Assembly (NCBI GenBank): GCA_023151185.1 | Contig: JAKLJL010000001.1 | Span: 620,001-684,000 of the forward strand | Source: Bacteroidota bacterium | GTDB lineage: Bacteria > Bacteroidota > JABWAT01 | Length of the DNA: 64,000 nt | Direction of reading: 5' to 3' | Shown here: piece by piece, positions 1 to 64,000 of the stretch | Position numbering within the stretch: the stretch's first letter is position 1 | Layout: each line of letters starts with the position of its first letter | Program-made: the position numbers and the translations under genes | The notes under the pieces: generated by a model | What the model was told of the DNA's origin: nothing | Database searches by the model: none | What the model saw: only the letters and a program-made list of their open reading frames with translations

Positions 1-1
1 C

Positions 2-484
2 AGGCAGGATTTGCCCACCCAACCTGAAAAAACAGAAAAGGAACCGGTTCAGGTTGCAGAACCTGCACTGCAAACTTCCCAGGAAGTAACGACTGGGTTA
101 ACAACGTCTGAATTGCCCGTTATTCCGGAATCCATTGAGGAAATTCAGGCCGAAACTGTGGCGAGTGCCAGTGAATTTGAAACGGAATATTATGATGCTG
201 TTGAAGATCAGCCTGAACCTGTTGGTGGCTGGAGAGCACTCATGAAAAACATAACCTACCCCCAGATTGCGGTCAGGATGAATGTTCAGGGAACTGTTTA
301 CCTGCAGGCGTGGGTCAGTGAAACCGGTGAAGTGACCAGTTTGTCTGTTCAGAAATCCATCCCTGTCCTTGATTTTGCAGCTCAGGATGCAGTTTATAAA
401 ACCAAATTTACACCCGGCAAAATTGGTGGAAATCCGGTTCCCGCCAAAATCACCATCCCGGTTGTTTTTAAGCTGGCAAAATGA
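2..484 (+). CDS. TonB-family energy transducer, C-terminal part (5' end outside window)
   Basis: The last ~100 residues form a TonB C-terminal domain: an EDQPEPVGG entry segment, the YPQIA motif, and a closing ITIPVVFKL strand. It is preceded by a Glu/Pro/Thr-rich linker typical of the part that spans the periplasm. Members pass proton-motive energy from an ExbB/ExbD complex to outer-membrane receptors. The frame is open to the left edge, so the membrane anchor lies outside the window; the only internal start candidate (TTG at 11) is unlikely to be the true start. The stop codon overlaps the next gene's ATG (ATGA), so the two are probably translationally coupled. Two full-length paralogues lie at 59725 and 60504. 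Family assignment is firm; the partner receptor is unknown. Confidence 0.85.
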   Translation, partial: RQDLPTQPEKTEKEPVQVAEPALQTSQEVTTGLTTSELPVIPESIEEIQAETVASASEFETEYYDAVEDQPEPVGGWRALMKNITYPQIAVRMNVQGTVYLQAWVSETGEVTSLSVQKSIPVLDFAAQDAVYKTKFTPGKIGGNPVPAKITIPVVFKLAK

Positions 485-2064
485 AAAAAACACTTCTTTC
501 AGTCAGTCTTCTGGCTGGTATCACCCTTCAGCTTTCTGCTCAGGATATGACTTATTCAGGGGGCAGAGGTAGTTATTTCAGTAAAAAAATCTATTCCGGC
601 GGTGACCTGCCGGTTTTCCCGGAGTCCAGGAAATTACTTCCAGAACCTGTTCTGAGTGCAAATCCGGGGTACATCCGGCTTTACTGGAAGGCCTGGGAAC
701 TTGCCTTCGCCCATTTTAAACGGCCACCAGCCGGATCTCCGTTCGTTTCGAATTTTATTGACGAGGCATTCTCGCCGGCTGTTTTTCAGTGGGATACCTT
801 TTTCATGGTTGAGTTTGCCCGGTATGGCCATGCCGTATTTCCGGCCATTAATTCTCTGGATAATTTTTACTGCCGGCAGTGGGATGACGGATTCATCCAC
901 CGTGAAATTCAGGAAAAGGATGGGATGGAATTCTGGTTTGAAGGTCCACAGCATGGGGTAAATCCGCCGCTTTTCGCCTGGGCTGAGGTTGAATCCTGGA
1001 AACTGACGGGGGATAACTCCCGGTTTAAACAGGTCTATCCGGTTCTGATCAAGCATGCAGAATGGCTCGAAAAAAACAGAAAGGCAACTCTTTCCTTTCA
1101 CCATTTATACTGGAATACCGGTCTGGGATCCGGAATGGATAACACACCGAGAGGCGGATCGGGTTGGGTGGATATGTCAGCCCAGATGGTCATGGTATAC
1201 AACAGTCTGGCGGTTATTGCCGATGCAACCGGCAAGCCGGATGAGGCAGAAGCACACCGGAAAAAGGCTTCCGAAATCGGTGAAGCGATGAACCGCTGGA
1301 TGTGGAATGAACAGGATGGTCTGTATTATGATGTTGATAATGACGGACATCAGATCAAACATCAGACAATTGCCTGTTTCTGGCCGATGCTGGCTGGAAT
1401 CTGCTCGAAATCTCAGGTTGAGAAACTGCTCGGAAATTTGAAAAATCCGCATACTTTCTGGCGCACCAATGTGTTTCCGTCACTGGCCGCCAACCATCCT
1501 GACTTCAAAGCCGACGGGCAGTACTGGCAGGGTGGCGTCTGGGCTCCGACCAATGTTATGGTGATGAAAGGGCTTGACCGGTATGCCGGCGTGTACAATA
1601 CCACCGAATTTGGTGTTCTTGCCACTGAACGGTACCTGGACAATCTGCTCGAAGTGTATCAGAAAACCGGAACCATCTGGGAAACTTACTCTTCTGAGGC
1701 AGCTCTGCGGGGAAGCTGGTCACAACCTGATTTTGTTGGCTGGAGCGGTTGCGGACCGATTCAACTGCTGATTGAAAATTGCCTGGGCTTCCGGCCCGAT
1801 GGAGCCGGCAGGAAACTGGTCTGGTATGTGAACCGGATCGACGAACATGGGATTAAAAACCTGACTTTTGGCGGGATCACAGCCTCGGTTATTGCTTCAT
1901 CCCGGCCTGATGTGAATTCCGGTTTTACCGTTACCGCAACAGCATCTGAGGCCTTCTCACTGACCCTTCATTTCAATGAACAGAATGCACGTCACTGGAA
2001 ACCGGTGACTCTCGAAATCCGGAAGGGAACCGGTACCTATCCGGTTGTTCTTTTGCCGGAGTGA
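481..2064 (+). CDS. secreted trehalase-like (alpha/alpha)6-barrel glycoside hydrolase (GH37/GH63-like)
   Basis: This 527-residue protein has a signal peptide (about residues 1-20). Features of the GH37/GH63 clan follow: QWDTFFM (103-109), SGMDNTPR (217-224, where D220 would be the general acid), YWQGGVWAPTN (348-358) and ETYSSE (401-406, containing the candidate base). Members hydrolyse alpha-glucosidic bonds in trehalose, glucosylated oligosaccharides or mannosylglycerate; the substrate here cannot be fixed. The signal peptide places it in the periplasm or outside. It starts inside the stop codon of the upstream TonB gene. The glucan hydrolases 2.2 kb downstream suggest a wider carbohydrate region, but a propeller gene and a likely terminator stand between. 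Fold assignment is strong; substrate is uncertain. Confidence 0.82.
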   Translation: MKKTLLSVSLLAGITLQLSAQDMTYSGGRGSYFSKKIYSGGDLPVFPESRKLLPEPVLSANPGYIRLYWKAWELAFAHFKRPPAGSPFVSNFIDEAFSPAVFQWDTFFMVEFARYGHAVFPAINSLDNFYCRQWDDGFIHREIQEKDGMEFWFEGPQHGVNPPLFAWAEVESWKLTGDNSRFKQVYPVLIKHAEWLEKNRKATLSFHHLYWNTGLGSGMDNTPRGGSGWVDMSAQMVMVYNSLAVIADATGKPDEAEAHRKKASEIGEAMNRWMWNEQDGLYYDVDNDGHQIKHQTIACFWPMLAGICSKSQVEKLLGNLKNPHTFWRTNVFPSLAANHPDFKADGQYWQGGVWAPTNVMVMKGLDRYAGVYNTTEFGVLATERYLDNLLEVYQKTGTIWETYSSEAALRGSWSQPDFVGWSGCGPIQLLIENCLGFRPDGAGRKLVWYVNRIDEHGIKNLTFGGITASVIASSRPDVNSGFTVTATASEAFSLTLHFNEQNARHWKPVTLEIRKGTGTYPVVLLPE

Positions 2065-2528
2065 CCGGCCGTCCGGCTCTTAAAATCTGCAGTTTTAATC
2101 CGGGTGCTGGGTCCAGAGGGAAAAACCGAATTGCTTTTGTGTTTTTTTTTTCTGCACCAAAGGTGCGGAATAGTGCCTGTCCGTGGCGACGTCCCGGGGT
2201 AGATGGATAATCAAAAGAATAAACGTTTTCACCCGGCGCCGGTAAATCCGGATGAAACCGGGTGTTTTTTTTACCCTGATGATCTGAATTCCGGGAAAAC
2301 TTCTCTGTAAACGCCGTGTTAGGTGCGTGAAAGCTGTCTGTAAACTTACGGAAATCTGAAAATCCGGTTGGCAGGGCATTGGCAGAGTAGGCCTTTTACC
2401 CGGAATTCTGTTGGATCCCACTTTTGGTCAGGACGTCACTGGATTTCCCTGCACTCCATTGACTTTCTCCCGGATTCCTGACGACCTTGTCTTAAAATAA
2501 GTTCAGTCGGACAACTATCCCATTTGGT
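2065..2528. other. intergenic stretch with one terminator-like hairpin
   Basis: About 460 bases lie between the hydrolase and the propeller lipoprotein. I see no convincing gene. The minus-strand reading frame at 2095-2421 has biased, low-complexity composition and no start context or family resemblance. The only clear element is the hairpin followed by a T tract at 2230-2272. A T run at 2142-2151 precedes a small GCACC/GGTGC hairpin (2154-2166), which is the wrong order for a terminator on this strand. Confidence 0.5.
2230..2272 (+). terminator. rho-independent terminator candidate
   Basis: CACCCGG (2230-2236) pairs perfectly with CCGGGTG (2258-2264), followed at once by eight T residues (2265-2272). 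The 21-nt loop carries an inner CCGG/CCGG pairing that could extend the structure. It lies 165 nt past the stop of the GH37/GH63-like gene and could end the tonB-hydrolase transcript. Confidence 0.6.
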
Positions 2529-3914
2529 ATGAGACCCTTTTTTCTGTTTCTTCTTTCTCTTTGTTGGGCTGCTTTCACCTCCTGCAAAGAACCGTCTTCC
2601 GGACCCGAAACCCGGACCGACAGTCTGGTTCTGAAGGTGACGGAAGCCGATTTAACCTCGGTGACCCTTTCTCTGCACACCACCGGAATTATCTACCCGG
2701 CAGCCCTGACTCTGACCCGGAATTCCCAACCGGTGCGAACCTTCTCTCTGAATCAACCCGATACCACCCTTCTGGATACCGCCCTGACGCCCTCGACTGC
2801 TTACACCTGGCAGGCCATCTGGAAAAAGACAGAAACGACTTTTCTGAAAGGGGAAACCGTTACAGGAAGAACCATGGATACAACGAGTCATAACTTTACC
2901 TGGCGGATGGATACCCTCGGTTGTGCAGGTTCCATGCTCTGGGATGTAGCCATTGTAAACGACACCTGTGTCTGGGTGGTGGGGGACCTCTTCACCAAAC
3001 CCTACGACTCCTTTGAACGGTACAATGCCGCCATGTGGAATGGGAAGGTCTGGAAGAAGTTCAGGTTTGCGTTGCAAAATTGGAGTAATGCTACATCGGT
3101 GCAAATATTAAGGTGTATTTGGAATGATGGCTGTGGGTTATGGATTTTTTCTGAAATAGGTGCATACATAAAAATCAGCAACTTGGGATCAATTGTAAAA
3201 ACAGGAAAAACACTTGAAAGAAAGGGAACTCCAAATAAAATTTGGGGGGACAAACAGGATCAATTTTACCTTGTTGGTACAGACGGCTCGATCACCCGGT
3301 ACAACGGCAGCACGTTTACGTTGATGGAATCCGGCACCACGGTTGATTTGCTCGATGTCTGGGGAACCCCAAACGGGGACGTCTGGGCCTGCGGGACCTA
3401 TTACTTCGGTAATGCTGAAAGAAAACGTCCCTCAATTCTTCTGCGATTGAACGGACCATTCTGGGAAACTGTACTTAGTGAGGAGAATGAAGGTTCTTTT
3501 CCGCAAAACGATGTCCCCTCCTCAGTCTTCTCTGGTATATTTCAACTACCTGGCTCCGAGAAACTCTTTATGACAACCGGATATGGTGTTTTCAAATACA
3601 GCATTACAAGCCAAAAATGGTATTGGGTCAAAAAACGAACTACGTTTTCGGGTTTCCCCCCGCCAGAAATGGGAATACCCTTCGAAATCAGAGGAACGGC
3701 TGCCAACAATCTGATTGCCGCCGGGTATCACAACAGTCTGGTTCATTTTAACGGGTCAACCTGGAAGCAGTTTACCGAACCGCTCAGAGAATTTGCCTGG
3801 CCCCGAAGTTTGGCGGTATCCCCGGGCGGGGTCATTTCCGTTGGTCAGCTTTCCGGCGCTGACGGTTTTTCTGCATTTATTTGTTTTGGTCAACCTGGAT
3901 CCCGCCGCCGGTAA
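2529..3914 (+). CDS. lipoprotein with FnIII-like domain and beta-propeller repeats, function unknown
   Basis: This is a 461-residue protein with a lipoprotein signal peptide whose lipobox ends in TSC (lipid-bearing Cys19). Residues ~30-120 resemble a fibronectin type III fold (a TPSTAYTWQA turn). The rest holds tryptophan-rich propeller-like repeats such as DVWGTPNGDVWACG and GSTWKQF, as in uncharacterised lipoproteins of this phylum group. No catalytic motif is recognised; a binding or scaffold role on the cell surface or in the periplasm is likely. Bases 3061-3240 fall to about 36% G+C by my count, well below the flanks, while the frame stays open, which may mark a replaced segment. The ribosome-binding site is weak. 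The function is unknown. Confidence 0.7.
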   Translation: MRPFFLFLLSLCWAAFTSCKEPSSGPETRTDSLVLKVTEADLTSVTLSLHTTGIIYPAALTLTRNSQPVRTFSLNQPDTTLLDTALTPSTAYTWQAIWKKTETTFLKGETVTGRTMDTTSHNFTWRMDTLGCAGSMLWDVAIVNDTCVWVVGDLFTKPYDSFERYNAAMWNGKVWKKFRFALQNWSNATSVQILRCIWNDGCGLWIFSEIGAYIKISNLGSIVKTGKTLERKGTPNKIWGDKQDQFYLVGTDGSITRYNGSTFTLMESGTTVDLLDVWGTPNGDVWACGTYYFGNAERKRPSILLRLNGPFWETVLSEENEGSFPQNDVPSSVFSGIFQLPGSEKLFMTTGYGVFKYSITSQKWYWVKKRTTFSGFPPPEMGIPFEIRGTAANNLIAAGYHNSLVHFNGSTWKQFTEPLREFAWPRSLAVSPGGVISVGQLSGADGFSAFICFGQPGSRRR

Positions 3915-4040
3915 CCGGCCCCTACCGTTGTCCCTTTCCCGGTTTTTCTGAAACCGGAACAGATGAGACATTTTATGACCGGCGGTGAAAACTGACCGGA
4001 TGGTCACCGGATCCTGAAAAACGCCGGCCCTGCCTCATAT

Positions 4041-4066
4041 CAGAATGATAAGATTCTGCCTTATCA
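4041..4066. promoter_or_regulatory. two overlapping inverted repeats, operator-like
   Basis: CAGAAT-N6-ATTCTG (4041-4058) is perfect and overlaps the perfect TGATAAG-N7-CTTATCA (4046-4066). The second shares its TGATAA half-site with the next repeat at 4079-4093. The spacing and symmetry suit a dimeric transcription regulator. Confidence 0.45.
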
Positions 4067-4078
4067 AACCGGATGAAA

Positions 4079-4093
4079 TTATCAAAATGATAA
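4079..4093. promoter_or_regulatory. inverted repeat TTATCA-N3-TGATAA, operator-like
   Basis: A perfect 6-3-6 palindrome with the same TGATAA half-site as the repeat at 4046-4066. The two sites are centred about 30 bp apart, near three helical turns, which would allow cooperative binding. Confidence 0.45.
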
Positions 4094-4098
4094 CAAAA

Positions 4099-4115
4099 AT
4101 GGAAGCCGTTTCCAT
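4099..4115. promoter_or_regulatory. inverted repeat ATGGAA-N5-TTCCAT, LacI/GntR-style operator candidate
   Basis: A perfect 17-bp dyad. TGGAA/TTCCA arms are common in sugar-responsive LacI-family operators, although those normally have an even centre and this one is odd. A further TTTCCAT copy follows at 4121-4127. Confidence 0.4.
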
Positions 4116-4290
4116 TTCATTTTCCATCTTTAATTTCTGCAGACCGCACCCTGATTTCTGGCACGATTCCTGCAAAATAATGGGTATCGCAATGAAATTA
4201 CCATCGGCTAATTTATGTCACAGACAAAGGAAAAACAGAGTCGTTTCTCTTTTGATTAGCCGGAAATCACACACTGAAGGAGAATTATCC

Positions 4291-6747
4291 ATGAGAATCC
4301 GGGTCCTGTTCGTACTGCTCGGCATCCCTGCCATACTTACTGCTCAGCCGTTCCCGTATCAAAACACTTCACTCCCTGCTGAAGACCGGGTTAAGGACCT
4401 GGTTGGCCGCCTGACCCTGGATGAAAAACTGGATTTGCTGGGCGGAACCGGATTTGCAAGTAAACCGGTCGCCAGGCTGGGAATTCCCGAAATCAAAATG
4501 ACTGATGGCCCAATCGGTGTCAGATGGGAACAGGCCACCGCCTTCCCGTCGGGGATTTCTCTGGCTTCGACCTGGGATACAGTTTTAGCCCATTCACTTG
4601 GGAATGCACTGGCACTTGAAACGCTTGCAAAAGGCCGTGATATGCTGTTGGGTCCGGCAATCAACATCCACCGGGCACCGCATGGTGGCCGTAATTTTGA
4701 ATATCTGGGTGAAGATCCTTTCCTTACCAGCCGGCTGGCAGTTAACTGGGTAAAAGGTCTCCAGGAAAAAGGAGTCATCAGTTCAACCAAGCATTTTGCA
4801 GTGAACAGTCATGAACATGAACGTATGACGATTAACGTCAAAGTTTCTGAACGGGCCATGCGTGAAATTTACTGGCCAGCTTTTGAAGCTGCCGTTAAGG
4901 AAGCTGATACCTGGACGATCATGGCCAGTTACAACCGCCTCAACGGCCCCTATGCCACGGCAAATCATCATCTCCTGACCGAGGTCCTCAAAAAAGACTG
5001 GGGCTTCCGCGGGTTTGTGGTTTCAGACTGGGGTGCAGTCCATGGTGATCTGGATGTGGCACTTGCCGGAACTGATCTGGAAATGCCCTTCGGCGCCTTT
5101 CTGAATGCAAAAAACCTGAAACCCTATATCGAATCAGGTAAATTGCCGCTGTCAGTTATTGACGATAAAATCACCCGTCTCATCCGGGTCATGATGCTTT
5201 CAGGATTGTTTGACCGGAAGCCGGGATCCCTTCCTTCTGCTCTGAATACGCCAGAGCATCAGGCGCTTGCCCGTAAAGCTGCAACCGAGTCCATTGTTCT
5301 TTTAAAAAATTCCGGATCGCTGCTTCCGCTGAATCTGTCCAAACTGAAATCCGTTGCGGTTCTGGGACCGAATGCCGAAACAGCAAGAACCGGTGGCGGC
5401 GGAAGCTCCCAGGTCTGGCCGGTGCAGTCGGTAAGCCCGCTGGATGCATTCCGGGAATTGGAATCTGCCGGGCTTAAGGTGACTTATTTCCCGGGTGCCT
5501 CGATCCCCGGTGATGTGAAGCCGATCCCTGCTTCTGCCTTCCGGAACCTGAAATCGGAATTCTATAACGGGCGGAATCTGGATGGGCCTTCGGTTCTGAC
5601 CCGGGATGAAAAGGAAATTAATTTCGAATGGGGAGATCAGATTCCGGCTGCCGGACTCCCGGCTGATAATTATTCCATGAGACTGACCGGTGAACTTATC
5701 CCCGATCAGACCGGGACTTACCGGATTGATGGATTAAGTGATGACGGAATCCGGGTTTGGGTTGACGGAAAACTGCTTATTGACAATTGGTCGGATCATG
5801 GTGCTGAAACCCGGTCTGCAGAGGTCAGTCTGCAAAAGGGGACACCGGTTCCGGTTAAAGTTGAATTTTATGAAAACGGCGGGACGGCTGTCCTGAAACT
5901 GGGATGGAATCCGCCGGGAGTAAACCTGCTGGATGATGCCGTCCGGGCAGCGAAAAATGCCGATGCCGCTGTTCTTTTTGTCGGAAGTTCAAATTCCATC
6001 GAGTCTGAAGGGTTCGACCGTAAAGAGCTGTCTTTACCTCAGGATCACATCCGACTGATTCAGGAAGTAGCCCGGGTAAATAAAAATACGGTCGTCGTGT
6101 TCAATTCAGGCGCAGCCGTTCTGATGGAGGGCTGGCTGGATCTGGTTCCGGCAGTTCTGGCAACCTGGTTCCCCGGTCAGGATGCCGGCCACCCGGTTAC
6201 GGATATTCTGTTCGGTAAGGTCTCGCCGTCGGGGAAACTGGCAACTTCATTTCCGAAACGCTGGGAAGACAGTCAGGCCTACGGGAATTTCCCCGGTGAT
6301 AAAGAAATCAATTATGAAGAAGGCATTCTGGTTGGGTACCGCTGGTTCGATACGAAAAAGATTGAACCGCTGTTCCCGTTCGGATTTGGGCTTAGCTACA
6401 CAACTTTCGACTACTCCGGCCTGAAAATTGAAAGAACCGGAAGCGGATTTTACACGGTTTCAGTCACGGTCAAAAATACCGGAAAGGTACATGCTGCCGA
6501 AGTGGTTCAGGTGTATGTATCCCAGGATCAGCCCCCGGTTCTCCGTCCTGAAAAGGAACTGAAAGGGTTTTCACGGGTGGATCTTGCCCCCGGCGACTCT
6601 AAAACGGTCACCATTAAACTAAACCCCAGATCCTTTTCCTGGTATGATGAAACCTCGGGTGGCTGGATGATGAATGCCGGTGCCTATCAGATCCGGGTCG
6701 GGTCATCTTCAAAAGATATTAAACTGACTGAAAAGGTGATGCTGTGA
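4291..6747 (+). CDS. secreted GH3 beta-glucosidase with inserted PA14 domain
   Basis: I chose ATG 4291 because it follows a good Shine-Dalgarno and begins a clean signal peptide (about residues 1-18); the open frame runs further upstream without support. The 818-residue product has a GH3 N domain (~30-320) with RNFEYLGEDP (134-143), KHFA (167-170) and the nucleophile D246 in VSDWGAV. A C domain follows, split by a PA14 carbohydrate-binding insert (~420-545, including LSDDGIRVWVDG). ESEGFDRKEL (571-580) holds the likely acid/base glutamate. An FnIII-like domain ends the protein. PA14-GH3 enzymes cleave beta-glucosides and beta-gluco-oligosaccharides. Its stop overlaps the GTG start of the GH5 gene, so both act together, probably in the periplasm. 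Confidence 0.93.
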   Translation: MRIRVLFVLLGIPAILTAQPFPYQNTSLPAEDRVKDLVGRLTLDEKLDLLGGTGFASKPVARLGIPEIKMTDGPIGVRWEQATAFPSGISLASTWDTVLAHSLGNALALETLAKGRDMLLGPAINIHRAPHGGRNFEYLGEDPFLTSRLAVNWVKGLQEKGVISSTKHFAVNSHEHERMTINVKVSERAMREIYWPAFEAAVKEADTWTIMASYNRLNGPYATANHHLLTEVLKKDWGFRGFVVSDWGAVHGDLDVALAGTDLEMPFGAFLNAKNLKPYIESGKLPLSVIDDKITRLIRVMMLSGLFDRKPGSLPSALNTPEHQALARKAATESIVLLKNSGSLLPLNLSKLKSVAVLGPNAETARTGGGGSSQVWPVQSVSPLDAFRELESAGLKVTYFPGASIPGDVKPIPASAFRNLKSEFYNGRNLDGPSVLTRDEKEINFEWGDQIPAAGLPADNYSMRLTGELIPDQTGTYRIDGLSDDGIRVWVDGKLLIDNWSDHGAETRSAEVSLQKGTPVPVKVEFYENGGTAVLKLGWNPPGVNLLDDAVRAAKNADAAVLFVGSSNSIESEGFDRKELSLPQDHIRLIQEVARVNKNTVVVFNSGAAVLMEGWLDLVPAVLATWFPGQDAGHPVTDILFGKVSPSGKLATSFPKRWEDSQAYGNFPGDKEINYEEGILVGYRWFDTKKIEPLFPFGFGLSYTTFDYSGLKIERTGSGFYTVSVTVKNTGKVHAAEVVQVYVSQDQPPVLRPEKELKGFSRVDLAPGDSKTVTIKLNPRSFSWYDETSGGWMMNAGAYQIRVGSSSKDIKLTEKVML

Positions 6748-8744
6748 GTTTTATCCGGATTTCCAGATTTGTTTTTTTGGTTTTGCTGATTGCCGGTTCG
6801 GTGAACCTGGTTCAGGCGCAGGGGTTCCTGAGAGCCAGCGGAACGAAAATTGTAAACGACAACGGGGATGTTCTTCTGCGCGGAATGGGACTTGGCGGCT
6901 GGCTCGTCCCCGAAGGATACATGATGGGCACATCGGCATTTGCCAATTCACCCAGCCAGATCAGAAGCAAAATTGAAGCCGTAGCAGGGAAGGAAAACCG
7001 GATCAAATTCTACAAAGAATTTGAAAAAAACTTTTTTACCCGCGCCGATATGGATACTTTGAAGCAATGGGGGTTCAATTCTGTCCGTCTCCCGTTTCAC
7101 TATGCCAATCTGACTCCGCCCGACTCTCCCGGTGTCTGGCTTGAACCCGGCTTTGCCGTTTTTGATTCAGTTATCGCCTGGGGAAAGGCCAATCAGATGT
7201 ATGTTATTCTGGATATGCACTGTGCGCCGGGTGCCCAAAACGGTGAACCGATCAGCGACAGCGACGGCCAGGCCCGGCTATGGCAGGAGTCACGCCACCG
7301 CGACAGAACAGTGGCCATCTGGCGGAAAATTGCGGAACGGTACAAAGATGAACCCTGGGTTGGCGGCTATGATCTGATCAATGAACCGGCCTGGGATCTG
7401 GGATCCGGAAATAAACCCCTGCGGGATTTATACATCCGCTTAACGGATACCATCCGGGTCGTGGATAAAAACCACATTCTTTTTATTGAAGGAAACTGGT
7501 TTGCAACCGACTTCAGCGGACTTCAGCCCAAGTGGGATGACAACATGGTGTATTCCTTCCACCGGTACTGGGCGGATAACAGTTCAGCAGCTATCCAGTA
7601 TCTGCTAACTCTCCGGAATACCGAAAAAGTGCCGTTATGGTGCGGCGAATCCGGCGAAAACTCGAATACCTGGTTCACCAACATGATCCGGACTTTTGAA
7701 TTTGCCCAGATCGGATGGTCGTGGTGGACAATTAAAAAAATCGAAAGTGTTGTCGGACTGTGGAATGTAAAGCAGGATCCGGGATTCGCCACTCTGATCA
7801 AATACTGGTCAGGGACGGGGAGCAAACCCTCCGAAAGCAATGCCCTTGTTTCACTGATGAATCAGGCTGCCAATTATAAACTGGCCAACTGCCGGGTTCA
7901 GCGGGATGTTTTAAACGCCATGTTTACCCAGATCCGGACACCGAAACTGTCTCCGTTTGTCCCGCATTCACTGCCCGGGCGGGTCTATGTCGCAGACTTT
8001 GATTTTGGGTATCAGAATCAGGCTTATTTCGACAGCGATTACCAGAACATCAACGGCGCCGGCGGCGGTACGTGGAATGCCGGCTGGGTTTACCGGAACG
8101 ACGGTGTGGATATTGAAGCCTGTAAAGATGCTCTGGCTCATACCAACGGGTTCAATGTCGGCTGGACGGCCAATTCTGAATGGATGAAATATTCTGTAAA
8201 CGTAGAAAAATCGGGTACTTATGATATTCTGATCCGCCATGCCTCACAGGGAACTGGCGGAAGTGTTTCGCTTTACTCTGAATCAACGGCTCTGGTTACC
8301 GGCCAGACTCTGGCGAGTTCAGGCGGTTGGCAGATCTGGAAAACCACGACAGTTCCGGGAATTCACCTGACTGCAGGACCCCAGGTTTTGAAATTCCTTA
8401 TCAACACGGGTGGCGCCAATCTCAATTATCTCGAATTTGTTCTGAAAACGGCCGATTCAGTCGGGGAAACTGAGCAGCCGGTGAAGTTCGGACTGGAGGC
8501 ACCGTTTCCGAATCCGTTCAACCCTTCAGCCCAAATTTCATTTACGCTTGATAAAGCCGGTCCCGCAGAACTCACTGTTTATTCGGTTCTGGGTCAGAAA
8601 ATCCGGGTTCTTGCCTCCGGTTCCTATCCGGCAGGCCGTCAGACGGTCAGTTTTGACGGATCAGATCTGGCGTCGGGTACTTACCTGATCCGGCTGAAAT
8701 CGGGATCCGGTGTTCAAACCAGATCCGTACAGTTGGTTAAATAA
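6744..8744 (+). CDS. secreted GH5 endoglucanase with CBM6 and C-terminal sorting domain
   Basis: Starts at GTG 6744 within GTGA, overlapping the upstream stop. The 666-residue protein has a signal peptide (1-26). The GH5 barrel (~30-345) carries acid/base E214 in LINEPAW and nucleophile E302 in CGESGE. A CBM6-type module (~425-565) includes HTNGFNVGWTANSEWMKY. The C-terminal ~85 residues open with FPNPFNPSAQ and end in QLVK, the pattern of type IX secretion sorting/anchoring domains. GH5 enzymes of this exo/endo-glucanase type act on beta-1,3 or beta-1,4 glucans. Export to the surface with a binding module, next to two GH3 enzymes, suggests extracellular depolymerisation followed by periplasmic trimming. 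Linkage specificity is not resolved. Confidence 0.92.
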   Translation: MSFIRISRFVFLVLLIAGSVNLVQAQGFLRASGTKIVNDNGDVLLRGMGLGGWLVPEGYMMGTSAFANSPSQIRSKIEAVAGKENRIKFYKEFEKNFFTRADMDTLKQWGFNSVRLPFHYANLTPPDSPGVWLEPGFAVFDSVIAWGKANQMYVILDMHCAPGAQNGEPISDSDGQARLWQESRHRDRTVAIWRKIAERYKDEPWVGGYDLINEPAWDLGSGNKPLRDLYIRLTDTIRVVDKNHILFIEGNWFATDFSGLQPKWDDNMVYSFHRYWADNSSAAIQYLLTLRNTEKVPLWCGESGENSNTWFTNMIRTFEFAQIGWSWWTIKKIESVVGLWNVKQDPGFATLIKYWSGTGSKPSESNALVSLMNQAANYKLANCRVQRDVLNAMFTQIRTPKLSPFVPHSLPGRVYVADFDFGYQNQAYFDSDYQNINGAGGGTWNAGWVYRNDGVDIEACKDALAHTNGFNVGWTANSEWMKYSVNVEKSGTYDILIRHASQGTGGSVSLYSESTALVTGQTLASSGGWQIWKTTTVPGIHLTAGPQVLKFLINTGGANLNYLEFVLKTADSVGETEQPVKFGLEAPFPNPFNPSAQISFTLDKAGPAELTVYSVLGQKIRVLASGSYPAGRQTVSFDGSDLASGTYLIRLKSGSGVQTRSVQLVK

Positions 8745-8848
8745 GCTCTTGTTGTGTTGGTTGCAGGCCGGCGGCAGGGTGCAGACTGAGTCTCTGAACA
8801 GAAAATCAGTCCGGCAGTCTCACCGTCCGGCCGAAGCCGGCATCCCAA

Positions 8849-8864
8849 CCGGACGGCAGTCCGG
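8849..8864 (+). repeat. perfect hairpin between GH5 and GH3 genes
   Basis: CCGGAC-GGCA-GTCCGG is a perfect 6-bp stem with a 4-nt loop in the 156-bp gap. The following bases are T-rich but not a clean T run, so it may attenuate or protect transcript ends rather than terminate. Confidence 0.35.
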
Positions 8865-8900
8865 AATCCTGTCCTTTCATTTTCAAGAAAAAACAGACTC

Positions 8901-10700
8901 ATGATGAAATCCGCTTTCCTTCTCCTCCTTCTGCCTCTGGCAGTTTCCTGTTCCGATGATCCATCCGGCTCCGGTGACCCGGACGCCGGACTTCCTATAT
9001 CCGAAAAAGTCGAAAAGCTGCTGGCGCAGATGACCCTGGAGGAGAAAATAGGGCAAATGACTCAGGTGAATAAAACCAACCTGACTCAGGAATCTGACAT
9101 CCGGGATTATTATCTGGGATCTGTCCTGAGTGGCGGCGGTGCTGCTCCTTCGAACCGGAAGGCACCGGGTTGGGCCGATATGGTTGACCGGTTTCAGGGG
9201 TTTGCCCTTCAAACCCGGCTGAAAATCCCGATTTTATATGGAATTGATGCTGTCCACGGGAATAACAATGTGGTGGATGCTGTTATTTTCCCGCACAATA
9301 TCGGGTTGGGTGCGACCCGGGATGCTGATCTGGTGAAACGGATTGCCCGTGTGACCGCCGAAGAGGTGGCCGGGGCAGGAATACACTGGACGTTTGCTCC
9401 CTGTCTTGCCGTTCCGCAGGATGAACGGTGGGGAAGAACTTATGAAGGATTCGGGGAATTGCCCAATTTGGTAAACGAACTGGGTGAGGCTGCCGTTTTG
9501 GGGCTTCAGGGAACCGATCTGACTCAAAACACCTCGGTTCTTGCCTGTGCCAAACACTTTGTCGGCGATGGCGGTACAGTCGGTGGCCAGGATCAGGGAA
9601 ATGTTATCCTGGATGAATCTGCCATCCGGTCCCTCCATTTATATCCGTATACCGGTGCCCTGTCTGCCGGAGTCCAAACGGTAATGGCGTCCTATTCTTC
9701 GATCAGCGGGGATAAAATGCATGGCAGTAAATACTGGTTAACGACGGTATTGAAAACAGAGAAGAAATTTGACGGAATTCTGGTTTCCGACTGGGCTGCA
9801 ATCCGGCAACTGCCGGGATCCTCGGATGATCAGATTGTCGCCGGGATCAATGCCGGTCTGGACATGATCATGCTCCCGGATAATTATCAGGAGTTTATTC
9901 CGGCCGCCATCCGGCTGGTGAATTCAGGGCGGATTGCCCAAACCCGGGTCGATGATGCTGTACGCCGGATTCTGACGGTGAAATACCGGCTTGGACTCTG
10001 GAATAAAACCAGGACTGACCGGTCGCTGACGGCGCAGGTTGGTTCGGATGCCCACCGCCAGGTTGCCCGTGAAGCCGTCCGGAAATCTCTGGTTCTGCTG
10101 AAAAACAAAAATAATCTGCTTCCCCTTTCCAAAACTCCCGATTATCTGGTGGTTTCCGGCAGTCACGCCAATAATATCGGGCTGCAATGCGGCGGCTGGA
10201 CGGTAGAATGGCAGGGTGCTTCGGGTGCCATAACCAGGGGCACAACGGTTTTTCAGGCGATGCGGAAAGTCGTCCCGTCATCCGATCACTTGATTTATAC
10301 TGAAGATGCTTCTGAGTACTTTTTTGCTTCTGCTGCAGTAATTGTGATCGGGGAACAGCCGTATGCTGAAGGAGCCGGTGACCGTAAAGATCTTAAGCTG
10401 CCGGATTCTGATGTTCAGATGATTAAATCACTGAAGGCCAGCGGAGTTCCGGTTGTTCTTGTCCTGATGTCGGGCCGGCCCATGATCCTGTCGAATGTGA
10501 TCGATGACTGTGATGCAGTGATCGCCGCCTGGCTGCCCGGAACGGAAGGGGATGGGATTGCCGATGTGCTGTTCGGGGATTATAAACCTACCGGTAAATT
10601 GTCTCATTCCTGGCCGGCTTCCATGAGCCAGATTCCGGTTAATGGTGAAAATTCAGGCGTTGACGTGCTGTTTCCCTATGGCTACGGATTAACCTGGTAG
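8901..10700 (+). CDS. GH3 beta-glucosidase/exo-glucanase lipoprotein
   Basis: This 599-residue protein has a lipoprotein signal (lipobox AVSC, Cys17), so it is probably tethered to the outer membrane or periplasmic face. The GH3 N domain spans ~33-365 with KHFVGDGGT (218-226) and nucleophile D297 in VSDWAAI. The C domain includes CGGWTVEWQG (430-439), the signature of exo-1,3/1,4-beta-glucanases of the barley ExoI type, and GEQPYAEGAGDRKDL (484-498) with candidate acid/base E490. It lacks PA14 and FnIII modules, unlike the first GH3, so the two probably take different oligosaccharides. It lies 156 bp after the GH5 gene in the same direction and likely belongs to the same regulon. The first two codons are both ATG; either may start translation. 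Confidence 0.92.
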   Translation: MMKSAFLLLLLPLAVSCSDDPSGSGDPDAGLPISEKVEKLLAQMTLEEKIGQMTQVNKTNLTQESDIRDYYLGSVLSGGGAAPSNRKAPGWADMVDRFQGFALQTRLKIPILYGIDAVHGNNNVVDAVIFPHNIGLGATRDADLVKRIARVTAEEVAGAGIHWTFAPCLAVPQDERWGRTYEGFGELPNLVNELGEAAVLGLQGTDLTQNTSVLACAKHFVGDGGTVGGQDQGNVILDESAIRSLHLYPYTGALSAGVQTVMASYSSISGDKMHGSKYWLTTVLKTEKKFDGILVSDWAAIRQLPGSSDDQIVAGINAGLDMIMLPDNYQEFIPAAIRLVNSGRIAQTRVDDAVRRILTVKYRLGLWNKTRTDRSLTAQVGSDAHRQVAREAVRKSLVLLKNKNNLLPLSKTPDYLVVSGSHANNIGLQCGGWTVEWQGASGAITRGTTVFQAMRKVVPSSDHLIYTEDASEYFFASAAVIVIGEQPYAEGAGDRKDLKLPDSDVQMIKSLKASGVPVVLVLMSGRPMILSNVIDDCDAVIAAWLPGTEGDGIADVLFGDYKPTGKLSHSWPASMSQIPVNGENSGVDVLFPYGYGLTW

Positions 10701-10789
10701 AAAACCGGTTACGGCTTGGGTGAAAGTTTTCTTCAGAATTCTTAATATGGCAGAAACAGACTGATTCTGCCCACCTAACCTGAAGAAAA

Positions 10790-11602
10790 TTGATAACTTT
10801 TCCTGTCCCGCCCAAACCTGCAAAGATAGTTTTGTTTGCCCTTCTGTTGAGTGCGGGTTCCATTCTTTTTCAGACCGGCACAGGTTTTTCCCAGACAGTC
10901 TATTCGGTCGCCGGTGATTTTCGTCTTTCCGGCATGCTCACAGGTAAGTTTGAAGAGTCCAGACTGTTTAAATATTGGTCAGATGGTTTAAGATCTTCTG
11001 TTGGGCCGATGGTCAGGGGTAACCTGAGAATTAGCAAATCCTTTCCGGTTTCTCTTCACTACTGAATCGGACTGGATTTCACTGGATTTAAATTTTCCAT
11101 CCGGCAAAATCTGAATGTGGCTATACCTGAACTTGCAAAAAGTTACCCTGATGTTTTAATTGCCAATATCGATTTTTCCCAGTTGCATCTGGTTATTCCG
11201 ACTGAAATTTCCCTCCGGCTTTTTAAGCCCTTTTGGGTTTTTGGAATTTTACAGTTTCCCGGGGTATCCGTTACAGCCGGGTTGGAAAACAGGTTTGATA
11301 TTGGTACACGCAATAGCAGGGTGACTTTATATCAGCTCGATGCCTTCGGAAACTATCCTGATAAAGAAATAACAAATAACAGTTTGGCTTCCAGGGTGGC
11401 TCATGAATACGAGGGTGAACTGAAACGGTTTGAATCCGCGATTATTTATGGTGCTTCGGTTTTCTGGGAATCTGATGAGTTTGGTTTCGCTGCAGGGATG
11501 AATCTGGGTACAAACCTGATAAAACCTGCCCGGTCTCTCAAATCAACAAATTTTGTGGTCCCTAACCTGTTATTCTATTTTAGACTCTACAGGGTTTTGT
11601 AA
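10790..11602 (+). pseudogene. outer-membrane-barrel-like protein interrupted by in-frame TGA
   Basis: One reading frame runs from TTG 10790 to 11602 and is broken only by a TGA at 11063-11065. The first part (91 residues) carries a signal peptide ending near GFSQ. The second part continues in the same frame with alternating hydrophobic/aromatic strands and a C-terminal FYFRLYRVL, consistent with a small outer-membrane barrel. Read through, it would encode about 270 residues. No domain family is recognised. The TGA may be a genuine nonsense mutation, a base-call error (for example of TGG or CGA) or, less likely, a functional stop after a short exported peptide. The TTG start is weak. Confidence concerns the interrupted frame, not the function. 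Confidence 0.55.
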
Positions 11603-11684
11603 ATCAGTCCCACTTTCCGGTGAACCTGCCGGCCTGATCAGGTGTTTATACCAAAATCAGTACCACTTTATCCGGAAGGACTTC

Positions 11685-12644
11685 ATGGATTTTCATCTGA
11701 TTCTGTCGAACCTGACCAACCCGGTTTTGCTGTTTTTTGGTTTAGGTATGATTGCGGCCTGGGTTAAAAGCGATCTGGAAATCCCTTCTCCGATAAGTAA
11801 GTTTATATCCCTGTATCTGCTTTTTGCCATCGGATTCAAAGGCGGCCAGGAATTGGCACACAGTGAGTTGTCGTCTGAAATCGGGTTTTCAGTTCTTTTT
11901 GGCATTTTCCTTTCAGCAGGGATTCCTCTTTACACTTTTTTTATTTTAAAAAGAAAACTTCCGGTTCAGGATGCAGCAGCAGTGGCGGCGGCCTACGGGT
12001 CGGTCAGTGCCGTAACCTTTGTTTCGGCGGTGTCCTTTCTGGAAATTCAGAAGATTCCGTTCAGCGGATACATGGTTGCCGTCATGGCCCTCATGGAATC
12101 TCCGGCAATTATTGTTGCCGTGATCCTGATGGCAACTTACAGCACAGAAGGGAAAAGTTCCGGCAAACTGGGATCCATTACTGCACATTCCTTTACAAAC
12201 GGCAGTGTTTTGCTGATCCTGGGCTCCCTTCTGATCGGGATGATATCCGATACCAGCCAGGCAGAGGGAATCCGGCCATTTACTACCGACATTTTTAAAG
12301 GATTTCTGGCCCTTTTTCTGCTTGATATGGGAATGGTGACGGCCCGTCGTCTTTCCTCCTTCCGGAATCAGGGAGCTTTCCTCACTCTTTTTGCTCTTGG
12401 CATCCCGGTAGTAAACGGATGCTTGGGTGCACTTGCCAGTGGATGGGTAACCTCATCGGAAGGGAACCGGCTTCTTTTTGCAGTTCTGGCAGCCAGTGCT
12501 TCTTACATTGCGGTTCCTGCAGCCATGAAACTGGCGGCTCCCAAAGCAGATCCGGGAATTTATATCCCGATGGCGCTGGGTGTTACTTTTCCGCTGAATA
12601 TTACCCTCGGAATCCCGTTATTCTACCTTCTGATCTCGTTTTAA
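11685..12644 (+). CDS. sbtA: SbtA-family sodium-dependent bicarbonate permease
   Basis: ATG 11685 follows GGAAGGA (11675-11681) and starts a 319-residue protein with about ten membrane helices; the open frame upstream of it is not supported. Recognisable SbtA/DUF897 segments include FAIGFKGGQEL, AAYGSVSAVTFVSA, ALMESPAIIVA and the mirrored LLDMGMVTARR, ASASYIAVPAAMKLA. Family members take up bicarbonate with sodium, best known from cyanobacteria and also found in many heterotrophs. The usual small PII-like partner SbtB is not next to it; the following gene is an unrelated membrane protein. Assignment to the family is strong; the transported ion in this organism is inferred. Confidence 0.85.
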   Translation: MDFHLILSNLTNPVLLFFGLGMIAAWVKSDLEIPSPISKFISLYLLFAIGFKGGQELAHSELSSEIGFSVLFGIFLSAGIPLYTFFILKRKLPVQDAAAVAAAYGSVSAVTFVSAVSFLEIQKIPFSGYMVAVMALMESPAIIVAVILMATYSTEGKSSGKLGSITAHSFTNGSVLLILGSLLIGMISDTSQAEGIRPFTTDIFKGFLALFLLDMGMVTARRLSSFRNQGAFLTLFALGIPVVNGCLGALASGWVTSSEGNRLLFAVLAASASYIAVPAAMKLAAPKADPGIYIPMALGVTFPLNITLGIPLFYLLISF

Positions 12645-12662
12645 CCTGAATTTCCCAGGGAC

Positions 12663-12703
12663 ACCTTAGATCTTCAGGGTTGCATCCCGGTTTTTTCTAA
12701 GGT
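12663..12703 (+). repeat. nested inverted repeat downstream of sbtA
   Basis: ACCTTAGA (12663-12670) pairs with TCTAAGGT (12696-12703); inside lies GGG-TTGCAT-CCC followed by GGTTTTTT. A second small hairpin GTGCG-AAAA-CGCAC is at 12725-12738. They may form the end of the sbtA transcript or the leader of the next gene. Confidence 0.35.
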
Positions 12704-12869
12704 AAAAATACCCCAAAAAATACAGTGCGAAAACGCACAAAAATACGGGGTTTCCTGTATTGCCCCTGAACAAAATTCCACTGACCTTTATACTGACCGA
12801 CGGACTTTCCGGAAGCAAGGGTTTCGGTTGGCTGCTACCGGATTTTCCCCGTCAGTTGTTGGGAGTGAA

Positions 12870-13325
12870 ATGAAAAGCAGATTGCTTTTTTCTGAACCGG
12901 AGCCTGCCAGCCAGGACACTGCCGGAATCAGTTCCAGACAGGTGATTTATGTGGCGATCGGCTGTGTTTCGGTTTTGTTCTGGGTTTTAATGTTTGCCGC
13001 CTGGGATGATCTGACGACCTCACATGACAACCCCACCGGTGCCGAACGGCTTGTTCTGGTGATCAGTGCTGTTTGGGCTTCCGTTTTATCCCTGATTGTT
13101 TTTTTCCGTCATCACCCCCTGACAGGCCTTTTGTCCTTTTGTTTCCTTGCCCTGGGTATCTGGGGAGCACCGTCTCTGCTGTCCGAACCGGTAGAAAAGG
13201 TCCTTCCTGACTATCTGGCCGTCCTGACCGGATGTTTCTGGTTCCTGATTGTCTCGGTTGGGTTCCTTTTTGCCGGCCTTTCCGGTTGGTGGAAATCTGA
13301 TTTTTCGGGCAGTGAAACACTCTGA
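12870..13325 (+). CDS. four-helix membrane protein of unknown function
   Basis: ATG 12870 is preferred over the earlier TTG in the same frame (12828). The 151-residue product has a polar N terminus of ~22 residues, then four hydrophobic stretches: IYVAIGCVSVLFWVLMFAA, LVLVISAVWASVLSLIVFF, GLLSFCFLALGIW and FWFLIVSVGFLFAGLSG. No conserved motif or family is recognised. It sits between a bicarbonate permease and a TauE/SafE permease on the same strand and is followed by a strong hairpin, so it is likely a one-gene unit or the tail of the sbtA unit. The role is unknown. Confidence 0.6.
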   Translation: MKSRLLFSEPEPASQDTAGISSRQVIYVAIGCVSVLFWVLMFAAWDDLTTSHDNPTGAERLVLVISAVWASVLSLIVFFRHHPLTGLLSFCFLALGIWGAPSLLSEPVEKVLPDYLAVLTGCFWFLIVSVGFLFAGLSGWWKSDFSGSETL

Positions 13326-13346
13326 TCCCGGGTGTTTCTGATCATT

Positions 13347-13376
13347 GGCAGCCGGCTGGGTGTGAAGCCGGCTGCC
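13347..13376 (+). terminator. strong 11-bp hairpin after the membrane protein gene
   Basis: GGCAGCCGGCT (13347-13357), an 8-nt loop, and AGCCGGCTGCC (13366-13376) form a perfect stem 21 nt past the stop codon. There is no T tract, so termination would be non-canonical; position and stability still favour a 3' end structure. Confidence 0.45.
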
Positions 13377-13497
13377 GGGGTGAGTTCCTGAATCCTGTTC
13401 CCCCATACTTTACAGCCTCTTTGCAGATCCGGCTATTCTTCCCGAACTTGAATTCTATCAAAAAGGTAAAAAAAAGGATGGATTCCGGGAGGGATGA

Positions 13498-14271
13498 ATG
13501 GATTATGTGTTGATAGCCCTGGTGACGGTTACCGGAGCTGCTGCTACATTGGTTTCAGGATTTGGTCTGGGGACTCTGCTGATGCCGGTTTTCGGGTTGT
13601 TCTTTCCCGTCGAAACAGCCATTGCCATGACAGCCATCGTCCACTTGTCGAATAACCTGATCAAATTGGCTTTTTACCGCCGGTTTGCAGACCGGGATGT
13701 CCTGATCCGGTTTGGTATTCCTTCCATTCTGGCTGCCATAACCGGTGCCTTTTTGCTGAATCTTCTCACTGTGCTGTCTCCGGTTGCTTTCTGGTCTGCT
13801 GCCGGACACACTTTTTCAATTCTGCCGGTTAAACTGGTCATCGCCATTCTGCTGGCTGGATTTTCCTTGCTTGAACTCATCCCGGCACTTTCAAATCTGC
13901 AGTTTGACAGGAAATTCCTTCCGGTTGGCGGACTTCTCAGCGGGTTTTTCGGCGGACTTTCCGGAAATCAGGGGGCACTCCGGTCGGCCTTTCTGGTCCG
14001 GGCCGGATTAAGCAAGGAAGCGTTTATCGGGACGGGGGTTAGTATTGCCTGTCTGATTGATATTTCCCGGCTGACGGTTTATTCCGGTTCTCTCCCGAAT
14101 CAGATTTCCTGGTCAGAATTTCCCGTACTGGCTCTGGCTGTTTTTTCTGCCTTTATCGGGGTTGTCATTGGAAACCGCCTGATCAAAAAAATCACCATCC
14201 GGACGGTTCAGTTGATAGTTTCTGTTTTTCTTCTGGTCTTTTCTCTTCTGCTGGGATTGGGAATTATCTGA
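13498..14271 (+). CDS. TauE/SafE (TSUP) family permease
   Basis: A 257-residue integral membrane protein starting at ATG 13498 after GGGAGGG. The family pattern is clear: an N-terminal helix with VSGFGLGTLLMPV, a central GGLLSGFFGGLSGNQGALRS loop that mirrors it, and a final hydrophobic helix VQLIVSVFLLVFSLLLGLG. TSUP proteins move small anions such as sulfite, sulfoacetate or other organosulfur compounds; the substrate here is not indicated. The last 74 bases of the gene plus 5 bases beyond it recur almost unchanged at 15752-15830, 1.55 kb downstream (see repeats). Confidence 0.85.
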   Translation: MDYVLIALVTVTGAAATLVSGFGLGTLLMPVFGLFFPVETAIAMTAIVHLSNNLIKLAFYRRFADRDVLIRFGIPSILAAITGAFLLNLLTVLSPVAFWSAAGHTFSILPVKLVIAILLAGFSLLELIPALSNLQFDRKFLPVGGLLSGFFGGLSGNQGALRSAFLVRAGLSKEAFIGTGVSIACLIDISRLTVYSGSLPNQISWSEFPVLALAVFSAFIGVVIGNRLIKKITIRTVQLIVSVFLLVFSLLLGLGII

Positions 14272-14276
14272 TAACG
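14198..14276 (+). repeat. 79-bp repeat, parent copy (3' end of TSUP gene)
   Basis: This segment covers the last ~24 codons and stop of the TSUP gene plus five bases. It matches 15752-15830 at 77 of 79 positions by direct comparison. Confidence 0.9.
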
Positions 14277-14508
14277 GGCAAAAACCAGTCTCATCTGACA
14301 TGTTCTGACTCAATTCCATCGTTCAATCCTGAATAATCCGGTTTGGATACCGGTTCCGGAATTCTCCTTCTGCCTGATTATTCTTCATCAGATTGTGTGC
14401 CCTTGTGAATGCTCCTGCCAGGTCTGTCGCTTCTTAACTTTAGTGAACGGATTTCCGGCTGGTCGTTTCTGAAATTTGCAGGAACCATAACCTGAAGGGA
14501 CATAGAGC

Positions 14509-15204
14509 ATGAAATCCTGCCAGTTGCTTTTCATTCTGATTCTGTTTCCGCCTGCTTTTTCAGTACAGGCACAGGATAAAGTACCTGATTCAACCCGAAA
14601 GGAGTACTTTATCGGAAGCACGTTTTTTCTGCTCGGGAATCTGAGTTCAAAAAACAGGCCCGATTTTTTTCAGATCAATTTTGGCCGTCATCTGACGGAA
14701 CAGGATGCGGTTTCACTCGAACTGAAAACCTGGAAATATGCCTGGCCCCTGGGAATTCCCTACGGTTCTTCCTTTGAAGCAGCGGAGGAAAAATTTCCCG
14801 GTTACATCCGTGAGATAGGTTTTTCCCTGGTTTACCAAAGGTTTTGGTGGAAAGGACTTTATACAGGGCTTCATGTTATGAGTGCCTGGCAAACTTTTGT
14901 TTCAGGCGGGAAAAAAACCGGAGACGGGTTTCAGATTTTAAATACTTACCGGCTGGGCTATCATCTGTCGTTTTATGACGATTTCTTTTTTATAGAACCT
15001 TCACTTGCTGTAACCCACAGACCGTACCACACCCCAATGCCTGCTTCGTTTAAGGTTTTGGATGATAAATGGTCAAAGGTCTTTTGGGGAGAACCCGGTC
15101 TCCATTTCGGGTTTAATTTTCTGAAAAGTGACCTTGCATTTGCCACTCCGGATTTAGATTGGTTGTCTGATCCGGGTAAATTGCTTAAATTCCTGAAAAA
15201 ATAA
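14509..15204 (+). CDS. small secreted beta-barrel-like outer membrane protein
   Basis: A 231-residue protein with a signal peptide ending near VQAQ (residue ~22) and a good Shine-Dalgarno (GAAGGGA). The mature part is rich in aromatic residues and alternates hydrophobic and polar positions in short strands (FFQINFGRHL, VSLELKTWKYAW, IREIGFSLVYQRFWW, LHFGFNFL), as in 8-stranded outer-membrane barrels. No named family could be assigned. It precedes the UPF0303 gene by 18 bp, so the two probably share a transcript. Location in the outer membrane is inferred from pattern only. Confidence 0.6.
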   Translation: MKSCQLLFILILFPPAFSVQAQDKVPDSTRKEYFIGSTFFLLGNLSSKNRPDFFQINFGRHLTEQDAVSLELKTWKYAWPLGIPYGSSFEAAEEKFPGYIREIGFSLVYQRFWWKGLYTGLHVMSAWQTFVSGGKKTGDGFQILNTYRLGYHLSFYDDFFFIEPSLAVTHRPYHTPMPASFKVLDDKWSKVFWGEPGLHFGFNFLKSDLAFATPDLDWLSDPGKLLKFLKK

Positions 15205-15222
15205 CTGAGAAAAAGGAAGTAA

Positions 15223-15675
15223 ATGGCAGAAACTACTCAGGAAAATGTTCTGCGGCAGATTGTTTTACCGGCTTTTTCAAACCGGACTGCCTTTGAAATG
15301 GGCCAGAAAATCTGTGAACTGGCCCAAAGCAGGAATCAGAAAATTGCCGTTGAAATTGCACGGCTTACCCATCCGGTTTTTTTATTTGTGGATGATACAC
15401 TTCCGGCAGATAAGCAAAACTGGATCCGGCGGAAGGCAAATGTGGCTAAACGGTTTGAAGAAAGTTCTCTGGCGGTAAAACTCGACCTGGCAGCCGGCAA
15501 AATGACCCTTGAGAAAACCTTTGGGCTTGACGAAAAGGACTATTTGGCCAAAGGCGGATCCATTCCCGTTTTTGTCCGCCAGGCCGGGATGGTTGCTACT
15601 ATAACCGTATCCGGACTTCACGATGAAGCCGATCACCAGTTGATTCTGGATGCCCTTCGGGGAAGCTGGCTGTAA
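15223..15675 (+). CDS. UPF0303 / GlcG-HbpS-like heme-degrading-domain protein
   Basis: This 150-residue cytoplasmic protein starts at ATG 15223 after AAAGGAAG. It shows the UPF0303 layout: an N-terminal helix with AFEMGQKICELA, the KIAVEIARLTHPVFLFVDDTLPADKQNWIRRKANVAKRF region, YLAKGGSIPVFV, and a C-terminal VSGLHDEADHQLILDAL. The fold is shared with GlcG and heme-binding HbpS; some members are annotated as heme-degrading but the biochemical role is not settled. Its stop codon lies inside a 13-bp direct repeat that borders a duplicated module. Confidence 0.82.
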   Translation: MAETTQENVLRQIVLPAFSNRTAFEMGQKICELAQSRNQKIAVEIARLTHPVFLFVDDTLPADKQNWIRRKANVAKRFEESSLAVKLDLAAGKMTLEKTFGLDEKDYLAKGGSIPVFVRQAGMVATITVSGLHDEADHQLILDALRGSWL

Positions 15676-15683
15676 CCACTTTT
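15671..15683 (+). repeat. 13-bp direct repeat, left copy
   Basis: TGTAACCACTTTT, identical to 15852-15864 and 181 bp away; it includes the stop codon of the UPF0303 gene. The pair brackets the module containing the TSUP fragment. Confidence 0.75.
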
Positions 15684-15751
15684 TATTTGGACCGTACCAA
15701 CCCCATTCGCAATCTGTTCCCGAATGCCGGCAAGGGATCGGCAGGTAGCCG

Positions 15752-15830
15752 TCCGGACGGTTCAGTTGATAGTTTCTGTTTTCCTTCTGGTCTTTTCTCT
15801 TCTCCTGGGATTGGGAATTATCTGATAACG
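15752..15830 (+). pseudogene. 79-bp remnant copy of the TSUP permease 3' end
   Basis: The segment is a 77/79 match to 14198-14276, including the final codons and stop codon of the TSUP gene. In the matching frame it can be read from an ATG at 15724 as a 33-residue peptide ending in the same transmembrane helix, but upstream sequence does not match the permease. It is best seen as a recent duplicated fragment rather than a gene. Confidence 0.85.
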
Positions 15831-15851
15831 TATGACCTGAAAATATCAGGT

Positions 15852-15864
15852 TGTAACCACTTTT
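15852..15864 (+). repeat. 13-bp direct repeat, right copy
   Basis: TGTAACCACTTTT, identical to 15671-15683. Just before it, CCTGA-N5-TCAGG (15836-15850) forms a small hairpin. Confidence 0.75.
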
Positions 15865-16032
15865 CTACGGGTTCTGTGTCAGCAGTTTTTGTCTGACAAA
15901 CCCTTTTTTTTTTCAGGAAGGGATTCTGGTCTTGACAACCGTAAAAGACCGGAACCAATTCCTGTTGCATGGCTTAAAAAGAGAAAAGGATACCCATGAA
16001 TTTTTTTGCTATCTTTAATAGAAAATGAACGC

Positions 16033-16056
16033 ATCAGGCATATTCTGGTGCCTGAT
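16033..16056 (+). repeat. 8-bp perfect hairpin in the leader of the CBM protein
   Basis: ATCAGGCA (16033-16040), loop of 8, TGCCTGAT (16049-16056). It lies about 190 nt before the start codon at 16246 and could be a regulatory leader structure or an operator. Confidence 0.4.
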
Positions 16057-16245
16057 TCCTGGTGGTGTTTGGGTTCTTTCGTGGCAGGTCACTGAGCTTA
16101 GGGTGAATTCAGGAACCTTAACTTCCCCCGGGCAGTCGGTTTGCCTTGCTGAATTACCTTTAGTTTAATTAATCGCTTGGGATTTCAGTCCGGTAATGAT
16201 CACCCCGAATCGCAATCAACACCAAACAACTCATGGAGAAAAAAC

Positions 16246-18897
16246 ATGAAACGACTGCTTACGACGCTGTTCATACTGACTGCGATGGTCAGTCTGGCTT
16301 CTGCTCAATGGGCCTGGGCCCCGCTGAACACAGGTCAGGGAAGGGATGAAGCCTACGTACCGTCCGTGACTAATATCGGTGTTTTTACAAACGGATCAAC
16401 TGCTTTCTGTACCATTAAAGATACCACTGAATCCAAAGACGGAAAAGGTGCATTTAAAGTTAAATACCGTGTAGAAGCCGGCGACGGATGGGGCGGTTAT
16501 GTGGTCCGGGTTCACTTCAACGATCTTGGTAAAATGGGGAAAGCCGGATATTATGATCTTCAGGCTGGTAAATATATCAGCTTCTGGATAAAAAACACGG
16601 TTAAACCGACTAAAACGCAGGCAGGCGATGTTAATTTTGAATTTAAAATTAAGGAAAAAGGCCTGACTGACAGTGGTGAAGACCGCTGGGTAAAGAAAAT
16701 GGGAACCATTCTGGAAACAACTCCGGACGAATGGACCCAGTTTACCATTCCTCTGGAAGGTTCCGAGTGGAGCCGCCAGGCCGGGGAAGCTGATGGTGAA
16801 TTTACTCCATGGCAAACTTTTGGGTGGGAACTTGCTGTCGTCTATATAACCGATGGCGGAAGTTCCTCTATTGCTGCTGAGGGTGAATTTATCTTCGACA
16901 ACATTCAGATTCTGGATCAACGGTTTACTCCGGTTATGTCTTTCGACAACCAATCTGACACCACATCCAACCGTTCCCGTAAAGATGCAACCTGGCTGCT
17001 CAATGATATGTACTGGGATGGTGCTGCCGGTGCCCGCAAAATGGTTCTTTCCAACGAAACTGTTGATACGGTTGAAGGTCTCGGTGCCATGAAGGCTGAA
17101 TATGCCATCGTGGGTTCACAGGACTGGGGTGGATATGCTGAACTGGAACATGTTTTTGAAACTCCGGTTGATCTTTCCACCAATTCCGGTTTTGCTCTTT
17201 ATGTTAAAACTCTGGTTGCCAATCAATTAACCGGCCGGTTTATGCTTCGTCTGGATGTTACCGATGAAGTTGGCGGTGCACAGGAAATGTGGACAACCGT
17301 CATTAATGCTGATGTCGATCACGTTACCGACTGGCAATATGTTCAAATGCCGTTCGAATTAACCGATACCGCCTGGACCAATCTGAAACCCGGTTACACT
17401 GGTTTCACCAAACGGGAAGGTAATAACAACGGAATATTCGATCTGGACAAAATCAAAAAACTCCGGATAGGGTTTATTGTCCTTCGCAGAGCCGGTGAAC
17501 CCTTTGGTCCTAACGTAATCGCCAGCGGAACCCTTCTGTTTGACCTCTGGACACCAACCGGATTCAGAGATACCGATTGTAAATCTCCGGATCCTGTCCA
17601 GGATGTTCTGGGTCTTGCAATTGAAGATGGCAAGAACTCTATCGTCTGGACTGATAATTCCGGCGAAGAAAATGAAAAATACAATGTGTATTACAGCTAT
17701 GAACCCATGACTGAAAATACTGATCTGACCGGTGAGGGTGTATTTGTTCTTGCATCTGGTATCGGGGAATCAATTGGTTCAGCCAGTCACGTGTTCTACA
17801 GTCCGCTGTATCCTGCTACCTTCAGACATTACTATGCTGTTAACTGCGTTGACAAATCCGGAAACGCAGGAAAACCTGGTGTTGCTCCGGATCCGGTTAG
17901 TAGTGTTTCCAGGGTTGCCCCTCTTGTCAGTGATATCGCACCGGCTAACTTTGCCGCCGATGGCGACCTGTCTGACTGGGCTTCCATTCCCGGCTGGACA
18001 CTGAAGATTTCTGATGGCTCCGCTACCGAAATCAATCCGTCCTCCTGGGATATTTCGGATGACAACGATGCTTCCATGGAAGCCAAAGTTGCACTGGCAG
18101 ATGGTAACCTTTATGTTGCCATGAAAGTAACCGACGACATCTATTTCGTTGATGCTACCAAGGCTTCCTATGTACAGGATGCTCCAGATTTGTTTATCGG
18201 TCTGTACAAATACCGCGGCAAGAACCATGTTAGATACAAAAGAGGTGAAACACCTGATTACCACTTCAGGTTTAACTTTGATAAAGTGACCAACGACCTG
18301 AACGGTGCAACCGTTGCCGTACCCGGTGACAATTATAAATGGCTTCAAACTGCTGCCGGATACACTCTGGAATGGAAAATGCCGATTGCTGATATACTGG
18401 CCCTCTATGCCGGTGATGTTGCCACTTATGAAGTGGCTGATATGATTCCGCTTGACTTTCTCCTGAACGATTCCGATGAAGCCGGTGTCCGTTCCGGCGG
18501 TCTGCGCTGGTCAGCCAGTACCGAAGATAACGGATGGAACAATGTGACTTCCTGGGCTTATACCTTTATTGGCAATAATGCGACAAATTTCGGATTTCAC
18601 TGTTGGGCCAATATTGAAAACGGTTCTGCACCGGTAGAATTTGCTCTGAACCAAAACTATCCGAACCCCTTCAACCCTGCTACCACGATTCCTTTCAGCG
18701 TAAAGGTAAGCGGTACTGTTTCTCTGAAGGTTTACAACGTTCTGGGTGCTGAAGTTGCAACCCTGTTCAACGGATACAAAGAAGCCGGCAAACATGTTCA
18801 GTCTTTCGATGCTTCCAGTCTGTCCAGCGGTGTTTACTTCGTCCGCATGAATGCAACCGGATATACGTCTGTCATCAAAATGATGTACCTGAAGTAA
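16246..18897 (+). CDS. large secreted multidomain carbohydrate-binding protein with sorting domain
   Basis: ATG 16246 follows GGAG and begins a textbook signal peptide ending ASAQ, so the in-frame upstream extension is rejected. The 883-residue protein has two tandem jelly-roll-like modules (~25-235 and ~240-450, each with a WGGY core after a long acidic strand), an FnIII-like domain (~465-565, KYNVYYSYEP), and a CBM9-like domain (~575-790, DGDLSDWASIPG and LEWKMPIADI). The C-terminal sorting domain opens with YPNPFNPATT and ends in MYLK. No catalytic residues are apparent. It probably binds polysaccharide at the cell surface. It ends with a strong hairpin and has a long leader, so it is likely its own transcription unit. 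The ligand is unknown. Confidence 0.8.
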   Translation: MKRLLTTLFILTAMVSLASAQWAWAPLNTGQGRDEAYVPSVTNIGVFTNGSTAFCTIKDTTESKDGKGAFKVKYRVEAGDGWGGYVVRVHFNDLGKMGKAGYYDLQAGKYISFWIKNTVKPTKTQAGDVNFEFKIKEKGLTDSGEDRWVKKMGTILETTPDEWTQFTIPLEGSEWSRQAGEADGEFTPWQTFGWELAVVYITDGGSSSIAAEGEFIFDNIQILDQRFTPVMSFDNQSDTTSNRSRKDATWLLNDMYWDGAAGARKMVLSNETVDTVEGLGAMKAEYAIVGSQDWGGYAELEHVFETPVDLSTNSGFALYVKTLVANQLTGRFMLRLDVTDEVGGAQEMWTTVINADVDHVTDWQYVQMPFELTDTAWTNLKPGYTGFTKREGNNNGIFDLDKIKKLRIGFIVLRRAGEPFGPNVIASGTLLFDLWTPTGFRDTDCKSPDPVQDVLGLAIEDGKNSIVWTDNSGEENEKYNVYYSYEPMTENTDLTGEGVFVLASGIGESIGSASHVFYSPLYPATFRHYYAVNCVDKSGNAGKPGVAPDPVSSVSRVAPLVSDIAPANFAADGDLSDWASIPGWTLKISDGSATEINPSSWDISDDNDASMEAKVALADGNLYVAMKVTDDIYFVDATKASYVQDAPDLFIGLYKYRGKNHVRYKRGETPDYHFRFNFDKVTNDLNGATVAVPGDNYKWLQTAAGYTLEWKMPIADILALYAGDVATYEVADMIPLDFLLNDSDEAGVRSGGLRWSASTEDNGWNNVTSWAYTFIGNNATNFGFHCWANIENGSAPVEFALNQNYPNPFNPATTIPFSVKVSGTVSLKVYNVLGAEVATLFNGYKEAGKHVQSFDASSLSSGVYFVRMNATGYTSVIKMMYLK

Positions 18898-18910
18898 TTC
18901 TGACCTCTTT

Positions 18911-18940
18911 TCAGCCGCCTGCAGGTCTGCAGGCGGCTGA
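18911..18940 (+). terminator. 14-bp perfect hairpin after the CBM protein
   Basis: TCAGCCGCCTGCAG (18911-18924), two bases, CTGCAGGCGGCTGA (18927-18940), 13 nt past the stop. The T content after it is modest (TCTGTTCCTCC), but the stem is very stable and the position fits a transcript end. Confidence 0.6.
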
Positions 18941-18972
18941 TCTGTTCCTCCAACCTGACCTGTGAAGTCAAC

Positions 18973-20205
18973 ATGAAAAAAAGTCCAGTGCTGTTTACCT
19001 GCATTTTTGCCCTGGCAGGTTTGGTCAATGCCTCGAATTCAGGGAAAATTACCGGATCAGGATCCAGCCAAAACGATTTTCATAAACCGCCCCGGATCAT
19101 CTGGACTTTTTCTTCGGATACTTCCTTTTTCGCATCGCCGGTGACGGAAGCCGGAGTTGTCTTCGCCGGAAGTCTGGATAGCTGCCTGTATGCTGTGGAC
19201 CTTGAATCGGGAACTGAACGTTGGCGGTTTAAAACACAGGGAAAGATCCGGTCACAGGTTTTGGTAAACGGAAACCGGTTATTCCTGAATGGCGGCGATG
19301 GCGTGATTTATTGTCTGGCACCCGCCACGGGAAAACTCCTCTGGAAATTCCGGACCGAAGGTGAAAAACACTATGATTTTGCAGATTACTTTCACTCATC
19401 TCCTGTGATTCAGGACGGCGTTGTCTATGTCGGATCAGGGGATTCCCATGTTTATGCACTGGATCCGGAAACGGGTCTGCTAATCTGGAAATTCCGTACC
19501 GGCGGCATCGTTCACAGCACTCCGGCCATAGAGAAAGGGACGGTTTTTTTCGGATCATTCGATGGATATGTATATGCCGTGGATGCCCGGTCCGGGCAGA
19601 TGAAATGGAAGTTTAAAACGGTGGGGCACCGGTACTTTCCCGCAGGAGAAGTTCAGGGATCACCCGTGCTGTTTGACGGAAAGGTGTTCATTGGTGCACG
19701 GGATTACAATGTGTATGCACTGGATCAGAAAAAAGGATTTTGCCACTGGAACAAGGCGTTTCAGAACGGTTGGGGATTAAGTACGGCCATTCTGGATTCA
19801 GTTTTATACATCGGGACGGCCGATGAACGGTGTCTGATTTCGGCTGATCCGGCGACCGGCGCAGAAGACTGGCGGATTAAAATGGAATTCCTGGTGTTCG
19901 GGCAGCCGGCAGAAACTGATAGCCTGGTTTACTCTGGGACTACCATCGGGAAAGTTCATGCCATCTCCAAAAAAACCGGTCAGAAAGTCTGGAGTTTTGA
20001 AACTGAAAGTTACCAGAAATACCGGTCCTCCTATTTCAAATCTGATGATTCTTACCGGGACGATATTTATTCCATTATCCATTCCAATGAGCATTTTCTC
20101 CAGGTTGAATGCCAGTTAGGTGGCATTTTCACAACACCTGTCATTACCGGTGACTACCTGTTGGTTACCTCAGCTAACGGTAAATTATATTGTCTGAAAC
20201 GGTAG
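18973..20205 (+). CDS. secreted PQQ-type (BamB-like) beta-propeller protein
   Basis: A 410-residue protein with a signal peptide (~1-20). It is built of repeats that each contain a YAVD/YALD strand followed by a W(R/K)F(K/R)T blade end: CLYAVDLESGTERWRFKT, HVYALDPETGLLIWKFRT, YVYAVDARSGQMKWKFKT, NVYALDQKKGFCHWNK, and later ones. This is the PQQ-enzyme repeat propeller, about seven to eight blades. The catalytic residues of quinoprotein dehydrogenases are not evident, so a scaffold or binding role as in BamB-like proteins is more likely. It has no clear partner; it follows a terminator-like hairpin. Confidence 0.83.
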   Translation: MKKSPVLFTCIFALAGLVNASNSGKITGSGSSQNDFHKPPRIIWTFSSDTSFFASPVTEAGVVFAGSLDSCLYAVDLESGTERWRFKTQGKIRSQVLVNGNRLFLNGGDGVIYCLAPATGKLLWKFRTEGEKHYDFADYFHSSPVIQDGVVYVGSGDSHVYALDPETGLLIWKFRTGGIVHSTPAIEKGTVFFGSFDGYVYAVDARSGQMKWKFKTVGHRYFPAGEVQGSPVLFDGKVFIGARDYNVYALDQKKGFCHWNKAFQNGWGLSTAILDSVLYIGTADERCLISADPATGAEDWRIKMEFLVFGQPAETDSLVYSGTTIGKVHAISKKTGQKVWSFETESYQKYRSSYFKSDDSYRDDIYSIIHSNEHFLQVECQLGGIFTTPVITGDYLLVTSANGKLYCLKR

Positions 20206-20224
20206 CCTGGTGGTCTTTTCTGGT

Positions 20225-20260
20225 AACTGGTGCCCCGGTCCCCTGACACCTGTACCAGTT
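20225..20260 (+). terminator. inverted repeat after the propeller gene
   Basis: AACTGGT (20225-20231) and ACCAGTT (20254-20260) pair around a 22-nt loop that contains a competing GGTG/CACC pairing. It lies 20 nt after the stop and is followed by a mixed pyrimidine run (TCATCCTTTTCC), so it is a moderate terminator candidate. Confidence 0.4.
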
Positions 20261-20497
20261 TCATCCTTTTCCTGGGGCCGGAAAATCCGGATTTCTTTGA
20301 AATTTGATTCCATTTTTATATTATCCAGTTCAGGAAGCAAAATAGAAGCCGGGTGCAGTCCCCGGGGGAAATCAATTCCATAGTTGGCCCCTTTCCGGCC
20401 TGATTTGAAACCATACCCTGGTTCTCCTTTTTCCGGCAGTTATCCGGAAACAGTAGCCGGGATTAGAATCCGGCCTCCACTTCAAACTTTTAAAACC

Positions 20498-21295
20498 ATG
20501 TTTCAAACCATCTTTAGAATCAGCCACATGGACTGTCCAACAGAAGAACGGCTGGTCCGGATGAAACTTGATGGTTTTCCACAGGTTCATACCGTTTCCT
20601 TTAATCTGGAAGAACGTAAACTGACAGTTTTGCATTCCGGGCCCCCTGACCCGCTTTTCAAAAGCCTTGACAGCCTGAACCTGGGAACTTCACTTGAATC
20701 TTCTGTTCCATCTGAAGGGCCTGTCTCTATCCAGACTGATGAAGTATCCGAAAAAAAACTCCTCTGGCAGGTTCTCCTGATCAATGGCTTTTTCTTTCTG
20801 CTGGAATGCGGCACCGGACTTCTTTCCGGTTCGATGGGGCTGGTTGCAGATGGATTGGATATGCTTGCTGACAGTCTGATTTATGGACTTGCGCTTCTGG
20901 CCGTTGGCCGTTCACTTTCCCGGAAAAAAACTGTTGCTGCACTTGCCGGTTACAGCCAAATCCTGCTTGCCCTTGCCGGATTTTCTGAAGTTCTGCGGCG
21001 GTTAACCGGGGCCGAAGCTGCCCCTGATTTCCTGACAATGATCGGGATTTCAATGCTGGCTCTGGCAGGCAACAGCCTTTGTCTTTTCCTGCTAAAGAAA
21101 ACTGATTCCACTGGTGTTCATATGAAAGCGACGTTGATTTTTACATCCTCTGATATCTGGGTGAACCTGGGGGTGATTCTGGCCGGTGGGTTGGTTTTTA
21201 TCACCGGATCTTCAATCCCGGATCTGATTGTAGGAAGTCTGGTCCTGATTCTGGTTCTGAAAGGTGCCCTGGCGATTCTGAAACTTTCACGATGA
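20498..21295 (+). CDS. cation efflux (CDF-type) protein with N-terminal HMA-like domain
   Basis: I place the start at ATG 20498; the frame extends to a TTG at 20384 but without signal or domain. The 265-residue protein begins with an HMA-like metal-binding fold (residues ~1-65) whose loop reads SHMDCPTEE, where C13 and acidic residues replace the usual CxxC. Six hydrophobic segments follow, with SGSMGLVADGLDMLADSL on helix 2 and HMKATLIFTSSDIWVN on helix 5. These supply the Asp and His/Asp pairs of a CDF transport site. It would export divalent cations such as Zn or Cd from the cytoplasm. It is shorter than usual CDFs and lacks the C-terminal cytoplasmic domain, which the HMA-like domain may replace. 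Confidence 0.8.
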   Translation: MFQTIFRISHMDCPTEERLVRMKLDGFPQVHTVSFNLEERKLTVLHSGPPDPLFKSLDSLNLGTSLESSVPSEGPVSIQTDEVSEKKLLWQVLLINGFFFLLECGTGLLSGSMGLVADGLDMLADSLIYGLALLAVGRSLSRKKTVAALAGYSQILLALAGFSEVLRRLTGAEAAPDFLTMIGISMLALAGNSLCLFLLKKTDSTGVHMKATLIFTSSDIWVNLGVILAGGLVFITGSSIPDLIVGSLVLILVLKGALAILKLSR

Positions 21296-21549
21296 ATACA
21301 ATGGAATGTCTGGATAGCCGGGCTTGCCTGCAGAATGCTTTGCATTGTCCGTTGAATCCTGGCTCAGCAGCATAAAAAGTGCAAAAGTTGTCTGAAAGAG
21401 AAAAGGAGAAAACCGCCGGGAAAGTGACGGTGCCCATATCTAAAACCTGGAACATCATGAGGAAACGTCACCTGCTTTCCGGTTGAAGTCTTTCAGACAG
21501 GTTTTTATTTTCCCCGTTTCAACCAGTCATAAAGAAAGGATTTGCTGGG

Positions 21550-21996
21550 ATGGCTACTGGAACCGTTACCTTACATCGGGTCGTGAAATCGGCCCCCGAA
21601 AAACTATTCAGAGCCTTTTCAGATCCGCTGGCTTATGCCGCCTGGCTACCACCCTACGGATTTTTAGGAGAGATTCACTCCTGGGACTTCCGGACAGGAG
21701 GCACTTACCGGATGTCCTTTCATAATTTTTCGACCAGTAGTTTTCATTCTTTCGGCGGATCGTTTCTGGAAATCCTGCCAAATAAATTGATCCGGCACAC
21801 CGACCGGTTCGAAAACCCGGATCTGCCCGGTGCCATGATCACGACCATCCGATTGACTCCGGTTTCCTGCGGAACTGACCTGCACATTGTTCAGGAAGGA
21901 ATTCCCGAAGTTATCCCGCCAGAAATGTGTTATCTCGGCTGGCAGGAGTCTCTGGATAAACTGATCCGCCTGACCGATCCGGAAATTCCCGGATGA
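21550..21996 (+). CDS. AHSA1/SRPBCC-family protein
   Basis: This 148-residue protein shows the START-like SRPBCC layout: VVKSAPEKLFRAFSDP, W(L)PPYGF, GGTYRMSFHNF, GGSFLEILPNKLI(R)HTDRF and a C-terminal GWQESLDKLIRL helix. Soluble proteins of this type bind small hydrophobic ligands; their substrates are mostly unknown. It starts at ATG 21550 after AAAGAAAGG, and its stop overlaps the start of the acetyltransferase gene by 4 bp (ATGA), so the two are coupled. It opens the run of small accessory genes extending to about 30.3 kb. Confidence 0.82.
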   Translation: MATGTVTLHRVVKSAPEKLFRAFSDPLAYAAWLPPYGFLGEIHSWDFRTGGTYRMSFHNFSTSSFHSFGGSFLEILPNKLIRHTDRFENPDLPGAMITTIRLTPVSCGTDLHIVQEGIPEVIPPEMCYLGWQESLDKLIRLTDPEIPG

Positions 21997-22469
21997 CTGA
22001 TTCTGTCCTGATTTCGAAATGTACAAAATCCGACTTTGACCAAATCCTGACCCAACTTACTGATTTTTGGGGGAGTGACAGAACGGCAGCATTTCACCAC
22101 CCGGTGTTTCTTTATGAATTTGGTTCTACTGCCTGGGTTTTGAAAGAGGGAGAATTGGTACTGGCTTACCTGTTTGGTTTTTTTTCTGGAGAGACGGCCA
22201 CCGGGTATATCCATCTTGTGGCTGTAAGGAAAGAATGGCAGAAAAAGGGATTGGGCCGGCATTTGGTGGAAGAATTTGCGGCTGCAGCCCGGCTTGCCGG
22301 GTGTACTCGTATGAAAGCGATAACCACACCGGGAAACCTGGACTCAATCCAGTTTCATCTCGCAATGGGAATGAGGATGTCCGGCGAAGCAGCTCCAGGT
22401 GATATTCCGGTTGTCAGAGATTATTCGGGTCCCGGGATGGACCGGGTGGTCTTCATCCGGGAGATTTAA
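21993..22469 (+). CDS. GNAT-family N-acetyltransferase
   Basis: A 158-residue protein with the GNAT core: the beta-4 strand GYIHLVAVRKEWQKKGLGRHLVEEF, containing the acetyl-CoA pyrophosphate-binding pattern Q/R-x-x-G-x-G/A as KKGLGR, followed by AARLAGCTRMKAITTPGN and SIQFHLAMGM. The substrate is not predictable from sequence. It begins within the stop of the AHSA1 gene (ATGA overlap), so they are co-translated. Confidence 0.85.
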   Translation: MTDSVLISKCTKSDFDQILTQLTDFWGSDRTAAFHHPVFLYEFGSTAWVLKEGELVLAYLFGFFSGETATGYIHLVAVRKEWQKKGLGRHLVEEFAAAARLAGCTRMKAITTPGNLDSIQFHLAMGMRMSGEAAPGDIPVVRDYSGPGMDRVVFIREI

Positions 22470-22531
22470 GTCAGAATTCAGGGCTGACAGAACAGACTTT
22501 GATCTTTACCCGTGTCTGACAGGGCTTGACT

Positions 22532-22563
22532 TTTGAATCCGGGTTGCCTTCCCTTTATCTTTC
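22532..22563 (+). promoter_or_regulatory. Bacteroidota-type promoter candidate before the PNPOx-like gene
   Basis: TTTG (22532-22535), 20 bp, TATCTTTC (22556-22563). This matches the -33 TTTG and -7 TAnnTTTG elements of Bacteroidota with one mismatch. The predicted transcript start falls within a few bases of the ATG at 22570, so the mRNA would have almost no leader. Confidence 0.45.
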
Positions 22564-22569
22564 CTGAAA

Positions 22570-23067
22570 ATGGAGTACAAGGTGCACCTCATTCAGGATT
22601 GGCCAAAAATTAAACGGCATTTTTCTTTGAGCTTCCGGTCCAATTTTCATGTCTCACTGGCAATGGTAGATCAGGATAACCATCCGGTGGTAACCCCGAT
22701 CGGATCCCTGTTTCTGAATGATAACCAAACTGGATTCTATTTCGAAAAGTACCCGGTCAGTATTCCTGAAGCACTCCGGCATTCACCTTCAGTGTGTATC
22801 CTGGCAGTGAGAAGCCAAAGGTGGTTCTGGCTGAAAGCACTTTTTAAGGGATCCTTTTCAGAATATCCCGGAATCAGACTTTATGGGGAATTGGGTGAGA
22901 AACGTCCGGCCACTCCCGAAGAAACAAACCGCCTCCGCCACCGGATGCGGGTAACACGGGGACTTAGGGGAAATACCTATTTATGGGGAAATATGCCCTA
23001 CGTCAGGGAAATCAGGTTTACCCGTGCTGAAAAAATTAATCTTGGCAAAATGACAAGCCGGTTGTAA
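22570..23067 (+). CDS. pyridoxamine 5'-phosphate oxidase-like flavin split-barrel protein
   Basis: A 165-residue protein resembling the PNPOx-like FMN-binding split barrel. It has an N-terminal strand FHVSLAMVDQDNHPVVTPIGSLFL, a GFYFEKYPVSIPEAL segment where FMN contacts usually lie, and a VCILAV strand followed by RLYGELGEKR. A basic tail GLRGNTYLWGNMPYVREIRF completes the barrel. Members reduce or bind diverse substrates, so the function is open. A promoter-like site ends 7 bp before the ATG, implying a nearly leaderless transcript, or a downstream start, in which case the first ~30 residues would be wrongly included. Confidence 0.72.
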   Translation: MEYKVHLIQDWPKIKRHFSLSFRSNFHVSLAMVDQDNHPVVTPIGSLFLNDNQTGFYFEKYPVSIPEALRHSPSVCILAVRSQRWFWLKALFKGSFSEYPGIRLYGELGEKRPATPEETNRLRHRMRVTRGLRGNTYLWGNMPYVREIRFTRAEKINLGKMTSRL

Positions 23068-23181
23068 TTGTCCGAATACAGGCATTTTCAATGGTTTTGT
23101 CCGTCCAAAAAAAATAGCCGGCCCGGTTTCAATCCGGATCTTCTGAAACCTTAAATCAAATATCCCAACTGGGGACCCCAA

Positions 23182-23535
23182 ATGAAAACCAAAAAAGAAC
23201 TGAAAGCCGGTTACCGGGAATTAAAATTCAAAGCCGGTGTTTACCAGATCCGGAACAATGCGAATGGGAAAATCTTTCTGGATTCCAGTGTCAATCTGGA
23301 TGCTTCCTTTAACCGGGCTGCAATGGAACTGGGCAGCGGAACTCACCGGAATGCACACTTGCAGGCTGACTGGAAAATCTTCGGTGCAGATCAGTTTGAA
23401 TTTTCAATCCTCGCTGAAGTTCAGCAAAAGGACGGTGAAACACCCGATCTCAGAATGGAATCAAAAGATCTTGAAAAACTGTATTTTGAAGAACTTAAAC
23501 CCTTCGGTGACCGGGGATATCACAAAATCCCATGA
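23182..23535 (+). CDS. GIY-YIG nuclease family protein with altered YIG motif
   Basis: This 117-residue protein matches a stand-alone GIY-YIG family seen in many bacteria: an N-terminal KKELKAGYRELK, then GVYQIRNNANGKIFLDSS, HRNAHLQADWKIFGADQFEFSIL, and a C-terminal LEKLYFEELKPFGDRGYH. The GIY half reads GVY, while the YIG half reads FLD, so the conserved glycine is replaced by aspartate. The catalytic-type Arg (NR) and Glu in the C-terminal helix are present. Related family members are also degenerate, so enzymatic activity is doubtful. No partner is evident; flanking genes are unrelated. Confidence 0.78.
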   Translation: MKTKKELKAGYRELKFKAGVYQIRNNANGKIFLDSSVNLDASFNRAAMELGSGTHRNAHLQADWKIFGADQFEFSILAEVQQKDGETPDLRMESKDLEKLYFEELKPFGDRGYHKIP

Positions 23536-23582
23536 CCCGGATCCAGTTTTCTGTACTCAATAACCATAACTGACTAAACCCG

Positions 23583-24488
23583 ATGAAACTAAAAATCCTG
23601 TCCCTTTTCCTGATTCTGCTTTCCGTTCAGCACAGTGCAGCAGGATCATTGGATTCCCTCAGGAACCAACTGGTTCGGATTGCCACAGGAAAGAAGGCCG
23701 TGATGGGAATTGCAGTTTCCTCTTTTGACGGCCGGGATACGGTGTCTGTGAATGGCAAGAGATGGTTTCCCATGCAGAGTGTTTTCAAGTTTCATATCGG
23801 CCTGGCTGTTCTTGCCCGGACAGACCGGGGAGAACTTTCTCTGGACCAACCGGTTTCAATTCAGGGACCTGCACTGCTTCCCGGATTGTACAGCCCCATC
23901 CGGGATCGCCATCCCGAAGGTGCTGTTCTGCCGTTGCGTGAGGTTTTGGCATATACCGTTTCGCAGAGTGATAATGCCGGGTGTGATGCCTTGTTGCGCC
24001 TTACAGGCGGACCTGGGGCAGTTCAAGACTTTTTTCATGAAAAGGGTTTCCGGAATCTGACCATTTCTGTAAATGAAGAAACCATGCAGGGAAACTGGGA
24101 TCTTCAGTTTAAGAACCAAACTACGCCTCTCGGGGCGGTTGAAGTTCTCAGAGCCTTTTATGACTCGTCACAGCAACTGATTTCTCCCGGAAGTTACCGG
24201 CTGATCTGGAAGTTGATGATGGAGACTTCCACCGGACCCAACCGCCTGAAAGGACTGCTTCCGCCGGGAACAGGGGTTGCCCATAAAACCGGCTGGTCGG
24301 GCACACATCCTGAAACTGGAATTACCGCTGCTGTCAATGATATCGGAATTTTATTTCTTCCGGATGGCCGCAGGATCTTTATCAGTGTTTTCGTAACGGA
24401 TTCCAGTGAAACCCTTGAGGTTAACGAGAGGTTAATTGCAGAGACTGCCCGTGCCGTTTGGGACTTTTACGTACCATCCCCGGACTGA
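23583..24488 (+). CDS. class A beta-lactamase (subclass A2-like)
   Basis: A 301-residue periplasmic enzyme with a signal peptide (~1-20). All catalytic motifs of class A serine beta-lactamases are present: SVFK (66-69, nucleophile S66), SDN (129-131), the omega-loop glutamate in NEETMQGNWD (E165 or E166), and KTG (235-237) followed by WSG. The omega-loop pattern ending WDLQFKN and the overall spacing resemble the A2 subclass (CfxA, PER, VEB) common in Bacteroidota. It would hydrolyse beta-lactams, possibly cephalosporins. No regulator or mobile element adjoins it; it sits in a run of unrelated accessory genes. Whether it is expressed cannot be judged. Confidence 0.9.
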   Translation: MKLKILSLFLILLSVQHSAAGSLDSLRNQLVRIATGKKAVMGIAVSSFDGRDTVSVNGKRWFPMQSVFKFHIGLAVLARTDRGELSLDQPVSIQGPALLPGLYSPIRDRHPEGAVLPLREVLAYTVSQSDNAGCDALLRLTGGPGAVQDFFHEKGFRNLTISVNEETMQGNWDLQFKNQTTPLGAVEVLRAFYDSSQQLISPGSYRLIWKLMMETSTGPNRLKGLLPPGTGVAHKTGWSGTHPETGITAAVNDIGILFLPDGRRIFISVFVTDSSETLEVNERLIAETARAVWDFYVPSPD

Positions 24489-24563
24489 ACCCGGCAAACC
24501 GTCTGAAACCACCGGTTTAAATTCAGGCTTTAAAAATTTTCAAATCAGGAAGGAAAAAACTTC

Positions 24564-25124
24564 ATGAAACCCCAACCCCTTTCACCCGGGGAAACTAAAG
24601 CACTTCTGGCAGTTTTAAGCAACCGTTTCAGCAAAAATACGCACAGGCATACCGGGATTACCTGGACTGAGGTGCAAAACCGGCTGGAAAATAATCCGGA
24701 AAAACTCAGAAGCCTGGCTGTTTTGGAAGCAACCGGCGGTGAACCGGATGTTACCGGAAAGGACGTTGAATCCGGCGGAATTTGGTTTATGGATTGTTCA
24801 AAGGAAAGTCCGGCGGGGAGAAGAAGTCTGAGTTACGATGCAGATGGCCGGCTTTCCAGAAAAGACATTCAGCCGGAAAGCAGTGCAGTTGAACAGGCCG
24901 CTGAATTTGGCGCCATCCTGCTGGATGAGGCTGATTACCGGTTTCTTCAGTCGGTGAATCCGGTGGATCTGAAAACGTCTAGCTGGCTGAAAACACCAGA
25001 GAAAATCAGGCAGCTTGGCGGTGCTTTGTTTGGCGACCGGCGGTATGAAACCGTGTTTGTTTATCATAATGGGGCCCCTTCATTTTATGCAGCCCGGGGT
25101 TTCCGTACAAAATTGCTGGTCTGA
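24564..25124 (+). CDS. DUF4256-family protein
   Basis: This 186-residue protein matches the DUF4256 pattern: an N-terminal LLAVLSNRFSKNTHRH, then ITWTEVQNRLE, the ATGGEPDVTG motif, FMDCSKESPAGRRSLSYD, a GAILLDEADYRFLQ region, and a C-terminal YHNGAPSFYAARGFR. It has no known biochemical role. A good Shine-Dalgarno (AGGAAGG) precedes ATG 24564. The methyltransferase gene follows after 8 bp, suggesting one transcript. Confidence 0.8.
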   Translation: MKPQPLSPGETKALLAVLSNRFSKNTHRHTGITWTEVQNRLENNPEKLRSLAVLEATGGEPDVTGKDVESGGIWFMDCSKESPAGRRSLSYDADGRLSRKDIQPESSAVEQAAEFGAILLDEADYRFLQSVNPVDLKTSSWLKTPEKIRQLGGALFGDRRYETVFVYHNGAPSFYAARGFRTKLLV

Positions 25125-25132
25125 GGGGATAC

Positions 25133-25969
25133 ATGCAGACTTATCTGGATTCAGGTTTTGATTTAAGCCAGCCGGATCAGGTTGCTTTATTTGATGAACT
25201 TCCGTTCTGGTCGGCACCCTTCGGAATCAGATTACTTGAAGCGATCCGGTTTGGCAAGGTGGATGCTGCTGTTGATATCGGCTGCGGAACCGGATTTCCG
25301 CTGACCGAACTGGCCATGAGACTGGGGACGGCGTCACGGGTTTATGGCATTGACCCCTGGGGGGCGGCACTGGAACGTGCAGAAAAAAAGCTGGCTCAGT
25401 ACGGTATCCGGAATGTGACCCTGATTCACGGACAGGCAGAACAGATTCCCCTCGAGGAGGAAACCGTCGACCTGGTTACCAGTAATAACGGGTTGAATAA
25501 TGTGACGGATTCAGACCGGGTTCTTGCAGAAATTGCACGCATTCTGAAACCAGGCGGGCAACTGATTCAGACCCTGAACCTGGAGGGCTCCATGATGGAG
25601 TTTTACCAGGTGTTCGAAGAAGTTCTGATATCGTCCGGTCTCGCGGGCCAGGTTTCTGCCGTCAGAGCCCATATCCTCAAAAAACGGAAACCTTTGCCTG
25701 AAGTTCTGAGTCAGTTAAGGGATCACGGTTTTACAGAAAATTCGGTTCGCCTGGATCAGTTCGAATACCGGTTTTCTGACGGGACGGCCCTTTTAAACCA
25801 TTATTTCATCCGGCTTGCCTTTATGGAAAGCTGGAAAGATCTGGTTCCGGTCCAGAACCGGACTGCTGTTTTCAGGTCTGTGGAAACCAGACTGAATGAC
25901 CTGGCCCGGCAGCAGGGTTTTATCACACTCAGCATCCCCTTTGCCCTCATTGACAGCCGGAAACCGTGA
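25133..25969 (+). CDS. class I SAM-dependent methyltransferase
   Basis: A 278-residue protein with a Rossmann-type methyltransferase core: AVDIGCGTGFPLTELA (motif I, 48-63), VYGIDPWGAAL (motif II), HGQAEQIPLEEETVDLVTSNNGLNN (motifs III-IV) and ILKPGGQLIQTLN. The C-terminal ~100 residues form a helical extension without a known motif. The substrate cannot be told; it resembles small-molecule (UbiE/type 11) methyltransferases. It starts 8 bp after the DUF4256 gene and is followed by a DUF1801 gene at 26002. Confidence 0.85.
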   Translation: MQTYLDSGFDLSQPDQVALFDELPFWSAPFGIRLLEAIRFGKVDAAVDIGCGTGFPLTELAMRLGTASRVYGIDPWGAALERAEKKLAQYGIRNVTLIHGQAEQIPLEEETVDLVTSNNGLNNVTDSDRVLAEIARILKPGGQLIQTLNLEGSMMEFYQVFEEVLISSGLAGQVSAVRAHILKKRKPLPEVLSQLRDHGFTENSVRLDQFEYRFSDGTALLNHYFIRLAFMESWKDLVPVQNRTAVFRSVETRLNDLARQQGFITLSIPFALIDSRKP

Positions 25970-26001
25970 CCGTTTCAATCCAAAAAAAGGATTTAAATTT
26001 T

Positions 26002-26391
26002 ATGCCGGATGATATTTTTGCCTATCACAAAACACTTCCGGAACCTGAAGGTGCTGTTGCGGACCGGCTGTTTGCCCTGTTTAACCAGGAATTGCCCGAA
26101 GCTGAGGCAAAGCTCTGGCACGGCCATCCGGTGTGGTTTCTGGACGGGAATCCGGTTGCCGGTTACAGTCTGCTTAAAAAAGGACTCCGGGTATTGTTCT
26201 GGAGCGGTCAGTCGTTCAATGAACCTGGCCTGAAGCCGGAAGGGAAGTTCAAAGCTGCAGAAGCTGACTTTCCGTCTGCAGATTTAATTCCGGAAGAGGA
26301 CCTCCGGCGCTGGCTCAGAAAATCCCGTGACATCCAGTGGGATTATAAAAACATCGTCAGAAGGAAGGGAGAACTGATCCGGCTGAATTAA
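26002..26391 (+). CDS. DUF1801-family protein
   Basis: I prefer ATG 26002, which follows an A-rich AAAAAGG site, over a GTG 12 codons upstream. The 129-residue product has the DUF1801-like core: AVADRLFALFNQELPEAEAKLWHGHPVWFLDGNPVAGY, GLRVLFWSGQ, and a C-terminal LRRWLRKSRDIQWDYKN helix. Some related proteins (YdhG/Fra-like) are called iron chaperones, but this is not supported for the family as a whole. A second DUF1801 protein is at 29941. It stands last in the DUF4256-methyltransferase set. Confidence 0.72.
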   Translation: MPDDIFAYHKTLPEPEGAVADRLFALFNQELPEAEAKLWHGHPVWFLDGNPVAGYSLLKKGLRVLFWSGQSFNEPGLKPEGKFKAAEADFPSADLIPEEDLRRWLRKSRDIQWDYKNIVRRKGELIRLN

Positions 26392-26592
26392 ACCCTGGCG
26401 AATTCAGATGGTGGCAGGCGTTTTTCCAATGAACCCTAGAGTTTTCCTGACTAAATATTAATCAGAAAAGGTTGCAGTTCAATCCTTAATTCTGCAATTT
26501 GATGGTAAAATATCCCAAAACTCCCAATATATAATGTTCCATCTGCCGGAATATGGAGTTTACATTCAAACTGTGAATTAACCGGAGGATTT

Positions 26593-27354
26593 ATGAAAGC
26601 TGGTCTGATTGGATTTGGAAAAACAGGGAAAGCAGTCGCATCTACCCTGCTCAGAAGCAAGGATATTGTTTTGGAATGGGTAGTCCGGAAAACAGATAAA
26701 CTGGAATTCCGTTCAGTACCGGAATTTCTGGGTGAAGAATCGGATGAACCCGGATTAATTTATTCAGGTGCACATATTTCAATCGGGGAATTGGTTGATC
26801 TGCATCCTGTTGATGTGATCATTGACTTTTCATCTGAATCCGGAGTGTCCTATTATGGTGAAGAAGCTGCTATAAGAAATATCACCATCATCAGTGCCGT
26901 TTCTCACTATAGTGAGGAAACCATTCTCACTTTGAAGAAGCTGGCAGAACGGACAACTGTCTTCTGGTCCCCCAATATTACACTTGGGATCAACTATTTA
27001 ATGATTGCTGCCAAGACCCTGAAAAAAATTGTCCCGTCAATTGATTTTGAAATTGTAGAAGAACATTTCAGAGATAAACCCGGCGTCTCCGGAACTGCAA
27101 AAGTAATTGCCCGCAACCTTGATCTGGACCCTGGTTCAATCAAATCAGTCAGAGCTGGCGGAATTATTGGCCGGCATGAGTTAATCTGCGGATTCCCCTT
27201 CCAAACCGTGCGTCTGGTTCATGAGTCAATAACCCGCGAGGCCTTTGGAAACGGAGCTATTTTTGCAGCCCGGAATCTTTTTGGAAAGAAAGCCGGATTC
27301 TATACATTTGAAGAATTACTGATGCCTTACTTTAATGAGGTACAGTCGGCTTAA
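26593..27354 (+). CDS. divergent dihydrodipicolinate reductase-like (DapB-like) paralogue
   Basis: A 253-residue Rossmann oxidoreductase with the DapB layout: LIGFGKTGKAV (5-15) binds the nucleotide, VIIDFS (75-80) and SPNITLGINYL (126-136) match DapB strands, and SGTAK (166-170) is the end of the DapB signature. In the canonical copy at 33019 the signature reads HHNEKRDAPSGTAK. Here it is EHFRDKPGVSGTAK, so the first catalytic His is Glu and the Lys position is Asp. The real dapB exists elsewhere, so this copy probably reduces a different substrate. It has a good site (GGAGG) before the ATG and a 200-bp upstream gap with AT-rich sequence. Its base composition is more AT-rich than its neighbours by eye. 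Confidence 0.8.
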   Translation: MKAGLIGFGKTGKAVASTLLRSKDIVLEWVVRKTDKLEFRSVPEFLGEESDEPGLIYSGAHISIGELVDLHPVDVIIDFSSESGVSYYGEEAAIRNITIISAVSHYSEETILTLKKLAERTTVFWSPNITLGINYLMIAAKTLKKIVPSIDFEIVEEHFRDKPGVSGTAKVIARNLDLDPGSIKSVRAGGIIGRHELICGFPFQTVRLVHESITREAFGNGAIFAARNLFGKKAGFYTFEELLMPYFNEVQSA

Positions 27355-27355
27355 A

Positions 27356-27387
27356 TTGAGGAGGCCCCTCTGCTGACTATAATTTCG
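27356..27387 (+). promoter_or_regulatory. weak promoter candidate before the lipoprotein pair
   Basis: TTG (27356-27358), 21 bp, TAATTTCG (27380-27387): one mismatch to the Bacteroidota -7 element and a partial -33. It overlaps the end of the DapB-like gene region and precedes ATG 27472 by 84 bp. Confidence 0.3.
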
Positions 27388-27471
27388 ATTTCGGCCTTGA
27401 TCTTATCTGGAAATTAAACCAAATTTAACCTGTGCTCTTATAAACAGGAAGTTCCTTTTTCCGGAGTCAGT

Positions 27472-29067
27472 ATGAAATCATGGTTTGTCAGGGGCAGTTT
27501 TTCCATTCTTTTATTCTGGGCTGCAGCCTGCGGCGAAACCGGTTACCAGTTCAGGTCCTTTTATAAAGATACATCCTCCCTGTTGTACCAGTCGGCCTCT
27601 ATGAAAAACAAACCGTTCCTGAAGGCTCATCTGATCAGCGGGGATGTGATTATTCTGACGGATACCTGGCAGGTTGACAGTCTGGGGTCAACGGTTTCAG
27701 GGACTGGGCAGCGGTTTGATTTTAACCGCCGGACGCGGTTTTCGGGGGCTATTTCCGTCCCGGTTGACAGTGTGGTTCTGTTCGAAACCAACGAAAAACT
27801 GATCGGTTCAGAAAAGTCGAGACTGACTGCACTTACCGTTCTGTTTACTGCCGAAGCCGGATTGGGCATTTTTTGCCTCGTCAATCCAAAAGCCTGTTTC
27901 GGGTCCTGCCCGACTTTTTATCTGAAAGATGCCGGATCGGTTCACTTCTCGGATGCAGAAGGCTTTTCGAATGCAATTGCTCCCTCACTGGAATATGGGG
28001 ATACGGATGCCCTCCGGAATCATGTTTTGACGGACTCTGTCCTGACTCTGACCATGAAAAACGAAGCTCTGGAAACCCACTGCCTCAATTCAGTTCAAAT
28101 TTTGGCGGTACCGCTTAAACAAGGTGAACGGGCTTACCAGACATCCGATGACCGGTATTTTCTTTCCGACCGCCAGGTTCCCCTTTCTGCAGCAACCGGA
28201 CCGGAAGGGGATATTTCTGCCCTTATCAGCCGGGATGATCTGACTGAACGGTTTTCTCCGGCAGATTCTTCTGATCTGAACAGCCGGGAAGAATTGATCC
28301 TGGAGTTCACCTCAACCGGAAGAATGGAACAGGCCGCGGTCCATATTTCCTTCCGTCAAACGTTAATGACCACTTTTTTTATATACAGTGCCATTGGGTA
28401 CATGGGGGATGAGTATGGTGATCTGATGGCCCGGATGGAACGGGGAGAAAACCTTGCCGGGCAGCTTGATAACGGAATCAAAAAGGAACTGGGCAATATT
28501 GACGTGTATTCCTGGCAGGAGAAAACAGGGAACTGGCAGTTGGAAGGCGGTCTCTACGAAACCGGCCCCATTGCCTTTAACCGCCAGATCGTTCCGCTTA
28601 AAAACCCGGTAGACGGCAAGTCCCGGATTAAGCTGGTTCTGAATAAAGGATTGTGGCGGGTGAACGAAGTTTCTCTCGTTTCGCTTAAGGGTGAGGTTTT
28701 TCCGGAAGAGCTTCAGGTTAACCGGGTTCAGAAAAATGGAATTGAAAGCCCGTCTTCCCTGCAGGATCTGACTCCCGATAAAAAATATCTGGTTTCAATG
28801 CCGGGAGATTCCTGGAAATTATCTTTCCCGGTTAAAAAACCCGGTGAGTTTGAGTTGTTCCTTCGCACACAGGGGTATTATCTGGAGTGGATGCGGGAAA
28901 CCTGGATGAGAGAGAAAAATATGGGAAGACTCTGGCAACTGGTGTTCAATCCGGATGGCTATCTCGAAGACGTTGCAGAGGAATATAAAGAGTACGAAAA
29001 AACGATGGAAGCTACATTCTGGAATTCAAGAATTTCAACCCGGACGGTGACGTATGAAAACAAATAA
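27472..29067 (+). CDS. lipoprotein of unknown function with CFGSCPTFY motif
   Basis: A 531-residue protein with a lipoprotein signal (AAACGE, Cys20). It shows an unusual segment, NPKACFGSCPTFYLKD (about residues 141-156), with two close cysteines that could form a disulfide or bind a metal. The rest is rich in beta-strand-like sequence and ends in a helical, charged tail. I do not recognise a named family. It overlaps the next small lipoprotein gene by 14 bp (29054-29067), so the two are probably co-translated and work in the same envelope complex. The start at ATG 27472 follows CCGGAG. Confidence 0.7.
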   Translation: MKSWFVRGSFSILLFWAAACGETGYQFRSFYKDTSSLLYQSASMKNKPFLKAHLISGDVIILTDTWQVDSLGSTVSGTGQRFDFNRRTRFSGAISVPVDSVVLFETNEKLIGSEKSRLTALTVLFTAEAGLGIFCLVNPKACFGSCPTFYLKDAGSVHFSDAEGFSNAIAPSLEYGDTDALRNHVLTDSVLTLTMKNEALETHCLNSVQILAVPLKQGERAYQTSDDRYFLSDRQVPLSAATGPEGDISALISRDDLTERFSPADSSDLNSREELILEFTSTGRMEQAAVHISFRQTLMTTFFIYSAIGYMGDEYGDLMARMERGENLAGQLDNGIKKELGNIDVYSWQEKTGNWQLEGGLYETGPIAFNRQIVPLKNPVDGKSRIKLVLNKGLWRVNEVSLVSLKGEVFPEELQVNRVQKNGIESPSSLQDLTPDKKYLVSMPGDSWKLSFPVKKPGEFELFLRTQGYYLEWMRETWMREKNMGRLWQLVFNPDGYLEDVAEEYKEYEKTMEATFWNSRISTRTVTYENK

Positions 29068-29569
29068 GGGTGTCTTTCTGATTCTGGGATTTCTGCTGGC
29101 AGGGTGTTCAACACCCCAGTATATTCCCAAAGCCTCAGAAATCGGAACCGGGACTTACGGAGCAAGAATCCGGTTATTTCAATCGTCAGGCCGTGTCGTT
29201 TCAGGTGAACTGATTGCCGTCGACAGTTCGAAAATTTGGTTTATTGCAGATCAGTCGGACCGGTGCGATTCCGTTTCAATGAATCATCTGGATGGATTTG
29301 TTCTCCGGTACGCAAAACCGGATAACGGAACCTACGGCTGGGCCATTCCATTGGGACTTTTCCTCCCGGTATTTCACGGACTGGTTGCCAGTATAAGTAT
29401 ACCGGTTCACGCACTGGTAACCATATCGGTATCGGCATCCGGCGAAAGAGAATTCAGGTTCACCGATGAAACGCTGTCATTCAGCAAACTTCATGAATAT
29501 GCCCGGTTTCCCCAGGGAATACCGAAAGGAATAAAACCGTCCTTTCTGCTTCCGGCAGAAAAAAGATAA
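29054..29569 (+). CDS. small lipoprotein of unknown function
   Basis: A 171-residue protein with a strong lipobox LAGC (Cys18). The mature part begins STPQYIPKASEIGTG and has a hydrophobic segment YGWAIPLGLFLPVFHGLVASISIPVHALV (~residues 93-121) that could span or insert into a membrane. No family is recognised. It overlaps the upstream lipoprotein gene by 14 bp, which points to a shared role. The following TfoX-like gene is 30 bp away and could be on the same transcript, though its function looks unrelated. Confidence 0.7.
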   Translation: MKTNKGVFLILGFLLAGCSTPQYIPKASEIGTGTYGARIRLFQSSGRVVSGELIAVDSSKIWFIADQSDRCDSVSMNHLDGFVLRYAKPDNGTYGWAIPLGLFLPVFHGLVASISIPVHALVTISVSASGEREFRFTDETLSFSKLHEYARFPQGIPKGIKPSFLLPAEKR

Positions 29570-29599
29570 TCCGGCAGATCCGCCGGGCGAAAGGATAAA

Positions 29600-29917
29600 A
29601 TGGCTTCGGATAAGAAATTTGCAGAGTACATTGGCGGCCAGGCAGCCGGTGCCGGTGAAATTTCCCTGAAACAGATGATGGGCGAGTATCTGGTTTACTG
29701 TGACGGTATCTACTCAGCGCTGATCAGTGATAACCTGGTTTTTATCAAACCGACTGATGCCGGGAAACTTTTCATCGGGGAGGTACCTGAAGAGCCACCG
29801 TATCCGGGAGCTAAACCCTGTTACCGGATTGAAACCCGGTTTGAAGATGCCAGATGGTTTTCTGAGGCCATCCGGATAACGGCAGGTGAACTAGCATCCA
29901 AAAAGAAGAAAATGTAA
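29600..29917 (+). CDS. TfoX/Sxy N-terminal-domain family protein
   Basis: A 105-residue stand-alone TfoX-N domain: KQMMGEYLVYCDGIYSALISDNLVFIKPTDAG, a middle YPGAKPCYRIE strand, and a C-terminal SEAIRITAGELASKKKK tail. In gammaproteobacteria the longer TfoX/Sxy regulates competence, but short single-domain relatives are spread across bacteria with unknown function, so a competence role should not be assumed here. It has AAAGG before ATG 29600 and is followed by a DUF1801 gene 23 bp on. Confidence 0.78.
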   Translation: MASDKKFAEYIGGQAAGAGEISLKQMMGEYLVYCDGIYSALISDNLVFIKPTDAGKLFIGEVPEEPPYPGAKPCYRIETRFEDARWFSEAIRITAGELASKKKKM

Positions 29918-29940
29918 CAGTTTTTTTACGGAATTAACCC

Positions 29941-30294
29941 ATGACTGCTCAGTTAAAAACCATCGATCACTATCTGGACTCCCAGCCGGAAGCAACCCGG
30001 GTTCTGCTGGAGTCGTTGCGAAACCGGATAAAAAACTGGGTTCCAGAGGCAACAGAGGCAATGAGTTACGGGATTCCGACTTTTAAACTGAATCGGAATC
30101 TGGTTCATTTTGCCGGATATCCCGGTCACATCGGGTTTTACCCGGGTCCATCCGGGATTGCAGCCTTCAAATCTGAACTGACGGGTTACATCCATGCAAA
30201 AGGATCCGTGCAGTTTCCGTTGAACCAGCCTCTGCCGTGGGATCTGATTGAACGGATGGTCCGGTTCAGGGTTGAGGAAGAAAAGTCCCGCTGA
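29941..30294 (+). CDS. DUF1801-family (YdhG-like) protein
   Basis: This 117-residue protein matches the DUF1801/YdhG pattern well: IDHYLDSQPEATRVLLESLRN, APEA-like VPEATEAMSYGIPTFKLNRNLVHFAGY, HIGFYPGPSGIAAF, then KGSVQFPLNQPLPWDLI. Relatives are called putative iron chaperones on weak evidence. It is distinct from the more divergent DUF1801 copy at 26002. It closes the run of accessory genes before the lysine cluster. Confidence 0.82.
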   Translation: MTAQLKTIDHYLDSQPEATRVLLESLRNRIKNWVPEATEAMSYGIPTFKLNRNLVHFAGYPGHIGFYPGPSGIAAFKSELTGYIHAKGSVQFPLNQPLPWDLIERMVRFRVEEEKSR

Positions 30295-30453
30295 TGCGGC
30301 AGTACTTCGGATAAGTTTCGGGAGAGTGTGAAAACCGGGGAATAATCCCCCGAAGAATGTTCCTATCCCTGAATTTCCTTTTCCAGTCTGCCGGATAGAA
30401 GAAAAATAAAACTTTAGGCTTCCCGCCAGATTTACTTTTCCATTTCCCGCCAA

Positions 30454-30485
30454 TTTTCATTTTTTCTTCCGATTATTTATCTTTG
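30454..30485 (+). promoter_or_regulatory. promoter candidate for the asd-lysC-dap genes
   Basis: TTTT (30454-30457), 20 bp, TATCTTTG (30478-30485). The -7 element is a perfect match to TAnnTTTG and the spacing is right; the -33 element has one mismatch. It lies 81 bp before the asd ATG, leaving room for leader control, though no lysine riboswitch was recognised. Confidence 0.5.
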
Positions 30486-30566
30486 CGGGCCTTGACAGGT
30501 TAAATAACTTAATCCCAACCATCATCCGGCCGGTCAAGTCTTTGCCGGCGGAACCCGGAGTCAGAT

Positions 30567-31601
30567 ATGAAACATCATGTTGCCGTTTTAGGAGCAACCG
30601 GGGCTGTAGGCCAGCGGTTTATCCAGCTTCTCGAAAATCACCCGGACTTTGAAGTCCACGAACTGGTTGCCTCCTCACGTTCAGCCGGTAAACCCTATTC
30701 AGAAGCCGCCAAATGGAAACTTGCAACCCCCATGCCGGAAGGGATCAGACAGAAAGTTGTTAAATCAACCGAAGAACCACTTGAATCCAGAATTCTCTTT
30801 TCCGGGCTGGATTCAGATGTCGCCGGTCAGGCAGAAGAGGCTTACCGGGCAAAAGGTCATATTGTCATTTCCAATTCAAAAAATCACCGGATGGATGAAG
30901 ATGTTCCGCTGGTGGTTCCGGAAATTAATCCGGAACATCTGGCTCTGGTTGAGCTGCAGAAGAAAAAATACGGCGGGGCCATCGTCACCAACCCAAACTG
31001 CTCAACCATTGGTCTTGTACTGGGACTTGCGCCGATCATGGAACTGGGTGTTGAGCACATGATTGTCTCGACCATGCAGGCTATTTCAGGAGCAGGCTAC
31101 CCGGGCATTCCGAGTTTTGATATTCTGGATAACGTTGTTCCCCACATCGGTGGTGAAGAGCCTAAAATTGAAGAGGAACCAAATAAGATTTTCGGCAAAT
31201 TTGACGGGAAGGGAATTTCGCCCAACCCGACCAGAATTTCAGCCATGGTTCACCGGGTTCCCTCTCTGGATGGCCACCTGGAAGCTGTTTCGGTCAAATT
31301 TAAAAAAACGGTTACCCGTGAAGATATCGTGAGCCGGATGAAGGGATTTGAAGGAGAACCGCAGAAATTGAATTGTCCGTCTGCTCCAAAGCCAGCCGTT
31401 CAGTATTTCGAAGCCGTTGACCGGCCGCAAACCCGTCTCGACCGGGAACTTGGCAAAGGGATGACCGTTTCTGTCGGAAACCTGAGACCCTGTTCAGTTT
31501 TTGACTGGAAGTTTAACCTTCTGGTGCACAATACGGTCAGGGGTGCAGCCGGCGGGACAATTCTCATTGCCGAACTGATGCTCAGAAAGGGAATGATCTG
31601 A
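30567..31601 (+). CDS. asd: aspartate-semialdehyde dehydrogenase
   Basis: A 344-residue enzyme that reduces aspartyl phosphate to aspartate semialdehyde, the second step toward lysine, threonine and methionine. LGATGAVGQRF (8-18) binds NADP(H); the catalytic cysteine is C145 in TNPNCSTIG; SGAGYPG and a histidine in SAMVHRVPSLDGH complete the active site. The QAISGAGYPGIPSFDI region and the long inserted loop place it with the archaeal/fungal-type Asd branch rather than the E. coli branch. It begins the lysine cluster, with GGAG before ATG 30567, and is separated from lysC by one base. Confidence 0.95.
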   Translation: MKHHVAVLGATGAVGQRFIQLLENHPDFEVHELVASSRSAGKPYSEAAKWKLATPMPEGIRQKVVKSTEEPLESRILFSGLDSDVAGQAEEAYRAKGHIVISNSKNHRMDEDVPLVVPEINPEHLALVELQKKKYGGAIVTNPNCSTIGLVLGLAPIMELGVEHMIVSTMQAISGAGYPGIPSFDILDNVVPHIGGEEPKIEEEPNKIFGKFDGKGISPNPTRISAMVHRVPSLDGHLEAVSVKFKKTVTREDIVSRMKGFEGEPQKLNCPSAPKPAVQYFEAVDRPQTRLDRELGKGMTVSVGNLRPCSVFDWKFNLLVHNTVRGAAGGTILIAELMLRKGMI

Positions 31602-31602
31602 T

Positions 31603-32961
31603 ATGCTGGTGATGAAGTATGGCGGAACCAGTGTCGGATCCGCACAAAGAATTGCTGACCTCACGAAGATTGTCCAGACCTACCATGACAAGGACCCGAT
31701 TGTGGTGGTTTCTGCAATGTCTGGTGTTACCAACCTGCTGGTCGAGGCCTGTGAGAAGGCAAAAATTGCCGATTTCAATTCCTTTTACCGGTGTGTTGAT
31801 GAAATTACCCAGAAACATCTGCAATGCATCGAAAACCTGTTCGACGGGAATCCGGAACAGTTAAAACCCCTGTATGAATTTGTTCTTTCCCATATTAAGG
31901 AAATCAGGAACCTGCTGGAAGGCATCGCCATCCTGAAGGAACTGACACCAAGAACCTCTGACCTGATCAACAGTTACGGTGAACGGATTTCCTCGATGAT
32001 TGTCACCTATGCGCTGAATTCAAGAGGGATTCCGGCTCAGCATGTCGATGCCCGGGATGTGGTGATCACAGATGGTGAATTCGGGTCAGCCAAACCCCTT
32101 CAGGACAAAATCAACCAGAAATCAGCCGAACACATCATTCCGGTTGTGAAATCCGGGAAAGTACCGGTCATGGGTGGGTATATCGGCCGGACAACCGACG
32201 GAATCACCTCGACTTTAGGCCGAGGCGGGTCAGATTACACGGCCGCCGTTATCGGGCTGGCAGTCAATGCAACTGAAATCCAGATCTGGACTGATGTAGA
32301 CGGAATTCTGACCTGTGACCCCCGGTTAATTCCGCATGCCAAAGTGCTTTCAAAAGTGTCCTTCAACGAAGCAAGTGAAATGGCGTTTTTCGGTGCAAAG
32401 GTTCTTCATCCCTCGACCATTAAACCCGCCGTTGAAAACAACATTCCGGTAAAAATCCTGAATTCCTTCAATCCGGGTTTTCCCGGAACACTGATCACCA
32501 ATGAAACCGATGCAAACCAGGCCATCAAAGCCATTGCCTTCAAACGGAAAGTGACCGTTCTGTCAATCAGCAGCCCGAAACTGCTGTTCGGATACGGGTA
32601 TATGGCGAAACTTTTTTCTGTTTTCGAGAAGTACAAAACCTCGATTGATCTGGTTGCAACTTCTGAAGTCTCGGTTTCCATGAGTCTGGACAGCACCGAT
32701 CAGATCGGGAATATTGTTTCTGACCTGTCGCAGTTTGCAGATGTCAAAGTAGAAAACGAACTTGCCATTATTTCGGTTGTCGGGATGAACTTTTCGAGCA
32801 AAAGCGGTATCGCCTCGAAAATTTTCAGCGCACTGAAGCAGGTCAATATCAAAATGATTTCCTTTGGTGCCTCCGACATAAATTTTACTCTGGTTGTCGA
32901 TATGAAAGAACTGGATGGAGCAGTCAAAGATCTTCACCGGGTTCTTTTCGAAGAAGCCTGA
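31603..32961 (+). CDS. lysC: aspartate kinase
   Basis: A 452-residue monofunctional aspartokinase that phosphorylates aspartate to start the pathway. MKYGGTSVGS near the N terminus is the ATP/aspartate-binding signature; GRGGSDYTA and IWTDVDGILTCDPR (about residues 207-245) are the nucleotide-binding segments. Two ACT-like domains fill the last ~150 residues (VTVLSISSPKLLFGYGYM and ELAIISVVGMNF), so feedback inhibition by lysine or threonine is likely. It starts one base after asd, so the two are expressed together. Confidence 0.95.
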   Translation: MLVMKYGGTSVGSAQRIADLTKIVQTYHDKDPIVVVSAMSGVTNLLVEACEKAKIADFNSFYRCVDEITQKHLQCIENLFDGNPEQLKPLYEFVLSHIKEIRNLLEGIAILKELTPRTSDLINSYGERISSMIVTYALNSRGIPAQHVDARDVVITDGEFGSAKPLQDKINQKSAEHIIPVVKSGKVPVMGGYIGRTTDGITSTLGRGGSDYTAAVIGLAVNATEIQIWTDVDGILTCDPRLIPHAKVLSKVSFNEASEMAFFGAKVLHPSTIKPAVENNIPVKILNSFNPGFPGTLITNETDANQAIKAIAFKRKVTVLSISSPKLLFGYGYMAKLFSVFEKYKTSIDLVATSEVSVSMSLDSTDQIGNIVSDLSQFADVKVENELAIISVVGMNFSSKSGIASKIFSALKQVNIKMISFGASDINFTLVVDMKELDGAVKDLHRVLFEEA

Positions 32962-33018
32962 TTTTACCACAGATTTGACCGGCGGGGAACTACCTTCCGC
33001 CGAAAGAAAGGTTTTGAG

Positions 33019-33789
33019 ATGAAAAAACTGAGACTTGGACTGATTGGTGTGGGACAAATGGGTACCCGGATCATTCAGCTTGCACCTGAACGCGGCCATA
33101 CCATCACTGCCGAGTTCAAAGGAAATCACCCCTTTACCGAAGAACGCATGGTTCAGGCCAGGGACCGGGTAGATGTCTGGATCGATTTTTCTCATGCCAG
33201 TATTACCGAAAAAGTGGTTTCTGTTGCCGCAAAACACAATCTTAAAGTGGTTATCGGAACCACCGGCTGGTACGACCAACTGGATGCATTTCAAAAGAAA
33301 ACTGAAAAAAGTGAAGCAGGCATCATCTGGGCTTCCAACTTTTCAACCGGAGTCTACACTTTCCGGAAAATTGTCGAATACACCGCTTCCATCATGTCGA
33401 AGTTAAAAGCTTATGACGTTTCCATCCATGAAATTCACCATAATGAAAAACGGGATGCCCCCAGCGGAACGGCTAAAACTCTGGCTGATACACTTTTGAA
33501 ACACTATCAGGCCTCCGGACTTAAAAATAAAGTGACTCCGCTGGCTCCCGGCGACACATCAATCAGCAAGGACACCATTTATATTTCTTCCTCCCGGGTC
33601 GGTCATGTGGTGGGTGTTCATGAAATTTCATTTGATTCAGCCGAAGATGCCATTTTCCTTTCTCATGAAGCCCGTAACCGGAACGGATTAGCCCTTGGCG
33701 CCATTCGTGCTGCTGAGTGGATATCAACCCGGAAGGGATTTCATGATATTGACGCCTTTTTTGCTGATCTGATGGAAGGACAGGAATGA
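33019..33789 (+). CDS. dapB: 4-hydroxy-tetrahydrodipicolinate reductase
   Basis: A 256-residue canonical DapB. LIGVGQMGTRI near the N terminus binds NAD(P)H, VWIDFSHA follows, and HEIHHNEKRDAPSGTAKT carries the full catalytic signature (both His and the Lys). The enzyme reduces the DapA product to tetrahydrodipicolinate. It lies 57 bp after lysC with GAAAGG before the ATG, and its stop overlaps the start of dapA (ATGA). Compare the altered copy at 26593. Confidence 0.95.
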   Translation: MKKLRLGLIGVGQMGTRIIQLAPERGHTITAEFKGNHPFTEERMVQARDRVDVWIDFSHASITEKVVSVAAKHNLKVVIGTTGWYDQLDAFQKKTEKSEAGIIWASNFSTGVYTFRKIVEYTASIMSKLKAYDVSIHEIHHNEKRDAPSGTAKTLADTLLKHYQASGLKNKVTPLAPGDTSISKDTIYISSSRVGHVVGVHEISFDSAEDAIFLSHEARNRNGLALGAIRAAEWISTRKGFHDIDAFFADLMEGQE

Positions 33790-34673
33790 AAACCCGGCTT
33801 CAGGGCTGTTACACGGCAACGGTAACCCCCTTTAAATCCGACGGATCCATTGATTACGAGGCCTATGCAGGTCTGATAGAATTTCAGATTTCCGGCGGCA
33901 TAACCGGAATTGTGGTCTGCGGATCAACCGGTGAAGCAGCAACTCTTGCGGATGACGAACAAACTGATCTTATCCGGTTTACAGTCGAACGGGTTGCCGG
34001 CCGGTGTCTGGTTGTCGGCGGTGCCAGTTCCAATAATACCCGCCATGCAGTTAAACGGGCAGAACTTGTTTCCTCGCTTGGGGTTGATTTGCTGCTTTCG
34101 ACTTCTCCCTACTACAATAAACCCTCTCAGGCTGGGATTTTTGAACATTACAAAGTTCAGTCTGAAGCTTCTGCGGTCCCGGTGATTGCCTACAACGTTC
34201 CGGGAAGAACCGGCTCCAATATTCTGGCGGAAACTACCCTCAGACTTCAGGATTTACCGAATATGGCCGGCGTGAAAGAAGCTTCTGCCAGTGTGGTTCA
34301 GGTCCTGACCATTTTAAAAGGGCGGAAACGGCCGGATTTTTATGTCTGGCTGGGCGAAGACTCTCATACGGTTCCGATGATGGCCTGTGGTGCCGATGGT
34401 ATTATTTCGGTGGTTTCCAATGAAATCCCCCAGGAAATGAGCCGTCTGGTCGATCTGGCTTTACAACAGGATTTCAAGGGATCATCTGCCCTTTTCCTGA
34501 AATACCTTGACCTGATGGAAGCCAATTTCTGGGATTCGAATCCGATCCCGGTTAAGTATCTGCTCTCAAAAATGGGGAAAATTCAGGAAAACTACCGGCT
34601 GCCGCTGGTGCCTGCCTCTGAAGCCGTGAAAGTCCGGCTGGATGCTGTTGCCCGTCAACTGGGCCTGATTTAA
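33786..34673 (+). CDS. dapA: 4-hydroxy-tetrahydrodipicolinate synthase
   Basis: A 295-residue class I aldolase that condenses pyruvate with aspartate semialdehyde. VVCGSTGEAATL contains the pyruvate-binding GSTGE motif, VIAYNVPGRTG carries the catalytic tyrosine, and MAGVKEAS carries the Schiff-base lysine. It begins within the dapB stop codon, so translation is coupled. Its product is the substrate of DapB. Confidence 0.96.
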   Translation: MKTRLQGCYTATVTPFKSDGSIDYEAYAGLIEFQISGGITGIVVCGSTGEAATLADDEQTDLIRFTVERVAGRCLVVGGASSNNTRHAVKRAELVSSLGVDLLLSTSPYYNKPSQAGIFEHYKVQSEASAVPVIAYNVPGRTGSNILAETTLRLQDLPNMAGVKEASASVVQVLTILKGRKRPDFYVWLGEDSHTVPMMACGADGIISVVSNEIPQEMSRLVDLALQQDFKGSSALFLKYLDLMEANFWDSNPIPVKYLLSKMGKIQENYRLPLVPASEAVKVRLDAVARQLGLI

Positions 34674-34709
34674 TTTTCTTACCCGATTATCTCTCTTAAA
34701 CAGAAAAAT

Positions 34710-35564
34710 GTGAACTCTGCCATGTCATCACTCCAGCATCAGATCGAATCAGCATTCGCCAAACCGGCTGACGGATTAACCCGGGAAGACCGGGAGGTTT
34801 TTCTCCGGTTTCTTGCAGAACTGGAATCCGGCATAGTCCGGTCGGCAGAACCTGCAGGTGATGGAACCTGGAAAGTGAATCACTGGGTGAAGCAGGGAAT
34901 TTTGGTTGGATTCCGGCTGGGAAAAATTGTGGATATGTCGGCAGACGGATTCCCGTTTTTTGATAAGGATACCTATCCGGTGCAGCCGGTCGACGGTACC
35001 GGCCGGAGCATCCGGATTGTGCCGGGTGGGTCAACGATTCGGCGGGGATCCTACATCGGGAAAAGTGTAACCTGTATGCCACCGATGTACATCAACGTCG
35101 GTGCATATGTGGATGACGGAACCATGGTGGATTCCCATGCACTGGTTGGTTCCTGTGCACAGATCGGGAAACAGGTTCACCTCTCTGCTGCTGCCCAGAT
35201 CGGGGGAGTGCTTGAACCGGTCAATGCACTTCCGGTGATTATTGAAGATTCAGTCATGGTTGGCGGTAATTGCGGAATTTATGAAGGAACGGTTGTAAAA
35301 AAAGGGGCTGTCATCGGTTCCGGCGTTATTCTGACGGCCGGTACCCCGGTTTATGATCTGGTCAGGGAAACAGTCTACCGCCGGACGGAAACCCAGCCCT
35401 TAACCATTCCGGAAAATGCAGTGGTCGTTCAGGGAGCACGGGCCATTCAGAACGATTTTGCCCGTGAACACGGACTTCAGATCTACACCCCGGTTATCAT
35501 AAAATATAAAGACGACAAAACCAGTGCATCCGTGGCGCTGGAATCAGCCCTGAGAACTTCCTGA
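34710..35564 (+). CDS. dapD: tetrahydrodipicolinate N-succinyltransferase
   Basis: A 284-residue DapD with an N-terminal helical domain ([16 protein letters not shown]) and a left-handed beta-helix of hexapeptide repeats ([44 protein letters not shown]). The enzyme succinylates tetrahydrodipicolinate, so this organism uses the succinylase branch to diaminopimelate. The frame starts at GTG 34710; ATG 34722, four codons later, is an equally good start and no clear Shine-Dalgarno decides. The stop overlaps the ATG of the nuclease-like gene by one base. Confidence 0.94.
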
Positions 35565-36730
35565 TGCGAATTTACCCGGTTTTTCTTCTTTTTGTCTGGC
35601 AGGTTGCTGCTGCTCAGGTTCCGTCAATCAACAGCCCGTATACGCTTGATGCCGGCACCTGGAATCTGGAATGGTTCGGTGATCCGGATAACGGTCCTTC
35701 GAATGAGGCAACCCAGTACGCCAATGTTAAAAAGGCGCTTCAGGGCATGAACCCGGATCTGATGGGATTTGCTGAAATTACCGATGCAGTTTCCTTCTCA
35801 AAACTGGTTGGTGAACTGGGTGGTTACGAACTGGCAATGTCTTCCTTTCAGGGTGATCAGAGAATGGGGCTCATGGTCAGAAGCAAATCGCTGTCCATCA
35901 ATTCTTACCGGGATGTTCTCACAGAGTTCACCTATGAATTTGCAAGCCGTCCGCCGCTTGAAGTTGTCGTTGATGTGAAGGGAAACCAGTCGCCTGTTGA
36001 CCGGATCATTGTTCTGGTGCTGCACATGAAGGCCTATTCCGATCAAACGTCCTATAACCGCCGGAAGGCAGCTTCCGAAAAACTGAAAACCTATCTCGAC
36101 TCCACCTGGCCGTATGAGTACATTCTGGTTCTGGGCGATTACAATGATGATCTGGATAAATCGATCTATGCCGGATCGGTAAGTCCGTACAAGAATTTTC
36201 TGGATGACACCGCCGGTTACCGGTTTGCAACAAAGGAAGCAACTGATGCCGGTGAGCATTCTACAGCCGGTTACTCGGATATGATTGACCATATTTTGGT
36301 ATCGAACGAGTTTTTTCCGTACCTCCAAACAGGAAAAACCAAAGTACTTTATCTGAGTTCGTATATTTCAGGTTACAGTTCAAACACCTCAGACCATTTT
36401 CCGGTTTACACTCAGTTTTCCTTCCCCGTTTATACTTCGGTCGGGGAACCGGAACCAAAACCCGGAAGTCCGGTACTGCTTTCTGCATGGCCTAATCCCT
36501 TCAACCCGGAAACCACGATTCTGTTGCGGAATGTAACCCGGCCCGGTGAATTGGTATTTTATGATGGACTGGGCAGGGAAGTGAACCGGATTCCGGTTTC
36601 ACCAGACGGTTCCGGTTCGGTTCAGATTCATTGGCGGGGCCAAACTTCAGGTGGGCAAAACCTTCCGACAGGACTCTATTTTGCCCGGTTTTCCGGCGGA
36701 TCTGCTCTTCGGCTGATTCTCATGAAATAA
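35564..36730 (+). CDS. secreted endonuclease/exonuclease/phosphatase-family protein with sorting domain
   Basis: A 388-residue protein with a signal peptide ending near AAAQ (about 17). The EEP fold shows TWNLEWFG, the GDYNDD metal/catalytic motif (about residue 190), DMIDHILVS and the terminal SDHFPV with the catalytic histidine. The last ~80 residues open with WPNPFNPETT and end LILMK, a type IX secretion style sorting domain. Proteins of this fold cleave nucleic acids or phosphoesters, so it may be an extracellular nuclease. Oddly, its ATG shares a base with the dapD stop (TGATG), so translation is coupled to a lysine-pathway gene. The connection may be accidental. Confidence 0.85.
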   Translation: MRIYPVFLLFVWQVAAAQVPSINSPYTLDAGTWNLEWFGDPDNGPSNEATQYANVKKALQGMNPDLMGFAEITDAVSFSKLVGELGGYELAMSSFQGDQRMGLMVRSKSLSINSYRDVLTEFTYEFASRPPLEVVVDVKGNQSPVDRIIVLVLHMKAYSDQTSYNRRKAASEKLKTYLDSTWPYEYILVLGDYNDDLDKSIYAGSVSPYKNFLDDTAGYRFATKEATDAGEHSTAGYSDMIDHILVSNEFFPYLQTGKTKVLYLSSYISGYSSNTSDHFPVYTQFSFPVYTSVGEPEPKPGSPVLLSAWPNPFNPETTILLRNVTRPGELVFYDGLGREVNRIPVSPDGSGSVQIHWRGQTSGGQNLPTGLYFARFSGGSALRLILMK

Positions 36731-36883
36731 TCCAGTCTGCCCCTCTATCGGTTCCGGGATATCAGAATCTCACCTCCTGTCCTAACATTCCGGAACTCAA
36801 CTTCACTGTTCACCCATTCCGGATTGAATGTCAGTCCTTCCGTGCTTATTTTAGATCCTTACCTATTTTATCCGGATTAAACT

Positions 36884-37324
36884 GTGAAGAAACTGACCCA
36901 GCAGGAAATTGAAAAAATCACTCAGGCCGCCATCAGGGAACTGGGGCCGGGTGCATCCCCCGAGAAAATTACCCAGATTGTAAACGATGTGGTGGCTGAA
37001 CTGGAAAAGGGTGCCCCGAGCATTGCCCTTTCTGCCTCCGGGAAACCGGCAGAAGGCCGGGTCATTGTAACGGCATTCGGGAAAAATCAGCCGGGCGTCG
37101 TCTATAAAATTACCAAAATCCTGTTTGAACTGAATCTGGATATTCAGGATGTGAGCCAGAAAATTGTTCAGGACTTCTTTACTCTGATTATTATTGTGGA
37201 TATGGCCGCATCTGGGGGCGATTTTAATCAGCTTAAAACCCGGATGACCCAGCTCGGAGATGAAATGGGAATCCGCCTGTTCGTTCAGCACGAAGATATT
37301 TTTAAATCGATGTACCGGGTCTGA
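36884..37324 (+). CDS. ACT-domain protein with helical N-terminal extension
   Basis: A 146-residue protein. Residues 1-45 form an amphipathic helical extension (LTQQEIEKITQAAIREL, EKITQIVNDVVAEL). Residues ~58-146 form an ACT domain beginning RVIVTAFGKNQPGVVYKITKILFELNLDIQDVSQ. ACT domains bind amino acids or similar ligands for allosteric control. The start is GTG 36884. The UPF0210 gene follows after 6 bp; this ACT-UPF0210 pairing is widely conserved, so the ACT protein probably controls its partner. The ligand is unknown. Confidence 0.85.
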   Translation: MKKLTQQEIEKITQAAIRELGPGASPEKITQIVNDVVAELEKGAPSIALSASGKPAEGRVIVTAFGKNQPGVVYKITKILFELNLDIQDVSQKIVQDFFTLIIIVDMAASGGDFNQLKTRMTQLGDEMGIRLFVQHEDIFKSMYRV

Positions 37325-37330
37325 GGCCGT

Positions 37331-38692
37331 ATGTCCTACAATTTTGATGAAATCATCCAAACCCTGCGGATGACCGAACTGGATCATTTTGATATCCGGA
37401 CGGTCACTCTCGGGATTTCCCTCAGAGATTGTGCCTCCCGGAATGTTGAGACGACCGCACAGAAAATCTACGACAAAATTACCCGGACAGCAGAACGCCA
37501 CGTTGAGAATGCCCGCCGGGTTGAAAAACTGTACGGCATTTCAATTGCCAATAAACGCATTGCCGTCACGCCAGTTGCCATTGCCTGTGACGGATTGAAT
37601 TCTGATGAGTTTGTAAAGGTGGCGCATGCACTTGACCGGGCAGCCCGGGAATGCGGTGTAGATTATATTGCCGGGTATTCTGCTCTGGTTCAGAAAGGCT
37701 ATACCAATGGTGACCGGGAACTGATCAAATCAATTCCCCAGGCCCTTGCAGAAACCGGCCGGGTTTGTTCTTCGGTAAATGTGGCGTCAACCAAAGCCGG
37801 AATCAATATGAATGCGGTCCTGGAAATGGCGCATGTCATTAAAAAAACAGCCGTTCTGACTCAGGAACAGGATGGAATTGGCTGTGCCAAACTGGTCGTA
37901 TTCTGCAATGTGCCCGAAGACAATCCGTTCGTTGCCGGGGCATTTCATGGCGTAACCGAAGCCGAAGTGGTGCTCAATGTTGGAATTTCCGGTCCGGGTG
38001 TGGTACTCGATGCCATCCGGAGGCTGGGGAAAACGGACTTTATGCAGCTTGCCGAAGAGATCAAAAAAACCTCATTTAAAATTACCCGGGCAGGGGAAAT
38101 AATCGGCCGGAAAACGGCTGAAGGCCTTGGTGTTCCGTTTGGCATTGTTGATCTGTCACTTGCCCCGACACCGGCGATCGGCGATTCCATTGCCGACATT
38201 ATTGAAGCAATGGGACTTGAATCTGTTGGGGCACCCGGCACAACGGCAGCACTGGCTCTTTTGAATGAATCCGTCAAAAAAGGCGGAATTATGGCAACCT
38301 CATCCGTCGGCGGGATGTCAGGAGCCTTTATTCCTGTTTCGGAAGATCAGGGAATGATCCGGGCTGCAGAAAAAGGGCACCTCAGCCTTGAAAAACTTGA
38401 AGCCATGACGTCTGTATGTTCAGTCGGTCTGGATATGATTGCAATTCCAGGAAAAACCCCGGCTGAAACCATTGCAGGAATTATTGCAGATGAATGTGCA
38501 ATCGGTATGGTGAACAATAAAACGACTGCCGTCCGGATTCTGCCCATTCATGGGAAGGATGTGGGTGAGTTTGTAGATTATGGCGGACTTCTGGGACGGG
38601 CACCCATCATGCCGGTCCGGAATCTGGATTCCTCGGTATTTGTTACCCGTGGCGGGCAGATTCCGCCACCGATCAGAAGCCTGACAAACTGA
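37331..38692 (+). CDS. UPF0210 / PFL-family (DUF711) protein
   Basis: A 453-residue protein of the UPF0210 family, recognised by [17 protein letters not shown] near the N terminus, [61 protein letters not shown] and the C-terminal [11 protein letters not shown]. Structures related to pyruvate formate-lyase gave the family its PFL name, but the glycyl-radical and active-site elements are not evident and the reaction is unknown. It lies 6 bp after the ACT-domain gene and is its conserved partner. Confidence 0.9.
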
Positions 38693-38862
38693 CATAATCA
38701 AATCTTTTATGAAAATGGAACCGGTTGTTTTGTGATCAATTTGTAAATTTTGGGCAGGATGCAGGCCGTTTGCCTGTGAAACCGGGCATCCGGCATACGG
38801 TTTGCAATCTGGTGCCGGGTAATTTTCCTGAAGGAAAAGAAATTAAAAACGAAAGGTAAGTT

Positions 38863-39456
38863 ATGAGTAAAGGCTGGTTAATTGGTGGCGGAATTGCGGT
38901 TGCTTTTCTGTTGATGATTTTTTGGGTTATCGGTCAGTATAACGGGTTGGTCGGACTGAATGAAGAGGTCAATAATGCTTGGGCCAAAGTCCAGTCTGAT
39001 TATCAGCGCCGGGCAGATCTGATACCGAATCTGGTTGAAACGGTTAAAGGAGCTGCCGTTCAGGAAAAATCAATCCTGGTGGATGTTACAGAAGCCCGGG
39101 CCAAAGTCGGTCAGATGGTCGTGACCAAGGATGTTCTGGATAATCCGCAGGCTTTTAAACAGTTCGAACAAGCCCAAAGCGGCCTTACAGCAGCACTGAG
39201 CCGGTTGATGGTGGTCAACGAAAATTATCCTCAACTGAAAACCAACCAGAATTACCAGGATCTGATGGCCCAGCTTGAAGGAACCGAAAACCGGATTAAA
39301 AAGTCACGGGATGATTTTAACAATATTGTGAATACCTACAATCAGGCAGTTAAGAAATTCCCTGGTGTCCTCTTTGCCGGCTTATTCGGGTATCATCCAA
39401 AAGCCTATTTCGAAGCTTCTGCCGGAAGTGAAAACGCACCGAAGGTTCAGTTTTGA
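38863..39456 (+). CDS. lemA: LemA-family membrane protein
   Basis: A 197-residue protein with one N-terminal membrane helix (residues ~4-24) and a long alpha-helical bundle: YNGLVGLNEEVNNAWAKVQSDYQRRADLIPNLVETVKGAA is the family hallmark; the end reads YNQAVKKFPGVLFAGLFGYHPKAYFEA. LemA proteins are linked to envelope maintenance but have no settled reaction. The TPM-domain gene starts within its stop codon, a common pairing in many bacteria. GAAAGG precedes ATG 38863. Confidence 0.93.
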   Translation: MSKGWLIGGGIAVAFLLMIFWVIGQYNGLVGLNEEVNNAWAKVQSDYQRRADLIPNLVETVKGAAVQEKSILVDVTEARAKVGQMVVTKDVLDNPQAFKQFEQAQSGLTAALSRLMVVNENYPQLKTNQNYQDLMAQLEGTENRIKKSRDDFNNIVNTYNQAVKKFPGVLFAGLFGYHPKAYFEASAGSENAPKVQF

Positions 39457-40277
39457 AGTTAAAACATCTGTATCTTCCTTTCATTGTTGTTTTTCTGGGC
39501 CTGCCTTCTGCGCAGGCCCAGACTTTTCAGGAAATCGTCAGCAACCGGCTTTGGATAAACGATTACGCCGGTCTGTTTTCTGAAGAGGCAATCCGGCAGG
39601 GCCTGGATTCTCTTGCCAGGCATGAAAAGCGAACCGGTAACCAGATTGTTTTCCTGACGCTTCCGGTCATACCAGACGGCGATGATGTGTTCACTTTTGC
39701 CATGAAACTGGTAGAGCAGGAAAAGTGGAAGCTTGGCAATGAACAGGATGATAATGGTGTTTTGGTCATCATTACGACAGAGAAGCCGAGAGAATTCAGG
39801 GTTTACCCCGGCCGTGGACTTGAAGGCGCACTTCCTGATGTAGTCATCAAACGGTTTTACAGGGATGAGGCCCTCCCTCTGCTCAAATCAGGGAAATTTG
39901 ATGAAGTTTTAGCCAGAACAATTTATTTTATTACCGGTTCGATTGGTGGTGAGTACAAGGCAAAATCCAAAAAAGGATCCGATCTGACCGCAAGCGATTT
40001 TGTAATTGGTGCTGTTGTTTTGGGGATTTTGTTTGTTGCCCTCGTAACAGTTTCAAGACGCCATAGAAATAATGGTGGAAATCTGGGTGGCGGTACCGGG
40101 TTCCGGAAGAAGAATGAAACACTTGCAGATGCCTGGCCCTTTTTGCTGCCTCTGATCTTTGGTGGTGGCGGCCGTTCTGGCGGAAGCTGGGGAAGCAGTT
40201 CGGGCGGAAGTGACTGGGGTGGTTTTTCAGGTGGTGGTGGTTCATTTGGCGGCGGTGGAAGTGGTGGTAGCTGGTAA
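39453..40277 (+). CDS. TPM-domain membrane protein (YgcG-like) with glycine-rich tail
   Basis: The start is a TTG at 39453 that overlaps the lemA stop. The 274-residue protein has a signal peptide (~1-23), a TPM domain (~30-165, with NDYAGLFSEEAIRQGLDSLARHEK and the acidic QDDNGVLVIITTEKPREFRVYPGRGLEGALPD), and one membrane helix (~190-207). A tail almost wholly of Gly/Ser (GGGGRSGGSWGSSSG and following) ends the protein. TPM domains act as phosphatases or as assembly factors in other systems; here the link to LemA suggests an envelope role. Initiation at TTG through coupling is inferred from the overlap. Confidence 0.88.
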   Translation: MKLKHLYLPFIVVFLGLPSAQAQTFQEIVSNRLWINDYAGLFSEEAIRQGLDSLARHEKRTGNQIVFLTLPVIPDGDDVFTFAMKLVEQEKWKLGNEQDDNGVLVIITTEKPREFRVYPGRGLEGALPDVVIKRFYRDEALPLLKSGKFDEVLARTIYFITGSIGGEYKAKSKKGSDLTASDFVIGAVVLGILFVALVTVSRRHRNNGGNLGGGTGFRKKNETLADAWPFLLPLIFGGGGRSGGSWGSSSGGSDWGGFSGGGGSFGGGGSGGSW

Positions 40278-40298
40278 CTATAAAAAAGCAGGTAACCA

Positions 40299-41549
40299 AT
40301 GAAAAATTTTACAGCTATATTTATCCTGTTCTTTTTGAGTTCATGCGGTCCCTCCCGTTCCGCCTACGACACGCAAAAAGCACTGGATGTGTACACTAAG
40401 AGTTTCGGTACCGTCCCTCTAACTGAATTAACAGCTCAGGAATCACACATTCCTCTTGTAATTTTTAATTACAGACTGCATTCCGAAGCTTCACCGGTTT
40501 CCGGCATCCGGCAACTGGAGATTTTTAACTCGGGTACAATGAAATACTGGATACACCTCCGGACGACGGGGGTGAAAGATTTCCAAAGTGTCTCATTTCC
40601 GGGTCCGAGTGCGGCAATTCAATCCGAGGTTGATTTGCTGGTCAGAGTGATCACCCGGGATGGAGTTTGGGATTACCATAATCAAACTCTTAACAACCTG
40701 TTTAGCCGGTTTGATGGCGAATTCATTCCGGATTTTGGCGGAAATCCGGAGATCATTCTCAGAAAAATACCGGCCAATACGGAAATAGAATATACGTTGA
40801 ACCAAAAGTTTGCCCGGATCCCCTTTTTTATCTCTCTGCACCTTCCGGAAGCCAGGTACCGGGGTTTATCGATTAACATTGACTCGGGAAATGAAACGAC
40901 ATCCGGAATACTGCTAACAACAATTCCATTTGACCTTGAGAATTTATCAAAATCCAATCTGCTTTCCGCTTTTTTTGTGGTTGAAAAGGTCGTACCTGAG
41001 GAAACAGTGCTGCTTCCGGTGAAATCCAGACTCACCCTACCATCCGGAGAGTTGACCCGCCAAAATACCATCCGGCTTTACTTTTCAATAGGACAGCATT
41101 TTAAAAGCCTGCCGGATGACAGCAAAGCCGGAGCAGAAAATTTTTATCGGAATTTTCTGCTCCCGTCTCTGGGGTTTTCACCAACCGTGACGAAAGAATT
41201 GCTGTCAGATTTCAGGTCTGTCGCAGGACTGGATTCCAGGTATTTCACTGCCTTAAATCAACTGGACAGGAAACAGGGACTGGATTCACTTCAGAAATCC
41301 ATTTTGTCGGTAAAGGAGTGGAGTAATTATTATTCGGACCTTTGGAGTCCGTGGTTCAACCAGTTTTGGCCTTCAGTTCCCCGGCTTGCAGTAGCCCTGG
41401 CATGGGCCAATCAGGAAAAAATTAAAAATCTATCGGTCAAAGCGGATTGGAAGAATAACAGGATTACAGATTTTTATCCGGTCTTTTTAAACAGCTTTCC
41501 AACAGATTCAACTATTTTTCTTCCGGTAACTGACAGGCCTATAAAATGA
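40299..41549 (+). CDS. lipoprotein of unknown function
   Basis: A 416-residue protein with a lipoprotein signal (lipobox SSCG, Cys16). The mature part has an N-terminal beta-rich region (VRVITRDGVWDYHNQTL, IPANTEIEYTLNQKF) vaguely like DUF3857-type domains and a helical C-terminal third. No reliable family match can be claimed. It lies 21 bp after the TPM gene and its stop overlaps the nitrilase-family gene (ATGA), so lemA, TPM, lipoprotein and nitrilase probably form one operon. The function is unknown. Confidence 0.68.
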   Translation: MKNFTAIFILFFLSSCGPSRSAYDTQKALDVYTKSFGTVPLTELTAQESHIPLVIFNYRLHSEASPVSGIRQLEIFNSGTMKYWIHLRTTGVKDFQSVSFPGPSAAIQSEVDLLVRVITRDGVWDYHNQTLNNLFSRFDGEFIPDFGGNPEIILRKIPANTEIEYTLNQKFARIPFFISLHLPEARYRGLSINIDSGNETTSGILLTTIPFDLENLSKSNLLSAFFVVEKVVPEETVLLPVKSRLTLPSGELTRQNTIRLYFSIGQHFKSLPDDSKAGAENFYRNFLLPSLGFSPTVTKELLSDFRSVAGLDSRYFTALNQLDRKQGLDSLQKSILSVKEWSNYYSDLWSPWFNQFWPSVPRLAVALAWANQEKIKNLSVKADWKNNRITDFYPVFLNSFPTDSTIFLPVTDRPIK

Positions 41550-42376
41550 ATTTTGCTGCTGTTCAGTTTGACTCCAGGTTGCTTGATTTACCCTTTAATA
41601 TGCAGAAACACGTCCGGTTGGCCGGTGAGGCAGTTGAAAAAGGTGCCGGTTTGGTTCTTTTTCCTGAATTGAGCCTTTCGGGATACAATTTGATGGATGG
41701 GGCCTTTGATGTGGCTATTGATCCCTCAGGATCATTCTTTGACGAACTGAAACCGGTTTCGCAGTTTGCACCTGTTCTTGCCGGATTTCCGGAACGGGGC
41801 ACGGATGGGGGTATTTACAATTCTGCAGTGTTAATTGATCAGGGCCGTGTTCAGGTCATTCACCGGAAACGGTATCTGCCAACGTATAATGTATTTGATG
41901 AATCCCGGTATTTCACCCGTGGTAATTCTCTGAATGTCGTAAAAACTTCTGCTGGGGTAGTTGGCGTTTTAATCTGTGAAGACTCCTGGCATCCCTCGCT
42001 TGCCAATATTCTTGCCCGGCAGGGAATGGACTTTCTGGTGATTATAGCAGCCTCTCCCTACCGGAGTGAACTTGCCTCTGAAACCCTCGATATTACCTCT
42101 AAATGGCAGATAATCTGCCAGTCCTATGCAACAACCTTGTCTCTGCCGGTTATTTTTTGCAATAGAACCGGTTCTGAGGATGGTATTCTGTTCTGGGGCG
42201 GTTCTGCCGCTTACAAAGCAGGAGGCCAGATTGCCGGTTCCCTGCCCATGTTTGAAGAAGGAATTCTTTTTGGTTCCTTTCAGCCCGCCGATAAACTCAG
42301 GGAACGGTTTGCCAGCAGTCACTTCCTGGATGAAGACCTTCTCTGGACTTCAGAGCAGTATAAAAAACTTCTCTGA
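41546..42376 (+). CDS. carbon-nitrogen hydrolase (nitrilase superfamily)
   Basis: A 276-residue enzyme with the complete nitrilase triad: E41 in FPELSLSGYN, K108 in HRKRYLPTYN and C144 in ICEDSWHP. The surrounding motifs (LPTYNVFDESRYF and GVLICEDSW) resemble the glutaminase domain of NAD synthetases and related amidases, but no synthetase domain follows. It would hydrolyse a C-N bond in an amide; the substrate is unknown. It is cytoplasmic, with its start overlapping the upstream lipoprotein stop. Confidence 0.88.
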   Translation: MNFAAVQFDSRLLDLPFNMQKHVRLAGEAVEKGAGLVLFPELSLSGYNLMDGAFDVAIDPSGSFFDELKPVSQFAPVLAGFPERGTDGGIYNSAVLIDQGRVQVIHRKRYLPTYNVFDESRYFTRGNSLNVVKTSAGVVGVLICEDSWHPSLANILARQGMDFLVIIAASPYRSELASETLDITSKWQIICQSYATTLSLPVIFCNRTGSEDGILFWGGSAAYKAGGQIAGSLPMFEEGILFGSFQPADKLRERFASSHFLDEDLLWTSEQYKKLL

Positions 42377-42518
42377 ACCTGCTTGTTCCGATTATAAAAT
42401 GATTTAATTTGTCTCATTCCGTCACAAACTCATCTGAATGTTGTATTTTTAAGGATTGAAACAAATTTGTTACCCGGACAGAAAATGATCCGGTGTCAGA
42501 AAGGGTATCAAAAGGTTA

Positions 42519-45500
42519 ATGCCTGGGACGTTCATTCGGGTTCTGCTCGTTTTCATGTTTGTTTGTGCTGGAAAATTATTCTCCCAGACAGTTAAATTTG
42601 ATCACCTCGGTCCAAACCAGGGACTTACCGTTGGCATTATAAACGGAATTGTTCAGGACCGGACCGGATTCCTTTGGATTGCTTCCCCTGACGGACTTTA
42701 CCGGTATGACGGATATTCCTTCCGGGCATTCAAACATCACCCAACCAATACCAACTCTCCTTCCGATAATAATATTCTTGCCATTTTCCTGGACCGGTCA
42801 GGCATTGTCTGGCTCGGAACAGCCGGCGGCGGACTGAACCGGTTTGATCCGGCTACTGAAACCTTTACCCATTTTCTGAGCAATTTCAACGATGCTGAAG
42901 CACTCAGCAACATAACCGTCAGGGGAATTGCCGAAGATTCTGAGGGCAATATCTGGGTGACTACTGCTTTCGGACTGAATAAACTCACCGTTGCTACCGG
43001 CAGGTTTTCACGGTTTTTTCACGATCAGGATAACCCGAATTCGCCAAGCACCAACGATCTGCGGCCGATTATAATCGATCAGAATGACGTCCTGTACATG
43101 GGCACAGATGATGCAGAAGGGCTCAATATCTACGATATCCGGAAAAACAGCTTCCGGGTGTATAAAGCCAATCCGAACCGCACCGGATCTCTGTCAAACA
43201 ATGCAGTCAGGGGTCTTTATGCTGCACGTGACGGTTTTATTTACGTGGGGACCGATGGCGGCGGATTAAACCGCTTTGATCCGGAAAAAGAAAGTTTTCA
43301 GGTTGTAACTTCCCGGAATCCTGTTCCTGTGCGCTTAAACGAGCAGCGGGTTGTCAGCATTTTTGAAGACAGCAGAGGGTTTCTCTGGTACGGCACCATT
43401 GGGTCAGGTCTGGCCCGCATCAACCGGAAAACCAATGAAATTGACTATTTCCGGAATGACCCGTCCAAAACCGAAAGCTTAAGTCAGAACTGGGTAACTT
43501 CAATCATGGAAAGCCGGTCGAAAATTCTCTGGATCTCGACGTCGGGCGGCGGAATCAATAAATACTCACCGGTAAAAGAGAAATTCCGTCATTTCAAACA
43601 GGAACCCGGGAATCCCAATTCTCTGAGTTCAAATACAATCCGGTCTGTTTTTGAAGGGTTGGATGGAACTATCTGGATTGGTACAATCGGCGGTGGAATT
43701 AACGAATTCAACCTGAAAGATTTCAAAATCAGGCGGTTTCAGAACACTCCGTCCAACCCAAAATCCCTCTCGATCGATGACGTGTCCGGCTTTCTTCAGT
43801 ATGAACCCGATGTCCTTTGGGTAGGAACCTGGCGTGGCGGATTAAACCGGTTTGATTTGAAAACCGGGCAGTTTACCTGTTACAAAGGAGTCGAATCGGA
43901 TCCTGCTACCATTTCAGATGACCGGATCCAGTCGCTGCTCAGAAGTTCGGCGGGAAATTTTTGGGTCGGAACAGAGAACGGGCTGAACAAATTCAATCCG
44001 GAAACCGGGAAATTTAAGCGGTTTCTGTCGGATCCGGCGAATCCAAACACGTTATCAGACAGCCGGATTCAATCCCTTTTTGAGGATGATGACCGGGTTT
44101 TATGGATTGGAACCTGGAATGGTCTGAACCGGTTTGATGAACCGACCTCAAACGTAACCCGGTATTTGTACGGAAATCAGAAAACAAAAGGATCAAACGC
44201 ATCGAGTGTTATCTCGATTCTCGACGGAAAAAATGGATACCTCTGGCTGGGAACGTATGGCGGCGGACTGAATTACTTCAACAAGCATACCGGTCTGGTT
44301 GAAAAATCCTTTACAGAAACTGAAGGTCTCCCCAGCAATCTGATCTTCGGTCTTCTGGCAGACAAAGCCGGAAATATCTGGATCAGTACTGCCCGTGGGT
44401 TGTCAAGATTCAATCCGGCAAACGAAACCTTCCGGAATTATGACGAATTGGACGGATTGCAATCCAGCGAATTTTACTGGGGAGCCTACCACCGAACCCG
44501 CGACGGAAAGATGTTTTTTGGGGGCCTGAACGGACTGAATCTGTTCTCACCGGATAGTGTCAGCGATAACGTTCACATCCCGCCGATTGTGCTGACGGGT
44601 TTCCGGAAATTTGATAAACCGGTTCAAACAGAAACACCGATCAGTTCCATTACTGAAATTGAACTGACGAATGCAGAAAATTTCTTTTCCTTTGAATTTG
44701 CAGCCCTCGATTTCAACAATCCCCAAAAAAACCAGTACGCCTATAAAATGGAGGGCTTTAATGACGACTGGATCTATTGCGGCAATAACCGGATGGCCAC
44801 CTACACCAACCTGGATGGCGGTGTATACACTTTTCGGGTCATCGGGTCCAACAGTGACAATATCTGGAATATGGACGGGCTTTCAGTCCGGGTGATTGTT
44901 CATCCGCCTTTTTACAAGACTTTTTGGTTCAGACTGCTGGTCGTTTTGCTGACGGCAGGTGTTTTTTACCTGTGGTATCGGGGCCGGATAATCGGGATTC
45001 AACGGCAAAAACTGATACTCGAACGTCAGGTGACAGAACGGACCCGGGAATTGGAAATTAAAAAGGAAAGCCTCGAGAAAATCAATTCGATTGTCAAGTC
45101 CATCAATTCTGAACTGAATTTTACCAGTCTGCTTCAAAACCTGCTGGCTGAACTTTCGAATCTGGACGGAGTTCAGTTCTCGGCTGCCTATGTCCTTGAA
45201 CGGGATCTGAGGCGGTTTTCACTGAGGGCCTCCTCGGGGTGTGACGGTGAAGTTCTGGAGCAGCTTAAACCTGAAGACCTCATGATCAACCTGATCCATG
45301 ATGCCGAGGTTTTATACCCGCACATCTACCGGCAGAACAAACCCGAAAACCTGACCTTTTTCATCAAACCGGAAAGTCTTCATCCCAGATCGCTCATTTC
45401 CTTGCCGATGATGGTCGGAGGGACCATTGAAGGCTACCTGCTGTTTGGAAACCGGGAAAGCAGAAACGCCTTTCCTGCAGAAGAGATTGAATTTCTCGAG

Positions 45501-46256
45501 AACCTGAAAGAACACATTCTGACGGCGTTTATCAAGACCCGTCTGATGGAAGAGTTATCCTTTCTGAATGAAAAGAAAAATGAGTTTGTCGGAATTGCTG
45601 CCCATGACCTCAGAAATCCGTTAACGGTAATCATGAATTATGTAACGCTGGTTACCCTTCAGCTGAAATCCGGGCAGTTCGACAAGGATAAAGCAATCAG
45701 AGATCTGGAAAAAGTCCTGAACGTAACCCAGCAGATGTCGCGGATGATTACCGCCTTTCTGGATATTACCGCCATAGAATCGGGAAAACTCGTCCTGAAT
45801 TTCAGAAAGGGAAGTATTCTGGAAATTCTGGAAGAATCAGACAATTTTTATCAACGCCTTGCACTTCAGAAGGGCATCCGGATATTTTACACACTTGCTC
45901 CTGACACCAGAGAAATCAGAATGGACCGTGACCGGATTTCGGAAGTTCTGGATAATCTGGTATCAAACGCCATCAAGTACACCCAACCCGGTGGTGAAAT
46001 CAGAATCCGGTATGAGGCTGGCGATCATGATGCAATTATTCATGTCGAAGATAATGGTCAGGGGCTTTCTGAAACCGATCTGAAGGATATTTTCAAAAGC
46101 TTCAAAAAACTGAGTTCACGTCCTACCGGCGGAGAGTCCAGCACCGGTCTGGGGCTGGCGATTGTCAAAAAGATTGTGGATATGCACCACGGTAAAGTAT
46201 GGGTAGAAAGTGAAAAGGGAAAAGGCTCCGTTTTCAGCTTTTCCATTCCGGTGTAA
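42519..46256 (+). CDS. giant periplasmic-propeller sensor histidine kinase (HisKA type, with GAF)
   Basis: A 1245-residue protein starting at ATG 42519 with a signal peptide. Residues ~30-720 carry two-component-propeller repeats (many IWIGT/LWIGTWNGLNRF blades), followed by a Y_Y_Y-type domain to ~795 and a membrane helix (~802-820). A GAF-like domain (~865-1010), a HisKA domain with the phosphoacceptor H1029 in GIAAHDLRNP, and a HATPase domain (DNLVSNAIKYTQ, STGLGLAIVKKI) complete it. Such proteins sense extracytoplasmic ligands, often sugars. Unlike Bacteroides hybrid regulators it has no receiver or AraC output. It is followed after 6 bp by a second propeller kinase of another class. Confidence 0.92.
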   Translation: MPGTFIRVLLVFMFVCAGKLFSQTVKFDHLGPNQGLTVGIINGIVQDRTGFLWIASPDGLYRYDGYSFRAFKHHPTNTNSPSDNNILAIFLDRSGIVWLGTAGGGLNRFDPATETFTHFLSNFNDAEALSNITVRGIAEDSEGNIWVTTAFGLNKLTVATGRFSRFFHDQDNPNSPSTNDLRPIIIDQNDVLYMGTDDAEGLNIYDIRKNSFRVYKANPNRTGSLSNNAVRGLYAARDGFIYVGTDGGGLNRFDPEKESFQVVTSRNPVPVRLNEQRVVSIFEDSRGFLWYGTIGSGLARINRKTNEIDYFRNDPSKTESLSQNWVTSIMESRSKILWISTSGGGINKYSPVKEKFRHFKQEPGNPNSLSSNTIRSVFEGLDGTIWIGTIGGGINEFNLKDFKIRRFQNTPSNPKSLSIDDVSGFLQYEPDVLWVGTWRGGLNRFDLKTGQFTCYKGVESDPATISDDRIQSLLRSSAGNFWVGTENGLNKFNPETGKFKRFLSDPANPNTLSDSRIQSLFEDDDRVLWIGTWNGLNRFDEPTSNVTRYLYGNQKTKGSNASSVISILDGKNGYLWLGTYGGGLNYFNKHTGLVEKSFTETEGLPSNLIFGLLADKAGNIWISTARGLSRFNPANETFRNYDELDGLQSSEFYWGAYHRTRDGKMFFGGLNGLNLFSPDSVSDNVHIPPIVLTGFRKFDKPVQTETPISSITEIELTNAENFFSFEFAALDFNNPQKNQYAYKMEGFNDDWIYCGNNRMATYTNLDGGVYTFRVIGSNSDNIWNMDGLSVRVIVHPPFYKTFWFRLLVVLLTAGVFYLWYRGRIIGIQRQKLILERQVTERTRELEIKKESLEKINSIVKSINSELNFTSLLQNLLAELSNLDGVQFSAAYVLERDLRRFSLRASSGCDGEVLEQLKPEDLMINLIHDAEVLYPHIYRQNKPENLTFFIKPESLHPRSLISLPMMVGGTIEGYLLFGNRESRNAFPAEEIEFLENLKEHILTAFIKTRLMEELSFLNEKKNEFVGIAAHDLRNPLTVIMNYVTLVTLQLKSGQFDKDKAIRDLEKVLNVTQQMSRMITAFLDITAIESGKLVLNFRKGSILEILEESDNFYQRLALQKGIRIFYTLAPDTREIRMDRDRISEVLDNLVSNAIKYTQPGGEIRIRYEAGDHDAIIHVEDNGQGLSETDLKDIFKSFKKLSSRPTGGESSTGLGLAIVKKIVDMHHGKVWVESEKGKGSVFSFSIPV

Positions 46257-46262
46257 ACGAAC

Positions 46263-49214
46263 ATGAACTGCCGGTTAGCTTACTTCCTGCTGGGCACATT
46301 CTTCCCCATTTTTGCTTTTTCTCAGGAACCGGTAAACATCCGGTACACTACCGAGACCGGGTTTCCTTCCCAGGAATTATATGATGTGACCACAGATTCT
46401 GCAGGCTATCTTTGGGTTGCCAGTTCAGAAGGGCTGATCCGTTTCGACGGGTTGCGGTCTGTGATCATGAAACTCCCGCCTAACCTCCGCAGATCACTTT
46501 CCGGATTAAAAATTGCCGGAAATAACTCTGTCTGGGCATTTAACTTTGATTTCAGGATTCTGTACACCCAGGGAGATTCACTGACCCTGGTCTCCGGAAT
46601 CCAGGATTCGAAGCAAAACTTTCTTCCCCGGTTCACCATCCTTCCTGACGGCCGGGTTGTCATTGCCCAGTCATTTGGTCTCCTGGTATTTGATCCGAAA
46701 ACCGGTAAAAGTGAAAAGATTTCTTCCCCCGGCGGGAAAGAAACTTATTGCATGGATATGACTTTCAGCCACCGGGATCAACGGGTTTATCTTTACGACA
46801 CTGAACATGGTCTCCTGAGCTGGAAACCAGGCGAACCCAGACTGATGGTTATGCCCGGGAACGAGACTTACCGTCATCCGACCGGTGCCTTATTCCTTGT
46901 GGATCACCCGGATGGCATTGTCTGTCTGGCGCAGGTTACCCATCAGGTTTTGCTGTATACCGGGTTGGGGTTCAGGCGGTTACCGGTATCCGATTACTTC
47001 CAGAAAAATAAAATCTGGGCGACACTGGGAAAAGTCCTTCCAAAAAATGGATTCTGGATTTCAACCTATACCGGGATGTATAAACTCGACCGGCTCACCG
47101 ATAAAGAGCCTTCTGCCGGATGGTTTAAAGACATTCAGTTTTCCAATTTATGCGAAGACAGGAATGGGGCATTGTGGTTTTCTTCGCTTCAGGATGGTCT
47201 GTTTCAGATTCCTGATCCGGGTGTAGTAATTTACACCGAAAACAACAGTTCACTTTCCGATAACAGTGTAACCTGTTTTGAGCCCGGGCCCTGGCCGTAT
47301 TTATTTACCGGCCTGTACAACGGAATGGTTTTGGGGTTTAACCGGGAAACGGGTGTTTTTGGGGATTTTGGGTTTAATAACCGGAAAAACGTCGAAACCC
47401 TGTTTTATGATCCTGAAACCGCTGACCTGATGATATCCTCTGGTGGTCTCTGGGTAGTTCCTGAATTTAAAAACGGCAGAAACCGGTATCTGGTTGCCAA
47501 TGTCTCCGTTAAACAAATCAACAAAGATCCCGACGGAACAATCTGGGTCGCCTCATCCGGCGGAATCTCGGCATTAAAACGGGCCGGCAGCAAGTTTAAT
47601 ATCGGGGCACCAGTCGGGGTCAGCATTCCGTCGCCAAGCCGGCACGTCATTGTTCTCGGAAAAGATTCAGTCCTGTTTGCAACCCGGAAAAATCTATATT
47701 TTTACCGGACGGGTGACAATCTGAAGGAGGTAACAGGTTCTGACGGACAGCCTTTGATCATTACTTCCTGGACTCTGGACAGTTGGGGACGCCTGATTTT
47801 AGCTGCAGACAGGAAAGGGCTTCAGCGGTGGTTTAACGGGCACCTTTCTGAAGTATTTCCGGTACAGGTAAACCAGATATCCCCGACGGTCAAAGCCTTG
47901 AGTGCGGGAAAAGGCCGGGTTTGGCTGGGCACCAACCAAGGATTATTCAGTTTACCTGAAGACTGGGATTCAGCCTCAGAGCTATCCGGTCCATATTTCC
48001 GGGAGGATGTTTCAGCCCTTTTTCAGGATGAGGATTTTTTGTATGCCGGTACCGGACAGGGGGTTATCCGGGTTCCGGGAGATTGGAATTTCGGGCTTAA
48101 GCAACCACCTGGTGTGGCCATAAGTTCTGTTTCGGTTAACGGGAAGGATACGGTTTTATCAGAATCCTATGAATTTGATACTCCCCCATCGGTCATTACT
48201 GTTTTCCTGTCGGCAATTTCTTTTGCAACCCCAACTCAGTACCGGTTCCGGTACCGGATCTCGGGGTTGTCGGAAGACTGGAATGAAACACCGGCAACTT
48301 CTCCCTTCATCAGACTGATAGGATTGAAGCCTGGAGACTATGTGCTTGAAGCTGAGACAGTTTTTTCTGGCGGTCTCAAAAGTAAAAAGCCGGCACTGCT
48401 CAGACTGGTTATTCACCCTCCGTTCTGGCAAACCGGCTGGTTTCTGTTTCTGCTTGCCGCAGGAATCCTGATGACAATTTTATCAGTCCACCGGTATCAA
48501 GTCCACCGGTATCAGGCAAGAATCAGGCAGGAGCAGGAAAAAGAGCAGATGAAACAGGAACTTCTCCTCTCCCAAATGACGGCCCTGACAGCCCAGATGA
48601 ATCCCCATTTTATTTTTAACGCCCTCAGTTCCATCCAGAGTTTCATTTTTAAAAATGATAAACTGAACGCCAATGTTTATCTGGGAAAATTTTCGGATCT
48701 GATCCGAAGTATTTTACGGCAGTCTGAGTCGGGTGAGATAACCCTGGCAGAGGAAATCAAAGGCCTCAAACTATATCTCGAACTTGAATCCCTTCGGTTC
48801 AACGGCCAGTTAACCTGGGAAATCAATACACTGGAATTACCCGATCCGGAGTTAGTCCGAATCCCGCCGATGATTCTCCAGCCCTATGTCGAAAATGCGA
48901 TTAAGCATGGTCTTTCGCATAAGCCAGGCAACCGGAAACTCTGGATCCTGTTTTCTGCAGATCCTGCTAAAAAGCTTTTGATGATTGAAATCGGAGACAA
49001 TGGCATTGGCCGGAAACGGTCTGCCGAAATAAATGCAGCCAGACAGGGATACCACCAGTCGTTTGCCCATTCGGCCACAGAGAAACGCCTTCAGTTGCTT
49101 GAAAAAGCCTCCTTGATTAAAATTGGAGTTCAGATTACAGATTCAGTTGACGGGAATGGACTCCCAGCGGGGACACTGGTTTTATTAACACTGCCACTGG
49201 TATCAGATGACTGA
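46263..49214 (+). CDS. giant propeller sensor kinase (LytS/His_kinase type)
   Basis: A 983-residue protein with a signal peptide, about 650 residues of two-component-propeller blades (YLWVASSEGLIRFDG, IWVASSGGISAL, VWLGTNQGLFSLP), a Y_Y_Y-type domain, a membrane helix (~720-742), and a short coiled linker. A LytS-family kinase domain follows with phosphoacceptor H782 in QMNPHFIFNAL and an ATPase N-box ENAIKHGLSH. It overlaps the LytTR regulator gene by 8 bp and must be its cognate kinase. It shares architecture with, but not kinase class of, the gene upstream. Its ligand is unknown; a carbohydrate is likely by family. Confidence 0.92.
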   Translation: MNCRLAYFLLGTFFPIFAFSQEPVNIRYTTETGFPSQELYDVTTDSAGYLWVASSEGLIRFDGLRSVIMKLPPNLRRSLSGLKIAGNNSVWAFNFDFRILYTQGDSLTLVSGIQDSKQNFLPRFTILPDGRVVIAQSFGLLVFDPKTGKSEKISSPGGKETYCMDMTFSHRDQRVYLYDTEHGLLSWKPGEPRLMVMPGNETYRHPTGALFLVDHPDGIVCLAQVTHQVLLYTGLGFRRLPVSDYFQKNKIWATLGKVLPKNGFWISTYTGMYKLDRLTDKEPSAGWFKDIQFSNLCEDRNGALWFSSLQDGLFQIPDPGVVIYTENNSSLSDNSVTCFEPGPWPYLFTGLYNGMVLGFNRETGVFGDFGFNNRKNVETLFYDPETADLMISSGGLWVVPEFKNGRNRYLVANVSVKQINKDPDGTIWVASSGGISALKRAGSKFNIGAPVGVSIPSPSRHVIVLGKDSVLFATRKNLYFYRTGDNLKEVTGSDGQPLIITSWTLDSWGRLILAADRKGLQRWFNGHLSEVFPVQVNQISPTVKALSAGKGRVWLGTNQGLFSLPEDWDSASELSGPYFREDVSALFQDEDFLYAGTGQGVIRVPGDWNFGLKQPPGVAISSVSVNGKDTVLSESYEFDTPPSVITVFLSAISFATPTQYRFRYRISGLSEDWNETPATSPFIRLIGLKPGDYVLEAETVFSGGLKSKKPALLRLVIHPPFWQTGWFLFLLAAGILMTILSVHRYQVHRYQARIRQEQEKEQMKQELLLSQMTALTAQMNPHFIFNALSSIQSFIFKNDKLNANVYLGKFSDLIRSILRQSESGEITLAEEIKGLKLYLELESLRFNGQLTWEINTLELPDPELVRIPPMILQPYVENAIKHGLSHKPGNRKLWILFSADPAKKLLMIEIGDNGIGRKRSAEINAARQGYHQSFAHSATEKRLQLLEKASLIKIGVQITDSVDGNGLPAGTLVLLTLPLVSDD

Positions 49215-49959
49215 AAAATTGACTGCTATTCTGGTTGATGATGAAGACCTGGCCAGAGAATCCCTTGAAGCCATGATAACCGGCTTCATCCCCGAACTTA
49301 CTGTTGCCGGAACTGCCCGTGACATTCCGGAGGCAGTCCGTCTCATCAAACGGAGCCATCCCAGGATTGTATTTCTGGATATTGAGTTGCCCGGTTATTC
49401 CGGCCTGCAGATTCTGGAGTTTTTCAATCCCGAAGAAATTGATTTTGATATTATTTTCACTACCGCCTACAGCCAGTATGCCCTCCGGGCTTTTCAGCTT
49501 TCTGCAGTAGATTACCTGTTGAAACCCATTCAGATTGATGATCTGGCCCAGTCAGTTAAAAAAATTCTCAAGCGGAACCGGCAGGCATTCCCTCACGGAA
49601 TTCTGAAAGAAAACCTTGCCTCCGCCGGAAAAGGAAAACTGGTCATCCCGCATGCAGAAGGGTATTCCTTCCTTTCACTGGAGGAAATTTTATTCGTCAA
49701 GGCTGCCGGGGCTTATTCTGAATTTATCATGACGACCGGAAAAAAACTTCTGGTGGGTAAAAATCTGAAAGATTTTGAAACCGCTCTCGATAACCGGCAT
49801 TTTTTCAGACCTAACAGGTCCTACCTGATCAATCTGCAGCACGTCAGGGAATTTATCAGGAAAGACGGCGGTTTTGTAATTATGACAAATGGCGAAGAGC
49901 TGCCGGTTTCAACGCAGAAACGGGAAGAATTGATAGCCGCAATCGGTTCCCTTCGTTAA
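49207..49959 (+). CDS. LytTR-type response regulator
   Basis: A 250-residue regulator. The receiver domain (~5-120) has the acidic pocket VDDED, phosphoacceptor D58 in VFLDIELPG, and K106 or so in LLKPIQ. The LytTR DNA-binding domain (~145-247) has the pattern LFVKAAGAYSEFIMTTGKKL, NRSYLINLQHVREF. Its ATG lies inside the end of the LytS-type kinase gene, so the two form a cognate pair. It probably binds direct repeats near target promoters; none were identified here with confidence. Confidence 0.93.
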   Translation: MTEKLTAILVDDEDLARESLEAMITGFIPELTVAGTARDIPEAVRLIKRSHPRIVFLDIELPGYSGLQILEFFNPEEIDFDIIFTTAYSQYALRAFQLSAVDYLLKPIQIDDLAQSVKKILKRNRQAFPHGILKENLASAGKGKLVIPHAEGYSFLSLEEILFVKAAGAYSEFIMTTGKKLLVGKNLKDFETALDNRHFFRPNRSYLINLQHVREFIRKDGGFVIMTNGEELPVSTQKREELIAAIGSLR

Positions 49960-50080
49960 CCCGTTGATCCGTTTCATAAACCCGGAAGCCTGTTTGGCAG
50001 ATCCTTGAATTTAATTGTGACCCGGATCACCGATACTTGTGAATCTGCCGCCATTGGCAGGTATCCAGATTGGGGACGCG

Positions 50081-50467
50081 ATGCAAAAGGACTCCGGGAA
50101 AAGTGTTTTTTTTATTGATGATGATCCCGGAATGCTGGACTATCTTCAAAGTCTATTCTCGGCTTTTTTTCCGGATTTCAGGATTGCCGGATCGTGCAGC
50201 TCACTTCCAGAGGCCGTGCTGCTGCTAAAAAACCTCGAACCTGTTTGTATTATAACCGACGTGAATCTGCCCGTTTTCCGGGGAACCGACCTTCCGGGAC
50301 TATTTCAGGAAAACAGCATCCGGCTTCCCGAACTGCTGATATTCATTTCAGCGGATGAAAAAAACAGCCGGAATATCCCGGATGCCCCCGGTTTCTTCTT
50401 TCTGACCAAACCTCTGATGATTCCGGAACTTTCCCGGATATTAAACCGCCAAACGCCCGGTTCCTGA
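50081..50467 (+). CDS. single-domain response regulator receiver
   Basis: ATG 50081 follows GGGGACG and is preferred over the in-frame GTG 14 codons upstream. The 128-residue product is a lone receiver: FFIDDDPGM (acidic pocket), phosphoacceptor D60 in IITDVNLP, and K about 110 in FLTKPLM. It has no output domain. It may be a phosphate relay or sink for the HisKA-type kinase two genes upstream, which has no cognate receiver of its own nearby. Confidence 0.85.
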   Translation: MQKDSGKSVFFIDDDPGMLDYLQSLFSAFFPDFRIAGSCSSLPEAVLLLKNLEPVCIITDVNLPVFRGTDLPGLFQENSIRLPELLIFISADEKNSRNIPDAPGFFFLTKPLMIPELSRILNRQTPGS

Positions 50468-50553
50468 CCTTCCTTTATAAAACCATCACCCCGGTTCGTT
50501 AAACAGGTTGCCTGTTTCCTAAATCCGGCCGGAAATCCTTTTTCGCCGGATTC

Positions 50554-50561
50554 TAATTTTG
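50554..50561 (+). promoter_or_regulatory. isolated -7-like element TAATTTTG
   Basis: A perfect TAnnTTTG motif 26 bp before ATG 50588, but with no TTTG at the expected distance upstream, so it is only a weak promoter candidate for the surface protein. Confidence 0.25.
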
Positions 50562-50587
50562 CACATCACCAATTCAGGCAGGATTTT

Positions 50588-53500
50588 ATGAAACAAGTGC
50601 TTTTGATTTTTGCCGGACTTTTTTTTCTGGGGCAGATGGCTCTGGCCCAAACCGTCTGGACAGTAAACTCAACCGACGATACCAATACAGGCTCGGGTAC
50701 AACCGGCACCCTCAGGTACGTCCTCACGCAAATCAATACAACCGCATCCGGAACACACACCATTGACCTGACCGGGCTTTCCGGAACCATAACCCTGACC
50801 AGTTTGCTTCCACCGGTCAACTATGCGGTTACCTTCAACGGACCGGGTTCCGGAAACCTGACGATTTCGGGCAATAATCTCTACCGGATCTTCTTTATTG
50901 GCGGGGGGACCGCACCGTTTACTTCGACTGCGCCGGCTTCCCCGGCCGTGTCAATTAAAAATCTGACTCTGGCAAACGGAAAGGGAAAAGGAGGCAGCAG
51001 TACAACCGGTGGTGGCGGTGCAGCAGGAATGGGCGGTGCCATTTTCATGAATGCCGGAACCGTTACCATTGAAAATGTCACTTTCAGCGGAAATACTGCA
51101 CAAGGCGGATCCAGTTCCGGAACCGGGTACGGGGGTGGCGGTGGATTTGGCGGAGATGGGGCCTCACTCTATAACGGCGGATCAAGTGGCTATCTTGGCG
51201 GTGCTGCCGGAACCACAACGGTCACGGCCGGTATCGGAGGTGGTGGTGGCTACAGAAGCAGCACTGTGGGTGGTTCAGGCGGATTCGGTGGCGGCGGGGG
51301 AACCGGCGGGGCTGCAACAACCGGTGGAGGCTCAGGAAGCGGTGGTTTTGGTGGCGGCGGAGCCGGAATTGTTAACGGCAGCAATACAACTGCCATTGTG
51401 GGTGCTGGTGGCTTTGGTGGTGGAAATGCAGGATCCGTCCGGGGTGGAGGCGGGGCAGGAATGGGGGGTGCCATTTTCCTGAAATCCGGGACATTGACAG
51501 TCAAGAATTCCACTTTTATCTCGAATGTTTCTACTGCCGGAACGGCAGTATCACCCGGTCAGCCAGGTTCCTCTTACGGCGGTGCGATTTTCCAGTTTGA
51601 TGGGATTTTAAGAACTCTGAATCTGGTATACTCAGGAAACACTGCTGCCAATTCCCCTGATTTTTACCGGTACGGAGGAACAGCTTCATCTTTGAATCCA
51701 ACTGTTGCTAACCCCCGTGTGACAGGAAAAACGGCCAGGTCTGTCAACTTTACCGGAAAAGTAAATCCGAACGGAACTGTAACAGATTATAAATTCATTT
51801 ACTCTGCTGATTCAACTCTTGCCGGATATTCTGAAACCCCGGTTCAATCTGCCGGGTCCGGCACTGCAGACCAGAATGCAACCGGTTCGGCCTCTCTGCT
51901 AACACCGGGAATCCGGTATTTCTACCGGCTGGTTGCTGAAAACAGTTATGGTACTGATTCCTCTGAAACGGTTTCTTTTCTGACATCACCGGCAGTTGAC
52001 GGGCTGGTTCTCTGGCTCAGAGCCGATACTCTGGTGACCCGTGACGGATCGGGATATGTAAGCAACTGGGGTGATCTTTCAGACGCCAGAAATCACTTTT
52101 CGCAGGCATCAGCCTCAAAAAAACCGCTTTGGATCGAGGGCGCAGTAAATGGGAAACCGGCCCTTCGGTTTGATGGGTCTGATGATGTTCTCGGTTCACT
52201 TCACGCCCTGAATCTCACTTCAGGGGCTTCAATTTTCATTGTGTCCAAAGTCAGGATCAGAAAATCAAATAACGGACTTTTCAGAGTAGCTGCCGGGGAG
52301 CTTGGGGTTGCCTCTGCGCTGGAATTGTATTGGGAGGCCGGTACAGTCCCGACAACAAGTGGCAACTTTACAGCAACATCCAACCGTCCGGCAACCGGAA
52401 CTTCCGGTTTCACCTTCAAACGGGATAATGATGCCGGGCCGGCTGCCGGTTCCTGGTACATGCTTACAAACCGGTATATTTCAAACGGATCCCATGATTA
52501 TTTCATGAATTCAAAACCGATGGAAATGAATTATGCTTCTGCCGGAACCATGCAGCTTCCTGCCTCTTCCGGAAATGGGTTTGTTGGGGTTGGCTCCAAT
52601 TCAGATGTGGGTGGTTCTGCCTACTATCTCGATGGCGATATTGCAGAAATACGGGTTTATGACCGCCCGGTCACCGATGCTGAAAAACTGCTCATTGAAT
52701 CCCAGCTTGCAGGTAAATATGGTCTTGCCGGTTCGACTTCGGCAACCCCGACTATAAATTCCTATGCTGCAGAGTCCCGGATTTTTGTCCTGGGTTCTAC
52801 CGGGGCAACCGTTAATTTTTCGGATCCGACCAATTCCCAGGGGACCCTGACTGCCGGGACAGGGGTAAATCCGGGAATTACCGGGTCACTTCCAGACGGA
52901 ATTGCTTCATTTTCTGCTGATAAGTACTGGACCATCAGCAATTCAGGCCTGACGTCCTTTATTTACTCAATCACACTCGACCTGACCGGAATTTCCGGCA
53001 TCTCTGACTTTAACTCTCTTAAAATTCTGAAACGTGCGGATGCAGCCTCTGCCTGGCAGGATGTTTCGCAGGCACCGATCAATGCAACAGTGATTTATCA
53101 GGAGCCTTTTATTACCGTTTCAGGTTTAACCAGTTTTTCTGATTTTGCTGTCGGAAGCAGTTCGGCAAATACACTGCCGGTGGAACTGACCAGCCAGTCG
53201 GTCAGGGAAACAGAGGACGGTGATTTGCTTTCCTGGGAAACAGTGACGGAAAAGGACAACGCAGGCTTTCAGATTCAGACTTCACCGGATAAGCTTACCT
53301 GGAAAACGGTTGGATTTGTTGCCGGGAAGGGAACGACTACCGAGAAAACTGTTTATAGCTTCCGGGTTACTGAACGGGCATTGAACTCAGTCAGATTTTA
53401 TCGCCTGGTTCAGGTCGATCTCGACGGTTCACAAACACCCGGACGGATTCTCACTGCCGGTGGTGTTCCTTCAGGTTTCAGTTTGGCAGGAACCTATCCG

Positions 53501-53734
53501 AATCCGTTCAACCCTTCTACCTTCATCCGGATTTCGGTTCCCGAAAAGGCAGCCGTTGATCTGACGGTATATTCACTTCTTGGTCAGGTTGTTTCAGAAA
53601 CCAGATCCGAAGAGCTGCAGGCAGGGCATCATGAGCTTAAATTTGACGGAAGTGGCCTGGCATCAGGAGTTTACTTTTACCAGATCCGGTTCAAAAATCA
53701 GGTAAAAACGGGTCGGATGACTTTGTTAAAATAA
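50588..53734 (+). CDS. large secreted surface protein: glycine-rich, LamG-like and sorting domains
   Basis: A 1048-residue protein with a signal peptide ending ALAQ. Residues ~20-120 (TVWTVNSTDDTNTGSGTTG, GTLRYVL) resemble the start of right-handed beta-helix/autotransporter-like proteins. Residues ~130-295 are extremely glycine-rich, with GGGGGFGG-type runs. An FnIII-like region (~375-468), a LamG/concanavalin-like domain (~474-705, GLVLWLRADTLV, KPALRFDGSDD), and a region with ELTSQSVRETEDGDLLSWE (~875-955) follow. A C-terminal sorting domain opens with YPNPFNPSTF. It is probably displayed as an adhesin or binding protein. It follows a signalling block, which may control it, though this is only proximity. 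Confidence 0.82.
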   Translation: MKQVLLIFAGLFFLGQMALAQTVWTVNSTDDTNTGSGTTGTLRYVLTQINTTASGTHTIDLTGLSGTITLTSLLPPVNYAVTFNGPGSGNLTISGNNLYRIFFIGGGTAPFTSTAPASPAVSIKNLTLANGKGKGGSSTTGGGGAAGMGGAIFMNAGTVTIENVTFSGNTAQGGSSSGTGYGGGGGFGGDGASLYNGGSSGYLGGAAGTTTVTAGIGGGGGYRSSTVGGSGGFGGGGGTGGAATTGGGSGSGGFGGGGAGIVNGSNTTAIVGAGGFGGGNAGSVRGGGGAGMGGAIFLKSGTLTVKNSTFISNVSTAGTAVSPGQPGSSYGGAIFQFDGILRTLNLVYSGNTAANSPDFYRYGGTASSLNPTVANPRVTGKTARSVNFTGKVNPNGTVTDYKFIYSADSTLAGYSETPVQSAGSGTADQNATGSASLLTPGIRYFYRLVAENSYGTDSSETVSFLTSPAVDGLVLWLRADTLVTRDGSGYVSNWGDLSDARNHFSQASASKKPLWIEGAVNGKPALRFDGSDDVLGSLHALNLTSGASIFIVSKVRIRKSNNGLFRVAAGELGVASALELYWEAGTVPTTSGNFTATSNRPATGTSGFTFKRDNDAGPAAGSWYMLTNRYISNGSHDYFMNSKPMEMNYASAGTMQLPASSGNGFVGVGSNSDVGGSAYYLDGDIAEIRVYDRPVTDAEKLLIESQLAGKYGLAGSTSATPTINSYAAESRIFVLGSTGATVNFSDPTNSQGTLTAGTGVNPGITGSLPDGIASFSADKYWTISNSGLTSFIYSITLDLTGISGISDFNSLKILKRADAASAWQDVSQAPINATVIYQEPFITVSGLTSFSDFAVGSSSANTLPVELTSQSVRETEDGDLLSWETVTEKDNAGFQIQTSPDKLTWKTVGFVAGKGTTTEKTVYSFRVTERALNSVRFYRLVQVDLDGSQTPGRILTAGGVPSGFSLAGTYPNPFNPSTFIRISVPEKAAVDLTVYSLLGQVVSETRSEELQAGHHELKFDGSGLASGVYFYQIRFKNQVKTGRMTLLK

Positions 53735-53753
53735 AAACAGGCTGGTGGGTGCG

Positions 53754-53782
53754 AAAATCCGGATGAAAATCCGGATTTTTTT
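53754..53782 (+). terminator. strong rho-independent terminator shared by convergent operons
   Basis: AAAATCCGGAT (53754-53764), loop GAAA, ATCCGGATTTT (53769-53779) gives an 11-bp stem; T's run on from within the stem to 53782. It is 19 bp past the stop of the surface protein gene. The stem also works on the minus strand, where it overlaps the rlmB stop, so it probably ends both transcripts. Confidence 0.85.
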
Positions 53783-54614
53783 ACATGGGTTGACGCCTGG
53801 AAACTTCCCAGAACATGATTCCGGCTGCTACGGAGGCATTTAGAGAATTGATTTTTCCTTTTTGCGGAAACCCAACTACTGCATCACAGGCTTTCCGGAC
53901 AAGAGGCCGGATCCCTTTTCCTTCCGACCCGACCACAACCGCGGCAGGGAAGTGAATCCGGGCAGAATCCGACCAGACGTCACCCCCCATATCCAGACCA
54001 TAAACCCAGAACTGATGGTCTTTCAGTTTCTGAATGGCCTGAACCAGGTTAGCCACTTTAATCACCGGTAGGTGGTGAACGGCGCCGGCACTTGTTTTAA
54101 CTGCAGCGGCGGAAAGCGGTGCTGAGTGATGAAGCGGAAGAATTACTGCTGAAAACCCGAAAACTTCGGCAGACCGGATGATGGCACCAAGGTTGTGCAC
54201 ATCTTCAATTTCATCAAGTATCGCAACGGAGTCGCCTGGCCCGGAGGTTTGGAGAAAGCTGTCCAGGTCAGTATACCGGATCGGGCTGACCAGTGCAAAA
54301 ATTCCCTGATGCGATTGGCTTGATAGTCCCGCCTTTGAAAACTTATCAGACATGGCCATTACCATCGGAATTTTCCGTTCTTTCGCCAGTTTAAAAAGGT
54401 CAGTTAACTGACTTTTTTGAACACTTGCCAGAAAATACACTTTTTCAACATCCCGGTCAGATTTCAGAAGTTCGGTGACCGGATTCCGTCCGTAAACAAC
54501 ACCCGGAATCGGTTCTGACGGGTATTGGTCTTTACTTTCCGGCTTTTTAACAGGCTTTGAATGTGCCTTAACAGGTTCTTTTGAAAATTTCCCGGGAGAA
54601 ACGTTTTTTTTCAC
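53781..54614 (-). CDS. rlmB: 23S rRNA (guanosine-2'-O)-methyltransferase, TrmH/SpoU family
   Basis: A 277-residue SPOUT methyltransferase. A basic N-terminal extension (~1-35) is followed by VVYGRNPVTELLKSDRDVEKVYF, the substrate-binding domain. The knot has the three SPOUT motifs: DEIEDVHNLGAIIRSAEVFGF (motif 1), VGSEGKGIRPLVRKACD (motif 2) and INSLNASVAAGIMFWE (motif 3). It methylates a guanosine in the peptidyl-transferase region of 23S rRNA by RlmB analogy; a tRNA target cannot be excluded. Its start overlaps the upstream glutaredoxin-like gene by 4 bp, so it is the last gene of the ptsN operon. Confidence 0.87.
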   Translation of the reverse strand: MKKNVSPGKFSKEPVKAHSKPVKKPESKDQYPSEPIPGVVYGRNPVTELLKSDRDVEKVYFLASVQKSQLTDLFKLAKERKIPMVMAMSDKFSKAGLSSQSHQGIFALVSPIRYTDLDSFLQTSGPGDSVAILDEIEDVHNLGAIIRSAEVFGFSAVILPLHHSAPLSAAAVKTSAGAVHHLPVIKVANLVQAIQKLKDHQFWVYGLDMGGDVWSDSARIHFPAAVVVGSEGKGIRPLVRKACDAVVGFPQKGKINSLNASVAAGIMFWEVSRRQPM

Positions 54615-54847
54615 TGGCTGATCCGGTTTCTGATTTCAGATAGATCAATACGGCCACAGGTAACTTCCTCATCCCGATACAGGATGACCGGGAACTTTGA
54701 TTTATACCGGTTAAATTCCGGCGATTCCCGGCTGATTTTCTGTTCCCTGATCAGGAATGGGATTTCCCGCTGAAGAGCTTTAAGCTGTTCGAGTGCTTCG
54801 GTGCATAATTTGCAGGAATCGGTGGAAATTAAAGTGACCTGAATCAT
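54611..54847 (-). CDS. small glutaredoxin/thioredoxin-fold protein (DUF836-like)
   Basis: A 78-residue protein with the thioredoxin-fold start VTLISTDSCKLCTEALEQLKAL, a CKLC redox motif, and a second half RYKSKFPVILYRDEEVTCGRI in which the cis-proline position (FPVI) is recognisable. Proteins of this size and pattern are glutaredoxin-like disulfide reductants with unclear partners. It overlaps hisS by 4 bp and rlmB by 4 bp, so it is tightly coupled to translation-related genes. Confidence 0.78.
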   Translation of the reverse strand: MIQVTLISTDSCKLCTEALEQLKALQREIPFLIREQKISRESPEFNRYKSKFPVILYRDEEVTCGRIDLSEIRNRISQ

Positions 54848-56109
54848 GCCAGCCTTTTAAAAAAGTCAGTCAGTTCGGACAGGTTAACCGGGGTCTGACT
54901 GCCATCTGCCATTTTCTTTAAAGTAACAGTCTGGGTTTCCAGTTCCTGGTCGCCGACAACAAGAACGTAGGCTGCCTTCAGCCTGTCTGCTTCCCGCATC
55001 TGAGCTTTAATGCTTCTCCCGATCAGTTCCATTTCAGTCCGGATTCCGGCAAGCCTCAGATTCTGGACTACCGGGAAGATGGCGGTTTGATGGCTTTCAC
55101 TGAAAGTGGCGACGAACAGATCAGGACCTTTCGGTGAAAGATCCTTGAACAGATTCCGTTCCTCAAGAAGGATCAGGAGGCGTTCAATCCCGATTGCAAA
55201 TCCGACAGAAGGAGTGGGTTTCCCGCCAAGCTGTTCAATCAGCAGGTCATAACGGCCGCCGCCACCGACCGCATTCTGGCTCCCAAGATCCGTAGAAATG
55301 ACTTCAAATGCGGTTTTGGTGTAGTAATCGAGACCTCTCACCAGAAACGGATCAATTTCGAATGGGATATTGGCTTTTGTCAGGAAAGTCTTAACCAGAT
55401 CGAAGTGGGTTTGGCAGGCCTCATTCAGGTGGTCGGTAATCTTCGGAGCCTCTGCTGAGACCGATTTGCAGGTTTCATTTTTACAATCCAGAATCCGCAT
55501 GGGGTTTGAGTCAAACCGTCCCTGGCAAACCGGACATAATTCTGCCAGCCTTGGCCTGAAATAATCTTTCAGAATCTCACGGTATACCGGCCGGCAGTTT
55601 TCATCCCCGACGGAATTTAGTTTGAGTTTCAGATTGGTCAGTCCAAAGGATTCCAGTGTCCGGATCATGAGCAGAATCACTTCTGCATCGGCTGCTGCTG
55701 CCGGACTTCCGACCAGTTCAATTCCCCATTGATGAAACTGTCTGAGCCGTCCCTTCTGGACGTTTTCGGCCCGGAACATGGGTCCGGCATAATAGAGTTT
55801 CTGTACGCCGCCTTCCTGCCCAAGGGAGTTCTGTATCCAGGACCGCATCACACTTGCCGTCATTTCCGGACGAAGGGTTAGAGAGGTGTTCCCCCGGTCA
55901 GTAAATGTATACATTTCCTTACTGACAACATCCGTCAGTTCCCCGATGCCCCGTTTAAAAAGCTGGGTGGATTCAAAAATCGGAGTTCTGATTTCACGGT
56001 AACCGGCAGTTTCTGACATTTTCCGGATTACTGACTCAATATAGTGCCACTTCCAGGCCTGTTGGGGAAGCAGATCCTGGGTACCTTTTATGTTTTTAAT
56101 GGGTTCCAT
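54844..56109 (-). CDS. hisS: histidyl-tRNA synthetase
   Basis: A 421-residue class II synthetase that charges tRNA-His. The catalytic domain shows KGTQDLLPQQAWKW at the N terminus, motif 2 MFRAENVQKGRLRQFHQWG, the histidine A signature LVRGLDYYTKTAFEV and motif 3 GFAIGIERLLILL. A C-terminal anticodon-binding domain ends the protein (FVATFSESHQTAIFPVVQNLRL). ATG at 56109 directly follows the ptsN stop. The length is typical of bacterial HisRS. Confidence 0.97.
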   Translation of the reverse strand: MEPIKNIKGTQDLLPQQAWKWHYIESVIRKMSETAGYREIRTPIFESTQLFKRGIGELTDVVSKEMYTFTDRGNTSLTLRPEMTASVMRSWIQNSLGQEGGVQKLYYAGPMFRAENVQKGRLRQFHQWGIELVGSPAAAADAEVILLMIRTLESFGLTNLKLKLNSVGDENCRPVYREILKDYFRPRLAELCPVCQGRFDSNPMRILDCKNETCKSVSAEAPKITDHLNEACQTHFDLVKTFLTKANIPFEIDPFLVRGLDYYTKTAFEVISTDLGSQNAVGGGGRYDLLIEQLGGKPTPSVGFAIGIERLLILLEERNLFKDLSPKGPDLFVATFSESHQTAIFPVVQNLRLAGIRTEMELIGRSIKAQMREADRLKAAYVLVVGDQELETQTVTLKKMADGSQTPVNLSELTDFFKRLA

Positions 56110-56580
56110 TCAGATTTCGGGATATTGTTCTTCTTCTTCCTGTATCAGACGGGAAAGATCTTCAGCAGAGGTAGAGTTCAGCAGTTTTTCACGGAATTCA
56201 TCTTTATTCAGCAGCCGGCTGATCCGGGAAAGGAGTTTGATGTGCAGGTTAACCATACTGTCCCGGGCTGCCAGCAGCACCACCAGCCGGACGGGTTCGC
56301 CATCCAGCGATTGAAAATCAATCGGTGTTTTCAAAACGGCAAGGGCTGCTACAATATCCGCAACTCCTTCACTTTTCCCGTGGGGAATGGCAATTCCTTT
56401 TCCGACCCCGGTCGACATGATTTTTTCACGTTCAAATACGCTGGTGCTGACTTTTTCTATATCTTCAATATTCGGATGGTCCCGGATGGTTTCCAGCATC
56501 TTGCGGATAACTTCATCTTTTGAGGAGGCTTCTAAATGATGCCGGATATAGTGTGGCTGAAGGATGGTCGAAATTTTCAT
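56110..56580 (-). CDS. ptsN: PTS IIA-type nitrogen regulatory protein
   Basis: A 156-residue EIIA of the fructose/nitrogen family. The phosphorylated histidine is in GKGIAIPHGKSEGV (H at about residue 65). The N terminus LQPHYIRHHLEASSKDEVIRKMLE and the C terminus LVVLLAARDSMVNLHIKLLSRISRLL match EIIA-Ntr. It is phosphorylated by EI-Ntr and NPr in many bacteria and controls nitrogen, potassium and other functions. No EI-Ntr, NPr or rpoN gene is seen here. It heads the minus-strand operon. Confidence 0.9.
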   Translation of the reverse strand: MKISTILQPHYIRHHLEASSKDEVIRKMLETIRDHPNIEDIEKVSTSVFEREKIMSTGVGKGIAIPHGKSEGVADIVAALAVLKTPIDFQSLDGEPVRLVVLLAARDSMVNLHIKLLSRISRLLNKDEFREKLLNSTSAEDLSRLIQEEEEQYPEI

Positions 56581-56629
56581 AATTTCCTTAGGCCGATCTG
56601 GGGCAGACGCCCGTCTTTTTTTTGAAACT

Positions 56630-56661
56630 CAAAAATAGAGACAGGTTCAGTTAAAATCAAT
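56630..56661 (-). promoter_or_regulatory. Bacteroidota-type promoter of the ptsN-hisS operon
   Basis: On the minus strand ATTG (rc of 56658-56661), 20 bp, TATTTTTG (rc of 56630-56637). The -7 element is a perfect match to TAnnTTTG and the spacing is right; the -33 element has one mismatch. It sits about 50 bp upstream of the ptsN start. Confidence 0.5.
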
Positions 56662-56785
56662 TATTTAAAGGATTGACCCAATACCTTGTAAATTAAAGAG
56701 ATAACGTTGATTTAACATCCGATCGGCGGTGATTTTGGTCATCCGGATTCTTGTAATTGTTCATTCGGAAGGGTAATTTTGAAGA

Positions 56786-56989
56786 ATGGCCGAAGTGAAA
56801 CAAAAAAATACCGGACTCATCACCGTTTTATGGTGCGAAACCTGTAAGAAAAGACCGCCCTACCTGATTAAAGGGTATAAATGCCCCGAATGTCTTGGTT
56901 CGCCGGTTAAAAGGGAAGTTCCAAAGGAAATGGCCTTTCCGAAACGGGAAGATCCCGAAAATGATTCACTGGCCTGGCTGGAAGGATAA
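56786..56989 (+). CDS. small zinc-ribbon protein
   Basis: A 67-residue protein with WCETCKKRPPYLIKGYKCPECLG, which is a four-cysteine CxxC...CxxC zinc-ribbon-like site. The rest is short and acidic. GGAAGGG (56766-56772) precedes ATG 56786. No family function is known. It is transcribed toward the thiamin riboswitch but ends 32 bp before it; the riboswitch must have its own promoter or act on read-through from this gene. Confidence 0.6.
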   Translation: MAEVKQKNTGLITVLWCETCKKRPPYLIKGYKCPECLGSPVKREVPKEMAFPKREDPENDSLAWLEG

Positions 56990-57021
56990 TTTCAACCGAT
57001 TCTTCCGGTAACGTATTGAAT

Positions 57022-57102
57022 TTGGTTGGGGGTGTTTGCGTAAGCAGGCTGAGATCATACCCCATGAACCTGATCCGGGTAATACCGGCGAAGGGAAACC
57101 AC
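57022..57102 (+). ncRNA. TPP riboswitch (THI element)
   Basis: The conserved THI-box parts occur in order: GGGGTG (57029-57034), GCTGAGATCATACCC (57048-57062), GAACCTGATCCGGGTAAT (57066-57083) and the closing GGCGAAGGGAAA (57087-57098). P1 forms from TGGTT (57023-57027) and AACCA (57097-57101). TPP riboswitches reduce expression of downstream genes when thiamin pyrophosphate is abundant. This one lies 74 bp before the start codon of a TonB-dependent receptor, matching the known riboswitch-controlled thiamin receptors of Bacteroidota. Confidence 0.93.
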
Positions 57103-57146
57103 AGGACTATTTCCTCCGGTTCGTCTCACCTGCCTGTCATCCACCC

Positions 57147-57173
57147 TCTGCCATCACCCAACAAGAAGGCAGA
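57147..57173 (+). promoter_or_regulatory. predicted ribosome-site-sequestering hairpin of the TPP riboswitch
   Basis: TCTGCC (57147-57152) pairs with GGCAGA (57168-57173), which covers the likely Shine-Dalgarno AAGGCAG just before ATG 57176. In the folded state this would block ribosome binding, consistent with translational control. The switch between states was not modelled. Confidence 0.4.
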
Positions 57174-57175
57174 TC

Positions 57176-59614
57176 ATGAAACCACTCAATTTTCTATTTT
57201 TTATTCTGATTCCTCTTTCCGGTTTTTCACAAAACCTGGCCGGCATTGTCAAAGACAAAACTACCGGTAAACCGGTTCCGGATGCTGCAGTTGTTCAAAC
57301 CGGAACCCGAAACGGAACTGCAACCGGTAACGACGGCCGGTTTACTATTTCCCTTGATGACCAGGCTCTTCAGAAAATTCAGGTTACCTGTATCGGGTAC
57401 CAAACTGCAGAAGCTAGGGTGAAGCGGGATGCCGCCACAATAACGGTTTATCTGATCCCCGCTGATGTCCAGGCTTCAGAAGTTTTGGTTGAAGGCTACC
57501 GGGTGACAGAATCTGCGCCAATAGCCCACATTACTTTGGATGCTGCCGACCTGAAAACCATCAATTTTGGGCAGGATATTCCGGTTTTGCTGACTATGAC
57601 CCCCAGCCTGGTTTCGACTTCGGATGCCGGAGGAGGTGTAGGATATACCGGACTGAGAATCCGGGGAGTTGATCCCGGCCGGATCAATGTGACTCTGAAT
57701 GGAATTCCCTGGAATGATGCAGAATCCCATAATGTGTATTGGGTGGATTTGCCTGATCTGATCAGTTCTGCCGACAATATTCAGATTCAGCGGGGAATCG
57801 GAACGTCTACAAACGGACCGGCCTCATTCGGTGCAACAATTGACCTGAAAACCATCCGGTTTGTTCCTGAACCCTACTCCGAGACCTCAGTCTCCCACGG
57901 TTCATTTAATACAAAACGGGCAAATTTCCGGTTTGGAACCGGACTCTTTCCTTCTGGCTGGTCAGTCAATACCAGTTTTTCCAAAATTACAAGTGATGGG
58001 TATATCGACCGGGCATCTTCTGACTTGAAATCGGCCTATTTTTCTGCAAGCCGGTCGGATGATAATTCACTTTTGTCAGTTAATCTGATTTTGGGCCGTG
58101 AAAATACTTATCAGGCCTGGAATGGAGTACCGGAAGCCGCAGCCAAAGGAGACAAAAAAGGTACTCAGGCCTATATTACCCGCAATTATCTGTCATCGGC
58201 TGATTCAGCTTATCTGATGAAAGCTGGCAGAACCTATAACGCCTATTCCTATGACAACCAGGTTGATGACTACGGTCAGGACCATTATCAGGTGCTTTAT
58301 TCCTGGACTCCGGTTAAAGAGGTGACACTCGATTTCGCTGCCTTTTTTGTGAAAGGAAGGGGATATTACGAGCAGTTTAAACCGGATGCCTCTCTTTCGG
58401 ATCACCGCATCCAACCGGTCATTTTCAGTCCGGGTGATACGGTATTTGCTTCAGACCTGATCCGGCGGAAGTGGCTTGATAATGAGTTTTATGGCGTGCT
58501 GGCAAGTGGAAGCAGCCTGATCTCGGATCAGTTTTCCCTGATTGCAGGTGGGGGAGTCTCTGTGTACGACGGTGACCATTTCGGTGAAGTGATCTGGAGC
58601 CGGGTAGCAGGAAACTCAGAAATACGCCATCGGTTTTATGAGGATAATGGACGTAAACTGGATGGAAATGTATTTGTAAAGCTCAATTTCTCACCGTTAT
58701 CCGGGATTCAGTCCTTTGCTGATGTTCAGATCCGGACCATTTCTTACCGGTTTCTTGGATTGGATGATGCCGGGCTTCCTGACCGGATGACCCGTGATTA
58801 TCTTTTCATCAACCCAAAAGCCGGGCTGACGGTAACGTTAACTGAATCTTCGGCTGTCTATGCCGGGTTGGGTATTGCCGGAAAGGAGCCGTCGAGAAGT
58901 GATTTTACAGACACGAGGGCTTCGCAGCAGCCCCGGCAGGAATTTCTGTATGACCTTGAAACAGGGTACCGGTATAACGGGGATAATCAGGCTTTTTCTG
59001 CCAATTTTTACGGAATGGTTTATAAAGATCAGATGGTACTTACCGGTAAACTGAATGACGTTGGCGATCCACTCCGGCAGAATGTGGCGTCAAGTTACCG
59101 GGTTGGTGCCGAGTTTACCGGAAGTGTTCAGGTTAGTGAGTGGGCCCGTCTGGCCGGAAACCTGACTGCTGGAAAGTCGGCAATCCGGGAATTCCGTGAA
59201 GTCATTTCAAATTATGATACAGGCGGAGAGGAAATCCGGATTTACCGGAATCAACCGGTATCATTTTCTCCCGGCATAATTGCTGGACTTACCGGCGAAC
59301 TGAATCTGGAACCTGTAAAACTTTTGTTGAATACCAAATATGTCAGCCGTCAGTATCTCGATAATACCGGTTCCAGGGAAAAAAGCCTCGACCCGTTCAT
59401 AACAACCGATTTCTTTTTCAGTTTAGCCCCGGCAGAGATTTCCGGATTCAGCTCTGTTTCCCTTCAGGCTGGCATTCTGAACCTGCTGAATGAGCAATAT
59501 GAGTCAAACGGATATACATACAGTTACATCTACAATACAGAGAACATAACTGAAAATTTCCTGTATCCGCAGGCCGGCCGAAATTATCTCATCAAACTTC
59601 AGGTTTCCTTCTGA
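57176..59614 (+). CDS. TonB-dependent outer-membrane receptor, thiamin-related
   Basis: An 812-residue receptor with a signal peptide (~1-18), a CarboxypepD_reg-like N-terminal domain (~20-105, GIVKDKTTGKPVPDAAV), a plug domain (~115-225, TGLRIRGVDPGRINVTLNGI and VDLPDLISSADNIQIQRG), and a 22-strand barrel ending in QAGRNYLIKLQVSF. The TPP riboswitch upstream strongly suggests import of thiamin, a phosphate ester or a pyrimidine precursor. Two TonB paralogues follow on the same strand, the first after 110 bp. No inner-membrane thiamin transporter or thi gene lies in the window. Confidence 0.92.
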   Translation: MKPLNFLFFILIPLSGFSQNLAGIVKDKTTGKPVPDAAVVQTGTRNGTATGNDGRFTISLDDQALQKIQVTCIGYQTAEARVKRDAATITVYLIPADVQASEVLVEGYRVTESAPIAHITLDAADLKTINFGQDIPVLLTMTPSLVSTSDAGGGVGYTGLRIRGVDPGRINVTLNGIPWNDAESHNVYWVDLPDLISSADNIQIQRGIGTSTNGPASFGATIDLKTIRFVPEPYSETSVSHGSFNTKRANFRFGTGLFPSGWSVNTSFSKITSDGYIDRASSDLKSAYFSASRSDDNSLLSVNLILGRENTYQAWNGVPEAAAKGDKKGTQAYITRNYLSSADSAYLMKAGRTYNAYSYDNQVDDYGQDHYQVLYSWTPVKEVTLDFAAFFVKGRGYYEQFKPDASLSDHRIQPVIFSPGDTVFASDLIRRKWLDNEFYGVLASGSSLISDQFSLIAGGGVSVYDGDHFGEVIWSRVAGNSEIRHRFYEDNGRKLDGNVFVKLNFSPLSGIQSFADVQIRTISYRFLGLDDAGLPDRMTRDYLFINPKAGLTVTLTESSAVYAGLGIAGKEPSRSDFTDTRASQQPRQEFLYDLETGYRYNGDNQAFSANFYGMVYKDQMVLTGKLNDVGDPLRQNVASSYRVGAEFTGSVQVSEWARLAGNLTAGKSAIREFREVISNYDTGGEEIRIYRNQPVSFSPGIIAGLTGELNLEPVKLLLNTKYVSRQYLDNTGSREKSLDPFITTDFFFSLAPAEISGFSSVSLQAGILNLLNEQYESNGYTYSYIYNTENITENFLYPQAGRNYLIKLQVSF

Positions 59615-59724
59615 TTTTGGGAACAAATACTTTCCTGAGATGTACAACTGACTGTCCGTCCTGAAATTGGGATGGGCAACCGGTTGTCCTGAACAACTTC
59701 CTGCCGGAAAACTTCGGAGGAATT

Positions 59725-60369
59725 ATGGCACTTTACAAACATCCTGGGGCAGATCTGCGGGCATCCTGGAAATCTGTTCTGGAACTGAATCTGAGTTTTG
59801 CTATCGGGACTGTTATTCTTTTTTTTCTGCTTTCTCCAGAACGGATTGCAGTACAAAATTTTAGTTCTGCCGCCACTGAGCCTGATGTTTTGCTTCCGCC
59901 GCCGGTAACCACACAGGCTCCGAAGGAAAAAGAACCGGTCCGGCCATCGGTACTCCTTCTGGTTCCCGATGACTCACCGGTTGCAGATGATGTTGTTATT
60001 GCCGGAAATGAAGATCCTCTTCCTCTGCCCTCTGCTGACGGCACTGTCAACCAGGAAGAAACTGAGGGAGTAGAATTTGAACTGGTTGAAAACCTGCCGG
60101 AACCGGTTGGCGGGTTGCGGGCAATTCAGGAAAAAGTAGTTTATCCAGAGCTGGCACGCAAAGCCAGAATTGAAGGAACGGTTGTGATCCGGGTTCTGAT
60201 TGATGAAAAGGGAACCGTCGTATCTGCTGAAATTATGAAGGACATTGGTGGTGGCTGCGCAGATGCAGCGGTTAAGGCAGTTACCGCAACCCGGTTTCTG
60301 CCCGGTCTGCAGAGAGATAAACCGGTTAAAACCAAAATCGCCATTCCGGTTGTGTTCAGACTCAGGTAA
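59725..60369 (+). CDS. TonB-family protein 1
   Basis: A 214-residue TonB: a short cytoplasmic N terminus, one membrane helix (~22-38, LNLSFAIGTVILFFLL), a Pro/Glu-rich linker (~50-125), and a C-terminal TonB domain (EPVGGLRAIQEKVVYPELARKARIEGTVVIRVLIDEKG and following). GGAGGAATT precedes ATG 59725. It is likely the energy transducer for the thiamin receptor 110 bp upstream, because they could share a transcript. It is a diverged tandem paralogue of the next gene, which suggests a local duplication. Confidence 0.9.
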   Translation: MALYKHPGADLRASWKSVLELNLSFAIGTVILFFLLSPERIAVQNFSSAATEPDVLLPPPVTTQAPKEKEPVRPSVLLLVPDDSPVADDVVIAGNEDPLPLPSADGTVNQEETEGVEFELVENLPEPVGGLRAIQEKVVYPELARKARIEGTVVIRVLIDEKGTVVSAEIMKDIGGGCADAAVKAVTATRFLPGLQRDKPVKTKIAIPVVFRLR

Positions 60370-60438
60370 AACTGGATTGGAGATTCGTTAGAACTTTGCT
60401 CTGCTCCAGAATTGACCTGTTTCCCGGACTCTGACCGG

Positions 60439-60470
60439 TTTGACATTCAAAAACGCATCGTCTATATTCG
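60439..60470 (+). promoter_or_regulatory. Bacteroidota-type promoter before the second TonB gene
   Basis: TTTG (60439-60442), exactly 20 bp, TATATTCG (60463-60470), one mismatch to TAnnTTTG. It is 34 bp before ATG 60504, so the second tonB can be expressed apart from the riboswitch-controlled receptor. Confidence 0.55.
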
Positions 60471-60503
60471 CTTAACATTTTCTATATCAAGGAGTTACCC
60501 CTT

Positions 60504-61151
60504 ATGGCTCTTGTCAAATTGCCGGAGGCAGACATCAGACGGAAATGGAAACTGTGGTTTGAAATTTCACTCACCATAGTTCTTGCCGGTTTGATTATGG
60601 CCTTTTACTTCTTTCCTGATCTCAAAAATTCAGTTGTACTGAAACAGGAACAGCAGGAAGTCGTTAAGGTAGAAGAAATTGAAGTAACCAAACAGGAAGT
60701 AAAACCTCCTCCTCCTCCCAGGCCTCAGGTCCCGGTTCTTGTTCCGAATGATCAGGTTATGGAAGACGAAGTTGTCTTTGACTCAGAATTAAAAGTTGAA
60801 GAAACACCTCCTCCTCCTCCTCCTCCGGCGGCAAGTGAAGAAGAGGAAGCCACCATATTCGAAGTAGTTGAAGAACAGCCAGAGCCACAGGGCGGTATCG
60901 CTGCCATTCAGTCTAAGGTGGTTTATCCTGAAATTGCAAAAAAAGCCGGAATTGAAGGAACAGTCGTTATCCGGGCAGCAATTGATGAAAAAGGCAATGT
61001 ACTGAAAACCGTTGTTGCAAAAGGAATCGGTGCCGGTTGCGATGAAGCAGCCCAGGAAGCAATCAAAAAAGTTAAATTCAAACCCGGTTCCCAGCGTGGA
61101 AAACCTGTTAAGGTATGGTTGTCTATTCCTATCAGATTCAAACTGAAGTAA
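60504..61151 (+). CDS. TonB-family protein 2
   Basis: A 215-residue TonB with a membrane helix (~22-38), a long linker rich in Glu, Lys and Pro (KPPPPPRPQVP, PPPPPPP), and a C-terminal domain EPQGGIAAIQSKVVYPEIAKKAGIEGTVVIRAAIDEKGN. It closely resembles TonB 1 in the C-terminal domain. It has its own promoter-like site and a strong terminator 20 bp past the stop, so it is an independent unit and may be a general TonB. Confidence 0.92.
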   Translation: MALVKLPEADIRRKWKLWFEISLTIVLAGLIMAFYFFPDLKNSVVLKQEQQEVVKVEEIEVTKQEVKPPPPPRPQVPVLVPNDQVMEDEVVFDSELKVEETPPPPPPPAASEEEEATIFEVVEEQPEPQGGIAAIQSKVVYPEIAKKAGIEGTVVIRAAIDEKGNVLKTVVAKGIGAGCDEAAQEAIKKVKFKPGSQRGKPVKVWLSIPIRFKLK

Positions 61152-61171
61152 CCTTTTACATGAAGTGACGT

Positions 61172-61204
61172 ACAAAAGCACAGCTCGCTGTGCTTTTGTT
61201 GTTT
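61172..61204 (+). terminator. strong rho-independent terminator after TonB 2
   Basis: ACAAAAGCACAGC (61172-61184) pairs perfectly with GCTGTGCTTTTGT (61187-61199), followed by a T-rich tail. This isolates the TonB genes from the stress-signalling genes. Confidence 0.85.
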
Positions 61205-61234
61205 TATAAACTCAGATTTCCCAATTACATCCGA

Positions 61235-63442
61235 ATGGAAATAAAACCAATTTATATCAGAACGTTCCTTATCAGTGTTCTGGTTCTGTTATTTCTGTTC
61301 GATTCGTTCTCTTTCCTTACCAGTTCTGCCAGTGGGTTGAATATCATACCGGCTTGGGCTGTTTTTTCCCGCAATTTTTTACTTCTGTTCAGTGCTTTTA
61401 TTTTCTTTTTCCTGAAACTGGGAAAAACAGAAATTAAAAAACCGGATTTGGTTACAGCCTGCTGGAAAAATATTCTTTGGCTGGGCGGATTCCTGATTCT
61501 GGCCATAACAGTTTCCTATTTTTTTACCGACAGCGGGTTTCATAAAACAAATGCAGGCGAATCACAAATCGCTCAGTTCGAGGACCTTCCTTCTGACCCT
61601 GCTGAGGCCAGTTCAGACGGTGAAGTCACCGAACCTTCCGGTAAACAGATTCTTCTGCCCAATTCCTTCAGCTCACTGGTTGTTTCTTATCTGTTTGGAA
61701 TCGGGTTATTTATATTCATTGCCAATGTCTGGGTAACGCTGAGGAATTTTGTTTATTTCAAGCGGACACCCCGGTTTGAACTTCATTTTAAAATCTTGCT
61801 GGGACTGATTTTTACTATATCAGTTGCAGAATTGGTTCTTCCGGTTTTGACCAGCGGAGGGTCAGGAACTCAGGTCCTGATGATCTTCCTTTATATTCTG
61901 GTGGCAGTTTTTCTCGGGCTCAACAGCTTCCGGTTAGGCTGGGTATTATATCTGTCAAGAAAGGAAAAAATTCTCAGTATTATCCTGATTTTTGTTTTCG
62001 AAATTATCTGCATTATTCTTCTGTCAACCAATTTGCTGAATCAGGGCGATACGATTGCCTTCCTTTCTCCGTTTTTAATTCATTTTATCCGCCTGACACT
62101 GATTTACCTGATATCCTATGCGGGAATCTCCTTCTTTTCAATTCTCTTTCATTTGCCAACCACAGAGGTTTTTGAAAGAAAGTCTTCTGAGCTTTCTTCT
62201 TTGCATAGCCTTTCCAAGTTGGTATCTAATGTTTTTGACCTTAATGAACTCAGCCAGGCTGTTGTCAATTACTCCCTTCAAACGACTTCGGGCTCAATTG
62301 GCTGGCTTGAAATATATCAGACAAAAAAATCTGAGAGTCCCGGAATAAAAATTCTGGCACCACGCCAAATCACTTCAACCGAAATTCAGGACTTGTTCGG
62401 GCATAGTGATGAAAATCTGAGATCCCGGCTGGTTTCAACCCGGGTACTGCAGGTTATTGACCGTGCAGAAGGGTCCTCATTGCTTCATGCCTCTGCTGTT
62501 AAAATTAAAAAGATTGGTAGCATAGCTGCCATTCCGCTGATTGCCAGGGGTGAACTGGTCGGTGGTCTGTTTATCCTGAAGCAGGTTTCAGGCGGTTTCG
62601 ACAAAGATGACGCCGATACTCTTACCACTTTTGCTGATCAGGCCGCTGTTGCAATTGATAACACCCGGTTATTCGAAGCCTCACTTGAAAGGGAACGCCT
62701 CCAGCAGGAGTTGTTTATTGCTCAAAAAATGCAGATGAAACTGCTCCCGCAGGCCAACCCGGTTATTGAGTCCCTCGAAGTCGAAAGTGTGAGTTACCCG
62801 GCCTATGAGGTTGGCGGTGACTATTATGATTTTATTTCAGTTCCCGATGGAAGATTTGGAATCATCGTTGCCGATGTTTCGGGAAAAGGAACAAGTGCTG
62901 CCTTTTACATGGCAGAAGTAAAAGGAATTTTTCAGTCTCTTGCAAGAATTTTTTACAGTCCGAAACTGCTTTTACTCGAAGCCAATACAGTTCTGTATGG
63001 TTCGCTTGACAGAAAATCCTTTGTCAGCCTGTTATATTGTGTTTTTGATGTAAAAACAGGTATTTTAACACAAAGCCGTGCAGGGCATTGCCCGCTTCTT
63101 GTGGTCAGGGCTGATGGCACCGGAACTTATCTGAAGACACCGGGTGTCGGCATCGGCCTTGGTTCCTCTGTTGTGATTGAGCCCAAACTGGAAGAAACCT
63201 CTCTGACTCTGGAGGTTGGTGATGTTTGTGTCCTTTATTCTGATGGGGTTGTCGAAGCAATGAATGAGGAAATGGCCGAATTCGGATACGACCGCCTTAA
63301 GGACGTTGTCATCCAGAACCGGCACCGTTCAGCAAAAGAAATTCTTGACCAGCTGATTACCGAAATCAACACCTTTATCTGGAACGGTAAAGCAAGTGAT
63401 GACCTTACGCTGGTTGTAACAAAATGGAAGGGTTCGAAGTAA
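61235..63442 (+). CDS. membrane GAF-PP2C phosphatase (RsbU-like)
   Basis: ATG 61235 begins a product of 735 residues; an earlier TTG in the same frame (61190) lies in the terminator tail and is rejected. The N-terminal ~310 residues have several membrane helices. A GAF-like domain follows (~325-475) and a SpoIIE/RsbU PP2C phosphatase domain (~500-735) with VGGDYYDF, IVADVSGKGTSAAFYMA and the terminal ASDDLTLVV metal-binding motifs. Such proteins dephosphorylate a STAS antagonist to release a sigma factor or other output. The next two genes supply the STAS protein and the kinase. Confidence 0.92.
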   Translation: MEIKPIYIRTFLISVLVLLFLFDSFSFLTSSASGLNIIPAWAVFSRNFLLLFSAFIFFFLKLGKTEIKKPDLVTACWKNILWLGGFLILAITVSYFFTDSGFHKTNAGESQIAQFEDLPSDPAEASSDGEVTEPSGKQILLPNSFSSLVVSYLFGIGLFIFIANVWVTLRNFVYFKRTPRFELHFKILLGLIFTISVAELVLPVLTSGGSGTQVLMIFLYILVAVFLGLNSFRLGWVLYLSRKEKILSIILIFVFEIICIILLSTNLLNQGDTIAFLSPFLIHFIRLTLIYLISYAGISFFSILFHLPTTEVFERKSSELSSLHSLSKLVSNVFDLNELSQAVVNYSLQTTSGSIGWLEIYQTKKSESPGIKILAPRQITSTEIQDLFGHSDENLRSRLVSTRVLQVIDRAEGSSLLHASAVKIKKIGSIAAIPLIARGELVGGLFILKQVSGGFDKDDADTLTTFADQAAVAIDNTRLFEASLERERLQQELFIAQKMQMKLLPQANPVIESLEVESVSYPAYEVGGDYYDFISVPDGRFGIIVADVSGKGTSAAFYMAEVKGIFQSLARIFYSPKLLLLEANTVLYGSLDRKSFVSLLYCVFDVKTGILTQSRAGHCPLLVVRADGTGTYLKTPGVGIGLGSSVVIEPKLEETSLTLEVGDVCVLYSDGVVEAMNEEMAEFGYDRLKDVVIQNRHRSAKEILDQLITEINTFIWNGKASDDLTLVVTKWKGSK

Positions 63443-63454
63443 AAGGTAACAGAC

Positions 63455-63802
63455 ATGAGTAATTTTACAATAGAAATCCGTGAAGACCGTTCAATTAAAG
63501 TTTTGGATTTGGCCGGGTATCTCGATGCCCACAATTCAAATGAACTTGAAGAAAAATTGAGTGAACTGATTCATTCCGGTCATCTGAAAATCGTAGTAAA
63601 TTTTAAAAATCTGAATTACATCGCATCTGCCGGACTGGGTGTTTTTATGGCCTACATTGAGGATGTCAGAGAAAAAGAAGGTGACATCAAGCTATGTGAA
63701 ATGTCCGACAAAGTGTATACTGTTTTTGATCTTCTCGGATTCCCGGTGTTGTATGACATCACCCGGACTGAATCAGAAGCCTTCGAAAAATTCAACGCCT
63801 GA
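63455..63802 (+). CDS. STAS-domain anti-sigma factor antagonist
   Basis: A 115-residue STAS protein: VLDLAGYLDAHNSNELEEKL, VVNFKNLNYIASAGLGVFMAY, where S58 is the likely phosphorylated serine, and VYTVFDLLGF. It would be phosphorylated by the downstream RsbW-like kinase and dephosphorylated by the upstream phosphatase. It starts 12 bp after the phosphatase stop with AAAAGG in the gap. Confidence 0.93.
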   Translation: MSNFTIEIREDRSIKVLDLAGYLDAHNSNELEEKLSELIHSGHLKIVVNFKNLNYIASAGLGVFMAYIEDVREKEGDIKLCEMSDKVYTVFDLLGFPVLYDITRTESEAFEKFNA

Positions 63803-63812
63803 GGATCATCTG

Positions 63813-64000
63813 ATGCTCAATAATGCCATCCGGTTAAACAGCACAACGACCAATCTGCAGGTCATCAGGGAGTTTGTCGCAGACAATGCCCGCACTGCCG
63901 GTTTTGGTGACGATGTTGTTTACAAAATAGAGCTGGCCGTTGATGAAGCCTGTACCAATGTCATCAAACATTCTTACAAAAACGATCCGTCAAAAGAACT
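63813..64000 (+). CDS. RsbW-like anti-sigma serine kinase, N-terminal part (runs off window)
   Basis: ATG 63813 follows GAGGA 10 bp after the STAS stop. About 62 residues are present, ending at the right edge. IELAVDEACTNVIKHSY is the N-box of a HATPase_c_2 kinase, and the upstream strand/helix pattern matches RsbW/SpoIIAB. With the phosphatase and STAS protein it completes a partner-switching set. Its downstream target lies outside the window. Confidence 0.88.
   Translation, partial: MLNNAIRLNSTTTNLQVIREFVADNARTAGFGDDVVYKIELAVDEACTNVIKHSYKNDPSKE

Follow-up and report, generated by a model that had tools for sequence, protein, structure and literature searches.

Complex junctions in Escherichia coli carry inserted nearby sequence, and template switching is the explanation favoured in the account given of them (PMC3161906). 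In a comparison of bacterial strains, most small variable segments were attributed to illegitimate recombination, and 10-18% of these microdiversity segments are described there as flanked by direct repeats, mostly shorter than 30 bp (PMC2884548). Duplication of a gene 3' end is described for prophage e14 at icd, where near-identical copies flank a block of genes (PMC6379469).

The locus described here lies in a window of 64,000 nucleotides (the whole stretch of DNA that was analysed) from a Bacteroidota bacterium, in which a copy of the tail of a TSUP permease gene sits downstream of an HbpS-like gene, about 1.5 kb from the original (Table 1). Like the template-switch or MMBIR junctions of E. 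coli, the locus contains inserted nearby sequence and short junction repeats. However, the E. coli junctions are presented as newly arisen in a selection assay, whereas here the event is reconstructed from one genome and the insert is partly without a known source (PMC3161906). The module also resembles the microdiversity segments in being small and flanked by direct repeats, although those segments are defined, as reported, by strain comparison and the module is known from one genome (PMC2884548). With e14, as that prophage is described, the locus shares a duplicated gene 3' end whose near-identical copies flank a gene block, but the present block is 1.55 kb long with two genes and no integrase, and an extra 13-bp repeat straddles the distal copy only (PMC6379469). 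The module is probably a neutral scar of local illegitimate recombination or template switching in the 3' untranslated region of the HbpS gene.

Table 1. Features of the TSUP-HbpS locus (positions in the window)
Feature	Position	Strand	Basis or remark
TSUP (TauE/SafE-like) permease gene, source of duplicated tail	13498..14271	+	ORF; Pfam PF01925, E 1.5e-18
Original copy of 82-nt tail (last codons, TGA TAA, CG)	14195..14276	+	Repeat comparison, self-BLAST
Gene for 231-aa protein between TSUP and HbpS, possibly an outer-membrane protein	14509..15204	+	ORF; without Pfam match
HbpS-like gene, 150 aa, stop codon in first 13-mer	15223..15675	+	Pfam PF03928, E 1.4e-22
First copy of TGTAACCACTTTT	15671..15683	+	Exact pattern search; holds HbpS stop codon
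65-bp filler	15684..15748	+	15690-15705 resembles 15020-15036 at 16/17 aligned columns
Second copy of TSUP tail, 79/82	15749..15830	+	Repeat comparison, self-BLAST, own-genome search
21-bp filler, hairpin reaching into second 13-mer	15831..15851	+	Fold 15820-15870: -10.7 kcal/mol, z -2.17
Second copy of TGTAACCACTTTT	15852..15864	+	Exact pattern search
Strong intrinsic terminator, GGGTT..TGTCAG/CTGACAAACCC then T10	15869..15913	+	Fold vs shuffles; read as original HbpS terminator

The two copies of the TSUP tail are identical at 79 of 82 positions. An earlier note on this DNA, made from the sequence alone, had reported that 15752-15830 matches the TSUP end at 77 of 79 positions, and this is the case. 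Its description of the match as running through the stop and five following bases is accurate when counted from the first stop codon (end 14271), but the gene ends TGA TAA and the match reaches only two bases (14275-14276) past the second stop. Two of the differences lie inside the 79 bp (14229, T/C; 14250, G/C) and are synonymous in the TSUP frame (TTT/TTC and CTG/CTC); the third (14197, A/G) lies just outside and changes I to V. Of the 225 single changes possible in this frame, 65 are synonymous. That both differences are synonymous is mildly unexpected for a decaying copy and counts against a scar to that extent, although changes in the working TSUP gene would produce the same outcome. Near-identical local duplications are rare in this genome region: a self-comparison of the surrounding 464 kb (identity at least 85%, E 1e-6) gave 17 aligned pairs, one of which is the TSUP-tail pair.

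The 13-mers that flank the copied tail are exact and 181 bp apart, as the earlier note had stated, and the genome-wide searches that it proposed found both the module and the repeat to be confined to this locus. The 181-bp module is a single copy, matching its own genome at two places only, itself and the TSUP tail (the second at E 1.9e-32), and the two 13-mers are the only exact copies of TGTAACCACTTTT in the 3.74-Mb genome. When one mismatch was allowed, the 13-mer had seven genome places in all and a reversed control pattern had 12. The pair extends to 15 of 16 positions (15668-15683 and 15849-15864), with a mismatch (CTG/TTG) that, read in the HbpS frame, would leave the amino acid unchanged. 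As a measure of chance, 200,000 random 82-bp blocks were drawn from the 464-kb stretch; an exact 13-mer was common to the two 100-bp flanks of 421 of them (0.2%), with gene-internal repeats included in the count.

The hairpin downstream of the module is terminator-like (15860-15915: -14.3 kcal/mol, z -3.92, none of 200 shuffles folding as well), and the terminator at 15869-15913 is absent from the list given by a simple consensus terminator scan. It begins four bases past the second 13-mer. Removal of the insert and one 13-mer leaves the HbpS gene, its stop codon, 12 nt and the terminator stem, and the distance from the HbpS stop to the T-run, at present 229 nt, becomes 48 nt once the 13-mers are joined. 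A fold-based count in the 464 kb gave 93 terminator-like sites, 34 of them at most 600 nt after an ORF end, and among these 34 the commonest stop-to-T-run distance was 25-49 nt (14 sites). An insertion that separated the gene from its terminator is supported mainly by this shift, from 48 nt in the joined site to 229 nt now.

The 168-bp insert consists of the 65-bp filler, the 82-nt TSUP tail and the 21-bp filler, and templates account for 82 of the 168 bp. The two fillers are largely left without a template, a point against a copying scar. There is a suggestive resemblance between 15690-15705 and the 231-aa gene (15020-15036), from which this patch may have been copied. Of 1000 dinucleotide shuffles, 9 scored at least as high as the patch against 14277-15667, as did 2 of 330 equal segments elsewhere; the patch emerged after several pieces had been tried, and an earlier composition-only shuffle with a larger target gave a weaker result (shuffle maximum of 29 in 40 shuffles, against 27 observed). 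The rest of the 65-bp filler had no source in the 21 genomes searched at E up to 10, and the best match to the 21-bp hairpin filler was at the level of chance, 145 of 1000 shuffles being as good. An origin of the filler in guaB was considered because of a 28-nt match in the IMP dehydrogenase gene of one of the 21 genomes (G011, E 6.2e-4). It was dropped since the bacterium's own IMPDH gene was not among the own-genome matches and since other filler matches fell in unrelated genes, for example that of an Obg-type GTPase (the IMPDH and Obg-type GTPase genes were identified by eye from the translation).

The earlier note had offered the module as an insertion or recombination product without a transposase nearby, and also as a small mobile or regulatory piece carrying a transcript end. 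The first description is supported by the 13-bp flanking duplication and by the reconstructed site, in which HbpS ends normally and a terminator follows. A mobile piece is not supported, given the single copy and the distribution of the module: among 198 genomes of the phylum it was found in its own alone and in none of the other 197 (four candidates per genome were scored). Phage and plasmid records gave zero matches at E 1, and viral contigs gave zero matches to an exact 22-mer of the filler. Eighteen inverted pairs of at least 12 nt were found, none of which bounds the insert, and a Pfam scan of 47 of the 50 window ORFs gave zero integrases, transposases or recombinases. An integron attC site was looked for by eye only, and its core motifs were not recognised. 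The regulatory description fared no better: the TSUP tail (14260-14330) folds no better than shuffles, the fold of the whole module is not exceptional (z -0.84), and Rfam gave zero matches to the module at E 1. The only ORF in the module is TTG-initiated and encodes 69 aa (15687-15896). The sequence gives no sign that the module is either mobile or regulatory.

The scheme that follows is inferred, in its sequence of steps as in its mechanism, and so is the absence of a function. The ancestral site, reconstructed from one genome, would have read HbpS stop, CCACTTTT, CTAC and terminator. The nascent strand, in the course of replication or break repair, would have quit its template right after TGTAACCACTTTT and would then have copied the TSUP tail 1.5 kb upstream, the step that is taken as certain within this scheme. 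The 16-nt patch of the 231-aa gene would be a possible further template in between, the rest being filler, and synthesis would have resumed 13 bp upstream of the departure point. The net gain between HbpS and the terminator would be 168 bp plus the 13-bp duplication. Strand and gene order are as in the source region for both fragments, the TSUP tail preceding the HbpS end, and the direct orientation, the local template, the 13-bp overlap at the return and the filler together fit a template-switch or break-repair event. In a variant of this scheme, the 1.5-kb block from the TSUP tail to HbpS would have been duplicated directly in tandem and most of the second copy then deleted. The variant accounts equally well for the order of the fragments and for the longer match around the 13-mer (15 of 16 positions) with its HbpS-synonymous change.

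The 1,554 bp between the TSUP tails (14277-15830) could alternatively be a two-gene island without an integrase, inserted site-specifically in the TSUP 3' end. By analogy with e14 in icd, the element would have brought a replacement tail and displaced the old tail to the far end. Direct repeats of the TSUP 3' end do flank a gene block, the differences inside the 79 bp leave the protein unchanged, and e14 is described as giving a duplicated icd' of 163 bp in the same way (PMC6379469). The distribution of HbpS also favours an island: of 60 genomes searched, only its own has the gene, the 59 others, both congeners among them, being without it, and the closest named relatives come from the Flavobacteriales (a Flavobacteriales bacterium, 61%; Aureivirga, 59%) in one scan that reached close relatives only. 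The neighbours of HbpS in two named relatives, judged by eye, had none in common with the window. The joined-site distance is also compatible with an island because 79 nt separate the T-run from the distal TSUP stop, a plausible spacing for a terminator. However, the 47 of 50 window ORFs scanned include no integrase, the own-genome search showed neither a further copy nor another place where this tail serves as a site, and an island leaves the unique pair of 13-mers (0.2% by chance) unexplained. Paralogs of the 231-aa gene occur both in the same genome and in a congener, so this gene is not foreign. An island is therefore unlikely, and a 1.55-kb cassette (the 231-aa and HbpS-like genes) that inserts at and restores the TSUP 3' end through a recombinase supplied in trans from elsewhere is a still more doubtful form of it.

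The earlier note had also suggested the scar of a lost second permease, that is, a remnant of a mostly deleted second TSUP gene downstream of HbpS. Two working copies would be expected to differ synonymously, as the 79 bp do at both positions. This reading is nevertheless improbable: only 82 nt remain, the 65-bp filler contains no upstream TSUP sequence, neither the 13-mer nor the position is explained, and each congener has one TSUP match and no second. A flanking direct repeat of plausible target-duplication length would suit a MITE-like transposable element of 168 bp that had captured the TSUP tail and made a 13-bp target duplication, but the lack of a terminal inverted repeat of at least 12 nt and of matches in phages, plasmids and 197 genomes of the phylum makes this very improbable, and the single-copy status largely refutes it. 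An assembly error is conceivable in a draft genome of 27 contigs and has a similarly slight chance of being right, given that the copies are not identical (3 differences in 82 positions) and that the locus lies inside a 992-kb contig with unique flanks.

The comparison with relatives covered two congeners (G001 and G002) and a third genome (G003), from the same family. Each congener has one TSUP gene (51-52% identity), and zero other window ORFs of at least 120 aa were matched in the 18 kb around it; the congeners have no HbpS gene and no synteny to the window at the places examined. The paralogs of the 231-aa gene (38-57% identity) occur as adjacent pairs, both in its own genome (C1) and in that of a congener (C18). 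Other duplications were observed downstream of the module. Window positions 16003-19056 contain an 89%-identical copy of G000:C11:592199-595084, which includes the gene of a CBM9 and secretion-tail protein (alignment of 2,895 bp). The part that precedes the CBM9-type copy (16003-16159) matches 591814-591973 at 77.5%; the latter reads as the end of a sodium:solute-symporter-like gene (identified by eye), the window counterpart looks decayed, and about 225 bp are missing between window positions 16159 and 16168. The first 28-29 codons of a PQQ-type beta-propeller gene (window 18973-19056) match elsewhere at 83-86%, and these matches fall just downstream of CBM9-gene paralogs in the same genome and in a congener. 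The leader of the PQQ-type gene thus seems to have been duplicated along with the upstream CBM9 gene. Clustered short repeats (53-64 bp, 86-100% identity, in both orientations) were also seen at G000:C11:467476-488598 and are possibly a dispersed small repeat family.

If the module is a scar, as preferred here, it would be an ordinary and well-preserved case of gene fragments copied into intergenic DNA, and such copying can increase the distance between a gene and its terminator. If an island were instead correct, the element would be non-autonomous and very small, with a protein-coding gene as its site. Either reading advises caution in calling fragments of gene tails mobile or regulatory without a comparison of strains.
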